A stretch of 64,000 bases of DNA from Listeria grayi DSM 20601 (lineage in GTDB: Bacteria > Bacillota > Bacilli > Lactobacillales > Listeriaceae): NCBI RefSeq assembly GCF_000148995.1, contig NZ_GL538352.1, positions 806,001-870,000 on the forward strand, read 5' to 3'. The position numbers and the translations under genes are program-made. Below the pieces are notes generated by a model. That model was not told where the DNA came from, searched no databases, and saw nothing but the letters and a program-made list of their open reading frames with translations. Positions within the stretch are counted from its first letter, which is position 1; every line of letters starts with the position of its first letter. This document shows, in pieces, positions 1 through 64,000 of the stretch.

Positions 1-618
1 GCCAGCGTGGAAGAACCTTATGTAAAAGCAACTGTCATGGTACCGAATGATTATGTCGGTGCTGTAATGGAGCTAGCGCAAAACAAACGTGGAAATTTCA
101 TTACAATGGAATATTTGGATGATATTCGCGTGAGTATTATTTATGAGATCCCATTATCTGAGATCGTCTATGATTTCTTTGATCAGTTAAAATCCAGTAC
201 AAAAGGCTATGCGTCGTTTGATTATGAGCTGATCGGTTATAAAGAAAGCAAGCTAGTCAAAATGGATATTCTCCTTAATGGCGAGAAAGTCGATGCGCTC
301 AGCTTTATCGTTCATCGTGATTTTGCTTATGAGCGCGGCAAGATCATTGTTGAAAAGTTAAAAGAACTTATTCCTCGGCAGCAGTTCGAAGTTCCGATCC
401 AATCCGCGATCGGCACAAAGATCGTTTCGCGTTCGACCATCAAGGCGCTGCGTAAAAACGTCCTTGCAAAATGCTACGGCGGCGATGTTTCCAGAAAACG
501 TAAATTATTAGAAAAACAAAAAGAAGGTAAAAAACGGATGAAATCGATTGGTTCCGTGGAAGTTCCGCAAGAAGCCTTTATGGCGATCTTGAAGATGGAT
601 GATTCCCCTTCCAAATAA
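1..618 (+). CDS. lepA: LepA (elongation factor 4), C-terminal part
   Basis: The reading frame is open from base 1, so this is the last 205 residues of a protein of about 600 whose start lies left of the window. LepA is a ribosome-associated translational GTPase thought to back-translocate or remodel stalled ribosomes. The G domain is outside the window. What remains is the EF-G-like domain V (from [12 protein letters not shown]) and the LepA-specific C-terminal domain, seen in [12 protein letters not shown] and the basic [21 protein letters not shown] segment of the tRNA-facing tail. A terminator-like hairpin follows and hemW is next, the usual Bacillales order. The family assignment is secure. 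Confidence 0.96.
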
Positions 619-627
619 TAAAATGAA

Positions 628-659
628 AAAGAGTTGTCAGCATATACTGGCAGCTCTTT
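628..659 (+). terminator. hairpin after lepA
   Basis: Imperfect inverted repeat AAAGAGTTGTCAG / CTGGCAGCTCTTT with a 6-base loop lies between the lepA stop and the hemW ribosome-binding site. The T run is short, so it may only attenuate read-through into hemW. Confidence 0.6.
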
Positions 660-682
660 ATTAGAAAGAAGGCCTTGTCAAA

Positions 683-1810
683 ATGAGTTCTGTTTATATC
701 CATATCCCATTTTGCGAACATATTTGTTATTATTGCGACTTTAATAAAGTCTTTTTAGAAGGTCAGCCGGTGGATCGTTATGTCGATTTGTTGATCAGAG
801 AAATGGAAATGGTAACAGGAAAGCAAGAATTAGAACCGATCGATACAGTATTTGTAGGTGGAGGGACACCAACGACATTAAATGAAAAACAGCTTGCCCG
901 CTTATGCACAGCTATTCATCGACTTTTGCCACTACGGGAAAACGCGGAGTTTTCCTTTGAAGCAAATCCAGGTGACTTGTCGCTCGAAAAAATCCAGGTT
1001 TTGAAAGACCATGGCGTCAACCGTATCAGTATGGGCGTGCAGAGTTTTAATAATGAGCTGCTAAAAAAAATCGGCCGGATCCATACCACAAAAGATGTGT
1101 ATCAGTCTGTCGATAATCTCCGAAAGATCGGTTTGGATAATGTCAGCATCGATTTGATTTTCAGCTTGCCGACACAAACCTTCGCTGATTTTAAAGATAC
1201 GCTCACGCAAGCACTTGATCTGGATCTACCGCATTATTCTGCCTATTCGCTCATTATCGAGCCAAAAACGATTTTTTATAACTTGATGCAAAAAGGGCAG
1301 TTGATCTTGCCGAAACAAGAAATCGAGGCGAATATGTACGATACCTTAATGAATGAAATGGAAAAACACGGCCGCAGACAATATGAGATCAGCAATTTTG
1401 CTAAACCGGGTTTTGAAAGTAGACACAATATCGTTTACTGGAGCAATGAACATTATTATGGTTTCGGTGCAGGAGCGCACGGTTATCTGGGCGAACAGCG
1501 TTACAGCAATTTTGGACCGATCAAAAAATATATGGAACCGCTCGAAAACGGGGAACTTCCTGTTTTCCAAAGTAGAGTATTGCCGCTCCAAGAGAAAATG
1601 GAAGAGGAGATGTTCCTAGGTTTGCGGAAAGTGGACGGCGTATCAAAAGCGCATTTTTTGCAAAAATTTGGACAGAATTTGAATGATGTCTTCCCGCATG
1701 CAATCGAAAAGACGCTTGCGGAAGGTTTATTATATGAAAATGAGGAGCGGATCGCTCTTACTCGTGACGGTCGTTTTTTAGGAAATAATGTTTTCCAAGA
1801 ATTTATTTGA
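683..1810 (+). CDS. hemW: Radical SAM protein HemW (HemN-like)
   Basis: A 375-residue radical SAM protein. The cluster motif is CEHICYYCDF (Cys-x3-Cys-x2-Cys, residues about 11-18), followed by the glycine-rich VGGGTPT SAM-binding motif and the HemW/HemN C-terminal domain. Such proteins were annotated as oxygen-independent coproporphyrinogen oxidase. The short form next to lepA is now regarded as HemW, a heme-binding protein implicated in heme delivery, and the sequence cannot separate these roles by itself. The ATG is preceded by AAGAAGG at a suitable distance. It sits between lepA and hrcA as in Bacillus. Confidence 0.92.
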   Translation: MSSVYIHIPFCEHICYYCDFNKVFLEGQPVDRYVDLLIREMEMVTGKQELEPIDTVFVGGGTPTTLNEKQLARLCTAIHRLLPLRENAEFSFEANPGDLSLEKIQVLKDHGVNRISMGVQSFNNELLKKIGRIHTTKDVYQSVDNLRKIGLDNVSIDLIFSLPTQTFADFKDTLTQALDLDLPHYSAYSLIIEPKTIFYNLMQKGQLILPKQEIEANMYDTLMNEMEKHGRRQYEISNFAKPGFESRHNIVYWSNEHYYGFGAGAHGYLGEQRYSNFGPIKKYMEPLENGELPVFQSRVLPLQEKMEEEMFLGLRKVDGVSKAHFLQKFGQNLNDVFPHAIEKTLAEGLLYENEERIALTRDGRFLGNNVFQEFI

Positions 1811-1848
1811 CCTTCTTTGACAAAATATAAAAAAACAAGTGTTTTCTG

Positions 1849-1877
1849 TTGACTATCACCATATTGTTTGGTAAATT
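1849..1877 (+). promoter_or_regulatory. SigA promoter of the hrcA-grpE-dnaK operon
   Basis: A -35 box TTGACT (1849-1854) is followed after 17 bases by TAAATT (1872-1877). The CIRCE operator starts 11 bases downstream, so it covers the transcription start region, the usual arrangement for HrcA repression. Confidence 0.8.
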
Positions 1878-1888
1878 AATAATTGTAT

Positions 1889-1915
1889 TTAGCACTTAGA
1901 AGTTCAGAGTGCTAA
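1889..1915 (+). promoter_or_regulatory. CIRCE operator (HrcA binding site)
   Basis: TTAGCACTT, nine bases, then GAGTGCTAA. This fits the CIRCE consensus (TTAGCACTC-N9-GAGTGCTAA) with one mismatch in the left arm. It lies between the promoter and hrcA, so HrcA should repress its own operon until heat stress titrates GroEL. Confidence 0.95.
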
Positions 1916-1932
1916 AAATAGAGGTGATAATC

Positions 1933-2970
1933 ATGTTAACGGAAAGACAGCTGTTGATTTTTCGTGCAATTATTGATCACTTTACCTGGACCGTGCAGCC
2001 AGTAGGTTCCAAAAACTTGATAAAAGAAAAGAATCTGCCGTACAGTTCAGCGACGATTCGCAATGAGATGGGTGTCTTGGAGGAGCATGGTCTGATTGAA
2101 AAGACCCATTCTTCTTCCGGAAGAGTTCCTTCTGAAAAGGGATATCGCTTTTACGTCGATTATTTGTCCCAACCACAAACATTGACTAGCCAAGACAGAC
2201 AGATCATCGGATCTTTGTTTTCCAATGATTACGTGGAAATGGAGCAGCTGATCCAAAATTCAGCTTCGATGTTGTCCAACTTGACACATTATACTTCCAT
2301 TCTGCTAGGACCTGCCACAGCGACGAATCGCCTTAGCGGTTTTCGCTTTGTACCGATCAATCAGCATCAGGCGATGTTGATCTTGATAACGGATCAGGGG
2401 CACGTCGATAATCATTTGGTATCTATCCCGGAAGGCATCTCGTTAAGCGATCTGGAAAAGATGGTCAATATTTTCAATGAACGCTTAGTTGGTGTCCCGG
2501 TCGAACGACTTCGTTCTCAGATACCAGTGGAAGTAACGAAATTGCTTGAAAAACATGTAGCCAATCATGAAAAACTGCTTGGGATACTAGATAACCCTTT
2601 GCAGCAATTTATGCAAAACAAAGTTTATTTTGGCGGAAAGACCAATATGCTCCACCAACCGGAATTCCATGACATCGATAAGGTCCGCGATTTTCTAGGT
2701 TTGTTGGAAGAGGAACAAAACATTTATGAATTGTTTCGCGATATCCCAGACAGCCTGCAAGTGAAGATCGGACGCGAGATCGATAATCGAGTGATGGATG
2801 ATTGTAGCATTATTACGGCTACGTATAAAGTAGGCGGGGAAAGTGTTGGCGGAATCGTTTTGCTTGGCCCTACACATATGGAATACAGCAGGATGATGGG
2901 ACTGGTAGATGTTTTCAGCCGCGATTTGACAAATGTTTTGACGAAACTCTATTTAGAGAACCAAAATTAA
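1933..2970 (+). CDS. hrcA: Heat-inducible transcription repressor HrcA
   Basis: A 345-residue repressor that binds CIRCE and depends on GroEL for activity. The N-terminal winged helix is visible ([16 protein letters not shown], then [20 protein letters not shown] with the [14 protein letters not shown] wing), followed by the GAF-like inserted domain. An in-frame ATG lies 24 bases upstream inside the CIRCE right arm, but the start chosen here has GAGGTGAT at proper spacing and gives the standard MLTERQ N-terminus. It is first gene of the hrcA-grpE-dnaK-dnaJ operon. Confidence 0.97.
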
Positions 2971-3012
2971 GAGAGGACTGGAAGGCGAACGTTTTTCAGG
3001 AGGTGACAAAAA

Positions 3013-3588
3013 GTGTCTGAATCAAAAAACAAGCAAGAAAAAGTAGAAGAAGAAATTGAAAAAGAAGCGCAAGTAGATTTGGAAGAAGTTTTAGCGGAAG
3101 AAGGAGCTACAACTGAAAAAACAGAAACAGATCCATTAAAAGAAGAAATCGAAACGCTCAAAGCACAATTAGAAGAGCAGGAAAATCGCTATCTTCGTCT
3201 GCAAGCGGATTTTGACAATATCAAAAAACGTCATATTGCAGAGCGTGAAGCGATCCAAAAATACCGTTCCCAAAATTTGGCACAAGATCTTTTGCCAGCG
3301 CTTGATGGTTTTGAAAAAGCATTGGCATCTGCTAGTGAAACACCAGAAACAAAAGCACTGCTTACTGGTATGGAAATGGTATATAAACAAATTCTGCAAG
3401 CACTTAAAAATGAGGGGATCGAACCGATCGAAGCGGTCGGCGAACAATTTGATCCTAATTATCACCAAGCAGTGATGCAGGACAGCGATGATAGCGCAGA
3501 AAGCAATAGCGTTACCGCAGAACTTCAAAAAGGTTATAAATTGAAAGATCGGGTTATTCGCCCGTCAATGGTTAAAGTAAATCAGTAA
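3013..3588 (+). CDS. grpE: Nucleotide exchange factor GrpE
   Basis: A 191-residue co-chaperone that releases ADP from DnaK. It starts with GTG behind a strong AGGAGGTGA. The first 55 residues are an acidic, Glu-rich disordered tail, followed by a long coiled coil ([20 protein letters not shown]) and the C-terminal beta domain ending in the family signature [15 protein letters not shown]. dnaK starts 18 bases after its stop, with AGGAGG between. Confidence 0.97.
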
Positions 3589-5439
<1,851 letters not shown>

Positions 5440-5461
5440 GTAGTTTGGATGCCTTATCCCC

Positions 5462-5496
5462 AAAAAGTCAAAGTCTATCCTGACTTTGACTTTTTT
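5462..5496 (+). terminator. intra-operon hairpin between dnaK and dnaJ
   Basis: AAAAAGTCAAAGTC / GACTTTGACTTTTTT forms a perfect stem with a short loop and ends in a T run. It looks like a real terminator in the 99-base dnaK-dnaJ gap and could lower dnaJ expression relative to dnaK. Confidence 0.8.
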
Positions 5497-5538
5497 GGCT
5501 GATAATGGAGTAATATCTAGAAGAGGAGTGATGCAGAG

Positions 5539-6678
5539 TTGGCAAAACGTGATTATTACGATGTGCTTGGCGTATCAAAAAGCGCAACCCCAGAAGAAAT
5601 AAAAAAGGCATATCGAAAACTGTCGAAACAATATCATCCAGACATCAATAAAGATGCAGATGCACCTGAGAAATTCAAAGAAATTTCTGAAGCATACGAA
5701 GTGCTTAGCGATGAACAAAAACGCGCCCAATACGACCAATATGGTCATGTCGATCCTAATCAAGGTTTCGGTGGTGGAGGCGGTGGATTCTCCGGCGGCT
5801 TTGGCGGCGGCGGATTCTCTGGATTTGAAGACATTTTTGATACGTTCTTCGGCGGCGGCGGAAGAACGCAAGATCCTAATGCGCCAAGACAAGGAAGCGA
5901 TCTGCAATATCAGATGAATCTGAAATTCAAAGAAGCGATCTTTGGCGCGGAAAAAGAGATTGAGATCCCACGCGAAGAAAACTGCGATACCTGCCATGGT
6001 ACAGGTGCCAAACCAGGTACTCATCCGGAAACATGTAAACATTGTGGTGGTAAAGGTTCCATCAATGTGGAACAAAATACACCGTTTGGTCGTGTAGTTA
6101 ATAAACGAACATGTCCACACTGTCACGGAACAGGGAAAGAAATCAAAGAAAAATGTCCAGATTGTCACGGCAGCGGACGCATCAACAAAAACAAAAAAAT
6201 CAAACTCAAAGTTCCCGCTGGTGTCAACGATGGGCAACAAATGCGCGTAGCTGGTGAGGGCGAAGCTGGTATCAACGGCGGACCAAACGGCGATCTATAT
6301 GTTGTATTTGTGGTAGCGCCAGATGACTTCTTCGAGCGTGATGGGGAAGATATCTATGCAGAAGTACCATTAACATTCGTACAAGCAGCTCTAGGCGATG
6401 AAATCGATGTTCCGACAGTCCATGGCAAAGTCCGCTTGAAGATCCCGGCTGGCACGCAATCAGGAACTACTTTCCGTTTGCGCGGCAAAGGTGTTCCGCA
6501 CTTACGCGGATCCGGGACAGGTGATCAGCATGTCATCGTCAAAGTCATCGTACCGAAGAAATTAGATCAAAAACAAAAAGACATTCTGCGCGAATTTGCT
6601 ACTACGACTGGCGATAAAGTAGACGAGCAGACATCAAGTTTTTTTGATAAAATGAGAAAAGCATTTAAAGGCGAATAA
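5539..6678 (+). CDS. dnaJ: Chaperone DnaJ (Hsp40)
   Basis: A 379-residue type I Hsp40 that loads substrates on DnaK and stimulates its ATPase. It starts with TTG ([12 protein letters not shown]) behind AAGAGGAGTG. Domains in order: J domain with the HPD triad (YHPDINK, about residue 33), a Gly/Phe-rich region at residues 75-105, a zinc domain with four CxxCxGxG-type repeats ([32 protein letters not shown]), then the beta-sandwich substrate domains. All zinc ligands are present. A terminator follows. Confidence 0.97.
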
Positions 6679-6685
6679 AACCAAG

Positions 6686-6742
6686 TGTCCGAAACAGGTA
6701 TATATTGTAAAATCATGCAATAGCTTGTTTCGGGCATTTTTT
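6686..6742 (+). terminator. terminator after dnaJ
   Basis: TGTCCGAAACA pairs with TGTTTCGGGCA across a loop of about 26 bases, followed by T6. It closes the heat-shock operon. prmA starts soon after, so some read-through is possible. Confidence 0.7.
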
Positions 6743-6764
6743 ATTAGAAATGAGGGATCAAAGT

Positions 6765-7706
6765 ATGGATTGGTCAGAAGTGGAAATACATACGATCAAT
6801 GAAGCAGTAGAACCGGTGGCAAATGTGCTTACTGAACATGGAGCGAGCGGTGTTTCGATTGAAGACGTAGCTGATTTTTTCAAAGAACGAGAAGATCGCT
6901 TTGGCGAAATCTACGAACTTGCAAGAGAAGATTATCCAGAAGACGGTGTTATTATCAAAGCATATTTTTTGAAAACATCGGAATTTATCCAGCAGATCCC
7001 TGCTTTGGAAAAAGCGGTGCAGCACCTAGCGACTTTTGATATTCCGCTGGGTGATTTGAAATTTCAAGTGAATGATGTATCCGATGAGGAATGGGCGACG
7101 GCTTGGAAAAAATATTACCATCCAGTTCAAGTAACCGAACAGATCACGATCGTTCCAAGCTGGGAATCATATACACCCTCTGAGCATGAAATCATTATTG
7201 AGCTGGATCCTGGTTTGGCATTCGGTACCGGCACACATCCAACGACACAGCTATGTATCCGGGAATTAGCAACGCAGCTGAAAGGCGGCGAAACCATTTT
7301 AGACGTGGGAACAGGCTCCGGTGTATTGAGTATTGTCAGTGCGAAATTAGGCGCGGAAACAGTCTTAGCAACGGATCTGGATGAAGTCGCTGTGCGTGCA
7401 GCTGCAGAAAATATCGCCCTTAATAATACCGAAAATGTCGTTACAGTGAAACAAAATGATCTTCTTAAGGGCATTGAAGAAGAAGCAGATGTTATTGTGG
7501 CCAATATCCTGGCAGAAGTGATCGTCTTGTTCCCAGAAGATGTCCGCCGACTACTTAAACCGAACGGCCTCTTTATTGCGTCAGGAATCATTAAAGACAA
7601 GGAAGAATTTGTCAAAGAAGCTTTAGTAAAAGCAGGTCTGGAAATCATTGCGACAAAACAACAGGGAGATTGGATCGCGATCATTTCCAAACAAGGAGGG
7701 AACTAA
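6765..7706 (+). CDS. prmA: Ribosomal protein L11 methyltransferase PrmA
   Basis: A 313-residue SAM-dependent enzyme that trimethylates ribosomal protein L11. The N-terminal substrate domain ([10 protein letters not shown]) is followed by the Rossmann methyltransferase core with [13 protein letters not shown] (motif I) and [11 protein letters not shown], where the NPPY-like loop is replaced by the PrmA-type NILA. An ATG lies 15 bases upstream, but GAGGGAT just before the chosen ATG and the family N-terminus favour the later start. Its stop abuts the rsmE start. The dnaJ-prmA-rsmE order is normal for Bacillales. Confidence 0.94.
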
Positions 7707-8465
7707 ATGCAGCGCTATTTCGTAGATCAAGTGCTGACAACAGACGATGATCCGATTTATATCGAAGCGGCGGATCATCACCACTTGGCAAGAGTCATGC
7801 GAATGACCACCGGTGACCAAGTCTATATCGTTTTTGCCGATAATCAGTTCTGCACGGCAGAAATCGTGTCTGTTTCCGAAGATAAGACACTTTTAAAGTT
7901 GGTCGAATGGCAAACCAATAATCCTGAACTTCCAATCGCGATCACAATTGCCAGCGGGCTCCCAAAAGGAGATAAACTGGAATGGATCGTTCAAAAGGGG
8001 ACAGAGCTAGGCGCAGATTCTTTTATTGCTTTCCCAAGTGACCGTTCGATCGTCAAATGGGATGCCAAAAAAACCGAGAAAAAACGCGAACGTCTACAAA
8101 AAATCGCGAAAGAAGCAGCCGAACAATCGCATCGCGTCCACGTACCAACGATCACTACCCTTGCAAGTGGGAAACAACTTGCTGAAAGGTGCGGGGAGTA
8201 CGACGCGGTCGTCGTAGCATATGAAGAGAGTGCTAAAGCAAATGAAAAAGCTGTACTGGCATCTGTATTTGCGGCGCTGAGACCCGGTATGCGTCTATTA
8301 GTTATTTTTGGACCAGAAGGCGGTATCAGCGAGCAGGAAATCCAACTATTCAAAGCTCAAAAGGCGCATTTTGCCGGGCTCGGGCCACGAATTCTTCGGA
8401 CGGAAACAGCCCCACTTTATCTGCTTGCTGCAGCTTCTTATCAGTTTGAATTAAATAATGAATAA
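7707..8465 (+). CDS. rsmE: 16S rRNA m3U1498 methyltransferase RsmE
   Basis: A 252-residue SPOUT-class enzyme that methylates N3 of U1498 in 16S rRNA. A PUA-like N-terminal domain (MQRYFVDQV, ADHHHLARVMRM) precedes the trefoil-knot methyltransferase core with FGPEGGISEQE and GLGPRILRTETAPLY, both RsmE signatures. It starts directly at the end of prmA behind AAGGAGGG. The next gene, rpsU, has its own promoter. Confidence 0.95.
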   Translation: MQRYFVDQVLTTDDDPIYIEAADHHHLARVMRMTTGDQVYIVFADNQFCTAEIVSVSEDKTLLKLVEWQTNNPELPIAITIASGLPKGDKLEWIVQKGTELGADSFIAFPSDRSIVKWDAKKTEKKRERLQKIAKEAAEQSHRVHVPTITTLASGKQLAERCGEYDAVVVAYEESAKANEKAVLASVFAALRPGMRLLVIFGPEGGISEQEIQLFKAQKAHFAGLGPRILRTETAPLYLLAAASYQFELNNE

Positions 8466-8482
8466 AAGTTAGTGGTTACTTA

Positions 8483-8511
8483 TTGACGCATGAGCAGCTA
8501 TCGTTTATAAT
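8483..8511 (+). promoter_or_regulatory. strong SigA promoter of rpsU
   Basis: TTGACG (8483-8488), 17-base spacer, TATAAT (8506-8511). It is a near-consensus promoter giving an rpsU leader of about 105 bases. Confidence 0.85.
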
Positions 8512-8622
8512 TTTTATTGAGTGAATGCTTATTTGCATTATTACTTCAAAGTCAAATACTTTGAAACTTAAATTATGGATTTTAAGTGAGTGCATATAAG
8601 TGCCGGAGGGAGGGAAAGAGAG

Positions 8623-8796
8623 ATGTCAAAAACAGTAGTTCGTAAAAACGAATCGCTTGAAGATGCTCTTCGTCGCTTTAAACGTACTGTTTCCAAAAGT
8701 GGAACTTTGCAAGAATCCAGAAAGCGCGAATTTTATGAAAAACCAAGCGTAAGACGCAAGAAAAAATCGGAAGCAGCTAGAAAACGTAAATTCTAA
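8623..8796 (+). CDS. rpsU: 30S ribosomal protein S21
   Basis: A 57-residue, very basic small-subunit protein ([18 protein letters not shown], ending in [14 protein letters not shown]) with the usual S21 length and sequence. An in-frame ATG lies 33 bases upstream, but the GGAGGGAGGG ribosome-binding site and the family N-terminus fix the start here. yqeY follows closely and is probably cotranscribed. Confidence 0.97.
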
Positions 8797-8814
8797 TTAA
8801 AGGCGATGATTTCA

Positions 8815-9261
8815 TTGACTTTGCTTGACAAGCTGAATGAAGATATGAAACAGGCAATGCGCAATAAAGAGAAAGAAAAACTTTCCGTTATTCGTATGTT
8901 GAAAGCCGCTTTACAAAATGAAGCGATTCATCAAGGAAAGAAAGAACTTTCGCCTGAAGATGAAGTGAACGTCCTTGCAAAAGAACTGAAGCAACGTCGC
9001 GACTCTGTTACAGAGTATGATAAAGCAGGTCGTACGGATCTTTCCGATAAAGTACGCGATGAAATCAAGATTGCGATGGACTATGCGCCAAAACAATTAA
9101 CCGCTGAAGAAGTTGAAGATATTGTAAAAGCGAGTATAAATGAAGTTGGAGCAACATCTAAAGCTGACTTTGGTAAGGTTATGAGTAACATCATGCCGAA
9201 AGTCAAAGGCAAAGCCGATGGATCGATTGTCAACCAGCTTGTTAAAAAATATCTTTCATGA
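8815..9261 (+). CDS. yqeY: GatB/YqeY domain protein
   Basis: About 148 residues of the YqeY family, related to the C-terminal tRNA-binding domain of the amidotransferase subunit GatB. Its exact function is not established. Visible features are the helical N-terminal half (LLDKLNEDMKQAMRNKEKEK) and the C-terminal GatB-like domain (TSKADFGKVMSNIMPKVKGKADG). I place the start at TTG 8815 because TAAAGG lies only 2 bases before the ATG at 8806 and because the family begins M-S/T-L-L. The ATG at 8806 remains possible and adds three residues. The rpsU-yqeY-phoH order is conserved in Bacillales. Confidence 0.9.
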   Translation: MTLLDKLNEDMKQAMRNKEKEKLSVIRMLKAALQNEAIHQGKKELSPEDEVNVLAKELKQRRDSVTEYDKAGRTDLSDKVRDEIKIAMDYAPKQLTAEEVEDIVKASINEVGATSKADFGKVMSNIMPKVKGKADGSIVNQLVKKYLS

Positions 9262-9263
9262 GA

Positions 9264-9299
9264 AAAATACCTGTCTCCTTGGAGATGGGTATTTTTTTG
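9264..9299 (+). terminator. terminator after yqeY
   Basis: AAAATACCTGTCTCC / GGAGATGGGTATTTTTTT, stem of about 13 pairs with T7. It is a clear Rho-independent terminator. Confidence 0.9.
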
Positions 9300-9381
9300 T
9301 ATAAATAAGGAAGGAATACCTAATTTTTTTAAAATAGATTGAGATTGTCAGGCTATATTTTTCAACAAACCGCTTTTCGTG

Positions 9382-9387
9382 TATAAT
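9382..9387 (+). promoter_or_regulatory. -10 box of the phoH operon promoter
   Basis: A perfect TATAAT lies 38 bases before phoH, after the yqeY terminator. The -35 is poor (TTTTCA at 9359-9364, spacer 17). Confidence 0.6.
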
Positions 9388-9425
9388 AGAAAGCGAATAA
9401 AGAGAATGTACAAAGGGGTTAGACA

Positions 9426-10382
9426 ATGCAAAATGAAAATTATAAAGAAGTTGTCAAACTAGAAGCCCAAATAGATGCAAGGGATTTATTTGGCAATAAT
9501 GATAGTCACCTGCAGATCATGGAAGAAGCGCTCGATATCCAGCTGGTTACACGTGGTGAAGAAATCAGCATCCAAGGCGAAGAAGGAAATGTGCGCTTAG
9601 CAAAAGAGATCTGGCAAATGTGCATCAATCTGCTGAAAAGCGGCGTCCATATTGATGGCAGAGATATTGCTCAAGCGATCAAAATGGCGAAAAACGGCAC
9701 ATTAGAATATTTCCCCGCTATTTTCTCAGAAGAGATCACGAAAACGACCAAAGGCAAACCGATTCGTCCAAAAACATTCGGTCAACGGAATTATGTCCAA
9801 AAAGTACGGAGTCATGATGTCGTTTTCGGAATCGGCCCTGCCGGAACAGGAAAAACGTATCTAGCAGTCGTGATGGCGGTAGAAGCATGGCGAAAAGGAA
9901 ATGTGAGTAAAATCATTTTGACCAGACCAGCAGTTGAAGCAGGCGAAAATCTCGGTTTTTTACCTGGTGATCTGAAGGAAAAAGTGGATCCCTATCTTCG
10001 TCCCGTTTATGACGCACTTTATGACATCTTAGGAATGGAACATACGACAAGACTGATGGATCGCGGCATTATTGAGATCGCTCCGCTTGCCTATATGCGT
10101 GGTCGGACACTCGATAATGCATTTGTCATTCTCGATGAAGCTCAAAATACTACGATCGCCCAAATGAAAATGTTCCTAACACGACTTGGTTATGAATCCA
10201 AAATGATCGTCAATGGCGACAGTACCCAGATCGATCTGCCTAAAGGAGCTACTAGCGGACTTGTGGATGCAGAACGCGTCTTACAAGGCATCAGAGGCAT
10301 TAGTTTCGTTTACTTTGAACATACAGACGTTGTACGCCATCCGGTGGTTGCAGAAATCATCAAGGCATATGAAAAGCAGTAA
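9426..10382 (+). CDS. phoH: PhoH-like ATPase
   Basis: A 318-residue P-loop ATPase of the PhoH/YqfB group. Walker A is GIGPAGTGKTYLAV (about residue 140) and Walker B is AFVILDEAQN. The N-terminal third carries a KH-like segment typical of the long form. Its role is probably in RNA metabolism, as it is encoded next to the rRNA endonuclease gene ybeY in most bacteria, but the substrate is not known. AAAGGGG precedes the ATG. It heads a probable operon phoH-pgpH-ybeY-dgkA-era. Confidence 0.93.
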   Translation: MQNENYKEVVKLEAQIDARDLFGNNDSHLQIMEEALDIQLVTRGEEISIQGEEGNVRLAKEIWQMCINLLKSGVHIDGRDIAQAIKMAKNGTLEYFPAIFSEEITKTTKGKPIRPKTFGQRNYVQKVRSHDVVFGIGPAGTGKTYLAVVMAVEAWRKGNVSKIILTRPAVEAGENLGFLPGDLKEKVDPYLRPVYDALYDILGMEHTTRLMDRGIIEIAPLAYMRGRTLDNAFVILDEAQNTTIAQMKMFLTRLGYESKMIVNGDSTQIDLPKGATSGLVDAERVLQGIRGISFVYFEHTDVVRHPVVAEIIKAYEKQ

Positions 10383-10409
10383 TCAAAAGATAAGGGAAGG
10401 AGTGGCTTT

Positions 10410-12575
10410 ATGAAACAAAAAACACTTAAAGAAAAATGGCGTCATGCCGATCATAAAAAGCTGTTTTATAAAATCGGACTTATTCTTTCCCTTCTTATTG
10501 CTTTTTTTCTTTTGATCCAAGTCACTAGACCAGAAACAAGCGATGTGAAGTTATTCCAAGTTGCTGAAAAAACGATCCGCGCCCCGCAAACGATCGAAGA
10601 CACAGCAAAAACAAAGGAATCACAGAAAAAAGCAGCAGACAGCGTCGAAAATGTGTATTCTTATAATGCCGACACCGGAAAAAATCGGGTCGCGCTCATC
10701 CAATCGATTTTTGACTACGTCCATGAAGTGAATGATGAAATAAAGAATAAAGACAAAGCAGCACGAGAAAAGGCGAAAAAAGACGATAAGTCAGCGCCGA
10801 AAGCTTCATCTGTCAATGATAAATTGAAATTATTAAAAAGCAAGCTTTCCGACAATGTTTCTGAAGACATCACAGCAGGGTTATCGGACAATGTCTTGCG
10901 GATATTGCTCCAAGCACCGGAATCCGATTTAGCGACCATGCAAAAAGTGATCACGGACGAAATCTCGAAGCGGATGGGAAGCAGTATTCGTTCCGACGAA
11001 TTGACGTCTGAAAAAATCAAAGCACGGGACAATATCGAACTTTCTAACATCCCGAGTGAATATAAGAATATTTCTAAAAATATCGTTTCTTATGGCATCG
11101 TCGCCAATGAGCAGCTGGATAAGGAACAAACAGAAGCACAGCGAAAAGAGGCAGTCCAAAGCATTGCTCCGGTTCGTATCCTGCAAGGACAGGTTATCGT
11201 CCAAGAAGGTCAGATCATCGACCGGGATACCTATCGTCAGCTGAAATTGCTACATCTTTTGGATAAACGCATGCCAGTCAAACAATATATCGGTTATGGG
11301 TTGTTTTTGCTGACATTAGCATCGCTATTATATGTGTTTGCGAAAAAAGAACGTACTTCACTGGAGAACAGACTTCGCTCTATGCTGATTTTCAGTACCG
11401 TCTACTTGATCAATCTGCTGCTTTTAATGATCGTTATCTATCTCGAATCAATGAATGTCAGCGGGATATCCTTCTTGTTCCCAGCCGCCTTTGCGCCTAT
11501 GGTGATCAAGATATTGTTGAATACCAGATATGCTTTTCTAAGCATTATTTTTAGCGCTGTGACGAGCTTGCTGCTTTTTATCAGCGACAGTTCGACCAAT
11601 ATCAATACACTAATAACCGTTTTTTACTTATTAAGTTCTGTAGCCAGTCTGATTGCATTGCGTAATCAAAGCAGAAGAGGCATGATCTTGTTATCGGGGC
11701 TGATTGTCGGAGGGCTGAACATCGTATTTGTTCTGCTGCTATTATTGACGAATAATTCCCCGATATGGCAAGGTGCAAATCTAGGCACAATGGGATATGG
11801 CTTTTTAGGTGGATTTGGCGCTTTTGTTCTGGGGATCGGATTGATTCCGCTGTTTGAGATCACATTTGGATTACTCACAACAACTCGCTTAGTCGAGCTT
11901 GCCAATCCCAATCATCCGCTTTTAAAACGGATCTTGATGAAAGCACCCGGGACTTATCATCACAGTATGATGGTCGCCAATCTAGCAGAGGCATGTGCGG
12001 ATAAAATCGGTGCAAATGGTTTGCTCGTTCGCGTTGGTTGTTTTTACCACGACATCGGCAAAACATTACGTCCGCCTTATTTTGTGGAAAATCAATTGCA
12101 AGGCATCAATCCACATGACCGCCTGCAGCCAAGTCAAAGTCGCGATATTATTTTGGCCCATACTGTTGACGGCGCAGAGATGCTTAGAGAACATCATATG
12201 CCGCAGCCGATCATTGATATCGCGCTGGAACATCATGGCACAACGTTATTAAAATATTTTTATTACCAAGCAAAGGAAAACGACCCGGATACCAAAGAAG
12301 CGGATTACCGTTATAAAGGGCCGAAGCCACAAACGAAGGAAACAGCGATCATCAATATTGCAGACAGCGTAGAAGCTGCTGTAAGAGCATCGTCCGAACC
12401 AACGATGGACAAGATCAAGACGATCATCAAGAGCATTATTGATGAACGAATCTTAGATGGCCAGTTCAATGAGTGTGATATCACCATCAAAGAACTGCAT
12501 ACGATCCAAGATACGCTTATCACGACACTAAACGGTATCTATCATCAACGGATCCAATATCCGGACGACAAATAA
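10410..12575 (+). CDS. pgpH: 7TM-HD c-di-AMP phosphodiesterase PgpH
   Basis: A 721-residue membrane protein of the YqfF/PgpH family, known in Listeria to hydrolyse cyclic di-AMP. The order is: one N-terminal membrane segment (residues about 20-40), a large extracytoplasmic 7TMR-HD domain to about residue 290, seven membrane helices to about 490, and a cytoplasmic HD domain with HHSMMVANLAEA, the catalytic FYHDIGK and ALEHHGT. All HD metal ligands appear intact. Because c-di-AMP controls osmolyte import through OpuCA, this enzyme is functionally tied to the opuC genes at 45-49 kb. Confidence 0.95.
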   Translation: MKQKTLKEKWRHADHKKLFYKIGLILSLLIAFFLLIQVTRPETSDVKLFQVAEKTIRAPQTIEDTAKTKESQKKAADSVENVYSYNADTGKNRVALIQSIFDYVHEVNDEIKNKDKAAREKAKKDDKSAPKASSVNDKLKLLKSKLSDNVSEDITAGLSDNVLRILLQAPESDLATMQKVITDEISKRMGSSIRSDELTSEKIKARDNIELSNIPSEYKNISKNIVSYGIVANEQLDKEQTEAQRKEAVQSIAPVRILQGQVIVQEGQIIDRDTYRQLKLLHLLDKRMPVKQYIGYGLFLLTLASLLYVFAKKERTSLENRLRSMLIFSTVYLINLLLLMIVIYLESMNVSGISFLFPAAFAPMVIKILLNTRYAFLSIIFSAVTSLLLFISDSSTNINTLITVFYLLSSVASLIALRNQSRRGMILLSGLIVGGLNIVFVLLLLLTNNSPIWQGANLGTMGYGFLGGFGAFVLGIGLIPLFEITFGLLTTTRLVELANPNHPLLKRILMKAPGTYHHSMMVANLAEACADKIGANGLLVRVGCFYHDIGKTLRPPYFVENQLQGINPHDRLQPSQSRDIILAHTVDGAEMLREHHMPQPIIDIALEHHGTTLLKYFYYQAKENDPDTKEADYRYKGPKPQTKETAIINIADSVEAAVRASSEPTMDKIKTIIKSIIDERILDGQFNECDITIKELHTIQDTLITTLNGIYHQRIQYPDDK

Positions 12576-12596
12576 AGAAGGGGGCTGAGACACAGC

Positions 12597-13082
12597 ATGC
12601 CAAGATTAGAATTAGATATGATCGACGAGACAGAGAAACTACCAAAAGAAACAAATGCCCTAGTATTTGATATTCTCCAGTTTGCCGCTGATTATTTAAA
12701 ATTAGAAGAAGGTACGGAAATGTCCGTCACGTTTACTGATAATGAACGCATTCGGGAAATCAACCGCGAATACCGCGACAAAGATCAAGCTACAGACGTA
12801 ATCTCCTTTGCACTGGAAGAATTAGGCGAAGGGGAAACAGAAATCGATTGGGGCGAATTGGAGGTAGAAGTACCTCGGAATTTAGGCGACATTATTATTT
12901 CTACAGAAAAAGCAGAAGAACAGGCTGCTAGTTACGGGCACACAAAAGAAAGAGAAGTAGGATTTTTAGCTGTTCATGGCTTGCTCCATCTACTGGGATA
13001 CGACCACATGGAAAAAGAAGAAGAAAAGGTCATGTTCGGACTCCAAAAAGAAGTGTTGGATGCTTATGGATTACAAAGATAG
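12597..13082 (+). CDS. ybeY: Endoribonuclease YbeY
   Basis: A 161-residue zinc endoribonuclease involved in 16S rRNA 3'-end maturation and ribosome quality control. The zinc motif [11 protein letters not shown] near the C-terminus has all three His ligands. The acidic central loop ([18 protein letters not shown]) is longer than in E. coli but usual for Firmicutes. The start ATG follows AAGGGGGCTGAG. The dgkA start overlaps its end. Confidence 0.96.
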
Positions 13083-13452
13083 GAAGTATAAGCGAAGTAA
13101 AAATTATGCCGATTCCTTTAAGCATGCCTATACAGGAATCAAAACAGCTGTTATTGAAGAAAGAAACTTACGGTTCCATTTCTGTGCAGCAGTCGTTGTC
13201 ATTGGATTAGGATTTTTCTATTCTATCACACGAACAGAATGGCTTGTCCTTGTACTTTGTATTTTTGCCGTTCTAGTCGCTGAAATGACCAATACGGCCA
13301 TTGAACGTGCGGTAGATGTTGCAACTGAACGCTTTATGGAAGAAGCAAAAAAAGCCAAAGATATTGCTGCCGGCTCGGTATTATTAGTATCGACTTGCGC
13401 CGTAGTTGTCGGATTAATTATTTTTATTCCGCATATTCTGCATTTTTCTTAA
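13066..13452 (+). CDS. dgkA: Diacylglycerol/undecaprenol kinase DgkA
   Basis: A 128-residue integral membrane kinase with three membrane helices. The family signature is seen in the stretch [13 protein letters not shown] with the E-x3-N-x2-E pattern, after EERNLRFHF. In Firmicutes this protein phosphorylates undecaprenol for wall synthesis. A longer frame starts at 12976 inside ybeY, but those residues are out-of-frame ybeY sequence. The ATG at 13066 gives the family N-terminus and a 17-base overlap with ybeY, implying translational coupling. The cdd gene I would expect between dgkA and era is missing. Confidence 0.9.
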
Positions 13453-13481
13453 CGTTATTTTAAATTATTGGGGGAAAAAAT

Positions 13482-14387
13482 ATGACTGAAACATTCAAAT
13501 CAGGTTTCGTAGCGATCGTCGGACGTCCAAACGTCGGGAAATCCACTTTACTGAACCATATTATCGGCCAAAAAATCGCCATTATGAGTGATAAAGCACA
13601 GACCACTAGAAATAAAGTCCAAGGGGTCTATACTACAGATGAATCCCAGATTATTTTCATTGATACACCGGGAATCCATAAACCAAAGCATAAATTAGGC
13701 GATTTCATGGTGAAAATCGCATTCAATACTTTTCAAGAAGTTGATCTTATCTATTTTGTTATCGATGCAAGCACTGGTTTAGGACGCGGAGATGAATTTA
13801 TTATTGAAAAACTGAAAAACGTCGATACCCCTGTTTTCTTACTGATCAACAAAATCGACTTGATCTCACCAGACGCATTGCTTGAATTGATTGCCAGCTA
13901 CCGGGAAAAGATGGAATTCACAGAGATAATCCCGATTTCTGCACTACAAGGGAACAACGTGCCGAATTTACTTACTGAAACGAATGAGCATTTAGATGAA
14001 GGACCAATGTATTACCCGAAAGACCAAATCACCGACCATCCAGAACGCTTCATTATTTCCGAATTGATCCGCGAACAAGTATTGCAACTGACTCGCGAGG
14101 AAGTACCGCATTCCGTGGCTGTTGTCATTGAAGGAATCGAAAAGAACCCCAAAACCGAGAAATTAACGATCATGGCAACGATTATTGTCGAAAGAAGTAC
14201 GCAAAAAGGCATTATCATTGGAAAACAAGGACAAATGCTCAAACAGATCGGCATGCGGGCCCGAAAAGAAATCGAATTATTGATGGGTTCCAAAGTCTTT
14301 TTGGAAATCTGGGTCAAAGTGCAGAAAAACTGGCGGGATAAAGAACGCTATTTGCAAGATTATGGTTTTGATAAAGAAGAATATTGA
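13482..14387 (+). CDS. era: GTPase Era
   Basis: A 301-residue GTPase that binds the 3' end of 16S rRNA and helps 30S maturation. The G domain shows [12 protein letters not shown] (G1), [15 protein letters not shown] (G3 plus switch II), NKID (G4) and SAL (G5). The C-terminal KH domain carries [18 protein letters not shown]. Length and motifs are complete. A terminator follows immediately, so in this genome era does not lead directly into recO. Confidence 0.97.
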
Positions 14388-14389
14388 TC

Positions 14390-14420
14390 AAAAAACTGCA
14401 TCCGTTAGATGCAGTTTTTT
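14390..14420 (+). terminator. terminator after era
   Basis: AAAACTGCATC-CGTTA-GATGCAGTTTTTT, a perfect 11-pair stem with T6. It ends the phoH-era transcription unit. Confidence 0.93.
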
Positions 14421-14431
14421 ATTGCTTAATT

Positions 14432-14451
14432 ATATCGCGCCATGATATAAT
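14432..14451 (+). promoter_or_regulatory. -10 region and candidate PadR operator
   Basis: The inverted repeat ATATC-N7-GATAT (14432-14448) overlaps a TATAAT -10 box (14446-14451) upstream of the PadR gene, and ATATATCG recurs at 14463-14470. PadR regulators usually repress their own promoter, so this is a plausible operator by position. Binding is inferred. Confidence 0.5.
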
Positions 14452-14485
14452 CAAACTATCAAATATATCGAGGTGCGTTATAGTT

Positions 14486-14800
14486 ATGGTAAAGAAAAAA
14501 AACGAGAATCAGATTCCAATGACCGAAACAGCTTTTTATATCTTACTTTCGCTCCTGCAGCCACGGCATGGCTACGCGATCATCAAAAACGTCAACAAAA
14601 TGACTGATGGTCGGATTACGCTTGGGCCTGGAACGATTTATGGTACTTTAAGCAAAATGAGTCAATCTGAATTGATCCAAATTACAGCAGAAGAAAACAA
14701 TCGGAAAATCTATCAAGTCACCGCACTTGGAAAAGAATTGCTTGAACTAGAACGTAAACGGATTACGGAGTTATATCAAAACGCCAAGGAGGCATTCTAA
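14486..14800 (+). CDS. PadR-family transcriptional regulator
   Basis: A 104-residue winged-helix regulator of the short PadR (PadR-s2) type. The PadR signature is clear: MTETAFYILLSLLQPRHGYA, then LGPGTIYGTLSKM (recognition helix) and NRKIYQVTALGKELL (wing), ending in a short helix for dimerisation. The upstream extension to 14384 overlaps the era terminator and is not plausible. The chosen ATG has GAGGTGCG at good spacing. The DUF2812 gene starts at the next base, a pairing common in Firmicutes where PadR represses the membrane protein gene. The ligand is unknown. Confidence 0.9.
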   Translation: MVKKKNENQIPMTETAFYILLSLLQPRHGYAIIKNVNKMTDGRITLGPGTIYGTLSKMSQSELIQITAEENNRKIYQVTALGKELLELERKRITELYQNAKEAF

Positions 14801-15343
14801 ATGACTAAAAAAATTTTTAAGCTGATAACCGTCGACAACTTTGAAAAAGAAGAAGTATTTCTAGAAGAAATGGCTCAAAAAGGCTGGTATTTTAGTAAGT
14901 ATACATCTGGAATCTATCATTTTGAACAAGGAACGCCAAAGAAATATACATATTGCATTGATTATAAAGAAGAGAAGGACGATGAAACGAGCTATCTGCA
15001 GCTTTTTGAGGATGCAGGTTGGGAAAATGTTTATGCTTACCCGATCCTTCGCGGGAAGTGGATGTACTTTCGCAAGGAAGAAACAGATGAAACGCAAAAA
15101 GAACAGATCTTTACAGATCGTCAGTCCTTTATTACGCTGTGGAAAAAAATACGCCACAGATGGACAGTATTTGGTTTAGCCATGATATTTTTGCTACTCT
15201 GTATTTCAACATTTCTTATTTTCAGAGCACAGCAGATATCCGGAATCATTATTTTACTTATGACTGTGCTGATTGTGCTATTATACGGTAAAATGTATAT
15301 CAACTTAACGCGGAAAATCAGATTTACACAACTGAAAGAATAA
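14801..15343 (+). CDS. DUF2812 membrane protein
   Basis: A 180-residue protein of the DUF2812 family. The cytoplasmic N-terminal part carries the family pattern (FLEEMAQKGWYF, QLFEDAGWENVY), and two hydrophobic segments follow at about residues 125-165. It starts directly after the PadR stop, so the two are translationally linked. DUF2812 proteins are usually found beside PadR regulators, but the biochemical role is unknown. The pair interrupts the usual era-recO neighbourhood. Confidence 0.8.
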   Translation: MTKKIFKLITVDNFEKEEVFLEEMAQKGWYFSKYTSGIYHFEQGTPKKYTYCIDYKEEKDDETSYLQLFEDAGWENVYAYPILRGKWMYFRKEETDETQKEQIFTDRQSFITLWKKIRHRWTVFGLAMIFLLLCISTFLIFRAQQISGIIILLMTVLIVLLYGKMYINLTRKIRFTQLKE

Positions 15344-15345
15344 AA

Positions 15346-15372
15346 AAACGCCCTCTCAAACGAGCGCGTTTC
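15346..15372. terminator. convergent terminator
   Basis: AAACGCCCTCTCAAACGAGCGCGTTT forms a stem between the DUF2812 stop and the stop of the minus-strand DUF4352-like gene. A/T tracts on both sides suggest it serves both strands. Confidence 0.7.
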
Positions 15373-16006
15373 ATTCCCACATCACCGATCCATAATACAC
15401 CGCAAAGGGGCTTGTATCATAACTATCATAATAAAGCGTGTACTGCTCTGTTTCACCTGGAGCGATCTGCGAAACTTTCGGCTTGCTGTCAATCAATTCC
15501 GCATCTTCATCATTTCGATCAGCGAGCTCGATATCTGCTGGCGAAAAAGCTAATGTCTTGGAAGATTTATTTTGAAATTTAACAACTACCTTGTATAAAC
15601 CACCGCCATTGAGCGATTTTTGCGTTGTCGTCCATGTCGTTGGTTTTTGGACCGTTATCTGTGCATTGTCTTCATAGAGATAACTTTGACCGAATGATTT
15701 GGTAAGTGAATCCGTACTTTCTGAACTATCAGTATCACCATCTGTGTCATCGAAAGAAGAACCGCCATCCAATAAATCCTCTTTTGAAGAAGAACTCGTG
15801 CTCATATGATTCATTCCTGACATTCCGAAAAAGGCGATCGAACCAACTGAAAATAGTAATCCACCAATGAGCATCATACTGAAGAATCCTGTCAAGATGA
15901 TTCCTAGATACTTGGTTTTTAAAACGAAAATCAAAATAATACCTGTTACGATCCCGATAAATGCGACCATAACTACGAAACCTAAAAGTAAAAACAAAAG
16001 TGGCAT
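15371..16006 (-). CDS. DUF4352-like membrane-anchored protein
   Basis: About 211 residues. Two N-terminal membrane helices (residues about 5-28 and 36-60) are followed by a Ser/Asp-rich linker and an extracellular immunoglobulin-like domain resembling DUF4352 (VVVKFQNKSSKTLAFSPADIEL, then QIAPGETEQYTLYYD). The ATG at 16006 is preferred over GTG 16015 because GGA lies at a better distance. It has the same layout as the protein at 41477. Function unknown; DUF4352 proteins are cell-surface lipoproteins or membrane proteins. Confidence 0.7.
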   Translation of the reverse strand: MPLLFLLLGFVVMVAFIGIVTGIILIFVLKTKYLGIILTGFFSMMLIGGLLFSVGSIAFFGMSGMNHMSTSSSSKEDLLDGGSSFDDTDGDTDSSESTDSLTKSFGQSYLYEDNAQITVQKPTTWTTTQKSLNGGGLYKVVVKFQNKSSKTLAFSPADIELADRNDEDAELIDSKPKVSQIAPGETEQYTLYYDSYDTSPFAVYYGSVMWE

Positions 16007-16095
16007 GGTGGTCACGTCCTTTGACTAATAATATATACTGATAGTACCACAAAAATGAAAGTTTGACATATTTTAGAAAGTAGACTGTAACATGG

Positions 16096-16101
16096 TATAA
16101 T
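16096..16101 (+). promoter_or_regulatory. extended -10 promoter of recO
   Basis: TGG-TATAAT forms an extended -10 that ends 31 bases upstream of recO. A TTTAGA 18 bases upstream is a weak -35. Confidence 0.55.
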
Positions 16102-16132
16102 AAAGGAACCAAAAAAGAAAGAGGCTGAAACA

Positions 16133-16900
16133 ATGGAGAAATGTGAAGGGATCGTCATTCGTCAAACGGATTATCGCGAATCGGATAAGATCGTCGTCTT
16201 GTACACGAGAGAATTCGGCAAGATCGGTGTTGTTGCTAGAGGCGCAAAAAAAACAAAAAGCCGCTTAGCTGCAGTTACTCAACCATTCGTGAACGGCTAT
16301 TTCACGTTTTTTGCAAGCAGCGGGCTTGGCACACTCCAGCAAGGCGAGCTGATCCAGAATTTTTCCTCTATCCAACAAGATATCTTCCTGACAGCTTATG
16401 CTGCCTATATCTGCGAACTTCTGGATAAAGCCACGGATGAAAAAAGAGCGAATCCGTCCTTATATGAGTTGGTCTTTCAGATTTTACGCGATATCGATGA
16501 GGGCTACGATCCGGAAATCTTAGTCCAGCTATTTGAGATGAAGATGCTGCCGGTAATGGGATTTTATCCTGTCATGGACAAATGTGCGATTTGCGGAGAA
16601 ACGACTGGCCATTTTGATTTCTCCACTCACAGTGACGGTATCATCTGCCACCGCTGCTTTGAAAAAGATCCTTATCGTCTGCACTTGCCGGAAAAAGTTG
16701 TGAAATTACTGCGTTTATTTTATATTTTTCGTTTAGATCGACTTGGTAACATCGACGTGAAACCAGAAACGAAAAAATTGCTGCGTAAAGTGATCGATAC
16801 TTATTATCAAGAAAAAACTGGATTATATCTTAAAAGCAAGAAGTTCTTATTGGATATGGAAAAGTGGCTTGAAGTCTTGGATAATAAAAAGAGCGATTGA
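16133..16900 (+). CDS. recO: DNA repair protein RecO
   Basis: A 255-residue mediator that helps load RecA on SSB-coated DNA with RecF and RecR. The N-terminal OB fold (GIVIRQTDYRESDKIVVLYT) is followed by a helical domain with a zinc site (CAICGETTGHFDF ... GIICHRC), all four Cys present. Its TGA stop lies inside the -35 hexamer of the glyQS promoter. It has its own promoter here because the accessory genes separate it from era. Confidence 0.95.
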   Translation: MEKCEGIVIRQTDYRESDKIVVLYTREFGKIGVVARGAKKTKSRLAAVTQPFVNGYFTFFASSGLGTLQQGELIQNFSSIQQDIFLTAYAAYICELLDKATDEKRANPSLYELVFQILRDIDEGYDPEILVQLFEMKMLPVMGFYPVMDKCAICGETTGHFDFSTHSDGIICHRCFEKDPYRLHLPEKVVKLLRLFYIFRLDRLGNIDVKPETKKLLRKVIDTYYQEKTGLYLKSKKFLLDMEKWLEVLDNKKSD

Positions 16901-16925
16901 CATTTATCACAATATGCAGTATCTT
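16897..16925 (+). promoter_or_regulatory. promoter of the glyQS T-box transcript
   Basis: TTGACA (16897-16902), 17 bases, TATCTT (16920-16925). The -35 hexamer contains the recO stop codon. The T-box leader begins just downstream. Confidence 0.75.
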
Positions 16926-16929
16926 AGTA

Positions 16930-17158
16930 ATTAATATAGATGCATGCGATGAAAGAAATTAAGTAGTAAAAAGCACTGTTGCATAGCGAGATCGGGATAG
17001 TGGAAGCCGGTACAATATCTTTTTGCGAAGGCATTCTGGAGCATGAACGAACGAAGGTGGGATTTGCAGCGATCTGCTGTAATTCCAAATAGGGTGGAAC
17101 CGCGAGCAGCTCTCGTCCCTATATGCATAGATTTTGCATATAGAGGCGGGAGTCTTTA
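16930..17158 (+). ncRNA. glycine T-box leader of glyQS
   Basis: T-box elements are present in order: AGTA of the specifier loop (about 16963-16966), an AG-bulge-like AGCGAG (16985-16990), a GNTG-like apical AGTGG, the candidate glycine specifier GGC (17030-17032) in GCGAAGGCATTC, the T-box AGGGTGGAACCGCG (17091-17104), and a terminator hairpin (arms about 17112-17126 and 17135-17151) followed by T-rich sequence. Uncharged tRNA-Gly should stabilise the antiterminator and allow glyQS transcription. The T-box consensus is unmistakable; the specifier is my reading of stem I. Confidence 0.93.
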
Positions 17159-17190
17159 TATGCGCTAAATTAAATGGAGGTGCGAATAGG

Positions 17191-18081
17191 ATGAATTTAC
17201 AAACAATGATACGAACATTGCAAGACTATTGGGCAGAACAAGGCTGCGTCATGCTGCAATCTTATGATGTAGAAAAAGGTGCGGGAACAATGAGTCCCTA
17301 TACATTCTTAAAAGCGATCGGTCCTGAACCATGGAAAGCAGGTTATGTAGAACCATCAAGAAGACCAGCAGACGGACGTTACGGAGAGAACCCAAATCGT
17401 CTTTTCCAGCATCATCAATTTCAAGTCGTAATGAAACCGTCCCCGGACAATATTCAGGAATTGTACTTAGGATCACTGGAAAAATTAGGCATTGATCCAC
17501 TCGAACATGACATTCGCTTTGTAGAAGACAACTGGGAAAATCCATCGCTTGGTTGTGCAGGGCTTGGCTGGGAAGTTTGGCTCGACGGGATGGAGATCAC
17601 TCAATTCACCTATTTCCAACAAGTTGGCGGAATCGAATGTTCGCCAGTCACTTCTGAGATCACATATGGCGTAGAACGTTTGGCGAGCTACATCCAAGAC
17701 AAAGAAAACGTTTTTGATCTGGAGTGGACAACAGGGCTTACGTACCGCGACATTTTTTATCAAGCAGAATATGAAAACTCCAAATATGCCTTTGAGACAT
17801 CTTCTACAGATATGTTGCTGCATTTGTTCGATACGTATGAACGAGAAGCAGACAAGCAAATGGAACAAGGTCTGGTATTCCCGGCTTATGATTATGTGTT
17901 GAAATGTTCGCATACCTTTAATTTGCTGGATGCCAAAGGTGTCGTGTCTGTCACTGAACGTGCGCAGTATATCGGTCGCATTCGTAAATTGGCGCGTAAA
18001 ATCGCACGAACTTTCTATGAAGAACGGGAAAAATTAGGATTCCCATTATTAAAAGCAAAGGAGGCGGCAAGTAATGAGTAA
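17191..18081 (+). CDS. glyQ: Glycyl-tRNA synthetase alpha subunit
   Basis: A 296-residue catalytic subunit of the tetrameric (alpha2beta2) glycyl-tRNA synthetase. The N-terminus [19 protein letters not shown] and the class II aminoacylation motifs ([46 protein letters not shown]) are complete. An in-frame ATG at 17134 lies within the T-box terminator, so the start with GGAGGTG at 17191 is used. It overlaps glyS by 8 bases and is controlled by the upstream T-box. Confidence 0.97.
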
Positions 18082-20143
18082 AGATTTTTTACTGGAGATC
18101 GGCTTAGAAGAAATGCCCGCAAAATACGTAACTTCCTCCGTCCGTCAATTAAAAGAACGCGTAGCCGATTGGCTATTGGAAAATAAAATCAGTTATGAGA
18201 ACATCGAAACATATGCGACGCCAAGACGCCTTGCACTGATCGTAAAAGCAATGGCTGACAAGCAAGAAGACCGCATAGAAGAAGCAAAAGGTCCTGCAAA
18301 GAAAATCGCTTTAGACGAAAATGGTGACTGGTCAAAAGCAGCGCTGGGCTTTGCCAGAAGTCAGCAAGTCGATCCAAGTGAATTAGGATTTCAAGCGTTT
18401 AAAGGTGTCGATTATCTTTTTGTGAAGAAAGAAGTACCGGGACAACCAACCATCTCGCTACTCCCAGAGATCAAAGCATGCATCACGGCGATGAACTTTC
18501 CTGTCAGCATGCACTGGGGAAGCAATGAAATGCGTTTCATCCGTCCAATCAAATGGCTGATCGCACTTTTCGATAAGGACGTCATTCCTTTTGAGATCGC
18601 CGGCGTTTCTACTGGCAAGGTAACTCGCGGCCATCGTTTCCTTGGAAAAGAAGCAGAGATCAATGAGCCAAGCGAGTACACAGCACGATTACTGGAACAG
18701 TTTGTCGTAGCAAACAGTGAGGAACGCAAAGCTGCGATCCGTGAACAGCTACATGAAATCGAACTTGTGGAGAACTGGAAAATCGAAATCGACGAAACGC
18801 TACTTGAAGAAGTCAATAATTTAGTTGAATATCCAACTGTTTTGACAGGCGATTTTGAAGAAAAATACCTGACACTTCCAGAAGAGATCCTGATTACAAC
18901 GATGAAAGAACACCAACGCTATTTCCCGGCATTTTCACAAGACGGAACGCTACTTCCGCATTTCATTACCGTCCGCAACGGAAACGAAGAACATTTAGAA
19001 ATCGTAGCGAAGGGAAATGAGAAAGTATTGCGCGCTCGTTTGTCCGATGCTGAATTCTTCTATTTAGATGATTTGAAGCAATCGATCGATGACTGCGTCG
19101 CAAAACTTCGGAATATCGTCTTCCATGAAAAACTGGGAACATTGACAGAAAAAATGAAACGCGTAGAAAAAGTTGCCAGCTTGCTTGCAGATCAATTAGC
19201 GCTTTCCACTGAGAAAAAAGACAAGCTGATCCATCTAGCTGCTATCTATAAATTTGATCTCGTGACGCATATCGTCGACGAGTTCCCGGAATTACAAGGT
19301 TTGATGGGAGAAAAATATGCCTTACTACAAGGAGAAGAAGCAGATGTAGCAGCCGCGATCCGCGAACATTATCTGCCGATCTCTGCTGAGGGAGAATTAC
19401 CGCAGACAGAACTAGGTTCGATTCTCGCAATTGCAGATAAACTGGAAACATTGATCGCCTTTTTTGCAGTTGGCATCGTGCCGACCGGTTCACAAGATCC
19501 ATTCAGTCTTCGCAGAAATGCGCTTGGCATCATGCGGATCATGAAAGCTAATAAATGGAATATCCGCTTATTGCCATTGATTCGTGAAGTTATTAAAATC
19601 GAACAAGCTGAATTGGATCAAAGTCTCTCCGTGGAAGAACTGCAACAGGAAATCATTCAATTCTTAAAACAGCGCTTAAAAGCAATCATGCTTGGAGAAG
19701 CGATCCGCTACGATATTATCGATGCTGTGCTAGACAGTACACAAGATAATGTACCGGAATTATTGGAACGTGCCAGCGTATTAAATAATTATTCCACCGA
19801 CAGCGGGAACTTCCGGGAAACGATCGAATCCCTTTCTCGTGTTGTCAACTTAGCAAAAAAACATGAAAAAGAAGTTGTGATCGATCCCGCATTATTTGAA
19901 AACCAAGAAGAAAAGACATTGTTTGAAGCATTGGAATCTTTAAAACAAAATTTCCAATCTCTACCGGTGGCCGCTCGTTTGGAAAGCTTGATCGCCTTAA
20001 AACCAGCCATCGAGGCATATTTTGATAAAATCTTAGTGATGAGCGGCGACGATGCTGTGCGTAATAACCGTTTGGAACTGCTTTTTGAACTTTCTAATTT
20101 CATCAAAGAATTTGCCCAAACCGACGTCATTAATGTAAAATAA
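18074..20143 (+). CDS. glyS: Glycyl-tRNA synthetase beta subunit
   Basis: A 689-residue subunit that binds and discriminates tRNA-Gly. The N-terminal signature [16 protein letters not shown] is followed by the PheT B3/B4-like region, an HD-like domain (EHQRYFPAF and downstream) and a C-terminal DALR anticodon-binding domain. Length matches the family. It starts within the last codons of glyQ, and AAAGGAGG lies just before the ATG. Confidence 0.97.
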
Positions 20144-20149
20144 AAGAAA

Positions 20150-20193
20150 AAAGTAGCAGGGATTTGCTTTTTAAGGCTTTCCTGCTATTTTTA
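20150..20193 (+). terminator. terminator after glyS
   Basis: AAGTAGCAGG pairs with CCTGCTATTTTT across a loop of about 20 bases, with a T run on the 3' side. Confidence 0.8.
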
Positions 20194-20213
20194 AGAAGAG
20201 AAGAGGAAATCAA

Positions 20214-21035
20214 ATGACACAGCCCGCTGTATATGTTGTTTCTGATTCTACTGGCGAAACAGCAGAATTAGTGACTCGAGCAGCATTAAGCCAGTTCGGT
20301 CAAACACCAAAATTTATCCACCGCTTCCATCATGTCGACTCTACAGAGATGCTGGATGAAATTGTGGATCTGGTTGCCGTCAATCACGGGATTATCGTGC
20401 ATACCATCGTTTTGGAAGACGTCAGACAAGCCCTTAATGAAAAAGCCAAAGCGTTCGGCGTGCCAATCATTGATTTATTTGGCCCGCTTTTAGAACAACT
20501 CGAAGCAACCTACAAAATCAAACCGTTAGCAGAACCAGGAAAAGTCCGCTCCATGGACGAGGCTTATTTTGCCAAAGTAGCAGCTATTGAATTTGCCGTC
20601 GAAAATGATGATGGTCGTAATCCTCGAGGGATCTTACAAGCGGATTATGTATTGATTGGGATCTCGCGCACCTCTAAAACGCCCCTTTCTCAATATTTAG
20701 CTTTGAAGGGCTTAAAGATCGCTAATGTTCCGATCGTTCCAGAAGCCACGATTCCCGAAGAACTTTTCGAGATTGATCCGAATAAGATCATTGGCTTGAA
20801 AATCAGCAAACAGAAGCTTTCTCATATCCGTAAAGAGCGCTTGATGTCGATCGGCATGGCAGATGCAGGTCTTTATGCAAGCGATGCGCGGATTGATAAG
20901 GAATTAGCTTTTTTCAAAATATTGACCGATAAACTAGACTGTTTTGTGCTCGATGTGACCAATAAAGCCATTGAAGAAACGGCAAATGAGATTTTGACCC
21001 ACATTGGCAAAATTTTTGATGAAAAATTTGAATAA
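20214..21035 (+). CDS. ppsR: Pyruvate, phosphate dikinase regulatory protein (PpsR/YqfL)
   Basis: A 273-residue bifunctional serine/threonine kinase and pyrophosphorylase (DUF299 family) that uses ADP to inactivate, and phosphate to reactivate, pyruvate phosphate dikinase or PEP synthase. The N-terminus [12 protein letters not shown] and the P-loop-like [15 protein letters not shown] (about residue 150) are diagnostic. AGAAGAGGAAATC precedes the ATG. Its location between glyS and the dnaG-sigA operon is the standard one. The target enzyme gene is not in the window. Confidence 0.93.
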
Positions 21036-21139
21036 AAAAAAGGGAAATTCATTTTTACGGTGAATAATATAAATATGCTGATAAAAATGAGATTATCAGA
21101 CCTTATCAGAGTTTAATAATGGAAAGAAGGATAGGCTGA

Positions 21140-21595
21140 TTGAGTAAAATTATTGTAGATGCAGATGCTTGTCCAATGAAACCGGAAATATTGCGTTTAG
21201 GAAAGCAATATCAGCTAGAAGTTACATTCGTTGCTTCCTATGCGCATTTTTCCATTCATACTAGTAGCGAGGAAAACTGGATATACGTTGATACTGGTAA
21301 AGAATCAGCAGATATGCGGATAGTTAATCTTGCTCAAAAAGGCGACTACTGCTTTACGCAAGACATCGGTTTGGCAAGTATCTTGTTGGCAAAAGGAGTT
21401 TTTGTCTTCTCTAATCGCGGAGAAGCATATTCCGAAGAAGAAATGCCTATGATGCTCGACATCCGCTACCAACGGGCTAAGGAAAGACGGCAAGGGAAAT
21501 ATGCCAAAGGTCCGAAAGCAATCGAAGAACAAGACCGCACGCTTTTTTTTGAACAGCTGGTCAGCTGGTTTGATCAGAAGGAAGGGAAGCGATAA
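21140..21595 (+). CDS. yqxD: YaiI/YqxD family protein (DUF188)
   Basis: A 151-residue PIN-like protein of the UPF0178 family (SKIIVDADACPMKPEI, then VDTGKESADMRIVNLAQKGDYCFTQDIGLA). The conserved acidic residues of the PIN-like fold are present, but no activity is established. It starts with TTG after GAAAGAAGGAT. dnaG begins 5 bases after its stop. yqxD-dnaG-sigA is the conserved macromolecular synthesis operon of Bacillales. Confidence 0.88.
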   Translation: MSKIIVDADACPMKPEILRLGKQYQLEVTFVASYAHFSIHTSSEENWIYVDTGKESADMRIVNLAQKGDYCFTQDIGLASILLAKGVFVFSNRGEAYSEEEMPMMLDIRYQRAKERRQGKYAKGPKAIEEQDRTLFFEQLVSWFDQKEGKR

Positions 21596-21599
21596 CGAA

Positions 21600-23447
21600 A
21601 TGGCTAGAAGAATTCCAGAAGAAGTAATCGATAGAGTCAGAAGCGAAGCCGACATTGTTGACATTATCAGTAATTATGTACAACTAAAAAAAGCGGGACG
21701 CAATTATTCTGGTCTATGTCCTTTTCATGGCGAAAAGACGCCCTCGTTTTCTATTTCACCGGAAAAGCAGATCTTCCACTGCTTTGGCTGCGGGAAAGGT
21801 GGGAATGTCTTTTCATTTTTAATGGAGCATGATGGTTTGTCCTTTGTAGAAGCTGTTAAGAAAACCGCTGAACTCAGCCATGTCGATGTAGGTATCGAAT
21901 GGGATGACGAACCGGCCGAACAGAAAACCGAGCAGTCGAACGATCAATTTAAAATGATCGACATGCATCAGCTTTCCGCCAAGTTTTATCATTATATCTT
22001 GCTCGAAACAGAAGAAGGCAGCGAGGCACTTTCTTATCTTAAAGAACGGGGCTTGTCCGAACAGTCGATCATCTCTTTTCAAATCGGCTTTGCACCGAAC
22101 CATTCCTCGACGATCACTTCATTTTTAGCCAAAAGAGGGATGAATCTTGATCTGGCTGAGATCGCAGGGCTGCTTGTCCGCCGTGAAAATGGTGATCTAG
22201 TAGACCGGTTCCGCAACCGCATTATGTTTCCGATCAAGAACGACCGAGATCAGGCGATTGGTTTTTCCGGTCGGCTGTTTAACCAAGATAACGGTCCGAA
22301 ATATCTAAACACCCCGGAAACACCGATCTTCAACAAGCGTAATGTCTTGTACCACTTATCGGATGCTAGGCAAGAAATCCGGAGGCGTAAGGAGATCGTC
22401 TTGTTGGAAGGCTTCATGGATGTGATCGCTGCTTCATCTGCCGGAGTTGGCAATGGGGTAGCCACAATGGGGACGAGCTTAACGACAGAACATATCGGCT
22501 TGATCCGGAAAATCACCAATCAGATCGTCATTTGCTATGATGGTGACTCTGCAGGGATCGAAGCCACGCAAAAAGCCGGGCGGATGTTAGAGGCAGATCC
22601 ACATTTCGGTTTAGCCGTCCTACAGCTTCCACAAGGGAAAGATCCAGACGAATTTATTCAGACTTACGGTCCAGAAAAATTTGAAGATATTTACGCGCAC
22701 AATCGCAGTTCCTGGACCGCTTTTCTACTATCTTATCTCAAACAAGGCAAGAATCTCAGCAATCCGCAAGAACAAGCAAATTATCTGGAAGAAGCGATTA
22801 TGGAGATTGCGAAAATCGACCAGGCGATCGAGCGCGAGATCTATCTTAAACAGCTGGCGACAGAATTCGATCTGTCTTTAGAAACGCTAAGACAACAATT
22901 AGCCGATTCGCTACGAAGAAAGCCGGTAGCAAATCAGCATGCAGATATGCCATACAGTGAACCAATCATATTTGAAGAATCAAAACGTAATAAAGGCGCT
23001 TTGGTGATTTCGGAAGAGCAATTACTAAAAGCAATGCTCGACAGTCGTGAAAACTTTATGCAGATCCGTCAGTTAATGGAGGGCACCGATTTTTATCATG
23101 ACGACTATCAGGCGATCTATACGTACTTGATCGGTTTTTATGCAGAAGGAAACACGCCGGACACTAACCGTTTCATGGATTATCTTCCTGAGCAAGAGCA
23201 AGCATTCAAGAACTTAGTCGCGACGATCGAGATGCTGGAAGCTCCGGAAGAACAAACCACTGCCGCATTTCGTGATTATATCGCCAGCATCAAAAAGCAC
23301 GTATGGACGAAAAAGCGCAGTGAACTCCAGAAGAAAATGCAGCGATTGGAAAGTGAAAATGATGCCAAGGCATTGATAGAAACGCTTCAAGAGATCAATC
23401 GGATCGACAAACTGCTGACAGCGAGACAATTTGATGAAACGTTTTAA
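21600..23447 (+). CDS. dnaG: DNA primase DnaG
   Basis: A 615-residue primase that makes RNA primers for replication. The N-terminal zinc finger is CPFHGEKTPSFSIS ... FHCFGCGKGGN (C-H-C-C), followed by the TOPRIM RNA polymerase core with LLEGFMDVIA (catalytic Glu) and ICYDGDSAG (DxD), and a C-terminal DnaB-interacting domain. The open frame extends 99 bases upstream into yqxD, but MARRIPEEVIDRVRSEADIV is the family start. Its ribosome-binding site would be AAGGAAGGG inside the end of yqxD. Confidence 0.97.
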   Translation: MARRIPEEVIDRVRSEADIVDIISNYVQLKKAGRNYSGLCPFHGEKTPSFSISPEKQIFHCFGCGKGGNVFSFLMEHDGLSFVEAVKKTAELSHVDVGIEWDDEPAEQKTEQSNDQFKMIDMHQLSAKFYHYILLETEEGSEALSYLKERGLSEQSIISFQIGFAPNHSSTITSFLAKRGMNLDLAEIAGLLVRRENGDLVDRFRNRIMFPIKNDRDQAIGFSGRLFNQDNGPKYLNTPETPIFNKRNVLYHLSDARQEIRRRKEIVLLEGFMDVIAASSAGVGNGVATMGTSLTTEHIGLIRKITNQIVICYDGDSAGIEATQKAGRMLEADPHFGLAVLQLPQGKDPDEFIQTYGPEKFEDIYAHNRSSWTAFLLSYLKQGKNLSNPQEQANYLEEAIMEIAKIDQAIEREIYLKQLATEFDLSLETLRQQLADSLRRKPVANQHADMPYSEPIIFEESKRNKGALVISEEQLLKAMLDSRENFMQIRQLMEGTDFYHDDYQAIYTYLIGFYAEGNTPDTNRFMDYLPEQEQAFKNLVATIEMLEAPEEQTTAAFRDYIASIKKHVWTKKRSELQKKMQRLESENDAKALIETLQEINRIDKLLTARQFDETF

Positions 23448-23518
23448 AACCGTTAAAAAAGGTATGTAACAAGTAGAACATGCAAAGCGGTATTTTTGGA
23501 AGGAGGAAACAAACAATT

Positions 23519-24649
23519 ATGGCTAAGAAAACAGTAGAAACAAACGAAACTACCGTTGAACTAAGTATCGACCAAGTAAAAGAATTATTGATAGAGACAG
23601 GGAAAAAATCGGGGACGCTGACCTATGATAAAGTCGCAGCGCAATTGGCTCCTTTCACATTAGATTCTGATCAAATGGACGAGTTTTTAGTACACTTGAC
23701 ACAAAATGGTATCGAAGTGACTGATGACGTGGACGAAGATGAAGATCCAGATGAAAAAGAATTGATCAAAGAGGAAACAGAGGAATTAGATCTAACGGAC
23801 ATGAGCGTACCGCCCGGTGTCAAAATAAACGACCCAGTGCGTATGTATCTAAAAGAGATCGGTCGTGTCAACTTGCTGACAGCTGACGAAGAAGTCGCTT
23901 TGGCAAAACGGATCGAAACAGGCGATATCGAAGCAAAAGGCAGATTAGCAGAAGCTAACTTGCGTCTCGTAGTCAGTATCGCGAAACGTTACGTCGGTCG
24001 TGGGATGCTTTTCCTCGACTTGATCCAAGAAGGTAACATGGGGCTGATGAAAGCCGTAGAAAAATTCGACTTTAACAAAGGCTTCAAATTCAGTACCTAT
24101 GCAACATGGTGGATCCGTCAAGCAATCACCCGCGCGATTGCTGACCAAGCACGTACGATCCGTATCCCTGTGCATATGGTCGAAACGATCAACAAATTGA
24201 TTCGTGTTCAGCGTTCACTCCTTCAAGACCTTGGCCGCGATCCTTCTCCAGAAGAAATCGGTGAAGAGATGGACCTGCCGACTGAAAAAGTCCGCGAGAT
24301 CTTGAAAATCGCTCAAGAACCAGTTTCTTTGGAAACACCGATCGGTGAAGAAGACGATTCTCACTTAGGCGATTTCATTGAAGACCAAGAAGCAACGTCG
24401 CCATCCGACCATGCAGCTTATGAATTACTGAAAGAACAGTTGGAAGATGTGCTTGATACGCTTACTGACCGAGAAGAAAATGTTTTACGTCTCCGCTTCG
24501 GATTAGATGACGGCCGGACGAGAACATTAGAAGAAGTAGGACGCGTTTTCGGCGTTACTCGGGAACGTATTCGTCAGATCGAAGCAAAAGCGCTGCGCAA
24601 ATTGCGTCACCCAAGCCGTAGCAAACAATTAAAAGATTTCTTAGAATGA
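23519..24649 (+). CDS. sigA: Primary sigma factor SigA (RpoD)
   Basis: A 376-residue group 1 sigma factor. Region 1.1 is short and acidic, region 1.2 is [16 protein letters not shown], region 2 shows [18 protein letters not shown] and [17 protein letters not shown], and region 4 shows the helix-turn-helix [20 protein letters not shown]. The start is the ATG after GGAAGGAGGAAAC; an upstream in-frame ATG at 23480 is unlikely. It is last gene of the yqxD-dnaG-sigA unit and is followed by a strong terminator. It should recognise the TTGACA/TATAAT promoters noted across this window. Confidence 0.98.
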
Positions 24650-24654
24650 AAATA

Positions 24655-24712
24655 GATGGTGCGGCAAAGCAAACAGGATTTATGGTTTGTTTTGCCAGCA
24701 TCCTTTTTTTGA
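24655..24712 (+). terminator. terminator after sigA
   Basis: GATGGTGCGGCAAAGCAAAC pairs with GTTTGTTTTGCCAGCATC, a long stem, followed by T7. Confidence 0.92.
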
Positions 24713-24727
24713 AAAGAGGGACTACCT

Positions 24728-25432
24728 ATGAATGAAGTACAATTATCCAAACGCTTAGAAAAAGTAGTAACATACATATCTCCAGGGAGCCGGATCGCCG
24801 ACATTGGCAGCGATCATGCTTATTTGCCTTGCTATGCGGTCAATAACGGTCTCGCAAGCTATGCGATCGCTGGCGAAGTAGTAAAGGGACCTTATGAGTC
24901 AGCCCGCCAGCAAGTTGCTAAAACGGCTTTAACCGCTAAAATCGATGTTCGCTTCGGCGATGGATTAGCTGTGATCGACCACACGGACAAAATCGACACG
25001 ATCGTGATCGCCGGAATGGGTGGGGCATTGATTCGTTCCATTTTGGAAAACGGAGCTTCTAAACTGCTGACGGCAAAAGAACTTGTCTTGCAACCAAACG
25101 TTGCCGCTTGGCAGATTCGAGACTGGGCAGAAAAGAATCATTGGGAAATCGTTTCAGAAGCGATTTTAAGGGAAGATAATAAAATATATGAAGTGCTGCA
25201 TTTAAAACGTGCGGCGGAGCAAGTGAGTTATAACGAAAGCGAAAAATTATTCGGGCCATGTCTCTTGCAGGAAAAAAATACTGTTTTTCGGGAAAAATGG
25301 TTGCATGAAAAAGAAAACTGGCAAAAAATCGGGACAGCGATCAGAAAGAGCGCCGTTCTCTCGGAAGCTAATAAAAAACGCCTAAAAGAGCTGGAAAACA
25401 ACATTCAATTAGCAGAGGAAGTGTTAAAATGA
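24728..25432 (+). CDS. trmK: tRNA (adenine-22-N1) methyltransferase TrmK
   Basis: A 234-residue SAM-dependent enzyme that makes m1A22 in tRNA. The Rossmann core shows IADIGSDHAYLPCYAV (motif I), IVIAGMGGALIRSIL and LVLQPNVAAWQIRDW. A C-terminal coiled coil follows (KRLKELENNIQLAEEVL), as in the B. subtilis protein. Its stop overlaps the yqfO start by 4 bases (ATGA), indicating coupling. Confidence 0.94.
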   Translation: MNEVQLSKRLEKVVTYISPGSRIADIGSDHAYLPCYAVNNGLASYAIAGEVVKGPYESARQQVAKTALTAKIDVRFGDGLAVIDHTDKIDTIVIAGMGGALIRSILENGASKLLTAKELVLQPNVAAWQIRDWAEKNHWEIVSEAILREDNKIYEVLHLKRAAEQVSYNESEKLFGPCLLQEKNTVFREKWLHEKENWQKIGTAIRKSAVLSEANKKRLKELENNIQLAEEVLK

Positions 25433-26550
25433 AAGTAGCAAACGGCTTTGAATATGCAGCGATCTTGGATAAGATCGCGCCCAAGTACTTAGCAATGGAA
25501 GGCGATGTGATCGGCCTTCAAGTCGGAGATCTAAGCAAGAAGGTTCGGAAAATCATGTTTACATTAGATGTATTGGAACCGGTGGTCGAAGAAGCCATCG
25601 AAAAAAACGTCGATATGATCATTTCGCATCACGCTTTTTTCTATCGTCCTCTTAAAAAAATCGATACTAGCACCGGGCAAGGCAGAATGATCCGCAAATT
25701 GATCAAACACGATATTATCGTTTATAATGCTCATACGAATCTGGATATCGCTCCAGATGGTGTCAATGACTATCTGGCAGATGCATTAGGACTTACCGAT
25801 ACTGAAACGATCGTTTCCACCTACCAAGAGCCATTCGTTAAAATCGCTGTTTATGTTCCTCAAGATGCAGAAGAAAAAGTACGGACAGCCCTTTATAATA
25901 ATGGCGCAGGAGAAGTTGGGAATGATTATAAAGACACCAGCTTCAGCTATGAAGGCAAAGGGCATTTCACACCGACTGGTGATGCTGATCCAGCAATCGG
26001 CGAAGTAAACGAACCGACGATCGTCAATGAGATCAAGATCGAAACGATCATCCCCAAACATTTGGAAGAAACGGTCATTAAAGCTGTTCGTTCCGTTCAT
26101 CCTTATGAGGAGCCGGTCATTGACTGCTTTGATCTCAGTAATCTAACTTATGAACAAGGACTTGGCCGCGTCGGCTTACTGCCGAAAAAAATCAGTATGC
26201 CGGCCTTCATCGATCATTTGAAATCAGAACTAGCGATCGAAAATGTCCGCTTTATCGGCGACATCGGTAAAGACGTCGAGAAAGTTGCGATCATTGGTGG
26301 CGACGGCAATAAATTCATCCATCAAGTGAAACGCACAGGTGCGGATGTCTATGTGACAGGCGATATCTATTATCATACCGGGCACGACTTGTTAGATCTA
26401 GGATTATCCACAGTTGACGCCGGCCATCATATCGAAAAAATCGTCAAAAGTGTTTTAAAAACAAAATACCAAAAAGAAGCAGATAATTTGAAATATGATG
26501 TAGAATTGATCGTATCCGAAGCAAATACAGATCCGTTCTTATTCCAATAA
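25429..26550 (+). CDS. yqfO: Nif3-like dinuclear metal protein YqfO
   Basis: A 373-residue Nif3/NGG1p-interacting factor family protein. Metal-site motifs are IISHHAFFYRPLKKI, YNAHTNLDIAPDGVND and the C-terminal DAGHHIEKIV. A PII/CutA-like domain is inserted in the middle (KIAVYVPQDAEEKVRTAL ... VHPYEEPVID), as in other long Firmicutes forms. It is sometimes annotated as GTP cyclohydrolase type 2, but the activity in Bacilli is uncertain. In L. monocytogenes I recall ispH between this gene and cshB; here there is only a terminator. Confidence 0.9.
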   Translation: MKVANGFEYAAILDKIAPKYLAMEGDVIGLQVGDLSKKVRKIMFTLDVLEPVVEEAIEKNVDMIISHHAFFYRPLKKIDTSTGQGRMIRKLIKHDIIVYNAHTNLDIAPDGVNDYLADALGLTDTETIVSTYQEPFVKIAVYVPQDAEEKVRTALYNNGAGEVGNDYKDTSFSYEGKGHFTPTGDADPAIGEVNEPTIVNEIKIETIIPKHLEETVIKAVRSVHPYEEPVIDCFDLSNLTYEQGLGRVGLLPKKISMPAFIDHLKSELAIENVRFIGDIGKDVEKVAIIGGDGNKFIHQVKRTGADVYVTGDIYYHTGHDLLDLGLSTVDAGHHIEKIVKSVLKTKYQKEADNLKYDVELIVSEANTDPFLFQ

Positions 26551-26556
26551 AGAGAA

Positions 26557-26591
26557 AAAAGAATGCTGATTTATCACAGCATTCTTTTTTG
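26557..26591 (+). terminator. terminator after yqfO
   Basis: AAAAAAGAATGCTG / CAGCATTCTTTTTT hairpin with T6, in the space where ispH would be expected. Confidence 0.92.
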
Positions 26592-26636
26592 TTTGGAGAC
26601 ATCCGCATTTTTTAGGTAGTTAGAAACGTCAATAAA

Positions 26637-26645
26637 TGCTATAAT
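26637..26645 (+). promoter_or_regulatory. extended -10 promoter of cshB
   Basis: TGC-TATAAT is an extended -10 box 33 bases before the cshB ATG. No good -35 is visible. Confidence 0.6.
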
Positions 26646-26677
26646 GGCATTTAGGAACAGAACGGAGTGAGAATTTA

Positions 26678-27985
26678 ATGGCGAAATCAACAAGGTTCGA
26701 CCAATTTGGGTTTCAACCTTTTATTAACAAAGCAATTCACAAAATCGGCTTTTATGAGCCAACAGAAGTCCAGCAAAAATTGATCCCTGGTATCATGCGT
26801 GGTGAAAGTATCATTGGACAGTCACAAACAGGAACAGGGAAAACACATACTTTCCTATTACCGCTTATCAATAAAATCGATCCAGAAAAACACGAGATCC
26901 AAATCGTGATCACTGCACCAAGCAGAGAATTAGCGACGCAGATCTATAATGAAGCACGTAAGATCACAGAAGAAAGCGAGCAACCAATCTCAACGCGCCT
27001 ATTGATCGGTGGAACAGATAAACAGCGCATGTTGGATAAACTTAAAACGCAACCCCACATCATTATCGGTACACCTGGACGTATCAATGACATGATTCGG
27101 GAAAAAGCGCTTGCTGTTTATACTGCAAAAGCATTGGTGATCGACGAAGCCGACATGGCACTAGACATGGGCTTTTTAAACGATGTCGATGCAATTGCTG
27201 GTAAAATGCCGCCAAACTTGCAAATGCTTGTCTTTTCCGCAACAATTCCGGAAAAACTGAAACCTTTCCTCAAAAAATACATGGAAAATCCGCGTTATGA
27301 ACACATTCAGCCGAAAGTAGTATCTTCTACAGCTGTTACGCATACGCTACTTGCTTCCAAAAGCCGTGACAAGATCGACCTACTAAAGGAAGCCTTGACG
27401 ATTTTCCAACCATTTCTCGGTATCGTCTTCACAAATACAAAACAAACAGCGGATGAAGTAGCCGCAGGACTTACGGAACGGGGCTTGAAAGTAGCAAAGA
27501 TCCATGGCGATGTATCACCGCGTGAACGTAAACGGACAATGAAGCAAGTGGAAAACATGGATTATCAATACATCGTAGCGACCGATTTAGCAGCGCGGGG
27601 GATCGATATCCAAGGGATCAGTCATGTTATCAACTTTGAACTTCCGGATGATCTGGATTTCTATATCCATCGTACTGGACGTACAGGTCGGGCCGGTCAT
27701 TCTGGCATTGCGCTTACAATCTATGACCCAGCTGATGAAGATAAATTGGCTCAGCTTGAGAAGAAAGGCATCACATTCCAGCACATGACTATCAAAAAAG
27801 GTGCTTTTGTAGAAGTAGAAGATCGCAATCGACGTGATAAACGGGAAGCAAAACGCGAAACAGCGGACCCCCGTGAAATTGGAATGCGCAAAAAGGCAAA
27901 ACAAAAAAGAAAACCTAACTATAAAAAGAAAATCAACTATAAAATGGCGGAAATCAAACGAAGAGAACGCCGCAAGAAACGATAA
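26678..27985 (+). CDS. cshB: DEAD-box RNA helicase CshB
   Basis: A 435-residue ATP-dependent RNA helicase. Motifs in order: Q motif region (FQPFINKAI ... EPTEVQQKLIPG), I SQTGTGKT, Ia APSRELA, Ib GTPGR, II DEAD in VIDEADMALDMGF, III SAT, V ATDLAARGID, VI HRTGRTGRAG. The C-terminus is strongly basic (KKAKQKRKPNYKKKINYK), as in CshB, and would bind RNA. Such helicases are cold-stress and ribosome assembly factors. nfo starts 13 bases downstream. Confidence 0.94.
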   Translation: MAKSTRFDQFGFQPFINKAIHKIGFYEPTEVQQKLIPGIMRGESIIGQSQTGTGKTHTFLLPLINKIDPEKHEIQIVITAPSRELATQIYNEARKITEESEQPISTRLLIGGTDKQRMLDKLKTQPHIIIGTPGRINDMIREKALAVYTAKALVIDEADMALDMGFLNDVDAIAGKMPPNLQMLVFSATIPEKLKPFLKKYMENPRYEHIQPKVVSSTAVTHTLLASKSRDKIDLLKEALTIFQPFLGIVFTNTKQTADEVAAGLTERGLKVAKIHGDVSPRERKRTMKQVENMDYQYIVATDLAARGIDIQGISHVINFELPDDLDFYIHRTGRTGRAGHSGIALTIYDPADEDKLAQLEKKGITFQHMTIKKGAFVEVEDRNRRDKREAKRETADPREIGMRKKAKQKRKPNYKKKINYKMAEIKRRERRKKR

Positions 27986-27997
27986 GGGGGAATCGGA

Positions 27998-28891
27998 ATG
28001 CTACGAATCGGTAGCCATGTTTCCATGAGCGGAAAAGAAATGCTGCTTGGTTCCAGTAAAGAAGCAGCTAGTTATGGAGCAAACACCTTCATGATCTACA
28101 CAGGTGCACCTCAAAACACACGCCGCAAAGCGATCGAAGACTTAAACATCGAAGCAGGAATGGCACATATGAAAGCAAACGGCATAGCTGAGATCGTTGT
28201 GCACGCGCCTTATATCATCAATATCGGTAATAGTATCAAACCAGAGACCTATGAATTGGGTGTCGATTTTCTGCGTTCGGAAATATCCCGTACAGAGGCA
28301 CTCGGAGCAAAACAGATCGTACTTCATCCTGGGGCTCATGTTGGCGCTGGAACAGAAGCCGGGATCAAGCAGATCATCAAAGGGTTGAACGAAGTCTTAG
28401 AGGCGGACCAGTCTGTTCAGATCGCCCTAGAAACAATGGCAGGAAAAGGGACAGAAATCGGAAGAAACTTTGAAGAATTGGCAGCTATTATCGATGGCGT
28501 GACGCACAATGATAAACTGTCGATCACATTCGATACTTGTCACACGCACGATGCCGGTTATGACATCGTCGGTGATTTCGATGGTGTTCTTAATCAATTT
28601 GATAAGATCATCGGGTTAGACCGCTTGAAAGTGCTGCATCTTAATGACAGCAAAAATATTCGCGGAGCAGGGAAAGACCGCCATGCGAATATTGGTTTTG
28701 GAGAAATCGGTTTTGATGCATTAAACTATATCATCCACCATCCAGAACTTGCAGATATCCCGAAAATCTTGGAAACGCCCTATGTCGGTGAAGACAAGAA
28801 AAATAAAAAGCCTCCTTACAAATTCGAGATCGCGATGCTGCGTGATCAGCAATGGGATCCTGATTTGTTAGAGAAAATTATAAACCAGTGA
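27998..28891 (+). CDS. nfo: Endonuclease IV (Nfo)
   Basis: A 297-residue AP endonuclease with three metal ions in a TIM barrel. Metal-ligand motifs are visible: [48 protein letters not shown] and [17 protein letters not shown]. It cleaves at abasic sites in base excision repair. AAGGGGG precedes the ATG. It is probably cotranscribed with cshB, and ppaC follows 17 bases later. Confidence 0.96.
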
Positions 28892-28907
28892 TAAAGGAGT
28901 ATGTAAA

Positions 28908-29834
28908 ATGAGTAAAAAACTTGTATTTGGACACAAAAATCCGGACACTGATACGATTTGTTCGGCTATCAGCTATGCAGAGCTTCGAACTGCATTAGGT
29001 GAGGACATCGAGGCAGTTCGTCTAGGCGAATTAAACAGCGAAACCGCTTTTGTCTTAGATTATTTCCAAGTAAAAACACCTCGTTTGGTTACAACCGTTG
29101 CAGGCGAAGTAGCAGAAGTAGCTTTAGTAGATCACAATGAAAGTCAGCAAAGTGTCGATGATTTGAAAGAGGTCACGATCACAGCAGTGGTTGATCATCA
29201 TCGCATCGCTAACTTTGAAACAAGCGACCCGCTATATTACCGCGCTGAGCCAGTTGGCTGTACAGCAACGATCCTTTTGAAAATGTTCCATGAAAATAAA
29301 TTAGAACCCACAAAAACTACAGCTGGATTGATGGTATCGGCAATTATTTCCGATACACTGCTTTTCCAATCCCCAACTTCTACGGAAGAAGACAAAGCTG
29401 CAGCAGAATATTTGGCGAAAATAGCAGATCTCGACCTTGATACATACGGACTTGATATGTTGAAAGCAGGTGCAGATGTTAGTTCGAAAACGGTAGCTGA
29501 ACTATTACTGGATGCCAAAGAATTCAACATCAATAATCAAAAAATCGAGATCGCTCAAATCAATGTCGTTGATGTACAAGATGTATTGGCACGTCAAGAA
29601 GAAGTGGAAGCCGTTATCAATAAGGCGATCGAAGCGAAAGGTCTAGCCCTTTACCTATTCGTGATCACAGATATTTTGAAAAATGACTCCGTAGGTCTTG
29701 CGCTTGGAACAGAAACAGCCAAAGTGGAACAAGCTTATAATGTCAAACTTGAAAATCACCTTGCACCGCTTAAAGATGTCGTTTCTCGTAAAAAACAAGT
29801 GGTTCCTGTTTTAACAAAAATTTTCGAAGCATAG
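28908..29834 (+). CDS. ppaC: Manganese-dependent inorganic pyrophosphatase
   Basis: A 308-residue family II pyrophosphatase of the DHH superfamily. Metal ligands appear in [20 protein letters not shown] and [10 protein letters not shown], and the C-terminal DHHA2 domain has the SRKKQV substrate-binding motif near the end. It hydrolyses pyrophosphate from biosynthesis in the cytosol. No CBS insertion is present, so it is the non-regulated short form. Confidence 0.96.
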
Positions 29835-29848
29835 AAAGGAGGATCCCG

Positions 29849-30343
29849 ATGAGTAAACAGGCGTTATTGGTTATCGATATGCAGGTAGGCGTTTGCTGTG
29901 GGGACGAAGTGCTTTATCAGTTAGATGAATTAATAGCGGGTATCAACAAGCGGATCCATCATTTTCGCAAAAACGATGCCCCAATTATTTTCGTTCAACA
30001 CGAAGACGAAGAATTAGTCGCCGGCGAACCGGCATGGGAATTGCTACCGGAACTACTGGCAAGACCAGATGATTTCTATATTCGTAAGACACATCCGAAT
30101 GCGTTTTATCAGACGGAGCTGCAAAACTTGTTGGATAGCCTCCAAATCGATGAACTGGAAATATGCGGTGCTCAGACCGAATACTGCGTGGACAGCACCG
30201 TCAAGTTCGCACACGGCCTCGGCTATCGCTTATATATGAAGCCAGGCTTTTCCTCGACCATAACGAATATACAGATGGATGCTCAAACCACGATCACTTT
30301 TTATGAAGCTATTTGGAATAACCGCTTCTTACAATTTATTTAA
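29849..30343 (+). CDS. Isochorismatase-like cysteine hydrolase
   Basis: A 164-residue protein of the isochorismatase/nicotinamidase fold. The catalytic triad is visible as Asp in ALLVIDMQVGV, Lys in YIRKTHPNAF and Cys in ICGAQTEYCVDS (the second Cys in the usual position). The substrate cannot be told from sequence; the small size suggests a generic cysteine hydrolase rather than PncA. It begins 15 bases after ppaC behind AAAGGAGG and is probably cotranscribed. Confidence 0.85.
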   Translation: MSKQALLVIDMQVGVCCGDEVLYQLDELIAGINKRIHHFRKNDAPIIFVQHEDEELVAGEPAWELLPELLARPDDFYIRKTHPNAFYQTELQNLLDSLQIDELEICGAQTEYCVDSTVKFAHGLGYRLYMKPGFSSTITNIQMDAQTTITFYEAIWNNRFLQFI

Positions 30344-30391
30344 AAAAAGCCAGTTTTCCTGCTAATGCGGCAAGAAAAATGGCTTTTTTAT
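30343..30391. terminator. convergent terminator
   Basis: AAAAAAGCCAGTTTTCC pairs with AAGAAAAATGGCTTTTTT around a loop of about 15 bases. A and T tracts on both ends suggest bidirectional use by the isochorismatase-like and TspO-like genes. Confidence 0.85.
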
Positions 30392-30401
30392 TTATAGCAA
30401 G

Positions 30402-31100
30402 CTAGTAACGCTTACGAAGGAAAAGCGAGCAACCAATCAGCAATGCACCGATCATACTGAAAATCGCGATTCCGGTATGCGCCCCATATAACTTAATACC
30501 GATTCCTATGTAAGCCCAGACAAACACCAGTGGATAACATACATCTTGCTGACGTAAGCGGAAAACAATTGCGATGATAATGCCGACTAGTAACGCGAGC
30601 ACCGTCCAAATCCCTTGAATACCAGTGATGATATGGCTATTTACAAATACATAACTGATATTCGTTAAAAAGGCAACGGTGATCCAGCCGAAATAAATGG
30701 AGATCGGAAGCAGGAAAGGACGCGGTAACACGGATCGTTGAAGCGCCTTGTAAAGCAAGAAAAGCGCGGAAAATAATAGCAACATCACCAAAAGAGAAAA
30801 CCAGAACCATTCAAAATGCCAAACGATCAGCCAAAGCATATTGAGTAGATTGCTGGCAATAAAGTTCGCTGTCACTGGCAGTTGGATGTCGCGATAACGA
30901 AAAGACACCGCGATCAGCCAGATAAACAGCAAGAGATAAATAAGCCCCCAAATACTGAAAATAAAATTTGCTGGTGTGAACCAAACATCGATTTGATTGC
31001 TGACTTCCCCCGTCGTCACACCGTTGAGCGGCAGTGTCTCTGCAAAAAAGTTCACAGCCACCGTGAGGAAAAAGGTTAAATACATCCACATTAAGCGCAT
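30402..31100 (-). CDS. TspO/MBR-like membrane protein
   Basis: A 232-residue integral membrane protein with about seven hydrophobic helices, longer than classical five-helix TspO (about 160). It resembles the tryptophan-rich sensory protein group (WFTPANFIFSIWGLIYLLLF, then AWAYIG-type helices). No charged catalytic motif is seen. Start ATG follows AAAGGAG on the minus strand. It is divergent to the Fur-family gene. The role is unknown; tetrapyrrole binding is the family suggestion. Confidence 0.65.
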   Translation of the reverse strand: MRLMWMYLTFFLTVAVNFFAETLPLNGVTTGEVSNQIDVWFTPANFIFSIWGLIYLLLFIWLIAVSFRYRDIQLPVTANFIASNLLNMLWLIVWHFEWFWFSLLVMLLLFSALFLLYKALQRSVLPRPFLLPISIYFGWITVAFLTNISYVFVNSHIITGIQGIWTVLALLVGIIIAIVFRLRQQDVCYPLVFVWAYIGIGIKLYGAHTGIAIFSMIGALLIGCSLFLRKRY

Positions 31101-31218
31101 AAAATACTCCTTTATATCATAAAATTGAGATAATCCATAATCATTACGATTTACAAGTATGGAAAAGTTGTATATACTGAAACTATAGTTTATTTAAGAG
31201 ATTAAGAGGTGAGTAAAG

Positions 31219-31650
31219 TTGACTCTTACAGTAACAGAAGCCATTGATAAAATGAAAGACCAAGGCTATAAACAAACAGAGAAAAGATGTTTTATCCTTG
31301 ATTTATTTGCTAAAAAAAATAGTTATTTAACTGCTAAAGACGTCTTGGACAATATGAAAGACAGTTTCCCCGGGATCAGTTTTGATACGATCTACCGGAA
31401 TCTTTCACTCTTTGTTGACCTGGAAATATTTGAAGAAACCGAACTGTCGGGCGAAAAAAACTTCCGTCTAGCGTGTTCGCATATGCATCATCACCATCAT
31501 TTTATCTGCATGGAGTGCGGTAAAACCAAAGAAATCATGCTTTGTCCAATGGACTTCCTGCAAGAAAGCTTACCCGGCTATCAAATCAATGGTCATAAAT
31601 TTGAAGTTTATGGTCTTTGCCCAAATTGTGCCGCAAAACAAGCTTCCTGA
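31219..31650 (+). CDS. zurR: Fur-family regulator, probably Zur
   Basis: A 143-residue metal-dependent repressor. It starts with TTG behind AGAGGTGAG. The N-terminal winged helix ([25 protein letters not shown]) is followed by the His cluster SHMHHHHHF and two zinc-binding Cys pairs (CMECGK and CPNC). The position near ppaC and sod corresponds to zurR of Listeria, but the zurAM transporter genes I recall beside it are not here, so the Zur assignment rests on synteny. PerR or Fur remain possible. Confidence 0.78.
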
Positions 31651-31662
31651 TACCGGTAAAAA

Positions 31663-31701
31663 AAGAAATCGTTCCTAGCGAAAAGTTAGGGGCGATTTTT
31701 T
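31663..31701 (+). terminator. terminator after the Fur-family gene
   Basis: AAATCGTTCCTA / TAGGGGCGATTTTTTT hairpin with T7. Confidence 0.88.
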
Positions 31702-31769
31702 TGAGCCTTGCAAGATATTTCCAATTATAGCGCTATTGAAATGTTTTTACCACCGAAAACCCTATAAAA

Positions 31770-31800
31770 ATCCCTTCTACATGGATGCAGAAGGGAGAAA
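31770..31800 (-). terminator. terminator of the DUF1189 gene
   Basis: On the minus strand CTCCCTTCTGCATCC-ATG-TAGAAGGGATTTTT follows the DUF1189 stop, a stem of about 9 pairs with a T5 tail. Confidence 0.8.
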
Positions 31801-31805
31801 ACGCC

Positions 31806-32597
31806 TTATTCTTTTTCGCTTGAAACAGTGATGGTCCGAATCGCTAGGTAAACAAAAATCAGTGAAACAACCAGATTGATCTCCATATTGAATGGGACCG
31901 TAACTTGAATAATCTCCATGACCATCGTAAATATCGTCGCCAATGTAATACTATACGTCCCGATATTCCAAGTTTGCTTGAAGGTAATACCATTTCGTCC
32001 AGCACCAGCTAATAAAAATCCTAGGACAGCAAACAACAATACTTCCATCGCGGTAGAAAAGAGAATAATGATAAAAACAAACAATAGGATAAATGGCACT
32101 AAGATCGTTGCTAATTTTTCAACAGATTGATAAGCGTGGATCAAACTGGCTTTATCAGTGATGCCGACCGTTTCATAGGCGACTTTTTGTGAATTCCCGG
32201 CTGCACTGATATAAATCCCGTCCGTTAGAAAGGCGATCGCACTATCATAAGAACCAATGCGCGCATCTACATAATTCGGAGTGATTTTATCCGTCGCATC
32301 AAAGTAAATATGCAAGTTTCCTTGGTCAATAGAGATCGGTTCTTTTTGCTCCTTCGAATCCGTCACTTTCAATTTCCCGGCATCCACTTGGAACTCAGGT
32401 ATTTGCTGACTGATCGTTTCTTCCCCGACATGGAGCGCGTCTTTCGTGGTGCTGTAAGTATAGTAAGCAGTCGGCAGAAAAGCTACAAAAGATAAAAGGA
32501 TCAAATAAATAATACTTTTAGCTAATTTATCTGAGCGAAAGGTCGCGATCGTTTCCGGCGCATACAAACTTTTCCAAAAACGTTTAAAAATATTCAT
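31806..32597 (-). CDS. DUF1189 membrane protein
   Basis: About 263 residues. It starts MNIFKRFWKSLYAPETIATF, the DUF1189 signature, followed by one membrane helix, an extracytoplasmic domain of about 110 residues and three or four C-terminal helices. The open frame runs a further 195 bases upstream, but that part has no membrane-protein or family character and AGAGGTG lies 12 bases before the chosen ATG. It is divergently placed from sod, as I recall for Listeria. Function unknown. Confidence 0.82.
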   Translation of the reverse strand: MNIFKRFWKSLYAPETIATFRSDKLAKSIIYLILLSFVAFLPTAYYTYSTTKDALHVGEETISQQIPEFQVDAGKLKVTDSKEQKEPISIDQGNLHIYFDATDKITPNYVDARIGSYDSAIAFLTDGIYISAAGNSQKVAYETVGITDKASLIHAYQSVEKLATILVPFILLFVFIIILFSTAMEVLLFAVLGFLLAGAGRNGITFKQTWNIGTYSITLATIFTMVMEIIQVTVPFNMEINLVVSLIFVYLAIRTITVSSEKE

Positions 32598-32942
32598 CTG
32601 TAATTTCAACACCTCTTCAATCATTGGTTTAGCTTTTAATAAAGCGGGAAAACAAAAGAATGCGAGACATAATCTCGTTTCATTGTTTTTCACAAATCTG
32701 GTGCGCAAAAATTTATGCAATACTGGTATAATGATAGCTTGATTTTCCGATAAAAGCAAACAGTTCTGTTTTGAGCAGAAAAATTGCCCCACATGTGAAA
32801 GCGTGATAGGCTAAAAGAAGTAAAAGAAAACGCATTACCAAAAAGCGATGTAGGTAGATTGCCTCTCATGGCGGTTCATTTGAACCATTTAGTATTGCTT
32901 TCTTTTTGCGCAATTTCATTCATTTTAAGGAGGAGATTCATA
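32598..32942. promoter_or_regulatory. 345-base sod/DUF1189 intergenic region with long sod leader
   Basis: This gene-free stretch holds an extended -10 box TGG-TATAAT (TATAAT at 32727-32732) pointing to sod. Its transcript would carry a leader of about 200 bases. Within it is a perfect hairpin GGTTCA-TT-TGAACC (32873-32886) and ATTGC/GCAAT complementary segments on either side. I do not recognise any named riboswitch. AAGGAGGAG at 32929-32937 is the sod ribosome-binding site. No convincing promoter for the minus-strand gene was found. Confidence 0.5.
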
Positions 32943-33551
32943 ATGGCATACGAATTACCAAAATTACCATATGCATACGATGCATTAGAACCGAATTTCG
33001 ATAAGGAGACTATGGAAATTCACCATACCAAACACCACAATACTTATGTAACCAAGCTAAATGACGCTTTAAAAGGTCATGATGACTTAGCAAGCAAATC
33101 TGTAGATGAACTTGTTGCAGATCTAAATAGCGTTCCGGAAGATATCCGTACAGCAGTACGCAACAATGGTGGCGGTCATTCTAACCACACATTCTTCTGG
33201 CAAATCCTAAGCCCAAATGGCGGCGGTGAACCGACTGGCGCTATTAAAGATGCGATCGAAAGTACTTTCGGTAGCTTCGACGCTTTCAAAGAAAAATTTG
33301 CTGAAGCAGCTACTGGCCGTTTTGGTTCAGGTTGGGCATGGCTTGTCGTGAATAACGGCAACTTGGAAATCACTTCCACAGCCAACCAAGACTCTCCATT
33401 AACAGATGGTAAAACACCTGTTTTAGGATTAGACGTTTGGGAACACGCTTACTACCTTAAATTCCAAAATCGTCGTCCAGAATACATCACTACTTTCTGG
33501 AACGTTGTCAATTGGGATGAAGTAAACAAACGTTTTGAAGCTGCTAAATAA
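32943..33551 (+). CDS. sod: Superoxide dismutase (Mn/Fe type)
   Basis: A 202-residue cytosolic superoxide dismutase. Metal ligands are His27 in [12 protein letters not shown], His in [10 protein letters not shown], and Asp/His in [11 protein letters not shown]. The sequence has the features of the Mn enzyme ([13 protein letters not shown]). An in-frame ATG at 32859 lies in the leader, but AAGGAGGAG selects 32943. It lies beside DUF1189 and the class B PBP gene in Listeria. Confidence 0.96.
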
Positions 33552-33557
33552 TTGAAT

Positions 33558-33597
33558 TTAAAAAGCGGTGAAGCCTCTGTGCTTCATCGCTTTTTTG
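33558..33597 (+). terminator. terminator after sod
   Basis: AAAAAGCGGTGAAG / CTTCATCGCTTTTTT with a 7-base loop and T6. Confidence 0.92.
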
Positions 33598-33611
33598 CAT
33601 TACTTACCTCC

Positions 33612-33640
33612 TTGACTTTGATAGATGTCTTATTTATACT
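33612..33640 (+). promoter_or_regulatory. SigA promoter of the small secreted protein gene
   Basis: TTGACT (33612-33617), 17 bases, TATACT (33635-33640). This independent promoter directly follows the sod terminator. Confidence 0.75.
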
Positions 33641-33682
33641 TTTAAGTGCATCATAAAAAAAACAGAAAAGAGGCTACCTAGA

Positions 33683-34084
33683 ATGAATTTTATACTACCA
33701 AGAAAGAGAAAGTTACTTTATACGGGAGGATTTTTACTTATTTTAATTTTAAGTTTAGTTACTTTTGTACCTAGTGCTTATGCTATGGAATCGAAAGGGT
33801 CATCAAGAGTTGCATTTCATACGGATGCTAACACTTATTCTAAAAAGGCTACCACAATAGTTGTACGAGGTAAAGCTACTGGAGCAGGTGTCCAAGTATC
33901 ACTTATGAAAAAGGGCAGCAATAAAATTTTAAAATATATCAGTGTTCAAAATAAAGAAACTTATAAGGTTTCCTTTTCTCTCAAAGGTTTAAAATCTGGG
34001 AAATATGATATTATTGTAAATGGAGAATGGGGATATGGGTCCTTTCATGCTGAATTAAAACATTATCTTACAGTAATTAGATAA
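33683..34084 (+). CDS. small secreted protein of unknown function
   Basis: A 133-residue protein with a clear signal peptide: basic start (RKRKLLY), hydrophobic core, and a cleavage site after PSAYA at about residue 35. The mature part of about 98 residues is predicted beta-rich (TIVVRGKATGAGVQVSLMKK, GLKSGKYDIIVNG) and resembles a single Ig-like extracellular domain. I do not recognise a family. It has its own promoter and terminator, and its codons are visibly more A+T-rich than its neighbours. In L. monocytogenes I recall sod next to the PBP gene, so this looks like an accessory gene gained between them. Confidence 0.75.
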   Translation: MNFILPRKRKLLYTGGFLLILILSLVTFVPSAYAMESKGSSRVAFHTDANTYSKKATTIVVRGKATGAGVQVSLMKKGSNKILKYISVQNKETYKVSFSLKGLKSGKYDIIVNGEWGYGSFHAELKHYLTVIR

Positions 34085-34096
34085 ATAAAATTTTGA

Positions 34097-34135
34097 AAAA
34101 CGATACTTTTTATTTTATAGAGTATCGTTTTTTCT
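34097..34135 (+). terminator. terminator after the small secreted protein gene
   Basis: AAACGATACTTTTTATTTTATAGAGTATCGTTTTTT: stem AAACGATACT / AGTATCGTTT with T6. Confidence 0.88.
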
Positions 34136-34223
34136 TAAGGAAAAATTAACTTTCTATCTCTGGAAAAAAACCTCATTATCCGCTACAATAATACTATGAG
34201 TGAAAAAGAGAGGAACGAGACGC

Positions 34224-36386
34224 GTGAAACTTAATTTTAGAAAAAAGAAAAAAGATGTAGATAAGAAGAAACGTGCCATTATTCCATTGCGGCTCAATAT
34301 ATTGTTTTTCGTTATTTTTGTGTTGTTTTCCGTATTGATCTTGCGCTTAGGTATCGTACAGATCGTTCAAGGGGATACCTATAAACGACAATTGGAAGAA
34401 ACTGATAATGTATCAATCTCCAAAAATGTCCCACGCGGGGTCATCTATGACCGCAATTATAATTTGCTCGTGGGGAACTCGGCAGTTAAATCGATCACAT
34501 ATACAAAGAGCACCCAGACAAAATCCACGGAAATGTTTAAAGTTGCCAATAAATTAAACAAATTGATTCATGTAAAGAAAGAAAAAGTTCCGAAACGCGA
34601 TTTGATCGATTACTGGATCTTAAAGCATCCAACGGAATCATTAAATCGATTAACAGCAAAAGAAAAACAAGCAACAGACGGTAAAAAAACCTATGAATAC
34701 CAAGTTGCGCATGTAACCGATGCTGACTTAAAAGGGCTAAGCCAAGACGATTTGAAAGCAGCGACGATCTTCAAACGAATGAATACCGGCTATGCGATGT
34801 CGGAAGCTATCATCAAAAATAGTGATGTAACGGATGAAGAAGTAGCACGCGTCAGTGAAAACCTTACGGACTTGCCAGGTGTCGATACAACTACCGATTG
34901 GAATCGCTACTACACCTACAAGAATACACTACGTTCTATCCTCGGTTCGGTTTCCTCCGAAAAAGAAGGACTGCCGAAAGACAAAGTCGATTATTATTTG
35001 GCGCAAGGTTATAGTCGCAATGATCGTGTTGGGAAAAGTTACCTTGAAGCACAATATCAAAGCATTTTAGCTGGTCAAAAATCAAAATCCGACAGCGTTC
35101 TGGACAGCCAAGGAAATATCATTGAAACGGTTCAAAAATATGAAGGCTCTAAAGGAAAAGACCTGGTGCTATCTGTGGATGTTGATTTCCAAAAAGCAGT
35201 AGAAGATATTTTGAAAAAGAATATCAGTAAAGGGAAACAAGCTGGCCAATCGGATTTATTCGACCGTGCCTTTGTGGTAGCAATGGACCCATATTCTGGT
35301 GAGGTTCTTGCACTTGCGGGTGAGAAGTTGAATGATAAAGGTGGATTTGATGATTATTCGTTAGGGACATTTACCACTGCCTACGCAATGGGTTCGGCTG
35401 TTAAAGGAGCAACTGTATTAAGTGGTATTATGGATAAGGCGATTACACGGAATACAGTGTTTGATGACCATCCGATTCAATTTAAAGGTACGAAGCCGAA
35501 AAGCTCTTGGTTCACAACTGGCGGAGCATTTTCTCCTCAACGTGCTTTAGAAAAATCTTCTAACTCATATATGTATCAAGTTTCCATGAAAATGGCGGGG
35601 TATAATTATGTTTATGATACCCCATTTTCGGCATCGCCCTCTACCTTTAATAAAATGCGCTATTACTACAACCAATTTGGTTTAGGTGTAAAAACAGGGA
35701 TCGATCTTCCTGGTGAACAAGTAGGTTTTAAAGGGGATGACAAAACGGTCGGAAAAATCCTCGATTTTGCCATCGGTCAATATGATTCGTATACGCCACT
35801 GCAAATGGCACAATATGTTTCTACAATTGCTAATAACGGCAATAGAATCGCACCACGAATGTTAAAAGAGATTCGCAACCCAAGTACAAGTGGAGACAAA
35901 GTTGGTACCTTAGCAACATCAGTAGCTCCAAAAGTGATGAATCGAATCAATGTAACGCAATCAGATATCGACACTGTTAAAGAAGGTTTCCATCTGGTAA
36001 CACATGGTCCAGAGGGTACTGGTAAAGCTTATCTTGGTGATGCCAAATATGATATTGCTGGAAAAACGGGGACTGCTCAAGCATTTTATGATGGTCCTAA
36101 AAAAGAAAGTCGTGGAGCAAGTGTATGGAATACGACTTTCGTAGGTTACGCACCGGCTAATAAACCGGAAATAGCAGTTTCTGTGGTTGTTCCATGGGGG
36201 TATCGTGAGAACGGCACCGACCCTAAAGTCAATATGTCCATCTCACGCGAAGTATTCGATAAATACTTTGAACTAAAAACCAAACGCGCGAAAGCGAAAA
36301 AAGATAAATCGGTTGTCGATCAACCCATCAACAATCGGAAAGCGGCTTCCAAAGCACAATCAGAGCAAACGAAAAAAGACCGCTAA
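34224..36386 (+). CDS. class B penicillin-binding protein (transpeptidase)
   Basis: A 720-residue high-molecular-weight class B PBP, probably the PBPB3 type found beside sod in Listeria. After a basic cytoplasmic tail there is one membrane anchor (about residues 20-45), the dimerisation domain with RGVIYDRNYNLL, and the transpeptidase domain with Ser391 in GSAVKG (SxxK), SSN at about 445 and KTGTAQ at about 614. It crosslinks peptidoglycan outside the membrane. GTG 34224 is chosen for its GAGG spacing; GTG 34200 in frame is possible. The tail is Lys-rich. Confidence 0.93.
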   Translation: MKLNFRKKKKDVDKKKRAIIPLRLNILFFVIFVLFSVLILRLGIVQIVQGDTYKRQLEETDNVSISKNVPRGVIYDRNYNLLVGNSAVKSITYTKSTQTKSTEMFKVANKLNKLIHVKKEKVPKRDLIDYWILKHPTESLNRLTAKEKQATDGKKTYEYQVAHVTDADLKGLSQDDLKAATIFKRMNTGYAMSEAIIKNSDVTDEEVARVSENLTDLPGVDTTTDWNRYYTYKNTLRSILGSVSSEKEGLPKDKVDYYLAQGYSRNDRVGKSYLEAQYQSILAGQKSKSDSVLDSQGNIIETVQKYEGSKGKDLVLSVDVDFQKAVEDILKKNISKGKQAGQSDLFDRAFVVAMDPYSGEVLALAGEKLNDKGGFDDYSLGTFTTAYAMGSAVKGATVLSGIMDKAITRNTVFDDHPIQFKGTKPKSSWFTTGGAFSPQRALEKSSNSYMYQVSMKMAGYNYVYDTPFSASPSTFNKMRYYYNQFGLGVKTGIDLPGEQVGFKGDDKTVGKILDFAIGQYDSYTPLQMAQYVSTIANNGNRIAPRMLKEIRNPSTSGDKVGTLATSVAPKVMNRINVTQSDIDTVKEGFHLVTHGPEGTGKAYLGDAKYDIAGKTGTAQAFYDGPKKESRGASVWNTTFVGYAPANKPEIAVSVVVPWGYRENGTDPKVNMSISREVFDKYFELKTKRAKAKKDKSVVDQPINNRKAASKAQSEQTKKDR

Positions 36387-36395
36387 AATGCCTTT

Positions 36396-36436
36396 TGCAG
36401 AAAGCCTCTTGCCGCCTGAGCAGGAGGCTTTTTGTT
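36396..36436 (+). terminator. terminator after the PBP gene
   Basis: AAAGCCTCTTGC / GCAGGAGGCTTTTTG with a 7-base loop. Confidence 0.88.
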
Positions 36437-36541
36437 AAATTTCTTCCAGCAAAACACTGCGAAAACCATGATATTATGGTATTATTAAAGAATGTAGGAA
36501 AACGATTTAGGTAATCGGCAAACACAAAGGAGGAATTTACC

Positions 36542-37582
36542 ATGACAACCGGCTATCATGTCGCTGTTGTAGGAGCAACGGGAGCAGTAGGAACCCAAAT
36601 GATCAAATTATTGGAAGAGGCGACATTTGAGATAAAGCAAATCTCTTTTTTGTCTTCTGCGCGCTCAGCAGGAAAAAAACTGTCGTTCCGAGGCGAAGAA
36701 GTAACAATCAAAGAAGCGACGCCTGAAAGTTTTGCAGGCGTAGATATTGCTTTATTCAGTGCTGGGGGAAGTGTTTCCAAACAATTAGCGCCTGAAGCAG
36801 TAAAACATGGAGCAATCGTTATTGATAATACAAGTGCCTACCGCATGGATGAAAATGTTCCGCTGGTAGTGCCTGAAGTAAATGAAAAAGCATTATTCGA
36901 ACACCACGGAATCATTGCTAATCCAAACTGCTCCACGATTCAAATGGTAGCAGCTTTAGAACCGATTCGTGCGGCTTTTGGTCTGAAACGCGTCATTGTT
37001 TCTACCTATCAAGCGGTATCGGGTTCTGGTGTCAGTGCGATTCGAGAATTAGAAACACAATCACAAGCTATCTTGAATAAAGAAGCGTTCACGCCGGAGA
37101 TCTTACCAGTCAAAGGCGATAAAGAGCATTATCAAATTGCGTTTAACGCCTTGCCACAAATCGATGTCTTCACTGAGAATGACTATACGTATGAAGAAAT
37201 GAAAATGACCAATGAAACGAAAAAAATAATGGAAGATGACTCGATCGCGGTTTCTGCGACATGTGTGCGTCTTCCGGTTGTAAGCGGTCATTCTGAGAGT
37301 GTTTATATCGAAGTGGACGCGGATGACCTTACTGCTAAAGATTTACAAGATAAACTTCGAAACGCTCCTGGTGTTGTTTTAGAAGATGATCCAAGTACGC
37401 AGCTGTACCCGCAGGCAGCAAACGCTGTCGGTAAAAAGGAAGTATTTGTGGGGCGGATCAGAAAAGATTTAGACCAAGCAAATGGATTTCATTTATGGAT
37501 CGTATCGGATAATCTATTAAAAGGCGCTGCATGGAATTCCATCCAAATTGCAGAAAGTCTGATTCGTTTAGCGATTATTTAA
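36542..37582 (+). CDS. asd: Aspartate-semialdehyde dehydrogenase
   Basis: A 346-residue NADP-dependent enzyme that reduces aspartyl phosphate to aspartate semialdehyde, the second step to lysine, diaminopimelate, threonine and methionine. The Rossmann motif [12 protein letters not shown], the catalytic Cys in [13 protein letters not shown] and the His-containing [10 protein letters not shown] are present. AAAGGAGG precedes the ATG. First gene of asd-dapG-dapA-rnjB. No lysine riboswitch is visible upstream. Confidence 0.96.
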
Positions 37583-37594
37583 GAGGTGTAACAA

Positions 37595-38800
37595 ATGGAA
37601 CTAGTCGTACAAAAATTCGGTGGTACATCCGTTCAATCAAAAGAAACTAGAGAAATGGCATTCAATCATATTCAGAAAGCGATCCGTTCCGGCAAAAAAG
37701 TCGTCGTTGTTGTTTCCGCTATCGGACGCATCGGGGATCCTTATGCCACTGACACATTGTTAGAATTGATCGGTGCAGGTGGTACTAAGCTTACAGAACG
37801 GGAACAGGATATGTTAGTTGCGGTGGGTGAACTGATCTCGACTTCCGTTTTCACAAATATGTTAAAAGAAGCCGGCGTTAAAGCAGAAGGATTTTCGGGC
37901 GGACAAGCAGGTATCCATACAACTTCGGATTATCAGCAAGCAAAGATCACAAAGGTGGACCCGGGCCGGATATTAGCTGCATTAGAACATGTCGATGTCG
38001 CCGTTGTAGCCGGATTCCAAGGAATTGCCCCGAATGGTGACGTAACTACGCTTGGGCGTGGTGGTAGTGATACTTCAGCCGCAGCACTTGGTGTGGCACT
38101 AAAAGCACACTACGTCGACATCTTTACTGATGTCGATGGGATGATGACCGCAGATCCGCGGATCGTCGAGCATGCTCATCGGCTTAATCAAGTGAGTTAT
38201 GAAGAAGTAAGCAATATGGCGAACCACGGTGCAAAAGTGATTCACCCTCGAGCTGTGGAGATCGCGATGAAGGGAAATATCCCAATGCGAATCCGATCTA
38301 CATACTTAGATGGCATGGGTACATTGATAACAGGGCAAGAAGCCCTTACGGAGAAAAAAGATGTGGGCGACCGCCTTGTGACTGGTGTCGCGCATGTTCC
38401 AAACTTGACGCAATTCACAGTACCTGCTAATGGTACTGCTATCCAAAAACAAGCTTTTCAAGTACTTGCTGATGCAGCTATCAGTTTGGATTTCATCAAT
38501 ATCTCCACAGAAAACATTGTTTTTACAGTGCCGTTCAGCAAAAAAGAAGAAGTTATTGAATTATTAAAAACCTTAGACCTAGAAGCAAAAGCAATCGATA
38601 ATTGTGCTAAGGTCGCAGTAGTGGGAGCAGGAATCACCGGTGTGGCAGGCGTTACTGCGAAAATAGTTAGTGCGCTTGCAGAGCACCAGATTCCGATTCT
38701 ACAATCTGCAGACAGCCATACGACCATTTGGGTCTTAGTGAACGAAGCAGATATGATCATCGCAGTAAATGCCTTGCATGATATTTTCTGTTTAGGTTAA
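37595..38800 (+). CDS. dapG: Aspartokinase (DapG type)
   Basis: A 401-residue aspartokinase that phosphorylates aspartate. Kinase motifs KFGGTSVQ, LGRGGSDTSAAAL and FTDVDGMMTADPR are complete. Two C-terminal ACT domains for allosteric control follow from about residue 270 (CAKVAVVGAGITGVAGVTAK). Its place between asd and dapA matches B. subtilis dapG, the diaminopimelate-sensitive isoenzyme, so the effector is inferred from synteny. Confidence 0.92.
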   Translation: MELVVQKFGGTSVQSKETREMAFNHIQKAIRSGKKVVVVVSAIGRIGDPYATDTLLELIGAGGTKLTEREQDMLVAVGELISTSVFTNMLKEAGVKAEGFSGGQAGIHTTSDYQQAKITKVDPGRILAALEHVDVAVVAGFQGIAPNGDVTTLGRGGSDTSAAALGVALKAHYVDIFTDVDGMMTADPRIVEHAHRLNQVSYEEVSNMANHGAKVIHPRAVEIAMKGNIPMRIRSTYLDGMGTLITGQEALTEKKDVGDRLVTGVAHVPNLTQFTVPANGTAIQKQAFQVLADAAISLDFINISTENIVFTVPFSKKEEVIELLKTLDLEAKAIDNCAKVAVVGAGITGVAGVTAKIVSALAEHQIPILQSADSHTTIWVLVNEADMIIAVNALHDIFCLG

Positions 38801-38818
38801 TTTAGAGGAGGAACAACC

Positions 38819-39691
38819 ATGGATTTTGGGAAAGTCGTGACAGCAATGGTCACACCATTTCATGCAGAGAAAGATAAAGTTTGCAAAAAAAGAATACATC
38901 ATTTAGTCGAACATCTCATTAAAACTGGTTCCGATGGTCTTGTAGTCGGAGGAACTACAGGTGAATCGCCAACGCTGACACATGATGAAAAAATCAAGCT
39001 ATTTAAACAAGTCGTTGAGACGAACGCAGGTCGCGTAAAAATCATCGCAGGTACAGGATCGAATAATACGGCAGAGACGATCGCTTTCACGCAAGAAGTT
39101 GCTGAAATCGGCGGAATCGATGCTGTCTTGGTTGTTGCACCTTATTACAACAAACCAAATCAAGAAGGCTTATACGCGCATTTTAAAGCAGTAGCCGAAG
39201 CTTCTCCGCTGCCAGTAATGATTTATAATATTCCCGGCAGAAGTGTTGTGAACATCGAACCGGAAACCATTATTGCGCTTTCCAAACTACCGAATATCGT
39301 CTCTGTAAAAGAATCAAGCGGCAACTTAGATAACATTTCAAAAATCATTGCAGAAACAAGCGAGGATTTTACCCTTTATAGCGGCGATGATAGCTTGACC
39401 CTGCCGATTTATGCAGTAGGAGGAAACGGAGTCGTTTCTGTAGCGAGCCACGTAGCCGGCAATGAACTGCAAGAAATGCTCAAAGCTTTTGATAATGGCG
39501 ATGTGAAACGCGCAGCTGCGCTTCACCGCCAGTTATTGCCGCTGATGAAGGAGCTTTTCAGTGTTCCGAATCCAGCGCCAACAAAATATCTGCTCAATAA
39601 GCAAGGAATCAGTGTTGGTCACGTTCGCTTGCCGCTGACCGAAGTAGATGAACAAACCGGAAAACAATTAGAAAAACTGTTAAATCAGTAG
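38819..39691 (+). CDS. dapA: 4-hydroxy-tetrahydrodipicolinate synthase
   Basis: A 290-residue TIM-barrel aldolase condensing pyruvate and aspartate semialdehyde. The Schiff-base Lys is in IVSVKESSG (about residue 163), with Tyr in MIYNIPGRS and the signature GGTTGESPTLTHDEK. AGAGGAGGAAC precedes the ATG. It commits carbon to diaminopimelate for peptidoglycan and lysine. Confidence 0.97.
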   Translation: MDFGKVVTAMVTPFHAEKDKVCKKRIHHLVEHLIKTGSDGLVVGGTTGESPTLTHDEKIKLFKQVVETNAGRVKIIAGTGSNNTAETIAFTQEVAEIGGIDAVLVVAPYYNKPNQEGLYAHFKAVAEASPLPVMIYNIPGRSVVNIEPETIIALSKLPNIVSVKESSGNLDNISKIIAETSEDFTLYSGDDSLTLPIYAVGGNGVVSVASHVAGNELQEMLKAFDNGDVKRAAALHRQLLPLMKELFSVPNPAPTKYLLNKQGISVGHVRLPLTEVDEQTGKQLEKLLNQ

Positions 39692-39711
39692 ATAAGAAAG
39701 GAGGATGACAT

Positions 39712-41379
39712 TTGACTATCAAAAAAGTAAAAGCCATCAAAATCATCCCGCTTGGTGGGGTAGACGAAAATGGTAAAAATTTATATATCGTAGAAATTGA
39801 TGAAGACATCTTTATTTTAGATGCGGGCTTAAAGTTCCCAGAAGATGAATTACTAGGGATCGATGTCGTCATCCCAGATTTTAAATATTTAGAAGAGAAC
39901 AAAGACCGGGTAAAAGCTATCTTTTTATCCCATGGACATGAAGATGCGATTGGCGCACTCCCTTACTTACTCCAAAAAGTGAAAGCCCCTGTTTATGGAA
40001 CAGAACTTACGATCGCTTTAGCAAAATCAGCAATGAAAGCATTACCGAAACTAAGATTCCGTAATTTCCATGTCGTAGATGAAGAAAGTGTCTTATCCTT
40101 CAAAAAGATCGATGTTTCCTTTTTCCGTACGACGCATACGATTCCTGATTCAGTTGGGATCGTTCTGCAAACAAGCGAAGGAGCCGTGGTCTATACAGGC
40201 GATTTCAAATTTGATCAGTCCGCTGCAGTAGGTTATCAAGCAAACTTGAGCCATATTGCTGAAGTGGGTGAAAAAGGCGTGCTTGCGCTTCTGTCTGACA
40301 GTTCAGAAGCGGAACATCCGGGCTCGACTGCGAGCGATCACTTAATCAATGAAGATATTCGTCATGCCTTTCGCTCCGCAGAAGGAAGAGTTGTTGTAGC
40401 TTGTGTTGCATCTAACTTTATTCGTCTGCAGCAAGTGCTAGACGCATCATTCGCTGTAAAAAGAAAAGTAGCGATCGTCGGAAAAGAATTGGAACAAGTC
40501 GTTTCTATCGGGAAAAAATTAAATAAATTATTGATTGATGATGAATTATTGGTATCACTGAAAACAGCTAATAAATTGCCGGATCATGAAGTAACGATCA
40601 TTGAAACCGGTAATCTAGGAGAGCCAATCAAAAGCTTGCAACAAATGGCGAATGGACATCATCCCCAAGTCAACATCAAGGAAGGCGACACAGTGTACAT
40701 TACTACAACATCTTCACCTGCCTTGGAAACGGTGATGTCAAAAACATTAGACATGCTTTATCGCGCCGGCGCCAAAGTACTTACAATGAACAGCAACCTG
40801 TTCATTTCCGGACATGGTAGCCAAGAAGATCTGAAATTGATGATGAATCTACTTAAGCCAACCTACTTTATTCCTGTACATGGAGAATATCGTCTCTTGA
40901 TCGCTCATGCGAAACTAGCTAAAGAAGTAGGCATCCCGCAATCAAACACATTCGTTATCAGTAAAGGTGATGTTGTCGAATATAAAAACAATAAGATGTC
41001 TGTTGGTAATCGTGTGTATGCTGGAAATACGCTGATTGACGGACTAGGTGTGGGAGATGTGGGCAACATCGTCTTGCGTGACCGGAAATTGTTATCCGAA
41101 GATGGGATCTTCATCGTGGTGGTAACATTGAACCGTCGTAGCAAAACGATCGTTTCCGGGCCAGAGATCATTTCCCGAGGCTTTGTTTATGTAAGAGAGT
41201 CCGAAGATCTGATCGAACAGTCTTCCAAAGTGATCACCACGATCGTTGAGAAAAATTTGGCGGATCCTGAATTTGAATGGGCAAAACTGAAGCAGGATAT
41301 TCGTGATAAGCTTAACCGTTATTTATTTGAACAAACAAAACGCCGTCCAATGATCTTACCGATCATCATGGAAATTTAG
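39712..41379 (+). CDS. rnjB: Ribonuclease J2
   Basis: A 555-residue metallo-beta-lactamase/beta-CASP ribonuclease. It starts with TTG behind AAAGGAGGATG. The metal motif reads SHGHEDAIG: the last His of the usual HGHEDHIG is replaced by Ala, a feature I associate with the weakly active J2 paralogue that pairs with RNase J1. The beta-CASP region (FISGHGSQEDLKLMM, FIPVHGEYRLL) and C-terminal domain follow. The asd-dapG-dapA-rnjB order matches Bacillales. Confidence 0.92.
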   Translation: MTIKKVKAIKIIPLGGVDENGKNLYIVEIDEDIFILDAGLKFPEDELLGIDVVIPDFKYLEENKDRVKAIFLSHGHEDAIGALPYLLQKVKAPVYGTELTIALAKSAMKALPKLRFRNFHVVDEESVLSFKKIDVSFFRTTHTIPDSVGIVLQTSEGAVVYTGDFKFDQSAAVGYQANLSHIAEVGEKGVLALLSDSSEAEHPGSTASDHLINEDIRHAFRSAEGRVVVACVASNFIRLQQVLDASFAVKRKVAIVGKELEQVVSIGKKLNKLLIDDELLVSLKTANKLPDHEVTIIETGNLGEPIKSLQQMANGHHPQVNIKEGDTVYITTTSSPALETVMSKTLDMLYRAGAKVLTMNSNLFISGHGSQEDLKLMMNLLKPTYFIPVHGEYRLLIAHAKLAKEVGIPQSNTFVISKGDVVEYKNNKMSVGNRVYAGNTLIDGLGVGDVGNIVLRDRKLLSEDGIFIVVVTLNRRSKTIVSGPEIISRGFVYVRESEDLIEQSSKVITTIVEKNLADPEFEWAKLKQDIRDKLNRYLFEQTKRRPMILPIIMEI

Positions 41380-41385
41380 TCCAAT

Positions 41386-41421
41386 CAAAACAACTCTCGC
41401 TATAGCCGAGAGTTGTTTTTT
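41386..41421 (+). terminator. terminator after rnjB
   Basis: AAAACAACTCTCG / CGAGAGTTGTTTTTTT hairpin with T7. Confidence 0.93.
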
Positions 41422-41476
41422 TTACTGCTTTTATGATATATTGAAGTACGAATAAAGACAAGGAGCTATCAACTAT

Positions 41477-42145
41477 ATGGAAATTTGGATCGTTATCGGG
41501 ATATTTGCTTTTCTCGTATTTATCGCCGGTTTAGTCATGTTGTTCTTGCCGATCACGAAAAAAATTGGTGCTATTATACTTATTGTTGGGATGCTTGCTA
41601 TTGTGAGCTCCATTATTGGTGTCGTTGTGAGCCTTAAACACTATCAGGATGTTCAAAATCAAGTGTTTGAATATGGCAGCAAAACGACAGATTCTGCAGA
41701 AAATACAGAAACGAAGCAAATACATAAAAATTACTCCGTAGACTGGAAAAATACAGACGACGCCATCAATAAAGAAATCAAAAAAATCACGATTACTAAA
41801 GGAAAAACATTTTCCACAATGGAAAATAAAGACATGCCGGGGAGTGTTACGGTTTATCTGACGATCACTAACAAAACAGGGGAGACCATCGACACTTATC
41901 CAACACAAGGCGAGCTGACTACTGACGCAGAAACTGTTAACGGCGCAGATGCCTTGCTATCAGATTTTGATAAAACCAAGCTAAAACCAAACGAGAAAAC
42001 TACTGGAAAATTAGTTTTTCCGATTGCTAAGCTGAAACAGGTTGGGGACGTGTCGCATATCCAGTTAAACTGGCTGAATTATATCGGCAAAGCAACTGAT
42101 CCGAAGCGAACGGAAACAGAAGAAATCAAGCTGCCTGCTAAATAA
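41477..42145 (+). CDS. DUF4352-like membrane-anchored protein
   Basis: A 222-residue protein with two N-terminal membrane helices (residues about 3-22 and 30-52), a polar linker and an extracellular beta domain (GSVTVYLTITNKTGETIDTY ... LKPNEKTTGKLVFPI) of the DUF4352 kind. The layout repeats that of the minus-strand protein at 15371-16006, though sequence similarity is loose. AAGGAGC precedes the ATG. Function unknown. Confidence 0.7.
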   Translation: MEIWIVIGIFAFLVFIAGLVMLFLPITKKIGAIILIVGMLAIVSSIIGVVVSLKHYQDVQNQVFEYGSKTTDSAENTETKQIHKNYSVDWKNTDDAINKEIKKITITKGKTFSTMENKDMPGSVTVYLTITNKTGETIDTYPTQGELTTDAETVNGADALLSDFDKTKLKPNEKTTGKLVFPIAKLKQVGDVSHIQLNWLNYIGKATDPKRTETEEIKLPAK

Positions 42146-42147
42146 TG

Positions 42148-42187
42148 ACATAGAAAAAGCACTGCTTTAACGGCAGTGCTTTTTTTT
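42148..42187. terminator. convergent terminator
   Basis: AAAAAGCACTGC-TTTAAC-GGCAGTGCTTTTTTTT. A and T tracts on both sides serve the DUF4352-like gene and the minus-strand ABC-F gene. Confidence 0.9.
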
Positions 42188-43781
42188 ATACATGCAAAGC
42201 TTCTTCTAAATACCCATCGTACGTGATTTCCTTATTGTAAAACTCGTCTTTGGAAATATTTAACACACGTGTTGCTAATGATTGTAGTAATTGGTGGTCA
42301 TGCGAAGCAAACAGGATTGCACCTTTAAAGCTTGCCAAGCCATTATTTAAAGAAGTGATCGATTCCAGATCCAAGTGGTTGGTAGGTTCATCCAAGATAA
42401 GCACATTAGAATGCGATAACATCATTTTAGACAACATACATCTCACTTTTTCGCCCCCAGATAACACGCGGACTTTTTTCAACACTTCATCGCCACTAAA
42501 CAACATACGTCCTAAGAAGCCGCGCAAGAACGCTTCGCTGTCATCTTCAGGAGAGAACTGACGAAGCCAATCTACTAAGTTCATATCATTTTCTTCAAAG
42601 AACTCCGAGTTGTCTTTCGGGAAGTACGTTTGCGAGGTTGTAACACCCCATTTGTAGCTTCCTTCGTCTGGTTCTAATTCACCAGCAAGAATTTGAAACA
42701 ACGTCGTTTTGGCAAGCTCATCATCGCCGACCAAAGCCACTTTGTCATTTCGATTGATAGTAAAGCTTAGATTATCTAATACTTTTACACCATCAACCGT
42801 TTTAGAAAGATTCTCTACCGTCAGTAAGTCGTTACCAATCTCTCTTTCCGGTGAAAATTGAATGAATGGATAGCGTCTGCTGGAAGGTTGGATATCTTCC
42901 AGTGTGATTTTATCCAGCATTTTTTTCCGGCTGGTCGCTTGCTTCGATTTGGAAGCATTCGCACTGAAACGAGCGATAAAATCTTGGAGCTCTTTGATTT
43001 TTTCTTCTTTCTTTTTATTGCGGTCGCCCATCATTTGTTGTGCTAATTGACTGGATTCATACCAGAAGTCATAGTTACCGACGTACAGCTGGATTTTGCT
43101 GAAATCAAGATCCGCAATATGTGTACATACTTTGTTTAAAAAGTGACGGTCATGTGAAACAACGATGATCGTATTTTCAAAATTGATTAGAAATTCTTCC
43201 AACCAGTGAATGGCACGGATGTCTAAGTGGTTGGTAGGTTCATCGAGTAATAGCACATCTGGTTTACCAAACAGCGCTTGTGCAAGCAATACTTTCACTT
43301 TTTCAGAACCAGTAAGTTCTTTCATCAGTTTATCGTGAAGACTGGAATCGATTCCCAGTCCGCTTAGTAAAACAGCAGCTTCTGATTCTGCTTCCCAGCC
43401 GTTCAGTTCCGCAAATTCACCTTCTAATTCAGCGGCGCGGATACCATCTTCATCGCTAAAGTCTGCTTTCATATAGATCGCATTTTTTTCTTCCATGATT
43501 TTATAAAGCACATCATGACCCATGATGACCGTATTCAAAACAAGTTCTTCATCATATTGGAAGTGATCTTGCTTCAAAACGGCCAACCGTTCACCAGATG
43601 GCAAGTGAACATTTCCAGCTTGAGATTCGATCTCACCAGATAAGATTTTCAAGAAAGTGGATTTACCAGCACCATTAGCACCAATCAATCCGTAGCAGTT
43701 TCCAGGTGTAAACTTAATGGAAACATCTTCAAATAATTTTTTATCGCCGTAGCGTAATCCTACGTTATTTACAGTTAACAT
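42186..43781 (-). CDS. ABC-F family ATPase (YkpA/YbiT-like)
   Basis: A 531-residue duplicated ATPase without membrane segments. The first half has Walker A GLIGANGAGKST, a signature region (LTGSEKVKVLLAQALF) and LLLDEPTNHLD. The linker is the charged P-site tRNA interaction motif (RFSANASKSKQATSRKK). The second half has LSGGEKVRCML and ILDEPTNHLD, but its Walker A reads VGDDELAKTT, lacking the normal GxxGxGK. ABC-F proteins act on the ribosome; the role of this subgroup is unclear. The ATG at 43781 is preferred to the frame extension to 43808. Confidence 0.88.
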   Translation of the reverse strand: MLTVNNVGLRYGDKKLFEDVSIKFTPGNCYGLIGANGAGKSTFLKILSGEIESQAGNVHLPSGERLAVLKQDHFQYDEELVLNTVIMGHDVLYKIMEEKNAIYMKADFSDEDGIRAAELEGEFAELNGWEAESEAAVLLSGLGIDSSLHDKLMKELTGSEKVKVLLAQALFGKPDVLLLDEPTNHLDIRAIHWLEEFLINFENTIIVVSHDRHFLNKVCTHIADLDFSKIQLYVGNYDFWYESSQLAQQMMGDRNKKKEEKIKELQDFIARFSANASKSKQATSRKKMLDKITLEDIQPSSRRYPFIQFSPEREIGNDLLTVENLSKTVDGVKVLDNLSFTINRNDKVALVGDDELAKTTLFQILAGELEPDEGSYKWGVTTSQTYFPKDNSEFFEENDMNLVDWLRQFSPEDDSEAFLRGFLGRMLFSGDEVLKKVRVLSGGEKVRCMLSKMMLSHSNVLILDEPTNHLDLESITSLNNGLASFKGAILFASHDHQLLQSLATRVLNISKDEFYNKEITYDGYLEEALHV

Positions 43782-43876
43782 GTTTTTCCTCCCATACAAA
43801 GTACACAATTAGTTCTATTTTAACATGAGTTAGAGCACAAAGAAACCCAGTAAATGATAGAAAGGTCATTTATCGG

Positions 43877-43906
43877 TTGTCTATAAAACTTGTTTTCCGG
43901 TATAAT
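43877..43906 (+). promoter_or_regulatory. promoter upstream of the fossil ORF and yjbR-like gene
   Basis: TTGTCT (43877-43882), 18 bases, TATAAT (43901-43906). Confidence 0.6.
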
Positions 43907-43937
43907 TGCTGTTAGATAATGGAAGGATGGCGAAAAG

Positions 43938-44000
43938 ATGAAGCACACCATAGCATTGTTAGCAGATGTGTATAGTAATAGTACAGCACTTGAAGCTGTT
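43938..44000 (+). pseudogene. fossil N-terminus of a metallophosphoesterase-like gene
   Basis: An ATG behind GGAAGGATGG opens a frame whose first 21 residues read MKHTIALLADVYSNSTALEA-V, closely following the N-terminus of calcineurin-like phosphoesterases (IALISDIHGNxxALEAVL). The metal His of DxHGN is replaced by Tyr. After residue 21 the similarity stops and the frame ends at 44060 inside the next gene. I interpret it as the stub left by a deletion that fused this start to the region before the YjbR gene. It could also act as a short upstream ORF. Confidence 0.55.
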
Positions 44001-44022
44001 AACGTTAAAAGGAGATTTGGAG

Positions 44023-44436
44023 ATGGAAAAAGATATTCTTTTACTGCAAAAAATAAATAAATGCCTCGCCTTACCAGGTACAGAAGAAGTCTTCCCATTC
44101 GGAGCGGAAACGCATGTCTTGCGGCTCGCCGAAAAGATGTTTGCGCTGATTCATCGTATGCCGACAGGGGAACTATACATGTCCTTAAAATGTGATCCTG
44201 CCAAAGCAGAGATACTAATGCAAGAATATCGCTCGATCATGCCGGGTTACCATCTCAATAAGCAGCATTGGATCACGATCGTCTACCATGATGACGCCGC
44301 GACCGAAGTGGAGGCTGAACTCGAACAGAAATTGATCGAAGCCAGTTATCGCCTAGTATTTTATAAGTTGACAAAGAAAAAACAACAAGCATTCCGCCTA
44401 AAATACGGGGGAGAGCTTTTTGATAAAAGCGAGTAA
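44023..44436 (+). CDS. MmcQ/YjbR family protein
   Basis: A 137-residue protein of the MmcQ/YjbR family, a CyaY-like DNA-binding fold of unknown role. Family features are CLALPGTEEVFPFG, MFALIHRMPTGELYMSLKCDP and the C-terminal YHLNKQHWITI region. An in-frame ATG at 43966 lies inside the fossil phosphoesterase frame; AAAGGAGATTTGG before 44023 selects this start. Confidence 0.82.
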   Translation: MEKDILLLQKINKCLALPGTEEVFPFGAETHVLRLAEKMFALIHRMPTGELYMSLKCDPAKAEILMQEYRSIMPGYHLNKQHWITIVYHDDAATEVEAELEQKLIEASYRLVFYKLTKKKQQAFRLKYGGELFDKSE

Positions 44437-44441
44437 GATAC

Positions 44442-44469
44442 TTTACAAACGAAGAGATACTGGTATAAT
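44442..44469 (+). promoter_or_regulatory. promoter of the TPP riboswitch-thiT transcript
   Basis: TTTACA (44442-44447), 16 bases, TATAAT (44464-44469) with an extended TGG. It lies 30 bases before the riboswitch P1 stem. Confidence 0.75.
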
Positions 44470-44497
44470 GATACGAGTAAGACAATTACATAAACGT

Positions 44498-44590
44498 TAC
44501 CACAGGGGGAGCTTTATAAGCTGAGACTGAACACTTGATGTTCTAACCCTTTGAACCTGTTCGTTAGTACGAGCGTAGGGATTGTGGCAA
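44498..44590 (+). ncRNA. TPP riboswitch (THI element)
   Basis: P1 strands CCACA (44500-44504) and TGTGG (44583-44587) enclose the conserved GGGGAGC, CTGAGA, AACCCTTTGAACCTG and GTTAGTACGAGCGTAGGGA elements of the TPP aptamer. A strong hairpin AGCATTTCGAT/ATCGAACTGCT (44593-44614) follows and is a likely part of the expression platform. Thiamine pyrophosphate should repress thiT. Confidence 0.96.
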
Positions 44591-44661
44591 GTAGCATTTC
44601 GATATCGAACTGCTTTCTTCTGGGGTGCGTTTAGCAAAAAGAAGAAGGGAGTTTATTTTTT

Positions 44662-45225
44662 ATGGTCAATAAAAGATTGTTAGTGCTGCTGGAATGTGCT
44701 ATTTTTGCAGCGATCGGACTTATTTTAAGTCTAGTACCGACCGACATCGGTTCGAGTTTTTCGATTTCACTGGGAATGATCCCGATTTATGTGATCGGGA
44801 TTCGCCGCGGCTTCTGGGCGGCTGGTTTCACAGGGCTATTATGGGGATTACTGCATTTTGTAGTTGGGAAAGCGTATATCCTGACTCCATGGCAAGCAGT
44901 CATTGAATATGTCATTGCATTTGTATTTGTGGCATTTGCTGGTATCAATTCGAGTAAAATTCGCTATCTCATCATTGCAAAATCCTACAAAAAAGCAATC
45001 AGCCTAGCGTGGGTATCGATGTTTGTAGGGGGCTTTGCAAAATACTTTTGGCATTATGTAGCTGGCGTTATTTTCTGGGGAGCCTATGCCTTTAAAGGTT
45101 GGAGCGCGCAATTATTCTCCATTGTTATGAACGGAGCGAGCTTTTTAGCCACTCTGATCGTGGCCGGAATCGTTGTTAGTTATCTCATAAAATTAGCACC
45201 AAACTTATTTTTTTCAAAAAAATAG
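44662..45225 (+). CDS. thiT: Thiamine ECF transporter S component ThiT
   Basis: A 187-residue membrane protein with six helices that binds thiamine and works with the shared ECF module (EcfAA'T, not in the window). ThiT-type motifs include GMIPIYVIGIRRGFWAAGF and GLLWGLLHFVVG. AGAAGGGAG precedes the ATG. Direct control by the upstream TPP riboswitch confirms the substrate. Confidence 0.95.
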   Translation: MVNKRLLVLLECAIFAAIGLILSLVPTDIGSSFSISLGMIPIYVIGIRRGFWAAGFTGLLWGLLHFVVGKAYILTPWQAVIEYVIAFVFVAFAGINSSKIRYLIIAKSYKKAISLAWVSMFVGGFAKYFWHYVAGVIFWGAYAFKGWSAQLFSIVMNGASFLATLIVAGIVVSYLIKLAPNLFFSKK

Positions 45226-45279
45226 TACTTTTTTATAAAAACGGCTAACCCTTTGATAGAGAAGCGGTCAGTCAGTTCA

Positions 45280-45329
45280 AAAAGGAAAGCTTATTGTAAA
45301 ATAAAAACACAATAAGCTTTCCTTTTTGT
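45280..45329 (+). terminator. terminator after thiT
   Basis: AAAAAGGAAAGCTTATTGT / ACAATAAGCTTTCCTTTTT, a very long perfect stem. A tracts on the 5' side may let it act on both strands. Confidence 0.9.
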
Positions 45330-45408
45330 TTAGAAATGGGGAAAGTAGGGCATGTTAAGGGAGAGTAGTTTAGTTTTATATAGAAAATGACCTTGGGAGG
45401 TGTAGGGC

Positions 45409-46578
45409 GTGTTAAAATTTGAACACGTATCAAAAACATACAAAGGTGGTAAAAAAGCGGTAAATGATTTGAACATCGAGATTGAGAAAGGTGAATTTAT
45501 TTGCTTTATTGGACCTAGTGGTTGTGGTAAAACAACGACAATGAAAATGATCAATCGACTAATCGAACCGACAGAAGGAAAAATCTGGATCAATGACAAA
45601 AATATTTTTGAGGAAGATCCGGTGAAATTAAGACGATCGATCGGCTATGTTATCCAACAGATCGGTCTCATGCCGCACATGACGATCCAAGAAAACATTG
45701 TGCTGGTACCAAAACTTTTGAAATGGTCGGAAGAAAAGAAACGGGAACGTGCTCAGGAACTTATCAAATTGGTGGATCTACCAGAAGAATTCTTGGATCG
45801 TTATCCGTATGAACTAAGTGGCGGACAGCAACAACGGATCGGCGTGCTCAGAGCATTAGCAGCGGATCAAGACTTGATCTTGATGGATGAACCATTTGGA
45901 GCACTTGACCCGATCACTCGAGATGCCTTGCAAGAACAATTCAAAAACTTACAGCGCGAACTCGGCAAAACGATTATTTTTGTTACCCATGATATGGATG
46001 AAGCATTGAAATTAGCAGACCGTATTGTTATCATGCATAGCGGAGAAATCATCCAATTCGATACACCGGACGAGATATTGCGTAATCCGGCTACAGACTT
46101 TGTAGCAGATTTTATCGGGAAAGAACGTTTGATCGAGGCAAGACCAGACGTGACGCAAGTAGGTCAGATCATGAATCCGAATGCGATCTCGATCACTGCG
46201 GATAAATCGCTTCAAGCAGCCATCCAAATCATGAAAGACAAACGGGTCGATACCTTACTTGTTGTCGATGATCGGCATAACTTAAAAGGCTTTATCGACG
46301 TTGAAGCAATCAATAATAATCGTCGCACAGCTACATCGGTTATCGATATCATGGAAAGAGATGTATTCTCTGTGACGGAAGATACATTAGTACGTGATAC
46401 GATCCAACGTATCTTGAAACGCGGTTATAAATATGTTCCAGTTGTAGATAATGAGAAAAAACTGGTCGGGATCGTAACGAGAGCAAGTCTTGTCGACATT
46501 GTTTACGATTCTATTTGGGGAGAAGTAGAAATTCCAGAAGCAAAGGATGCCTCTCCAGTAACAAGTGAGGGGGAATAA
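45409..46578 (+). CDS. opuCA: Carnitine/betaine ABC transporter ATPase OpuCA
   Basis: A 389-residue ATPase of the osmoprotectant uptake family. Walker A GPSGCGKTTTMK, signature LSGGQQQRIGVLRAL and Walker B LILMDEPFGALDP are intact. A tandem CBS pair occupies residues about 255-375 (DKSLQAAIQIMKDKRVDTLL, RGYKYVPVVDNEKKLVGIVT). In L. monocytogenes this CBS module binds c-di-AMP and inhibits carnitine uptake. It starts with GTG behind GGGAGGTG. First gene of opuCABCD. Confidence 0.95.
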   Translation: MLKFEHVSKTYKGGKKAVNDLNIEIEKGEFICFIGPSGCGKTTTMKMINRLIEPTEGKIWINDKNIFEEDPVKLRRSIGYVIQQIGLMPHMTIQENIVLVPKLLKWSEEKKRERAQELIKLVDLPEEFLDRYPYELSGGQQQRIGVLRALAADQDLILMDEPFGALDPITRDALQEQFKNLQRELGKTIIFVTHDMDEALKLADRIVIMHSGEIIQFDTPDEILRNPATDFVADFIGKERLIEARPDVTQVGQIMNPNAISITADKSLQAAIQIMKDKRVDTLLVVDDRHNLKGFIDVEAINNNRRTATSVIDIMERDVFSVTEDTLVRDTIQRILKRGYKYVPVVDNEKKLVGIVTRASLVDIVYDSIWGEVEIPEAKDASPVTSEGE

Positions 46579-46581
46579 AGA

Positions 46582-47235
46582 ATGGATTCATTTTTTGGTT
46601 TCTTTCGCGAAAACGGCCATAGTCTGCTTGTGCAAACATGGCAGCATCTCTATATCTCCTTATTAGCAGTTTTGCTTGCGATTGTGATCGCAGTTCCAGT
46701 CGGGATTATGTTGACACGCTCGCCAAAATTAGCAAATATAGTCATCGGAATCGTCAGTGTCTTGCAAACAGTTCCATCCTTAGCGATCCTGGCTTTCATC
46801 ATTCCATTCTTGGGCGTAGGGACATTACCGGCAGTCGTTTCCCTATTTATTTACGCTTTATTGCCGATCTTGCGAAATACATTTATCGGTGTCAAGGGCG
46901 TCGACAAGAATTTGATCGAATCAGGTAAAGGAATGGGAATGACTAACTGGCAGCTGATCGTCAATGTGGAGATCCCGAATTCTATTTCCGTTATTATGGC
47001 TGGGATTCGTTTATCTGCAGTATATATTATTGCTTGGGCAACGCTTGCATCTTACATAGGCGCTGGCGGTCTTGGTGATTTCATTTTCAATGGTTTGAAT
47101 CTATATCGTCCGGATCTTATTCTCGGCGGTGCCATACCGGTTACGATTTTGGCATTGCTCGTGGAATTTGCACTTGGAAAATTAGAATACCGAATGACAC
47201 CGAAGGCAATTCGTGAGTCTAGGGATAATAGGTAG
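46582..47235 (+). CDS. opuCB: OpuC permease subunit OpuCB
   Basis: A 217-residue permease with about six membrane helices. The EAA loop region ([22 protein letters not shown]) contacts the OpuCA ATPase. It starts 4 bases after opuCA and pairs with OpuCD to form the channel. Confidence 0.94.
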
Positions 47236-48845
<1,610 letters not shown>

Positions 48846-48856
48846 TAGTTTCAAAC

Positions 48857-48887
48857 AGGGAGTGGTTAAAACCACTTCCTTTTCTTT
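48857..48887 (+). terminator. terminator after opuCD
   Basis: GGGAGTGGTT-AA-AACCACTTCC followed by TTTTCTTTT. Confidence 0.82.
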
Positions 48888-49005
48888 TGAATAACATAAT
48901 AATATTATGTAAACTAAGTAAGATTCTTATGACTTTCTCTCGAAATTTTCATTTTTTTCCTTTATAATAAGAGTATAAATAGCTTCGCATAGGAGTGATG
49001 ATGAG

Positions 49006-49836
49006 ATGACCTACCGGTTGCCGAAACAAGCGAAAAAATTATTAGAACAACAGCATACTTTGCCATATCTACTCTACACAGATAATGGTGGCTATCAAGT
49101 CACTATTTATACGACCTTAGGTAAAATCAGTGGCATTGTGATCCAACATGAATCAGGGAAGACTGCCGATGAAAAAGAAACAGAAGCAATATTATTCCAA
49201 CTTCAAAAATATTATTTTTACTTTGAATACTTGCGGAAGCGTTTGGCTCTTGTAAAAGAAAAAGACAGTAGTATCGCAGAAAAAATCGAAGTTCAATCCG
49301 CGATCTTAGAAGAACAAGTGCTTTTTGATGAAAAAATCCAGCCAAAAGCGGATGCCTTAAAGACGATGCTACATGTGTTTGATCAGCAGCAATGTAAAAT
49401 GGATGTCTATCAAGAAGATATTTCCTTATTAAATGAAAAAATAAAACTGCAACAAAAGATCACCAGTGAAGATTGGGAAGCAGCTGAAGACTTGGCAATT
49501 GCTTTTGGTACTTCTGCTTATGCGCAAAGTATTTACTTGCAGGATTACCGCTCCTTGCGCAAAGCGTTGCAAAAGTGGACCGCAGAGCAACAAAAACAAC
49601 TGCCGGCTGCCAAGCGACGAGAGCTTAATAAGTTGCTGACATTGCTTAGTGATACCAATGCTGGCCTTGTTTTTGATCATATCCTTTCATTAGTCCCTCG
49701 TTTAGAGGAAAACTTAATGCTGGATAAGGAACGCTCTAAGGCAGCCCGAATCTCCGAGTTCCAAAAAGAATTCGGTAATTACGTGAAGTTCTATAAACCG
49801 GATATCGCGAAAGTAAAAGCATTAGTTCGCAAATAA
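49006..49836 (+). CDS. unrecognised cytosolic protein, helical
   Basis: A 276-residue protein that I cannot assign. It has no signal peptide, membrane segment or metal motif. The first 60 residues look beta-rich (GGYQVTIYTTLGKISGIVIQ); the remainder is predicted alpha-helical with coiled-coil tendency (ILEEQVLFDEKIQPKADALK, DISLLNEKIKLQQKI). TATAAT at 48963-48968 and AGGAGTGATG give it its own expression signals, and it has its own terminator. It sits between two osmolyte transporters, where I recall a hypothetical gene in L. monocytogenes, next to mntH which is absent here. Confidence 0.75.
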   Translation: MTYRLPKQAKKLLEQQHTLPYLLYTDNGGYQVTIYTTLGKISGIVIQHESGKTADEKETEAILFQLQKYYFYFEYLRKRLALVKEKDSSIAEKIEVQSAILEEQVLFDEKIQPKADALKTMLHVFDQQQCKMDVYQEDISLLNEKIKLQQKITSEDWEAAEDLAIAFGTSAYAQSIYLQDYRSLRKALQKWTAEQQKQLPAAKRRELNKLLTLLSDTNAGLVFDHILSLVPRLEENLMLDKERSKAARISEFQKEFGNYVKFYKPDIAKVKALVRK

Positions 49837-49869
49837 AAAACGCTCTGCACTTGGCAGAGCGTTTTTTAT
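49834..49869. terminator. convergent terminator
   Basis: AAAAAACGCTCTGC-ACTTG-GCAGAGCGTTTTTT, a perfect 14-pair stem usable on both strands. Confidence 0.94.
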
Positions 49870-49872
49870 GTT

Positions 49873-51387
49873 CTATTTGATAATCCCTTTTTTCTCAAGA
49901 AAGTTTTTTGCCACTTCTTTGGCAGATTTTCCATTCACATTGACTTCATAATTCATTTGACGCATCTCATCGTCTGTAATGATATTGCTGAGTTTGGACA
50001 ATGGTTTTTTGAGTTCTGGATATTTCTTGATCGTCTTCGTAAGCATCAATGGTGCTCCTTGATAAGGAGGGAAAAGGTGCTTATCGTCTTGTAGTACTTT
50101 TAGTTTGTATTGTCTGATCTCGCTATCCGTAGAATAAGCATCCAGTAAGTTGATGTCGCCTTGCTTATAGGCACTGTAGCGCAATTTCGGCTCCATCGTT
50201 TTGATATTAGGGAAGTGGATGCCGTATAATTTTTCGATCCCTTTATAACCATCGCCGCGATCTTTGAATTCGAGTGTGAATCCGACCTTCAGTTTATCCG
50301 TTACATCTTCTAGATCACTGATATTCTCGATCTTATTAGCTTTGGCAAATTTAGGAGAGATGGCTAGTGCATACGTATTATTATATTTCATTGGAGGCAA
50401 ATAAGTCATATCGTATTTCTTGGCGATCCCATCTCGTGCTTGTTCATATACTGCTTTTTCGTCCCGTGATTTTGCTTTTTCCTGTAAGAAAGTTTCTAAG
50501 ACTGTTCCGGTAAATTCTGGATAAATGTCGATATTTCCGGATTTGAGTGCATTAAACAAGAAGCTTGTTTTACCCATGTTCGGTTTGACATTCACTTTCA
50601 GATCCGTTTCGTCTTCAATCACATATTTATACATGTTGATCAAGATCTCTGGCTCCGCGCCTAATTTACCGGCAATCGTAATTTCTTTCTTTTGTCCGGA
50701 AAAATAGGGGATCGCGATGACAGAAGCAGCTAATAGGACTGCAACAATCAATGTAATAATGGTACTTTTGAAAGAAGCACGTTCTAAATAACGCAAAATC
50801 GCGTCAAAAACGATTGCTAGTAAAGCTGCCGGGATCGCACCGAGGAGGATCAGATAGTTGTCATTACGGTCAATACCAAGTAAGATCAAATCCCCAAGGC
50901 CACCAGCGCCAATCAAAGCAGCAAGTGTAGCAGTCCCGATGATGAGTACCATCGCTGTGCGGATACCGGCCATAATAACGGGCATTGCAAGGGGCAGCTG
51001 AACTTTGAACAACCGTTTACTACGGTTCATCCCCATTGCTTCACTGGCTTCGACAAGCGCCGGGTCGACTTCTTTGATCCCGGTATATGTGTTTCGTAAA
51101 ATCGGTAGTAGCGCGTAAATGAACAGCGCAATGATGGCTGGTAAAATGCCGATGCCGACTAATGGAATCAATAGACCTAACAGAGCAAGCGAGGGAATCG
51201 TTTGCAAAATCGCTGCTACTTGAATGATCGGTTCTGCGATTCGCTGATGCCGTGCTAGATAGATTCCTAACGGCAAAGCAATGATAACAGCAATAAACAG
51301 GGCAATGAAGGAGATCTGCACATGTTGGAGCAATGCTGTCAGAAGCTCTCCTTTACGATCCGCTAACGTATTTAAAAAGGTATTCAT
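49873..51387 (-). CDS. bilEB: BilEB-type permease/substrate-binding fusion protein
   Basis: A 504-residue fusion. The N-terminal half is an OpuCB-like permease (six helices, EAA loop LVEASEAMGMNRSKRLFKVQLP). After a further membrane anchor at about 210-228 comes an OpuAC/ProX-type binding domain (ITIAGKLGAEPEILINMY ... YSTDSEIRQYKLKVLQ) outside the cell. In L. monocytogenes this two-gene system (also called OpuB) was described as BilE, a bile exclusion system. Its structure is that of an importer. The start overlaps the bilEA stop by 4 bases. Confidence 0.9.
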   Translation of the reverse strand: MNTFLNTLADRKGELLTALLQHVQISFIALFIAVIIALPLGIYLARHQRIAEPIIQVAAILQTIPSLALLGLLIPLVGIGILPAIIALFIYALLPILRNTYTGIKEVDPALVEASEAMGMNRSKRLFKVQLPLAMPVIMAGIRTAMVLIIGTATLAALIGAGGLGDLILLGIDRNDNYLILLGAIPAALLAIVFDAILRYLERASFKSTIITLIVAVLLAASVIAIPYFSGQKKEITIAGKLGAEPEILINMYKYVIEDETDLKVNVKPNMGKTSFLFNALKSGNIDIYPEFTGTVLETFLQEKAKSRDEKAVYEQARDGIAKKYDMTYLPPMKYNNTYALAISPKFAKANKIENISDLEDVTDKLKVGFTLEFKDRGDGYKGIEKLYGIHFPNIKTMEPKLRYSAYKQGDINLLDAYSTDSEIRQYKLKVLQDDKHLFPPYQGAPLMLTKTIKKYPELKKPLSKLSNIITDDEMRQMNYEVNVNGKSAKEVAKNFLEKKGIIK

Positions 51388-52367
51388 ACATGCTCACCTT
51401 GCCTTTCCATCACGATCGATAGGAAGCGCAAGACGTGCTGATTTGTAACAGTGGCAATAAAATTGCCATCTGCATCTTTTACAGGAATCGATTTTGTGTC
51501 TGCTAAAGTTTGAATCAGTGAATCAAGGCTATCAGAAGCATTCACATACAAGCTACCGTCATCTGTTTGGTAGGATAAATGCAGGTTTTCATCTAATAGA
51601 TCCTGAACCGTATAGCTACTTCCCAAGACAGATTGGCTATGTGCATTACCGGAATCCAAGAAATTACGAACAAACTCATTTTCCGGATGACGTAAGATCT
51701 CTTCGGGCGTGTCGATCTGTACTACTTCGCCATCTTGCATCAAACAGATCCGATCGCCGAGCGCGATTGCTTCCTGCATATCATGAGTAACAAACACAAT
51801 CGTTTTTTTGATTCGTTTTTGCAGATCAGAAATATCTTGCTGCAACTTTTGACGAGAGATCGGGTCAAGCGCGCTGAATGGTTCATCCATTAAAATAATA
51901 TCTGGATCAGCTGCTAGGGCGCGAACCACGCCTACACGTTGCTGTTCGCCACCAGATAATTCTGCTGGCTTGCGGTGACGGTACTTTTCCGGTTCTAAGC
52001 CAACGCTGTCGAGCAGTTCTGTGATGCGTTCCTGGATTTTTTTCTTATCCCATTTTTTCAACTCTGGAACGATCGCGATATTTTCTTCGATGGTCATATG
52101 TGGAAAAAGTGCGATTTGCTGCAATACATATCCGATATTCCAGCGTAATTCGTGAATATCATAATCACTGATTCGTTTGCCGTCTATGTAAATGGTTCCC
52201 TTTGTCAGTTTATTGAGTCGATTGATCATTTTCAGTGTCGTCGTTTTTCCGCAGCCACTAGGACCAATAAACACAAAAAACTCACCATCTTTGATCTCAA
52301 GATTGATGTTTTTTACTGCTTCTAAGCCATCTTTGTAGGTTTTAGAAACATCTTCAAATTTAATCAT
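51384..52367 (-). CDS. bilEA: BilEA-type ABC transporter ATPase
   Basis: A 327-residue ATPase with Walker A GPSGCGKTTTLK, signature LSGGEQQRVGVVRAL and Walker B IILMDEPFSALDP. The C-terminus holds one apparently degenerate CBS-like unit (about residues 250-320), shorter than in OpuCA. AGGAGGTGC precedes the ATG. With BilEB it makes a complete transporter. An inverted repeat lies 30-45 bases upstream of the start. Confidence 0.9.
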   Translation of the reverse strand: MIKFEDVSKTYKDGLEAVKNINLEIKDGEFFVFIGPSGCGKTTTLKMINRLNKLTKGTIYIDGKRISDYDIHELRWNIGYVLQQIALFPHMTIEENIAIVPELKKWDKKKIQERITELLDSVGLEPEKYRHRKPAELSGGEQQRVGVVRALAADPDIILMDEPFSALDPISRQKLQQDISDLQKRIKKTIVFVTHDMQEAIALGDRICLMQDGEVVQIDTPEEILRHPENEFVRNFLDSGNAHSQSVLGSSYTVQDLLDENLHLSYQTDDGSLYVNASDSLDSLIQTLADTKSIPVKDADGNFIATVTNQHVLRFLSIVMERQGEHV

Positions 52368-52395
52368 GCTGCACCTCCTGTATGGAATGGATTTT

Positions 52396-52412
52396 ATTCG
52401 TATAAAACGAAT
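52396..52412. promoter_or_regulatory. perfect inverted repeat upstream of bilEA
   Basis: ATTCGT-ATAAA-ACGAAT, six-base perfect arms, between the divergent bilE and murB genes and close to where the bilE promoter should be. It is a candidate operator for an unknown regulator. Confidence 0.45.
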
Positions 52413-52574
52413 GCGTGTCGTGCGCGTAAGTCACTTCGTTCTTTTACCCTCTTTTTTAGTTTTTACACCTAGAATCGCGAGGTAAACCATTGATGTTTCT
52501 TTTTATTTATAATTTTACATGTTACAATAAACTAAGCTACATAGCAACTAGAAAGAAAGGTTTGAAATAAACAA

Positions 52575-53498
52575 ATGGATATGAAAAAATTTGCGGAAAT
52601 GCTACAATCGAAATTTCCTTTAATGCCTTTGAAAGAGAAGGAATCATTGGCTAAATATAGTTATACAAAAACAGGTGGACAAGCAGATCTTTTTGCGATG
52701 CCGCGTGATATGGAAGAAGCAAAAGCATTGATTGCCTTGATCGATCAGCATGATGTCCCGCTTACTGTCATCGGCAATGGCTCTAACCTTGTTATTCGAG
52801 ATGGAGGCATCAGAGGGATCGTGGTTCATTTTGACTTGCTTTCTTCTATCAAAAGAGAAGGGACAAAGGTCATTGCCGGTAGTGGTGCGAAAATCATTGC
52901 TGTATCGGAATTTGCCTGCAATGAGAGTCTCAGCGGCCTAGAATTTGCCTGTGGGATCCCTGGTTCAGTCGGCGGAGCACTTTATATGAATGCTGGGGCA
53001 TACGGCGGCGAGATCAGTCAAGTTTTAGTGGAAGCAACGGTGCTTGATCAATCTGGGAACCTGCTTCATTTGGAGAAAGAGGACTTGACGGCGAGTTATC
53101 GGAACAGTACGATCGCGAATAAAAATTATATAGTTTTGGAAGCTGTTTTCCAGCTGGAGCTTGCCGAAATGGCTGTCATTCGGGCACAAATGGACGAATT
53201 AACGGCACTGCGTGAAGCCAAGCAACCGCTAGAATATCCATCGTGTGGAAGCGTCTTTAAGCGGCCACCTGGTTATTTTGCCGGGAAATTGATTCAAGAT
53301 GCCGGCTTGCAAGGCTTGCAAATCGGCGGAGCGCAAGTTTCCGAAAAGCATGCTGGTTTCATCGTGAACGTAGACCATGCGACCGCCACAGATTATATGG
53401 ATGTCATTCATCACGTTCAAAAAGTAATAAAAGAAAAATTTGACGTTATTTTAGAAACGGAAGTTAAAATCATCGGAGAAGAGAGGCCAAATGAGTGA
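52575..53498 (+). CDS. murB: UDP-N-acetylenolpyruvoylglucosamine reductase MurB
   Basis: A 307-residue FAD enzyme that completes UDP-MurNAc synthesis. The FAD-binding motif TVIGNGSNLVIRDGG, the GIPGSVGGALYMNAGAYGGE loop and the catalytic PSCGSVFKRP (Ser in the proton-donor position) plus LIQDAGLQGLQIGGA are complete. TACAAT at 52523-52528 is a likely -10. The stop overlaps the next gene. An ATG two codons downstream is an alternative start. Confidence 0.96.
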   Translation: MDMKKFAEMLQSKFPLMPLKEKESLAKYSYTKTGGQADLFAMPRDMEEAKALIALIDQHDVPLTVIGNGSNLVIRDGGIRGIVVHFDLLSSIKREGTKVIAGSGAKIIAVSEFACNESLSGLEFACGIPGSVGGALYMNAGAYGGEISQVLVEATVLDQSGNLLHLEKEDLTASYRNSTIANKNYIVLEAVFQLELAEMAVIRAQMDELTALREAKQPLEYPSCGSVFKRPPGYFAGKLIQDAGLQGLQIGGAQVSEKHAGFIVNVDHATATDYMDVIHHVQKVIKEKFDVILETEVKIIGEERPNE

Positions 53499-54526
53499 AT
53501 GATTTAATTCGATTTGTGAAGCAGAAAAGTGTTACACGTGTTTTAGTGTTTTTACTATTAGTATTCGTGCTCTATCTAGTTAGGAGCATGATTGATATTA
53601 TTTTGATGACCTTTATTTTCTCTTATTTGATCACGCGGTTAGAAAACTTTATTTTAAAGCGCGTGTCGATCTACAGACCGATCATCGTTATTATTTTGTA
53701 TGCACTGATCGTTGTGTGTCTGACGTTGCTGCTTGTCAAATATGTTCCGATCATCATTGAACAACTGAATCAGCTGATTAAATTCGGGAATGCTTTCTTT
53801 ACAACTAAAAGTAATAACCAAATCATTGATTACATCGTAAAAATGGGGAATGATTTCAATATCACCAAATATACAGATAAAGGTTTTACATTCCTGCTCA
53901 GTTCGCTGAAAAGCACGGGAACGGTAATGATGAACATTTTTATCGCACTGATGTTGAGCCTGTTCTTTTCACTTGGCAGAGAACACCTATTAGTATTCAC
54001 AAAACAATTTGAAACGAGCAAGATCGCTTTTATTTATGAAGAAATGAAATTCTTTGGCGTGAAATTTGTACGGACGTTTGGAAAAGTCATCGAAGCACAA
54101 TTTTTGATCGCATTAGTCAACTGTGTGCTGACAACGATCGTCTTATGGTTCCTTCACTTCCCGCAACTGCTTACACTATCGATCATGATCTTCTTACTCG
54201 GATTGATACCTGTCGCCGGCGTAGTTTTATCATTGATCCCGCTTTCAATCGTTGGGTTTTCGATCGGTGGTATCAAATATATTATTTATGTGATTATTTT
54301 GATCGTGGTGATCCACGCGATCGAATCGTATATCCTTAACCCAAAATTGATGTCGGCAAAGACAAACCTGCCTGTATTTTATACGTTCATCATTTTGATT
54401 TTCGGTGAACATTTCTTTGGGATATGGGGATTGATTGTCGGCATCCCTGTGGTAATGTTCTTCTTAGATGTTTTAGAAGTGACAGGGCAGGAAGGAAAGC
54501 TTGGTGGAAATAAAAAAATGACTTAG
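53495..54526 (+). CDS. AI-2E family transporter-like permease
   Basis: A 343-residue membrane protein of the AI-2E (UPF0118/PerM) family with about seven to eight helices. Family marks are the central amphipathic loop (GREHLLVFTKQFETSK) and the LIPVAGVVLSLIPLS and HAIESYILNPKLM regions. Members are linked to ion or small-molecule efflux; the substrate is unknown. It starts with GTG overlapping the murB stop by 4 bases, so it is coupled to murB. Confidence 0.85.
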   Translation: MNDLIRFVKQKSVTRVLVFLLLVFVLYLVRSMIDIILMTFIFSYLITRLENFILKRVSIYRPIIVIILYALIVVCLTLLLVKYVPIIIEQLNQLIKFGNAFFTTKSNNQIIDYIVKMGNDFNITKYTDKGFTFLLSSLKSTGTVMMNIFIALMLSLFFSLGREHLLVFTKQFETSKIAFIYEEMKFFGVKFVRTFGKVIEAQFLIALVNCVLTTIVLWFLHFPQLLTLSIMIFLLGLIPVAGVVLSLIPLSIVGFSIGGIKYIIYVIILIVVIHAIESYILNPKLMSAKTNLPVFYTFIILIFGEHFFGIWGLIVGIPVVMFFLDVLEVTGQEGKLGGNKKMT

Positions 54527-54547
54527 GACATCCCTAAGTCATTTTTC
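54514..54547 (+). terminator. terminator overlapping the end of the AI-2E gene
   Basis: AAAAAATGACTTAGG-ACAT-CCCTAAGTCATTTTT. The 5' arm includes the last codons and the stop. Confidence 0.92.
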
Positions 54548-54569
54548 ATACAGAAAAGGAGGCTACGTC

Positions 54570-55022
54570 ATGCTGACGTTACAACAAATGTCCAGAGAAG
54601 AATATACGAATTACCTATCAAATGCGGTTATTGATTATGCGGCTGATAAAATAACAGCTGGAACTTGGACGAAAGACGAGGCAATTGGATTAGCAAACGA
54701 TGCATTTGCTGATTTATTACCTCAAGGAATCGATACACCTAACGAGTATTTATATACGATCCACCGCTCCAATATTCCAATTGGTCACATATGGCTACAT
54801 TACAAAGACCAAGCAGCATTTATCTATGACTTCTTGATTTTCGCCGATTATCGAAACAAAGGATACGGTTCAGAAGCCATGACCTGCCTAGAACAAAGAG
54901 CTAAACAGATAGGTGCGGTGAAGCTATCCCTACATGTTTTTGCGCATAATAAGCAGGCGGTTCATGTTTATGAAAAAGCTGGCTTTCAGTATACGGATCA
55001 TACAATGGCAAAAAATATTTAG
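54570..55022 (+). CDS. GNAT family N-acetyltransferase
   Basis: A 150-residue acetyltransferase. The acetyl-CoA motif A is IFADYRNKGYGSEAM (R/Q-x-x-G-x-G/A type: NKGYGS), and motif B is VFAHNKQAVHVYEKAGFQY. An N-terminal region of about 60 residues precedes the core. AAAGGAGGC precedes the ATG. The substrate is unknown. It lies convergent to the flavin reductase gene. Confidence 0.86.
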   Translation: MLTLQQMSREEYTNYLSNAVIDYAADKITAGTWTKDEAIGLANDAFADLLPQGIDTPNEYLYTIHRSNIPIGHIWLHYKDQAAFIYDFLIFADYRNKGYGSEAMTCLEQRAKQIGAVKLSLHVFAHNKQAVHVYEKAGFQYTDHTMAKNI

Positions 55023-55029
55023 AAACCAG

Positions 55030-55623
55030 CTACTTGTTATATCGAAAATTATAACCAAGCAAGGTGTCAGCAGCTTTGTAAGCTCTGAATTGATAGATCA
55101 GCGGCGACCAAGCCTCGCTATTGATTTGGCCGTTTTGATCTAGAATGGATTCAGCAGCTAGGACCTGCGAGATAGAAAGTTCGACAATCGCGAACTGCTC
55201 TCTCTCCGTTATATTTTCGATATCCGCAGCTATTTGTAGCGGGCACTCAGCAATTGCCGGTACAGCTGTATCAGGAATATGTTTAGGCGAGAAGCCACTT
55301 GTTGCAAATTTGTCGGCATCATAGGTATAGCCCATTTTTTGTTTATACGCCGGCACTTCAAGCATTCCTGTCTTTTGGGCGATTTTTTCGACCTCGTTCC
55401 ACTGATGACTTGCCGGCACATTGATTACTGCCTGCGATCCGGCCTGAATATTACGGAAACCTTGGCTTTGCTGGGCGATCCCGATAACGATCTTATCGAT
55501 CAGCGTCCACGAAGAAGACAAAGGGGTGATATTGGCTACGCCGGTAATTGGATCAATGGTCGTTAGTAAAAGGACCGGAAAACCATAGTATAGACTGTTT
55601 GCTTTTACTGCTTGATGTTTCAT
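55030..55623 (-). CDS. flavin reductase family protein
   Basis: A 197-residue FMN-binding split-barrel protein of the flavin reductase/DIM6-NTAB type (PVLLLTTIDPITGVANITPLSSSWTL; INVPASHQW). The start is the ATG with GTGAGGATG upstream; the five extra residues to 55638 are unlikely. It diverges from the ArsR-type gene across an 81-base gap with an inverted repeat, suggesting the regulator controls it. The substrate is unknown. Confidence 0.84.
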   Translation of the reverse strand: MKHQAVKANSLYYGFPVLLLTTIDPITGVANITPLSSSWTLIDKIVIGIAQQSQGFRNIQAGSQAVINVPASHQWNEVEKIAQKTGMLEVPAYKQKMGYTYDADKFATSGFSPKHIPDTAVPAIAECPLQIAADIENITEREQFAIVELSISQVLAAESILDQNGQINSEAWSPLIYQFRAYKAADTLLGYNFRYNK

Positions 55624-55668
55624 AACTATCATCCTCACTTTCTAACTCAACCATATCATCTCAATGAA

Positions 55669-55682
55669 TCGATGCACATCGA
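55669..55682. promoter_or_regulatory. inverted repeat between flavin reductase and ArsR-type genes
   Basis: TCGATG-CA-CATCGA with perfect six-base arms in the divergent promoter region. It is a candidate operator for the adjacent ArsR-family regulator. Confidence 0.45.
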
Positions 55683-55704
55683 AGTGTCAAAAGGAGGGCT
55701 TTTT

Positions 55705-56373
55705 TTGGAAATCAAAGAGGCAGATCTTTATGCTGTTACTAGATTATTAAATGATCAAACTCGAATCGCGATTTTGGAAATACTTATGGACGGTCGTTTC
55801 CATACCGTCAGTGAATTAGCTAAATACTGCAAAGTAAAAACCAACACTGCAAGCTTTCATATGACAAAGCTACTGGAAATAGGTTGGCTGGAAACCCATA
55901 AGCAGGGGAGATATCGTTATTATCGGCTAGTGGATGAGCAGTTGGCTGGTCTATTGGAGCAGCTCCTTATCTTAGCTCCTGTAAAAAAACATACGACTTT
56001 GATGAAAAGTTTGGAAATGGAGCGGCTGATAGAAGCGCGGACTTGCTATAATCATCTCGCGGGAAAGTTAGGAGTAGCGCTACTGAAGTATCTATGCGAG
56101 CAGCAACTGATTTCCCGTCAAAAAGGACATTTAATAGTTACCGAAAAAGGCCTGTTGTTTTTCCGCAACTGGGGGATCGAGGTGGAAAAACTGCAGGATC
56201 CGCTATGTAAAGATTGCTTAGACTGGACGGAAAGAGATTTCCACCTCGCTGGAAAACTTGGCAATGCAATATATCAGACGTTTCGAGATAATGGCTGGAT
56301 CGAAAGTCACCCAACAGATCGCTCTGTTACGCTCTCAGTTAAGGGTAGAAACAGGCTCCCATTTTTAATATAA
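55705..56373 (+). CDS. ArsR-family transcriptional regulator with C-terminal extension
   Basis: A 222-residue protein. Residues about 8-85 form an ArsR/GntR-like winged helix (LLNDQTRIAILEILMDG, CKVKTNTASFHMTKLLEIGW, GRYRYYRLVDEQ). The second half is an extra domain with a second helical repeat and a Cys pair (CKDCLDW), possibly a sensor. No classical metal ELCVCDL box is seen. TTG 55705 is chosen because AAGGAGGG lies at ideal distance; the frame continues to 55612 within the divergent gene's start. Confidence 0.8.
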   Translation: MEIKEADLYAVTRLLNDQTRIAILEILMDGRFHTVSELAKYCKVKTNTASFHMTKLLEIGWLETHKQGRYRYYRLVDEQLAGLLEQLLILAPVKKHTTLMKSLEMERLIEARTCYNHLAGKLGVALLKYLCEQQLISRQKGHLIVTEKGLLFFRNWGIEVEKLQDPLCKDCLDWTERDFHLAGKLGNAIYQTFRDNGWIESHPTDRSVTLSVKGRNRLPFLI

Positions 56374-56403
56374 AAAAGAGACGCATGGTGCGCCTCTTTT
56401 TAT
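56372..56403. terminator. convergent terminator
   Basis: AAAAAGAGACGCATGGTGCGCCTCTTTTT, a stem with A and T tracts on both sides, between the ArsR-type and bglA genes. Confidence 0.88.
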
Positions 56404-56404
56404 T

Positions 56405-57826
<1,422 letters not shown>

Positions 57827-57852
57827 CTACTTCTCTAGCAATTTTCTAGTTA

Positions 57853-57881
57853 AATATAGCACTAGGGTTCCCCACTGTAAA
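57853..57881 (-). promoter_or_regulatory. SigA promoter of bglA
   Basis: On the minus strand TTTACA (57881-57876), 17 bases, TATATT (57858-57853). Confidence 0.75.
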
Positions 57882-57889
57882 CGCTTTTC
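57876..57889. promoter_or_regulatory. CRE site (CcpA) over the bglA -35 box
   Basis: TGTAAACGCTTTTC matches the CRE consensus TGWAANCGNTNWCA at all but the last position. It contains the bglA -35 hexamer, so CcpA bound here should block transcription when preferred sugars are present. Confidence 0.75.
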
Positions 57890-57896
57890 CGACAAG

Positions 57897-57912
57897 TTGA
57901 AACATGTTTCAA
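57897..57912. promoter_or_regulatory. 16-base perfect palindrome upstream of the bglA promoter
   Basis: TTGAAACATGTTTCAA is a perfect palindrome centred about 23 bases upstream of the bglA -35. It suits a dimeric activator or repressor, which I cannot name. Confidence 0.5.
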
Positions 57913-58025
57913 ACATTAGGAATAAAGCCATTCGATTCTGTTTCTATCTGATTGGTCTTAAACAATGAAAAAAGGGTATATGGAGAATGAAAAGTTATTT
58001 TAGTAATGGGAAAGGGTGGGGGAAG

Positions 58026-58463
58026 ATGTCTCTTTATAAACGTATCTTAGTTGGTGTTGACGGGTCTAATGAAGCAGAAGCAGCTTTCAGACGCGCGGTA
58101 CAATTTGTCAAAGCAGAAGAGGATGCTGTACTGGGAATTGGTTTTGTTGCAGATGTTCGCAGAATAGCCCCGTTGATCGATTATGAACAAACATATGCAA
58201 AGAAAGCAAAGGCATACGGCGAAGAGTTGGTAGAGATCTATAAGCAAGAAGCACTTCGCTTTGGCGTCCAACATATCGAAACCTTCGTCCATTTTGGAAC
58301 CCCTAAATCCACATTAGTCCGTAAAATATTAAAAAATTTCCAAGCCGATCTGATCGTTGTAGGAGCTACTGGATTAACGCAGACCGAACAGGCTCTTTTA
58401 GGAAGTGTCACGGATTATGTTACCCGAACCGCCCAGTGCGATGTCTTTATCGTCAAAAAATGA
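58026..58463 (+). CDS. universal stress protein (UspA family)
   Basis: A 145-residue single-domain Usp. The N-terminal strand YKRILVGVDGSNEAEAAF and the ATP-binding pattern VVGATGLTQTEQALLGSVTDYV (G-2x-G-9x-G-S/T type) are present. The ATG after GGGTGGGGGAAG is chosen over 57987, which lacks a good ribosome-binding site. It is divergent from bglA and followed by its own terminator. Confidence 0.9.
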   Translation: MSLYKRILVGVDGSNEAEAAFRRAVQFVKAEEDAVLGIGFVADVRRIAPLIDYEQTYAKKAKAYGEELVEIYKQEALRFGVQHIETFVHFGTPKSTLVRKILKNFQADLIVVGATGLTQTEQALLGSVTDYVTRTAQCDVFIVKK

Positions 58464-58478
58464 TACGAATGTTACCAA

Positions 58479-58511
58479 CAGCGTTTCCTAATGAAACGCT
58501 GTTTTTTTGTA
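58479..58511 (+). terminator. terminator after the universal stress protein gene
   Basis: AACAGCGTTTC-CTAAT-GAAACGCTGTTTTTTT. Confidence 0.93.
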
Positions 58512-58530
58512 TGTAAATATAAAAAGCTGT

Positions 58531-58559
58531 TTGACAACATACAACTCGAATGATAGTAT
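58531..58559 (+). promoter_or_regulatory. SigA promoter of gbuABC
   Basis: TTGACA (58531-58536), 17 bases, TAGTAT (58554-58559). The leader of about 65 bases contains an imperfect hairpin GAGGCAACTT / AAGTTGTTTC just before the AAAAGGAGGA ribosome-binding site. Confidence 0.8.
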
Positions 58560-58630
58560 TGGATTGTCTGTTTAAGAGGCAACTTGTTGTAAATGAGAAG
58601 TTGTTTCTTTAGAAAAGGAGGATAGCTAAG

Positions 58631-59845
58631 TTGACTAAAATAAAAGTAGAACATCTAACTAAGATTTTCGGCAAACGTAAAAAGCAGGCACTGGAAATGA
58701 TCCAGGCCAAAAAGTCGAAATCAGAAATTTTGAAAGAGACAGGTGCATCCGTTGGTGTATACGATGTCAGCTTTGAAGTGGAAGAGGGAGAAATATTTGT
58801 CATCATGGGACTTTCAGGAAGTGGGAAATCCACGTTGATCCGATTATTGAACCGGTTGATTTTCCCGACAAATGGCCATGTTTTTATTGACAATCAGGAT
58901 ATTTCCTCTGTCAGTAAGAAAGAATTATTGCAGATCCGCAGGCAGAAAATGAGCATGGTCTTCCAGAATTTCGGATTATTCCCGCATCGCACGATTCTGG
59001 AAAACACAGAATTCGGCTTGGAAGCACGTGGCATTGGCAAGAAGGAACGCATCGAGAAAGCAAGAGGAGCTTTGCAAAACTCTGGACTACTGGATTATCA
59101 AAATCAGTACCCGAATCAGCTTTCCGGAGGTATGCAGCAGCGCGTAGGATTGGCAAGAGCGATCGCCAATGATCCGGAAATCCTTTTGATGGATGAAGCT
59201 TTTTCTGCATTGGATCCTTTGATAAGAAGAGAAATGCAGACCGAACTGCTCAACATCCAAGATCAGCTTAAAAAGACGATTATTTTCATCACCCACGATC
59301 TGAACGAAGCATTGCGGATCGGGGACCGAATTGCATTGATGAAAGACGGAGAAATCGTTCAGATCGGGACGGGTGAAGAAATATTGACGAACCCGGCAAA
59401 TGACTATGTCGAAAGTTTTATTGAAGATATTGATAAATCACGTATTTTGACAGCAGAGAACATTATGATTCCAGCAGTGACAATCAATATAGATGTCGAT
59501 GGACCAAGAGTAGCACTCAATCGGATGCGCCAAGAAGAAATCAGTCTATTGATCGCAACAAATGCGAGTAAACAATTAGTAGGCTATATTACTGCCGAAG
59601 ATGCCTACACAGCCAATAAAGAGAAAAAAGAACTTCGCGAATTCCTCAAACAAGATATCCCCACCATTGAAAAAGATATGAAACTCCATGATATTTTCAA
59701 CATCATTCACCAAGTTTCTTCCCCAGTCATTGTTCTGGATGGAGGAAAGATCGCTGGCGTCATTGTTAAAGGAATTGTGATCGAGGCGCTTGCAACAAGC
59801 GAAAATGCAGCAGACAGCGAAGCGCGAAAGGGAGTTGAATCATGA
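58631..59845 (+). CDS. gbuA: Glycine betaine ABC transporter ATPase GbuA
   Basis: A 404-residue OpuAA/ProV-type ATPase. Walker [13 protein letters not shown], signature [15 protein letters not shown] and Walker [13 protein letters not shown] are intact. The N-terminus has the ProV-type extension ([20 protein letters not shown]) and the C-terminus a CBS pair (about residues 275-390) for osmotic or nucleotide sensing. It starts with TTG behind AAAGGAGGA. First gene of gbuABC, which in L. monocytogenes lies elsewhere on the chromosome. Confidence 0.94.
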
Positions 59846-60705
59846 CAACTACATTTGTATTAGGAAAGATCCCTGTCGCTGAATCCGTTGAAAACTTGAC
59901 AGATTGGATGACAACGAACTTCGCATCCTTCTTCGATTTTTTCCAAACGATCGGGCAGGGACTAATGGACAATATTACGTACTTATTGGGATTGATCCCG
60001 CCGCTCGTATTTATTTTGATCCTTGCCGTATTAGCCTTTTTTATTTCTGGTAAAAAAATCGGCTTGACCGCGTTTGTGATTATTGGGCTATTATTTATTC
60101 GTGACCAAGAATTATGGGACGCACTTGTCAATACGATCACCTTAGTAATCGTCTCCAGTTTAGTTGCGATTATTATTGGTGTTCCCGTAGGTGTCTGGAT
60201 GTCGAAGAGCAAGATCGCAGAAAGTATTATCAAACCGATCTTAGACTTTATGCAGACGATGCCGGGATTTGTATACTTGATTCCAGCCGTCGCCTTTTTC
60301 GGCATTGGAGTTGTTCCAGGTGTATTTGCTTCCGTGATCTTCGCATTACCGCCAACTGTGCGCTTTACGAATCTCGGTATTCGGCAAGTGCCGGTTGAAT
60401 TAGTGGAAGCCTCTGACTCTTACGGAACAACAGGATGGCAAAAGCTGATCAAGGTGGAGTTGCCAATCGCGAAATCAACGATCATGGCGGGAATCAATCA
60501 AACCGTCATGCTGGCATTATCGATGGTAGTTATCGCCTCAATGATCGGTGCACCTGGTTTAGGACGACAAGTACTACAGGCATTGCAACGCGCCCAAGTC
60601 GGAAATGGCTTCGTTGCCGGCGTATCACTTGTTATCTTAGCCATCATCATGGATCGCTTCACACAATATTTCAATACACGCAAACGGAAGACAAAAAACC
60701 AATAA
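59842..60705 (+). CDS. gbuB: Glycine betaine permease GbuB
   Basis: A 287-residue OpuAB/ProW-type permease with a long amphipathic N-terminus and about seven helices. The EAA loop is [22 protein letters not shown]. Its ATG overlaps the gbuA stop by 4 bases. Confidence 0.94.
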
Positions 60706-60718
60706 GGAGTTTGTTAAA

Positions 60719-61573
60719 ATGAAGAAAATAAAGTTAGCAGTTAGTTTAGTAGCAGCACTAGTTTTAGTGCTGGCAGGTTGTGGTGCTGGGGGAGCATCCT
60801 CTGACAAGAATAAGAAAATCAATTTATCCTATGTGGAATGGGATACAGAAGTTGCTTCGACACACGTTATTGGTAAAGTACTGGAAGACCAAGGCTATAA
60901 AGTGACGTATACCCCACTGGATAATTCTGTTATGTGGCAATCAGTTGCCAACAAAGAATCTGATGCTATGGTAGCAGCATGGCTTCCCAATACACACGCT
61001 GCACAATACAAGAAGTATAAAAGCAAGGTCGATGATCTAGGGGTCAATCTGAAAGGTGCTAAGATCGGCTTGACCGTTCCCGCATATATGAATGTCGATT
61101 CCATTGAAGATCTGAAAAATCAAGCAAATAAAAAGATCACTGGAATCGAACCAGGCGCTGGGGTCGTGAGCGCTGCTGAAAAAGCAACCAAAGATTACCC
61201 GAACCTAAAAGGCTGGGAGGTTGATACCTCATCTTCAGGCGCAATGACCGTTTCATTAGCAAAAGCACTGAAAAACAAACAAGATATCGTTATCACTGGC
61301 TGGTCACCACACTGGATGTTCGCTAAGTATAAACTGAAATATTTAGAAGATCCGAAGAAAAGCTTTGGCGATGCTGAATCGATTCATACCATGGCAAGAC
61401 AAGGTTTGAAAAAAGACGATCCAAAAGCATATAAGATCCTAGATAAATTCAACTGGTCCAAACAAGATATCGAAGACGTCATGCTTGAGATCAATGATGG
61501 TAAAGATCCAAAAGATGCCGCAGCTGATTGGGTCAAGAAACATAAAAAAGAAGTTTCGGAATGGACAAAATAA
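60719..61573 (+). CDS. gbuC: Glycine betaine-binding lipoprotein GbuC
   Basis: A 284-residue lipoprotein with lipobox LAGC (Cys at about residue 21) and an OpuAC domain. Aromatic-cage residues for the quaternary ammonium are visible in SYVEWDTE, MVAAWLPNTHA and TGWSPHWMF. It captures glycine betaine outside the membrane for GbuB/GbuA. A terminator follows. Confidence 0.94.
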   Translation: MKKIKLAVSLVAALVLVLAGCGAGGASSDKNKKINLSYVEWDTEVASTHVIGKVLEDQGYKVTYTPLDNSVMWQSVANKESDAMVAAWLPNTHAAQYKKYKSKVDDLGVNLKGAKIGLTVPAYMNVDSIEDLKNQANKKITGIEPGAGVVSAAEKATKDYPNLKGWEVDTSSSGAMTVSLAKALKNKQDIVITGWSPHWMFAKYKLKYLEDPKKSFGDAESIHTMARQGLKKDDPKAYKILDKFNWSKQDIEDVMLEINDGKDPKDAAADWVKKHKKEVSEWTK

Positions 61574-61580
61574 AGAATAT

Positions 61581-61625
61581 CCGGACAAACGCCTTGCGAA
61601 ATTTACAGGGCGTTTGTTTTTTATA
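61581..61625 (+). terminator. terminator after gbuC
   Basis: ACAAACGCCTTG / CAGGGCGTTTGTTTTTT hairpin with a T6 tail. Confidence 0.92.
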
Positions 61626-61724
61626 GGTAAGAGGGGCTATCTTTACTATTTAACTAGCGAAACTCCCTTATTTCCGCTATCATATGTATATATATATTCA
61701 ATTTCTAGTGGGGAGGAAATTGCA

Positions 61725-64000
61725 ATGAAAGAGACAATAACGGTAAAAAAAGGCGGTTTCTTAAATAAATATCGCACCATCCAACAAGGAATCAATGATG
61801 TGGATGAGGGCGGGACTGTCTATATTGAAAGTGGTGTTTATCAAGAAAGAATAATCTTGGACGGAAAAAATGTGACCTTGGTTGGTCAAGGAAATGTAAC
61901 CGTCACAGGAGAAATAGATTATCCGCTGATCACAACCATTGATACAACACTTTCGTTAAAAGGACTTACGTTTATCCAAAAAGGACACACAAACGCAGTA
62001 TATATAAAAGAAAACTCTAAGGTCAAGATCGATTCATGTACAATCGAAGGTGAGGATCACAAAGACGTCAAAACAACTTATCCAGCGCTATGGGTAGGGC
62101 TGGATAAGTTGTTTTTATTCAAGATTCAACACTGATCGGACATACTTCGAACAGCATTCATCTGCAAGAATCGACGATGCAACTAGAAAACTGCACCATC
62201 AAAGGCTTTGGTATCTATGTCTATCAAAAAGCTAAGCTGACCACAAATGGTCTGAAAATAAGTCATCCCAGCAGTTATGGCGTGTTTGCAAAAGAAGGGC
62301 ATTTCGAGATGCGTGACACTAGAATGACAGGCGGCGGTGTAGCAGCGATCCTGGAAGACGGTAAAGGGGCAATTCATGGGATCACGACCAATCACACTTA
62401 TCGCGATGTTTTTCGCGTCGATCATAGTGAATTGACAGTGACCGATGCTGACATCCAACATTTTTGCGAGATCAAGGATGTCGATGAAAAGGCAAATTAT
62501 CCAGCCGTGTTTGTGAAAAACAATTCCACTGTCACTCTTGAAAAAGTGAATATCCACGATTCTAAGCTAGATGCTATCCAAGTATATCAATCCAGATTAA
62601 AAATAAGTGATAGCCAGATCTCTAACGTATATATGGGGATTTTCATTCGCGAACAAGCCAAAGTCACCCTGGATAAGGTACATATTTCTCAAACTGTTTT
62701 TAACGCCCTGAGCATCGCTGGTAATGCAGAAGTAACTGTCAAAGACTCTCATTTTGATGAATGTGTCATTGGAAAACATGATAAAAACTATCCGGTCGTG
62801 ATTATGCGCGAGCAAGGAAGTTTGCATGTAGAAGGGACGACCATCAGTAATTCCGCGAATGATGCTATTTATATGGCTGAACTTCAAAATGCCGTATTGA
62901 AAGACATGACGATCGATGCCACAGACGTCGGTATCTATGTAGAAAAAACACCGCTCTCCGTTGAAAATATCACCATCAAAAATTGCTTGAAAAACGCGGC
63001 ATTCTTTGTGCAAAGCCCCGTTACTATTACTAACAGCCACATCGAAAGCAACAATCTGCTCAGCAAGCCAGAATATGAACTAGATTCCGAGATCCCTAAG
63101 AGAGTAGATGCGTCGGTTTCCATTATCAATGCTCGAGTTTCCGCGACGAATCTCACTATCAGCGACAAGACGGCATCGATCTCCCTGCAAAAACAAAGCC
63201 GTTTCCAAGGAAACTCCCTTAGACTATCCGGCGGTGTTTTTAATATGGAAAGCGATTTCCAAGCCGAACACCTTATGTTTATCAATTTGGAAAAAGAACC
63301 GATCCATTTTAAATTGTTGCTACATGCAACCGCCAATGTTCAATTCGATAACCCAAATGATTCGATTTCCTATGTTAAAGATCTGACTAGTAAATTGGAA
63401 AGCAACTTGCTAAAGCCGGCACATGCGATTGTGCAACATGATTTTACAGCGAATACAAATCCGGCAGTAAAACCAGTGCCGCCACTGCCGGAAACAAATC
63501 CAGCGCCACCAACAGAACTACCACCTCAAGCATCCTATTCGCTGGCAGGGCCAACTGCTTATAAAGAAACAATGCAACGCTTGTTAAAACAGGCCTCCCT
63601 TTATCAAGTCCGCCTTAGTCAGGGAATAACGCTACCACATAACTGGTCCATGCTTTGGATTGAAAAAGGAATCACGGATGTCATCGATTATGTAGCACAA
63701 ACAAAACAAGCATTTTACGAGTCTAACCTCATTTCCGAAGATAATACTTATCGCTTATCTGAAACCGATCCCTCTCTTTATCTAGAGACCGCAAAAAATG
63801 GCTTACTTTGGATCGACCAGCTTGAAAAGGTTTGGAGCGATACAGCCTTTCTAACAGAAATCACTCGTATCGTGGAAGAAAGAGCGATTATTTTCACCGG
63901 GACAGAAGAAGAAGTACATGCGCTTGCCCAAAACGCTCCCGAACTATACGCAAAAATTGGACATCAAGTGATTTTCGATGATTTTACAGCAACGGACACA
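61725..64000 (+). pseudogene. frameshifted beta-helix protein with degenerate AAA+ domain, incomplete
   Basis: An ATG behind GGGGAGGAAA opens a frame that stops at 62135 after 136 codons. A second frame, open from 62108 to the window end (about 630 codons), continues the same protein. One extra T in the T5 run at 62112-62116 would join them. There is no signal peptide. The N-terminus resembles pectinesterase-like beta-helices (YRTIQQGINDVDEGGTVYIE), followed by about 500 residues of repeating coils (for example YPAVFVKNNSTVTLEKVNIH). A Pro-rich linker lies at about 63461-63530. The last 155 residues follow the CbxX/EccA-type AAA+ pattern (GLLWID for Walker B; NAPELYAKIG), but the Walker A slot reads WIEKGITDVID. 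Pseudogene, phase-variable gene or sequencing error all remain possible. Confidence 0.7.

What the first reader, a model, noticed from the sequence alone, without database searches (positions are those of the whole stretch)
61725..64000. Beta-helix protein fused to an AAA+ domain without a Walker A loop
The two open frames together encode a cytosolic right-handed beta-helix (no signal peptide), a Pro-rich linker and a C-terminal segment that tracks the CbxX/CfqX (EccA/SpoVK-like) AAA+ core step by step: a YKETMQRLL helix, a hydrophobic strand MLWI, then WIEKGITDVID where GNPGTGKTT is expected, FYESNLI, the Walker B-like GLLWID (63800-63817), a sensor-like IIFTGTEEE, and NAPELYAKIG (63932-63961). 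ATP binding seems lost while the fold is kept. Beta-helix plus CbxX-type AAA+ architectures are known to me mainly from actinobacterial proteins. A nucleotide-independent version in a Firmicute suggests a scaffold role or an adaptor for a partner ATPase.
Basis: partly seen in the sequence, partly recalled or inferred. Interest (0 to 1): 0.82.

Follow-up and report, generated by a model that had tools for sequence, protein, structure and literature searches.

The report
Broken beta-helix protein with dead ATPase
A bacterial gene for a two-part protein (a beta-helix joined to an ATP-driven chaperone module) in which the recognisable ATP-using motifs are lost, and which is split by a shift of reading frame; it may be one of two separate cases in which this kind of chaperone turned into a protein that does not use ATP.

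Summary
ORF1 (61725-62135) and ORF2 (62177-64249, past the window end) encode a beta-helix, a Pro-rich linker and a complete but degenerate CbbX/SpoVK/EccA-type AAA+ module. Walker A, catalytic Glu, pore loop, Arg finger and sensor-2 Arg are gone; the model matches AAA+ folds, CbbX second. New: (1) the architecture is not mainly actinobacterial: relatives with canonical Walker A occur in the window's order, and full-length ones on Ligilactobacillus salivarius plasmids. (2) Thermoactinomycetaceae-type proteins have a beta-helix plus one eroded AAA; 0 of 11 keep both Walker motifs. The window's beta-helix scores better with the window-order proteins (52 vs 13 bits), so the loss probably happened twice; the AAA part alone does not decide. 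(3) The ORFs lie in different frames; a 21-nt-arm palindrome sits at the break, its 3' arm apparently copied from the 5' arm. (4) No second CbbX-type protein was found in this genome. Best reading: a former nucleotide-independent scaffold, probably recently broken. The break was not checked against reads or other strains.

The parts
61725..62135 (+). ORF1: N-terminal part of the beta-helix; ends at a stop after the frame break
   Evidence: SD-like GGGGAGGA at 61710-61717 read directly
62070..62115 (.). Inverted repeat, 21-nt arms, 4-nt loop, at the frame break
   Evidence: 95% complementary; z -7.0; 20 matched pairs, joint best in the window; ten Markov sequences gave maxima of 10-12; against the second coil the 5' arm matches 15 of 21, the 3' arm 10 of 21; against the third coil both 10 of 21
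62177..64000 (+). ORF2: rest of the beta-helix, linker, degenerate AAA+; continues to 64249 outside the window
   Evidence: 0 stops in 690 codons
62177..63400 (+). Right-handed beta-helix coils (end approximate)
   Evidence: Pfam PF13229 6.2e-23; HMM of window-order proteins 52.2 bits
63464..63529 (+). Pro-rich linker
   Evidence: sequence read directly
63530..64000 (+). Degenerate CbbX-type AAA+ core; the rest and the lid lie in 64001-64249 beyond the window
63662..63688 (+). EKGITDVID at the place of Walker A GNPGTGKTT
   Evidence: alignments
63800..63820 (+). GLLWIDQ at the place of Walker B GGVLFIDE (Glu to Gln)
63887..63913 (+). IIFTGTEEE at the place of sensor 1 IIFAGYTKE (GY signature lost)
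   Evidence: signature as described in PMC10659427 (passages read)
63932..63961 (+). NAPELYAKIG at the place of the Arg-finger stretch NPGLRSRIP (finger Arg to Lys)

Best explanation
This is the broken gene of a cytosolic beta-helix/CbbX-type protein that had already become a pseudo-ATPase. Inferred history: a beta-helix-CbbX chaperone of the kind found in the window's order (beta-helix binds a client, the AAA+ ring remodels it with ATP) lost its nucleotide-handling motifs while the beta-helix and the AAA+ fold were kept, so that it could serve as a nucleotide-independent binding or ring/scaffold protein. Later a foldback (template-switch) mutation in one beta-helix coil wrote a palindrome and put the rest of the gene out of frame. 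Shown: architecture, homology, motif loss, frame break as sequenced, palindrome. Inferred: order of events, former scaffold role, loss of function today.
For: AAA+ homology well above shuffles and by BLASTP to L005 domain 1 (E=8e-10) and L060 (3e-7). The six PDB matches at E<=0.001 are all AAA+, CbbX second. The catalytic features are changed in one collinear alignment. The beta-helix goes with window-order proteins (52.2 vs 13.3 bits), whose AAA domains have canonical Walker A (of the 17 non-own loci, 16 show two GNPGTGKT and L021, without a beta-helix in what I read, shows one). Coding was kept: 0 stops in 690 codons, about 4e-19 by base composition, although the AAA branch is very long (6.9). 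Precedent for a pseudo-AAA behind a beta-helix: 11 Thermoactinomycetaceae-type proteins, 0 of 11 with both Walker motifs, 11 of 11 with Pfam Beta_helix; in the three named genomes the downstream ATP-grasp and TypA-like neighbours are shared, and the upstream secDF-recJ-apt in two (the third contig ends there). Palindrome.
Against: No relative was found in the 24 other genomes of the genus held, and none by the close-relative scans of genome contigs and IMG/VR or by tblastn of plasmids and phages, so selection on this gene cannot be measured directly. The AAA part does not say which group it came from (38.7 vs 37.6 vs 30.5 bits). In the tree it is a long unplaced branch, and by path and identity its nearest row is a Thermoactinomycetaceae one (L076, 22% identity), which is against two separate losses. 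Model confidence is modest (pLDDT 69, four alignment rows; four other models 48.7-60.7). The 5' arm is no more like the third coil than the 3' arm is (10 of 21 each). No assay, expression or read data.
Confidence: 0.55

Rival explanations
1. Plain decay: the whole gene has been under relaxed selection; the lost ATPase motifs are part of the rot and the protein never had a nucleotide-independent job.
For: Frame break; no Shine-Dalgarno seen before the ORF2 ATG (read); no match in the other 24 genus genomes held; very long AAA branch.
Against: A branch that long under neutrality should have left stops; none in 690 codons. Codon-position GC of ORF2 resembles most of the five neighbouring genes measured. 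Hydrophobic pattern and core topology kept.
Confidence: 0.23
2. The frame break is an assembly error (or is bypassed in translation), and the cell makes a whole beta-helix/pseudo-AAA protein that works today as a scaffold.
For: The frames are open but for one spot; hairpins can mislead sequencing and assembly (general knowledge); good SD-like site before ORF1.
Against: The 3' arm is an inverse copy of the 5' arm, the mark described for quasipalindrome template switching (listing and start of abstract seen for PMC7202029 and PMC3820800). No classical slippery heptamer was seen by eye in the overlap.
Confidence: 0.18
3. Adaptor subunit that joins a ring of an active CbbX/EccA partner in the same cell.
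For: Mixed active/inactive AAA+ subunits exist elsewhere (general knowledge).
Against: TIGR02880 finds only this gene in the genome at E<=0.001; an active relative used as query finds, besides it, weaker matches in frames that look like Clp and FtsH (identified by length, place and one partial reading); neighbours are unrelated.
Confidence: 0.04

Closest known systems
Beta-helix + CbbX/SpoVK-type AAA+ proteins of the window's order (L097 657 aa and L102 665 aa, one AAA; L080 836 aa and L005 962 aa, two AAA) and Ligilactobacillus salivarius plasmids (e.g. NC_007930.1, 'AAA family ATPase')
   Same: N-terminal beta-helix with a [YFW]P coil motif (5 of 6 proteins), linker, C-terminal CbbX-type AAA+ with lid. 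The plasmid proteins match L097 over its whole length at 36-42% identity; their motifs were not read
   Different: The order's proteins have canonical Walker A and B, some in two AAA domains; the window copy has one AAA without the catalytic motifs, and a frame break
   Same: Same architecture, AAA+ eroded: Walker A K-T/S in 1 of 11, Walker B D-E in 1 of 11, both in 0 of 11. The L074 module model best matches CbbX 3syk, E=6.5e-14
   Different: Longer beta-helix of another type (13.3 vs 52.2 bits for the window); erosion milder; each has one long open frame, although flags one stop inside the matched stretch of L087 and of L088, not resolved
CbbX, SpoVK and EccA (dedicated chaperones; PMC10659427, passages read)
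   Same: AAA+ core and lid by homology and fold
   Different: These are ATPases with GY sensor 1, Asn before the Arg finger and sensor-2 Arg; all lost here. PMC10659427 mentions a beta-helix among the N-terminal domains of EccA-type members

Membership tests
SpoVK-CbbX-EccA clade of AAA+ ATPases | AAA+ core and CbbX-type lid by sequence | tested here: met
   TIGR02880 4.1e-6 and AAA_lid_6 0.021, both below curated cut-offs; group HMMs 30-39 bits vs at most 7.7 for shuffles
SpoVK-CbbX-EccA clade of AAA+ ATPases | Walker A GxxxxGK[T/S] | tested here: not met
   EKGITDVID in its place; no GxxxxGK in the ORF2 frame
SpoVK-CbbX-EccA clade of AAA+ ATPases | Walker B with catalytic Glu | tested here: not met
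   Asp kept, Glu to Gln (LLWIDQ)
SpoVK-CbbX-EccA clade of AAA+ ATPases | GY in sensor 1, Asn before the first Arg finger, sensor-2 Arg (as given in PMC10659427) | tested here: not met
   GT, Ala and Gly at the aligned places, and Lys for the finger Arg
SpoVK-CbbX-EccA clade of AAA+ ATPases | ATP-dependent ring that remodels a dedicated client | not testable with these tools
   needs biochemistry; motif loss argues against ATP use
Right-handed beta-helix proteins (PF13229) | Pfam gathering score reached | tested here: met
   ORF2 81.6 bits vs cut-off 25.9
Beta-helix-CbbX architecture of the window's order | Beta-helix of the same type | tested here: met
   52.2 bits with the group HMM of 6 proteins vs 13.3 for the HMM of 11 Thermoactinomycetaceae-type proteins; no shuffle control was run for this pair
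Type VII secretion (EccA/EssC) locus | WXG100/EssC neighbours | tested here: not met
   neighbours in L003 do not look like T7SS by eye; WXG100 genes lie elsewhere; EssC not searched

The most novel reading that the evidence does not exclude
Beta-helix-CbbX chaperones have turned at least twice, independently, into nucleotide-independent proteins that keep the AAA+ fold: once in Thermoactinomycetaceae, where the motifs are lost to different degrees in different genera while the gene is kept, and once in the window's lineage. This would make an unannotated class of bacterial AAA+ pseudo-ATPases in which the ring is a static scaffold for a beta-helix client-binding module.
Probability: 0.4. Interest if true: 0.62.

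Novelty: new variant of a known kind. Interest (0 to 1): 0.42.

Why it matters
Bacterial AAA+ pseudo-ATPases are few as far as I recall. A family in which the Walker motifs range from partly kept to wholly lost beside a constant beta-helix would let one test directly what an AAA+ module does when it can no longer use ATP. Pfam calls a beta-helix in 11 of 11 Thermoactinomycetaceae-type proteins scanned but AAA over its cut-off in only 1 of 11 (L087), so the class is easy to overlook; NCBIfam does show sub-cut-off CbbX/SpoVK/EccA matches in the 4 of them that I scanned.

Tried and rejected
Programmed frameshift: the overlap was read by eye, no classical slippery heptamer, and the stem lies upstream of most of the shift zone; not pursued. 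Mobile element at the break: (DNA search of the own genome) shows the palindrome matching only itself; my pattern had a wrong spacing and found nothing, so it tests nothing. Terminator inside the gene: the consensus scan did not list it. Ortholog search: genus (E<=10), genome contigs (14 pattern matches, none confirmed), IMG/VR (39), plasmids, phages: none; the two contig scans reach close relatives only. Synteny in the genus through the GbuC-like protein: one match at E<=1e-60 in 24 other genomes, 47% identical, on a 105-kb contig; no such gene among the ORFs of 150 aa or more in the 16 kb fetched around it. Placing the AAA domain by tree failed (long branch; nearest by path a Thermoactinomycetaceae row) and by group HMM was undecided; only the beta-helix gave a lean. 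Second CbbX-type protein in the genome: none found. HMM of window-order proteins in the genus: the own gene (by its beta-helix only) and two weak AAA hits in 866- and 868-codon frames of two genomes, not read. phmmer of the C-terminal part against the PDB: nothing at E<=10. Organism name: attempts through plasmid and phage records gave only weak leads. Literature; no paper on beta-helix pseudo-AAA appeared in these listings.

Full report
What is there. The window is G000:C1:806001-870000. I fetched the stretch beyond 64000 (L003; window position = L003 position + 59999). ORF1 61725-62135 and ORF2 62177-64249 are adjacent and in different frames. ORF1 has a strong SD-like site and no signal peptide by eye; ORF2 has no SD before its first ATG that I could see. 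The gene stands after a GbuC-like gene and before an SDR and a MerR-type regulator (names by eye).

Domains. Pfam gives Beta_helix on ORF2 (6.2e-23) and only a weak AAA_lid_6; NCBIfam gives CbbX 4.1e-6 and SpoVK 1e-4 on the last 246 aa, far below the cut-offs. phmmer against the PDB found nothing at E<=10. BLASTP pairs: L005 domain 1 E=8e-10, L060 E=3e-7. Group HMMs, best domain: 38.7 (window order, 10 domains), 37.6 (tandem proteins of other families, 8 domains), 30.5 (Thermoactinomycetaceae type, 10 proteins); best of 1000 shuffles 6.1, 7.7, 6.0. AlphaFold2 of the in-window part (163 aa, four rows) gave pLDDT 69.0 and pTM 0.70; the other four models were weaker (60.7 to 48.7). Foldseek: six PDB matches at E<=0.001, all AAA+ (HDA 4.7e-4, CbbX 5.0e-4, Sec18, Mpa, ORC, ClpB), with query TM-scores of 0.34 to 0.54.

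Lost motifs. In the alignment the window has EKGITDVID for Walker A, IDQ for IDE, a gap where the GQTA pore loop lies, GT for GY, Ala for the Asn before the Arg finger, Lys for the finger Arg, and AGW for GRW at sensor 2. These are the nucleotide-handling features I could name; others were not tested.

Relatives in the order. In 395 genomes, 18 matched including the own one. Of the 17 other loci, 16 show two GNPGTGKT and one (L021) shows one. I read the beta-helix in L005, L006 and L008; L007 was cut by its locus end, L009-L020 were not read singly, and L021 has no beta-helix in what I read. L097 and L102 have a beta-helix and one canonical AAA.

Relatives outside it. In 398 class genomes 23 matched including own; among the 14 new loci, L060 and L061 showed the beta-helix plus one eroded AAA. 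A contig scan named the first Thermoflavimicrobium dichotomicum and added T. daqui and a Thermoactinomycetaceae MAG. All three share downstream ATP-grasp and TypA-like genes; secDF, recJ and apt-like genes lie upstream in two, and the third contig ends there (names by eye). With L075 that makes 11 proteins. Walker A K-T/S: 1 of 11 (L092); K without T/S: 7 of 11; no K: 3 of 11 (L086, L090, L091). Walker B D-E: 1 of 11 (L088). Both: 0 of 11. Pfam finds Beta_helix in 11 of 11 and AAA over its cut-off in 1 of 11, L087. flags one stop inside the matched stretch of L087 and of L088, though each has a single long ORF; I did not resolve this. The L074 module modelled with pLDDT 71.8, pTM 0.59, and its four best PDB matches are all CbbX, E 6.5e-14 to 1.2e-12; one of its four alignment rows was the window piece.

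Names. The tool does not name the window's order. I take it for Lactobacillales, near Listeriaceae: the first 20 kb of contig C3 match two Listeria monocytogenes records at 74.6-76.3% over 4% and 27% of the query. Window 52575-61573, however, matched only a Niallia record at 71% over 4%, so this is weak. Among plasmid records, 4 of 268 with a match to L097 cover at least 80% of it, all L. salivarius; I did not read their motifs.

One loss or two. The beta-helix of ORF2 scores 52.2 bits with the window-order HMM (6 proteins) and 13.3 with the Thermoactinomycetaceae HMM (11 proteins). A [YFW]P[APVC] coil motif is in 5 of 6 of the first, in 2 of 11 of the second, and twice in ORF2. Since the window-order proteins have canonical motifs, the window probably lost its ATPase apart from Thermoactinomycetaceae. 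Against this: in the tree (24 rows) the window is a long unplaced branch whose nearest rows by path are L076 and L074, and whose highest identity is 22% to L076, and the AAA HMMs do not separate the groups. So two losses is a lean, not proof.

The frame break. The frame of ORF2 is open from about 62108. At 62070-62115 lies a palindrome with 21-nt arms and a 4-nt loop, 95% complementary; as RNA -29.1 kcal/mol, z -7.0. By matched pairs it is the joint best in the window (20), with one at 45278-45328 that lies between ORFs of 60 aa or more; ten Markov sequences gave maxima of 10-12. Against the second coil the 5' arm matches 15 of 21 positions and the 3' arm 10 of 21; against the third coil both match 10. 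The 5' arm also encodes the family's YPA motif, so the 3' arm is the odd one. This is what template switching between inverted repeats leaves (titles and starts of abstracts seen). It could not be checked against reads. ORF2 has no stop in 690 codons (chance about 4e-19 from base composition), so the break is probably young if real.

How it worked, most likely. For the clade, dedicated chaperones with varied N-terminal client-recruiting domains are described, a beta-helix among them (PMC10659427, passages). A copy without ATP motifs can bind and perhaps oligomerise but not remodel: a scaffold or sequestering protein. This step is inference. A CbbX-type partner is unlikely, since no other was found in the genome.

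Verdict. Observation confirmed, interpretation partly supported. A new variant of a known kind, probably broken in this genome; the wider interest is the possible parallel erosion of an AAA+ module behind a kept beta-helix.

Noticed in passing
L074 265-2628, L075 5701-8070, L076 5710-8070: Thermoactinomycetaceae beta-helix plus eroded AAA+ genes with shared neighbours; Pfam misses the AAA part in 10 of 11 such proteins scanned.
   Followed up: partly
L021 100-1965: 621-aa protein with an N-terminal AAA-like half that by eye lacks a standard Walker A and a second, canonical CbbX-type half.
   Followed up: no
G000:C1:1202271, 282480, 231968; C2:19723 (L117-L120): Four WXG100 genes in the window's genome, three with identical scores; far from this locus.
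   Followed up: no
L039-L042 (G000 C1 three places, C2 one): Four 269-codon AAA frames with identical scores, possibly the helper gene of an insertion sequence (inferred, not read).
   Followed up: no
NC_007930.1 44774-46708 and three other L. salivarius plasmids: Large plasmids carry full-length relatives of the beta-helix-CbbX protein L097, annotated 'AAA family ATPase'.
   Followed up: no
NZ_CP030101.1: 2.9-Mb Listeria monocytogenes record listed in the plasmid collection; by its size probably a chromosome.
   Followed up: no
window 58631-61573: GbuABC-like genes (names by eye); the binding protein has one match at E<=1e-60 (47% identity) among 24 other genomes of the genus, so this species looks unusual in its genus.
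   Followed up: partly
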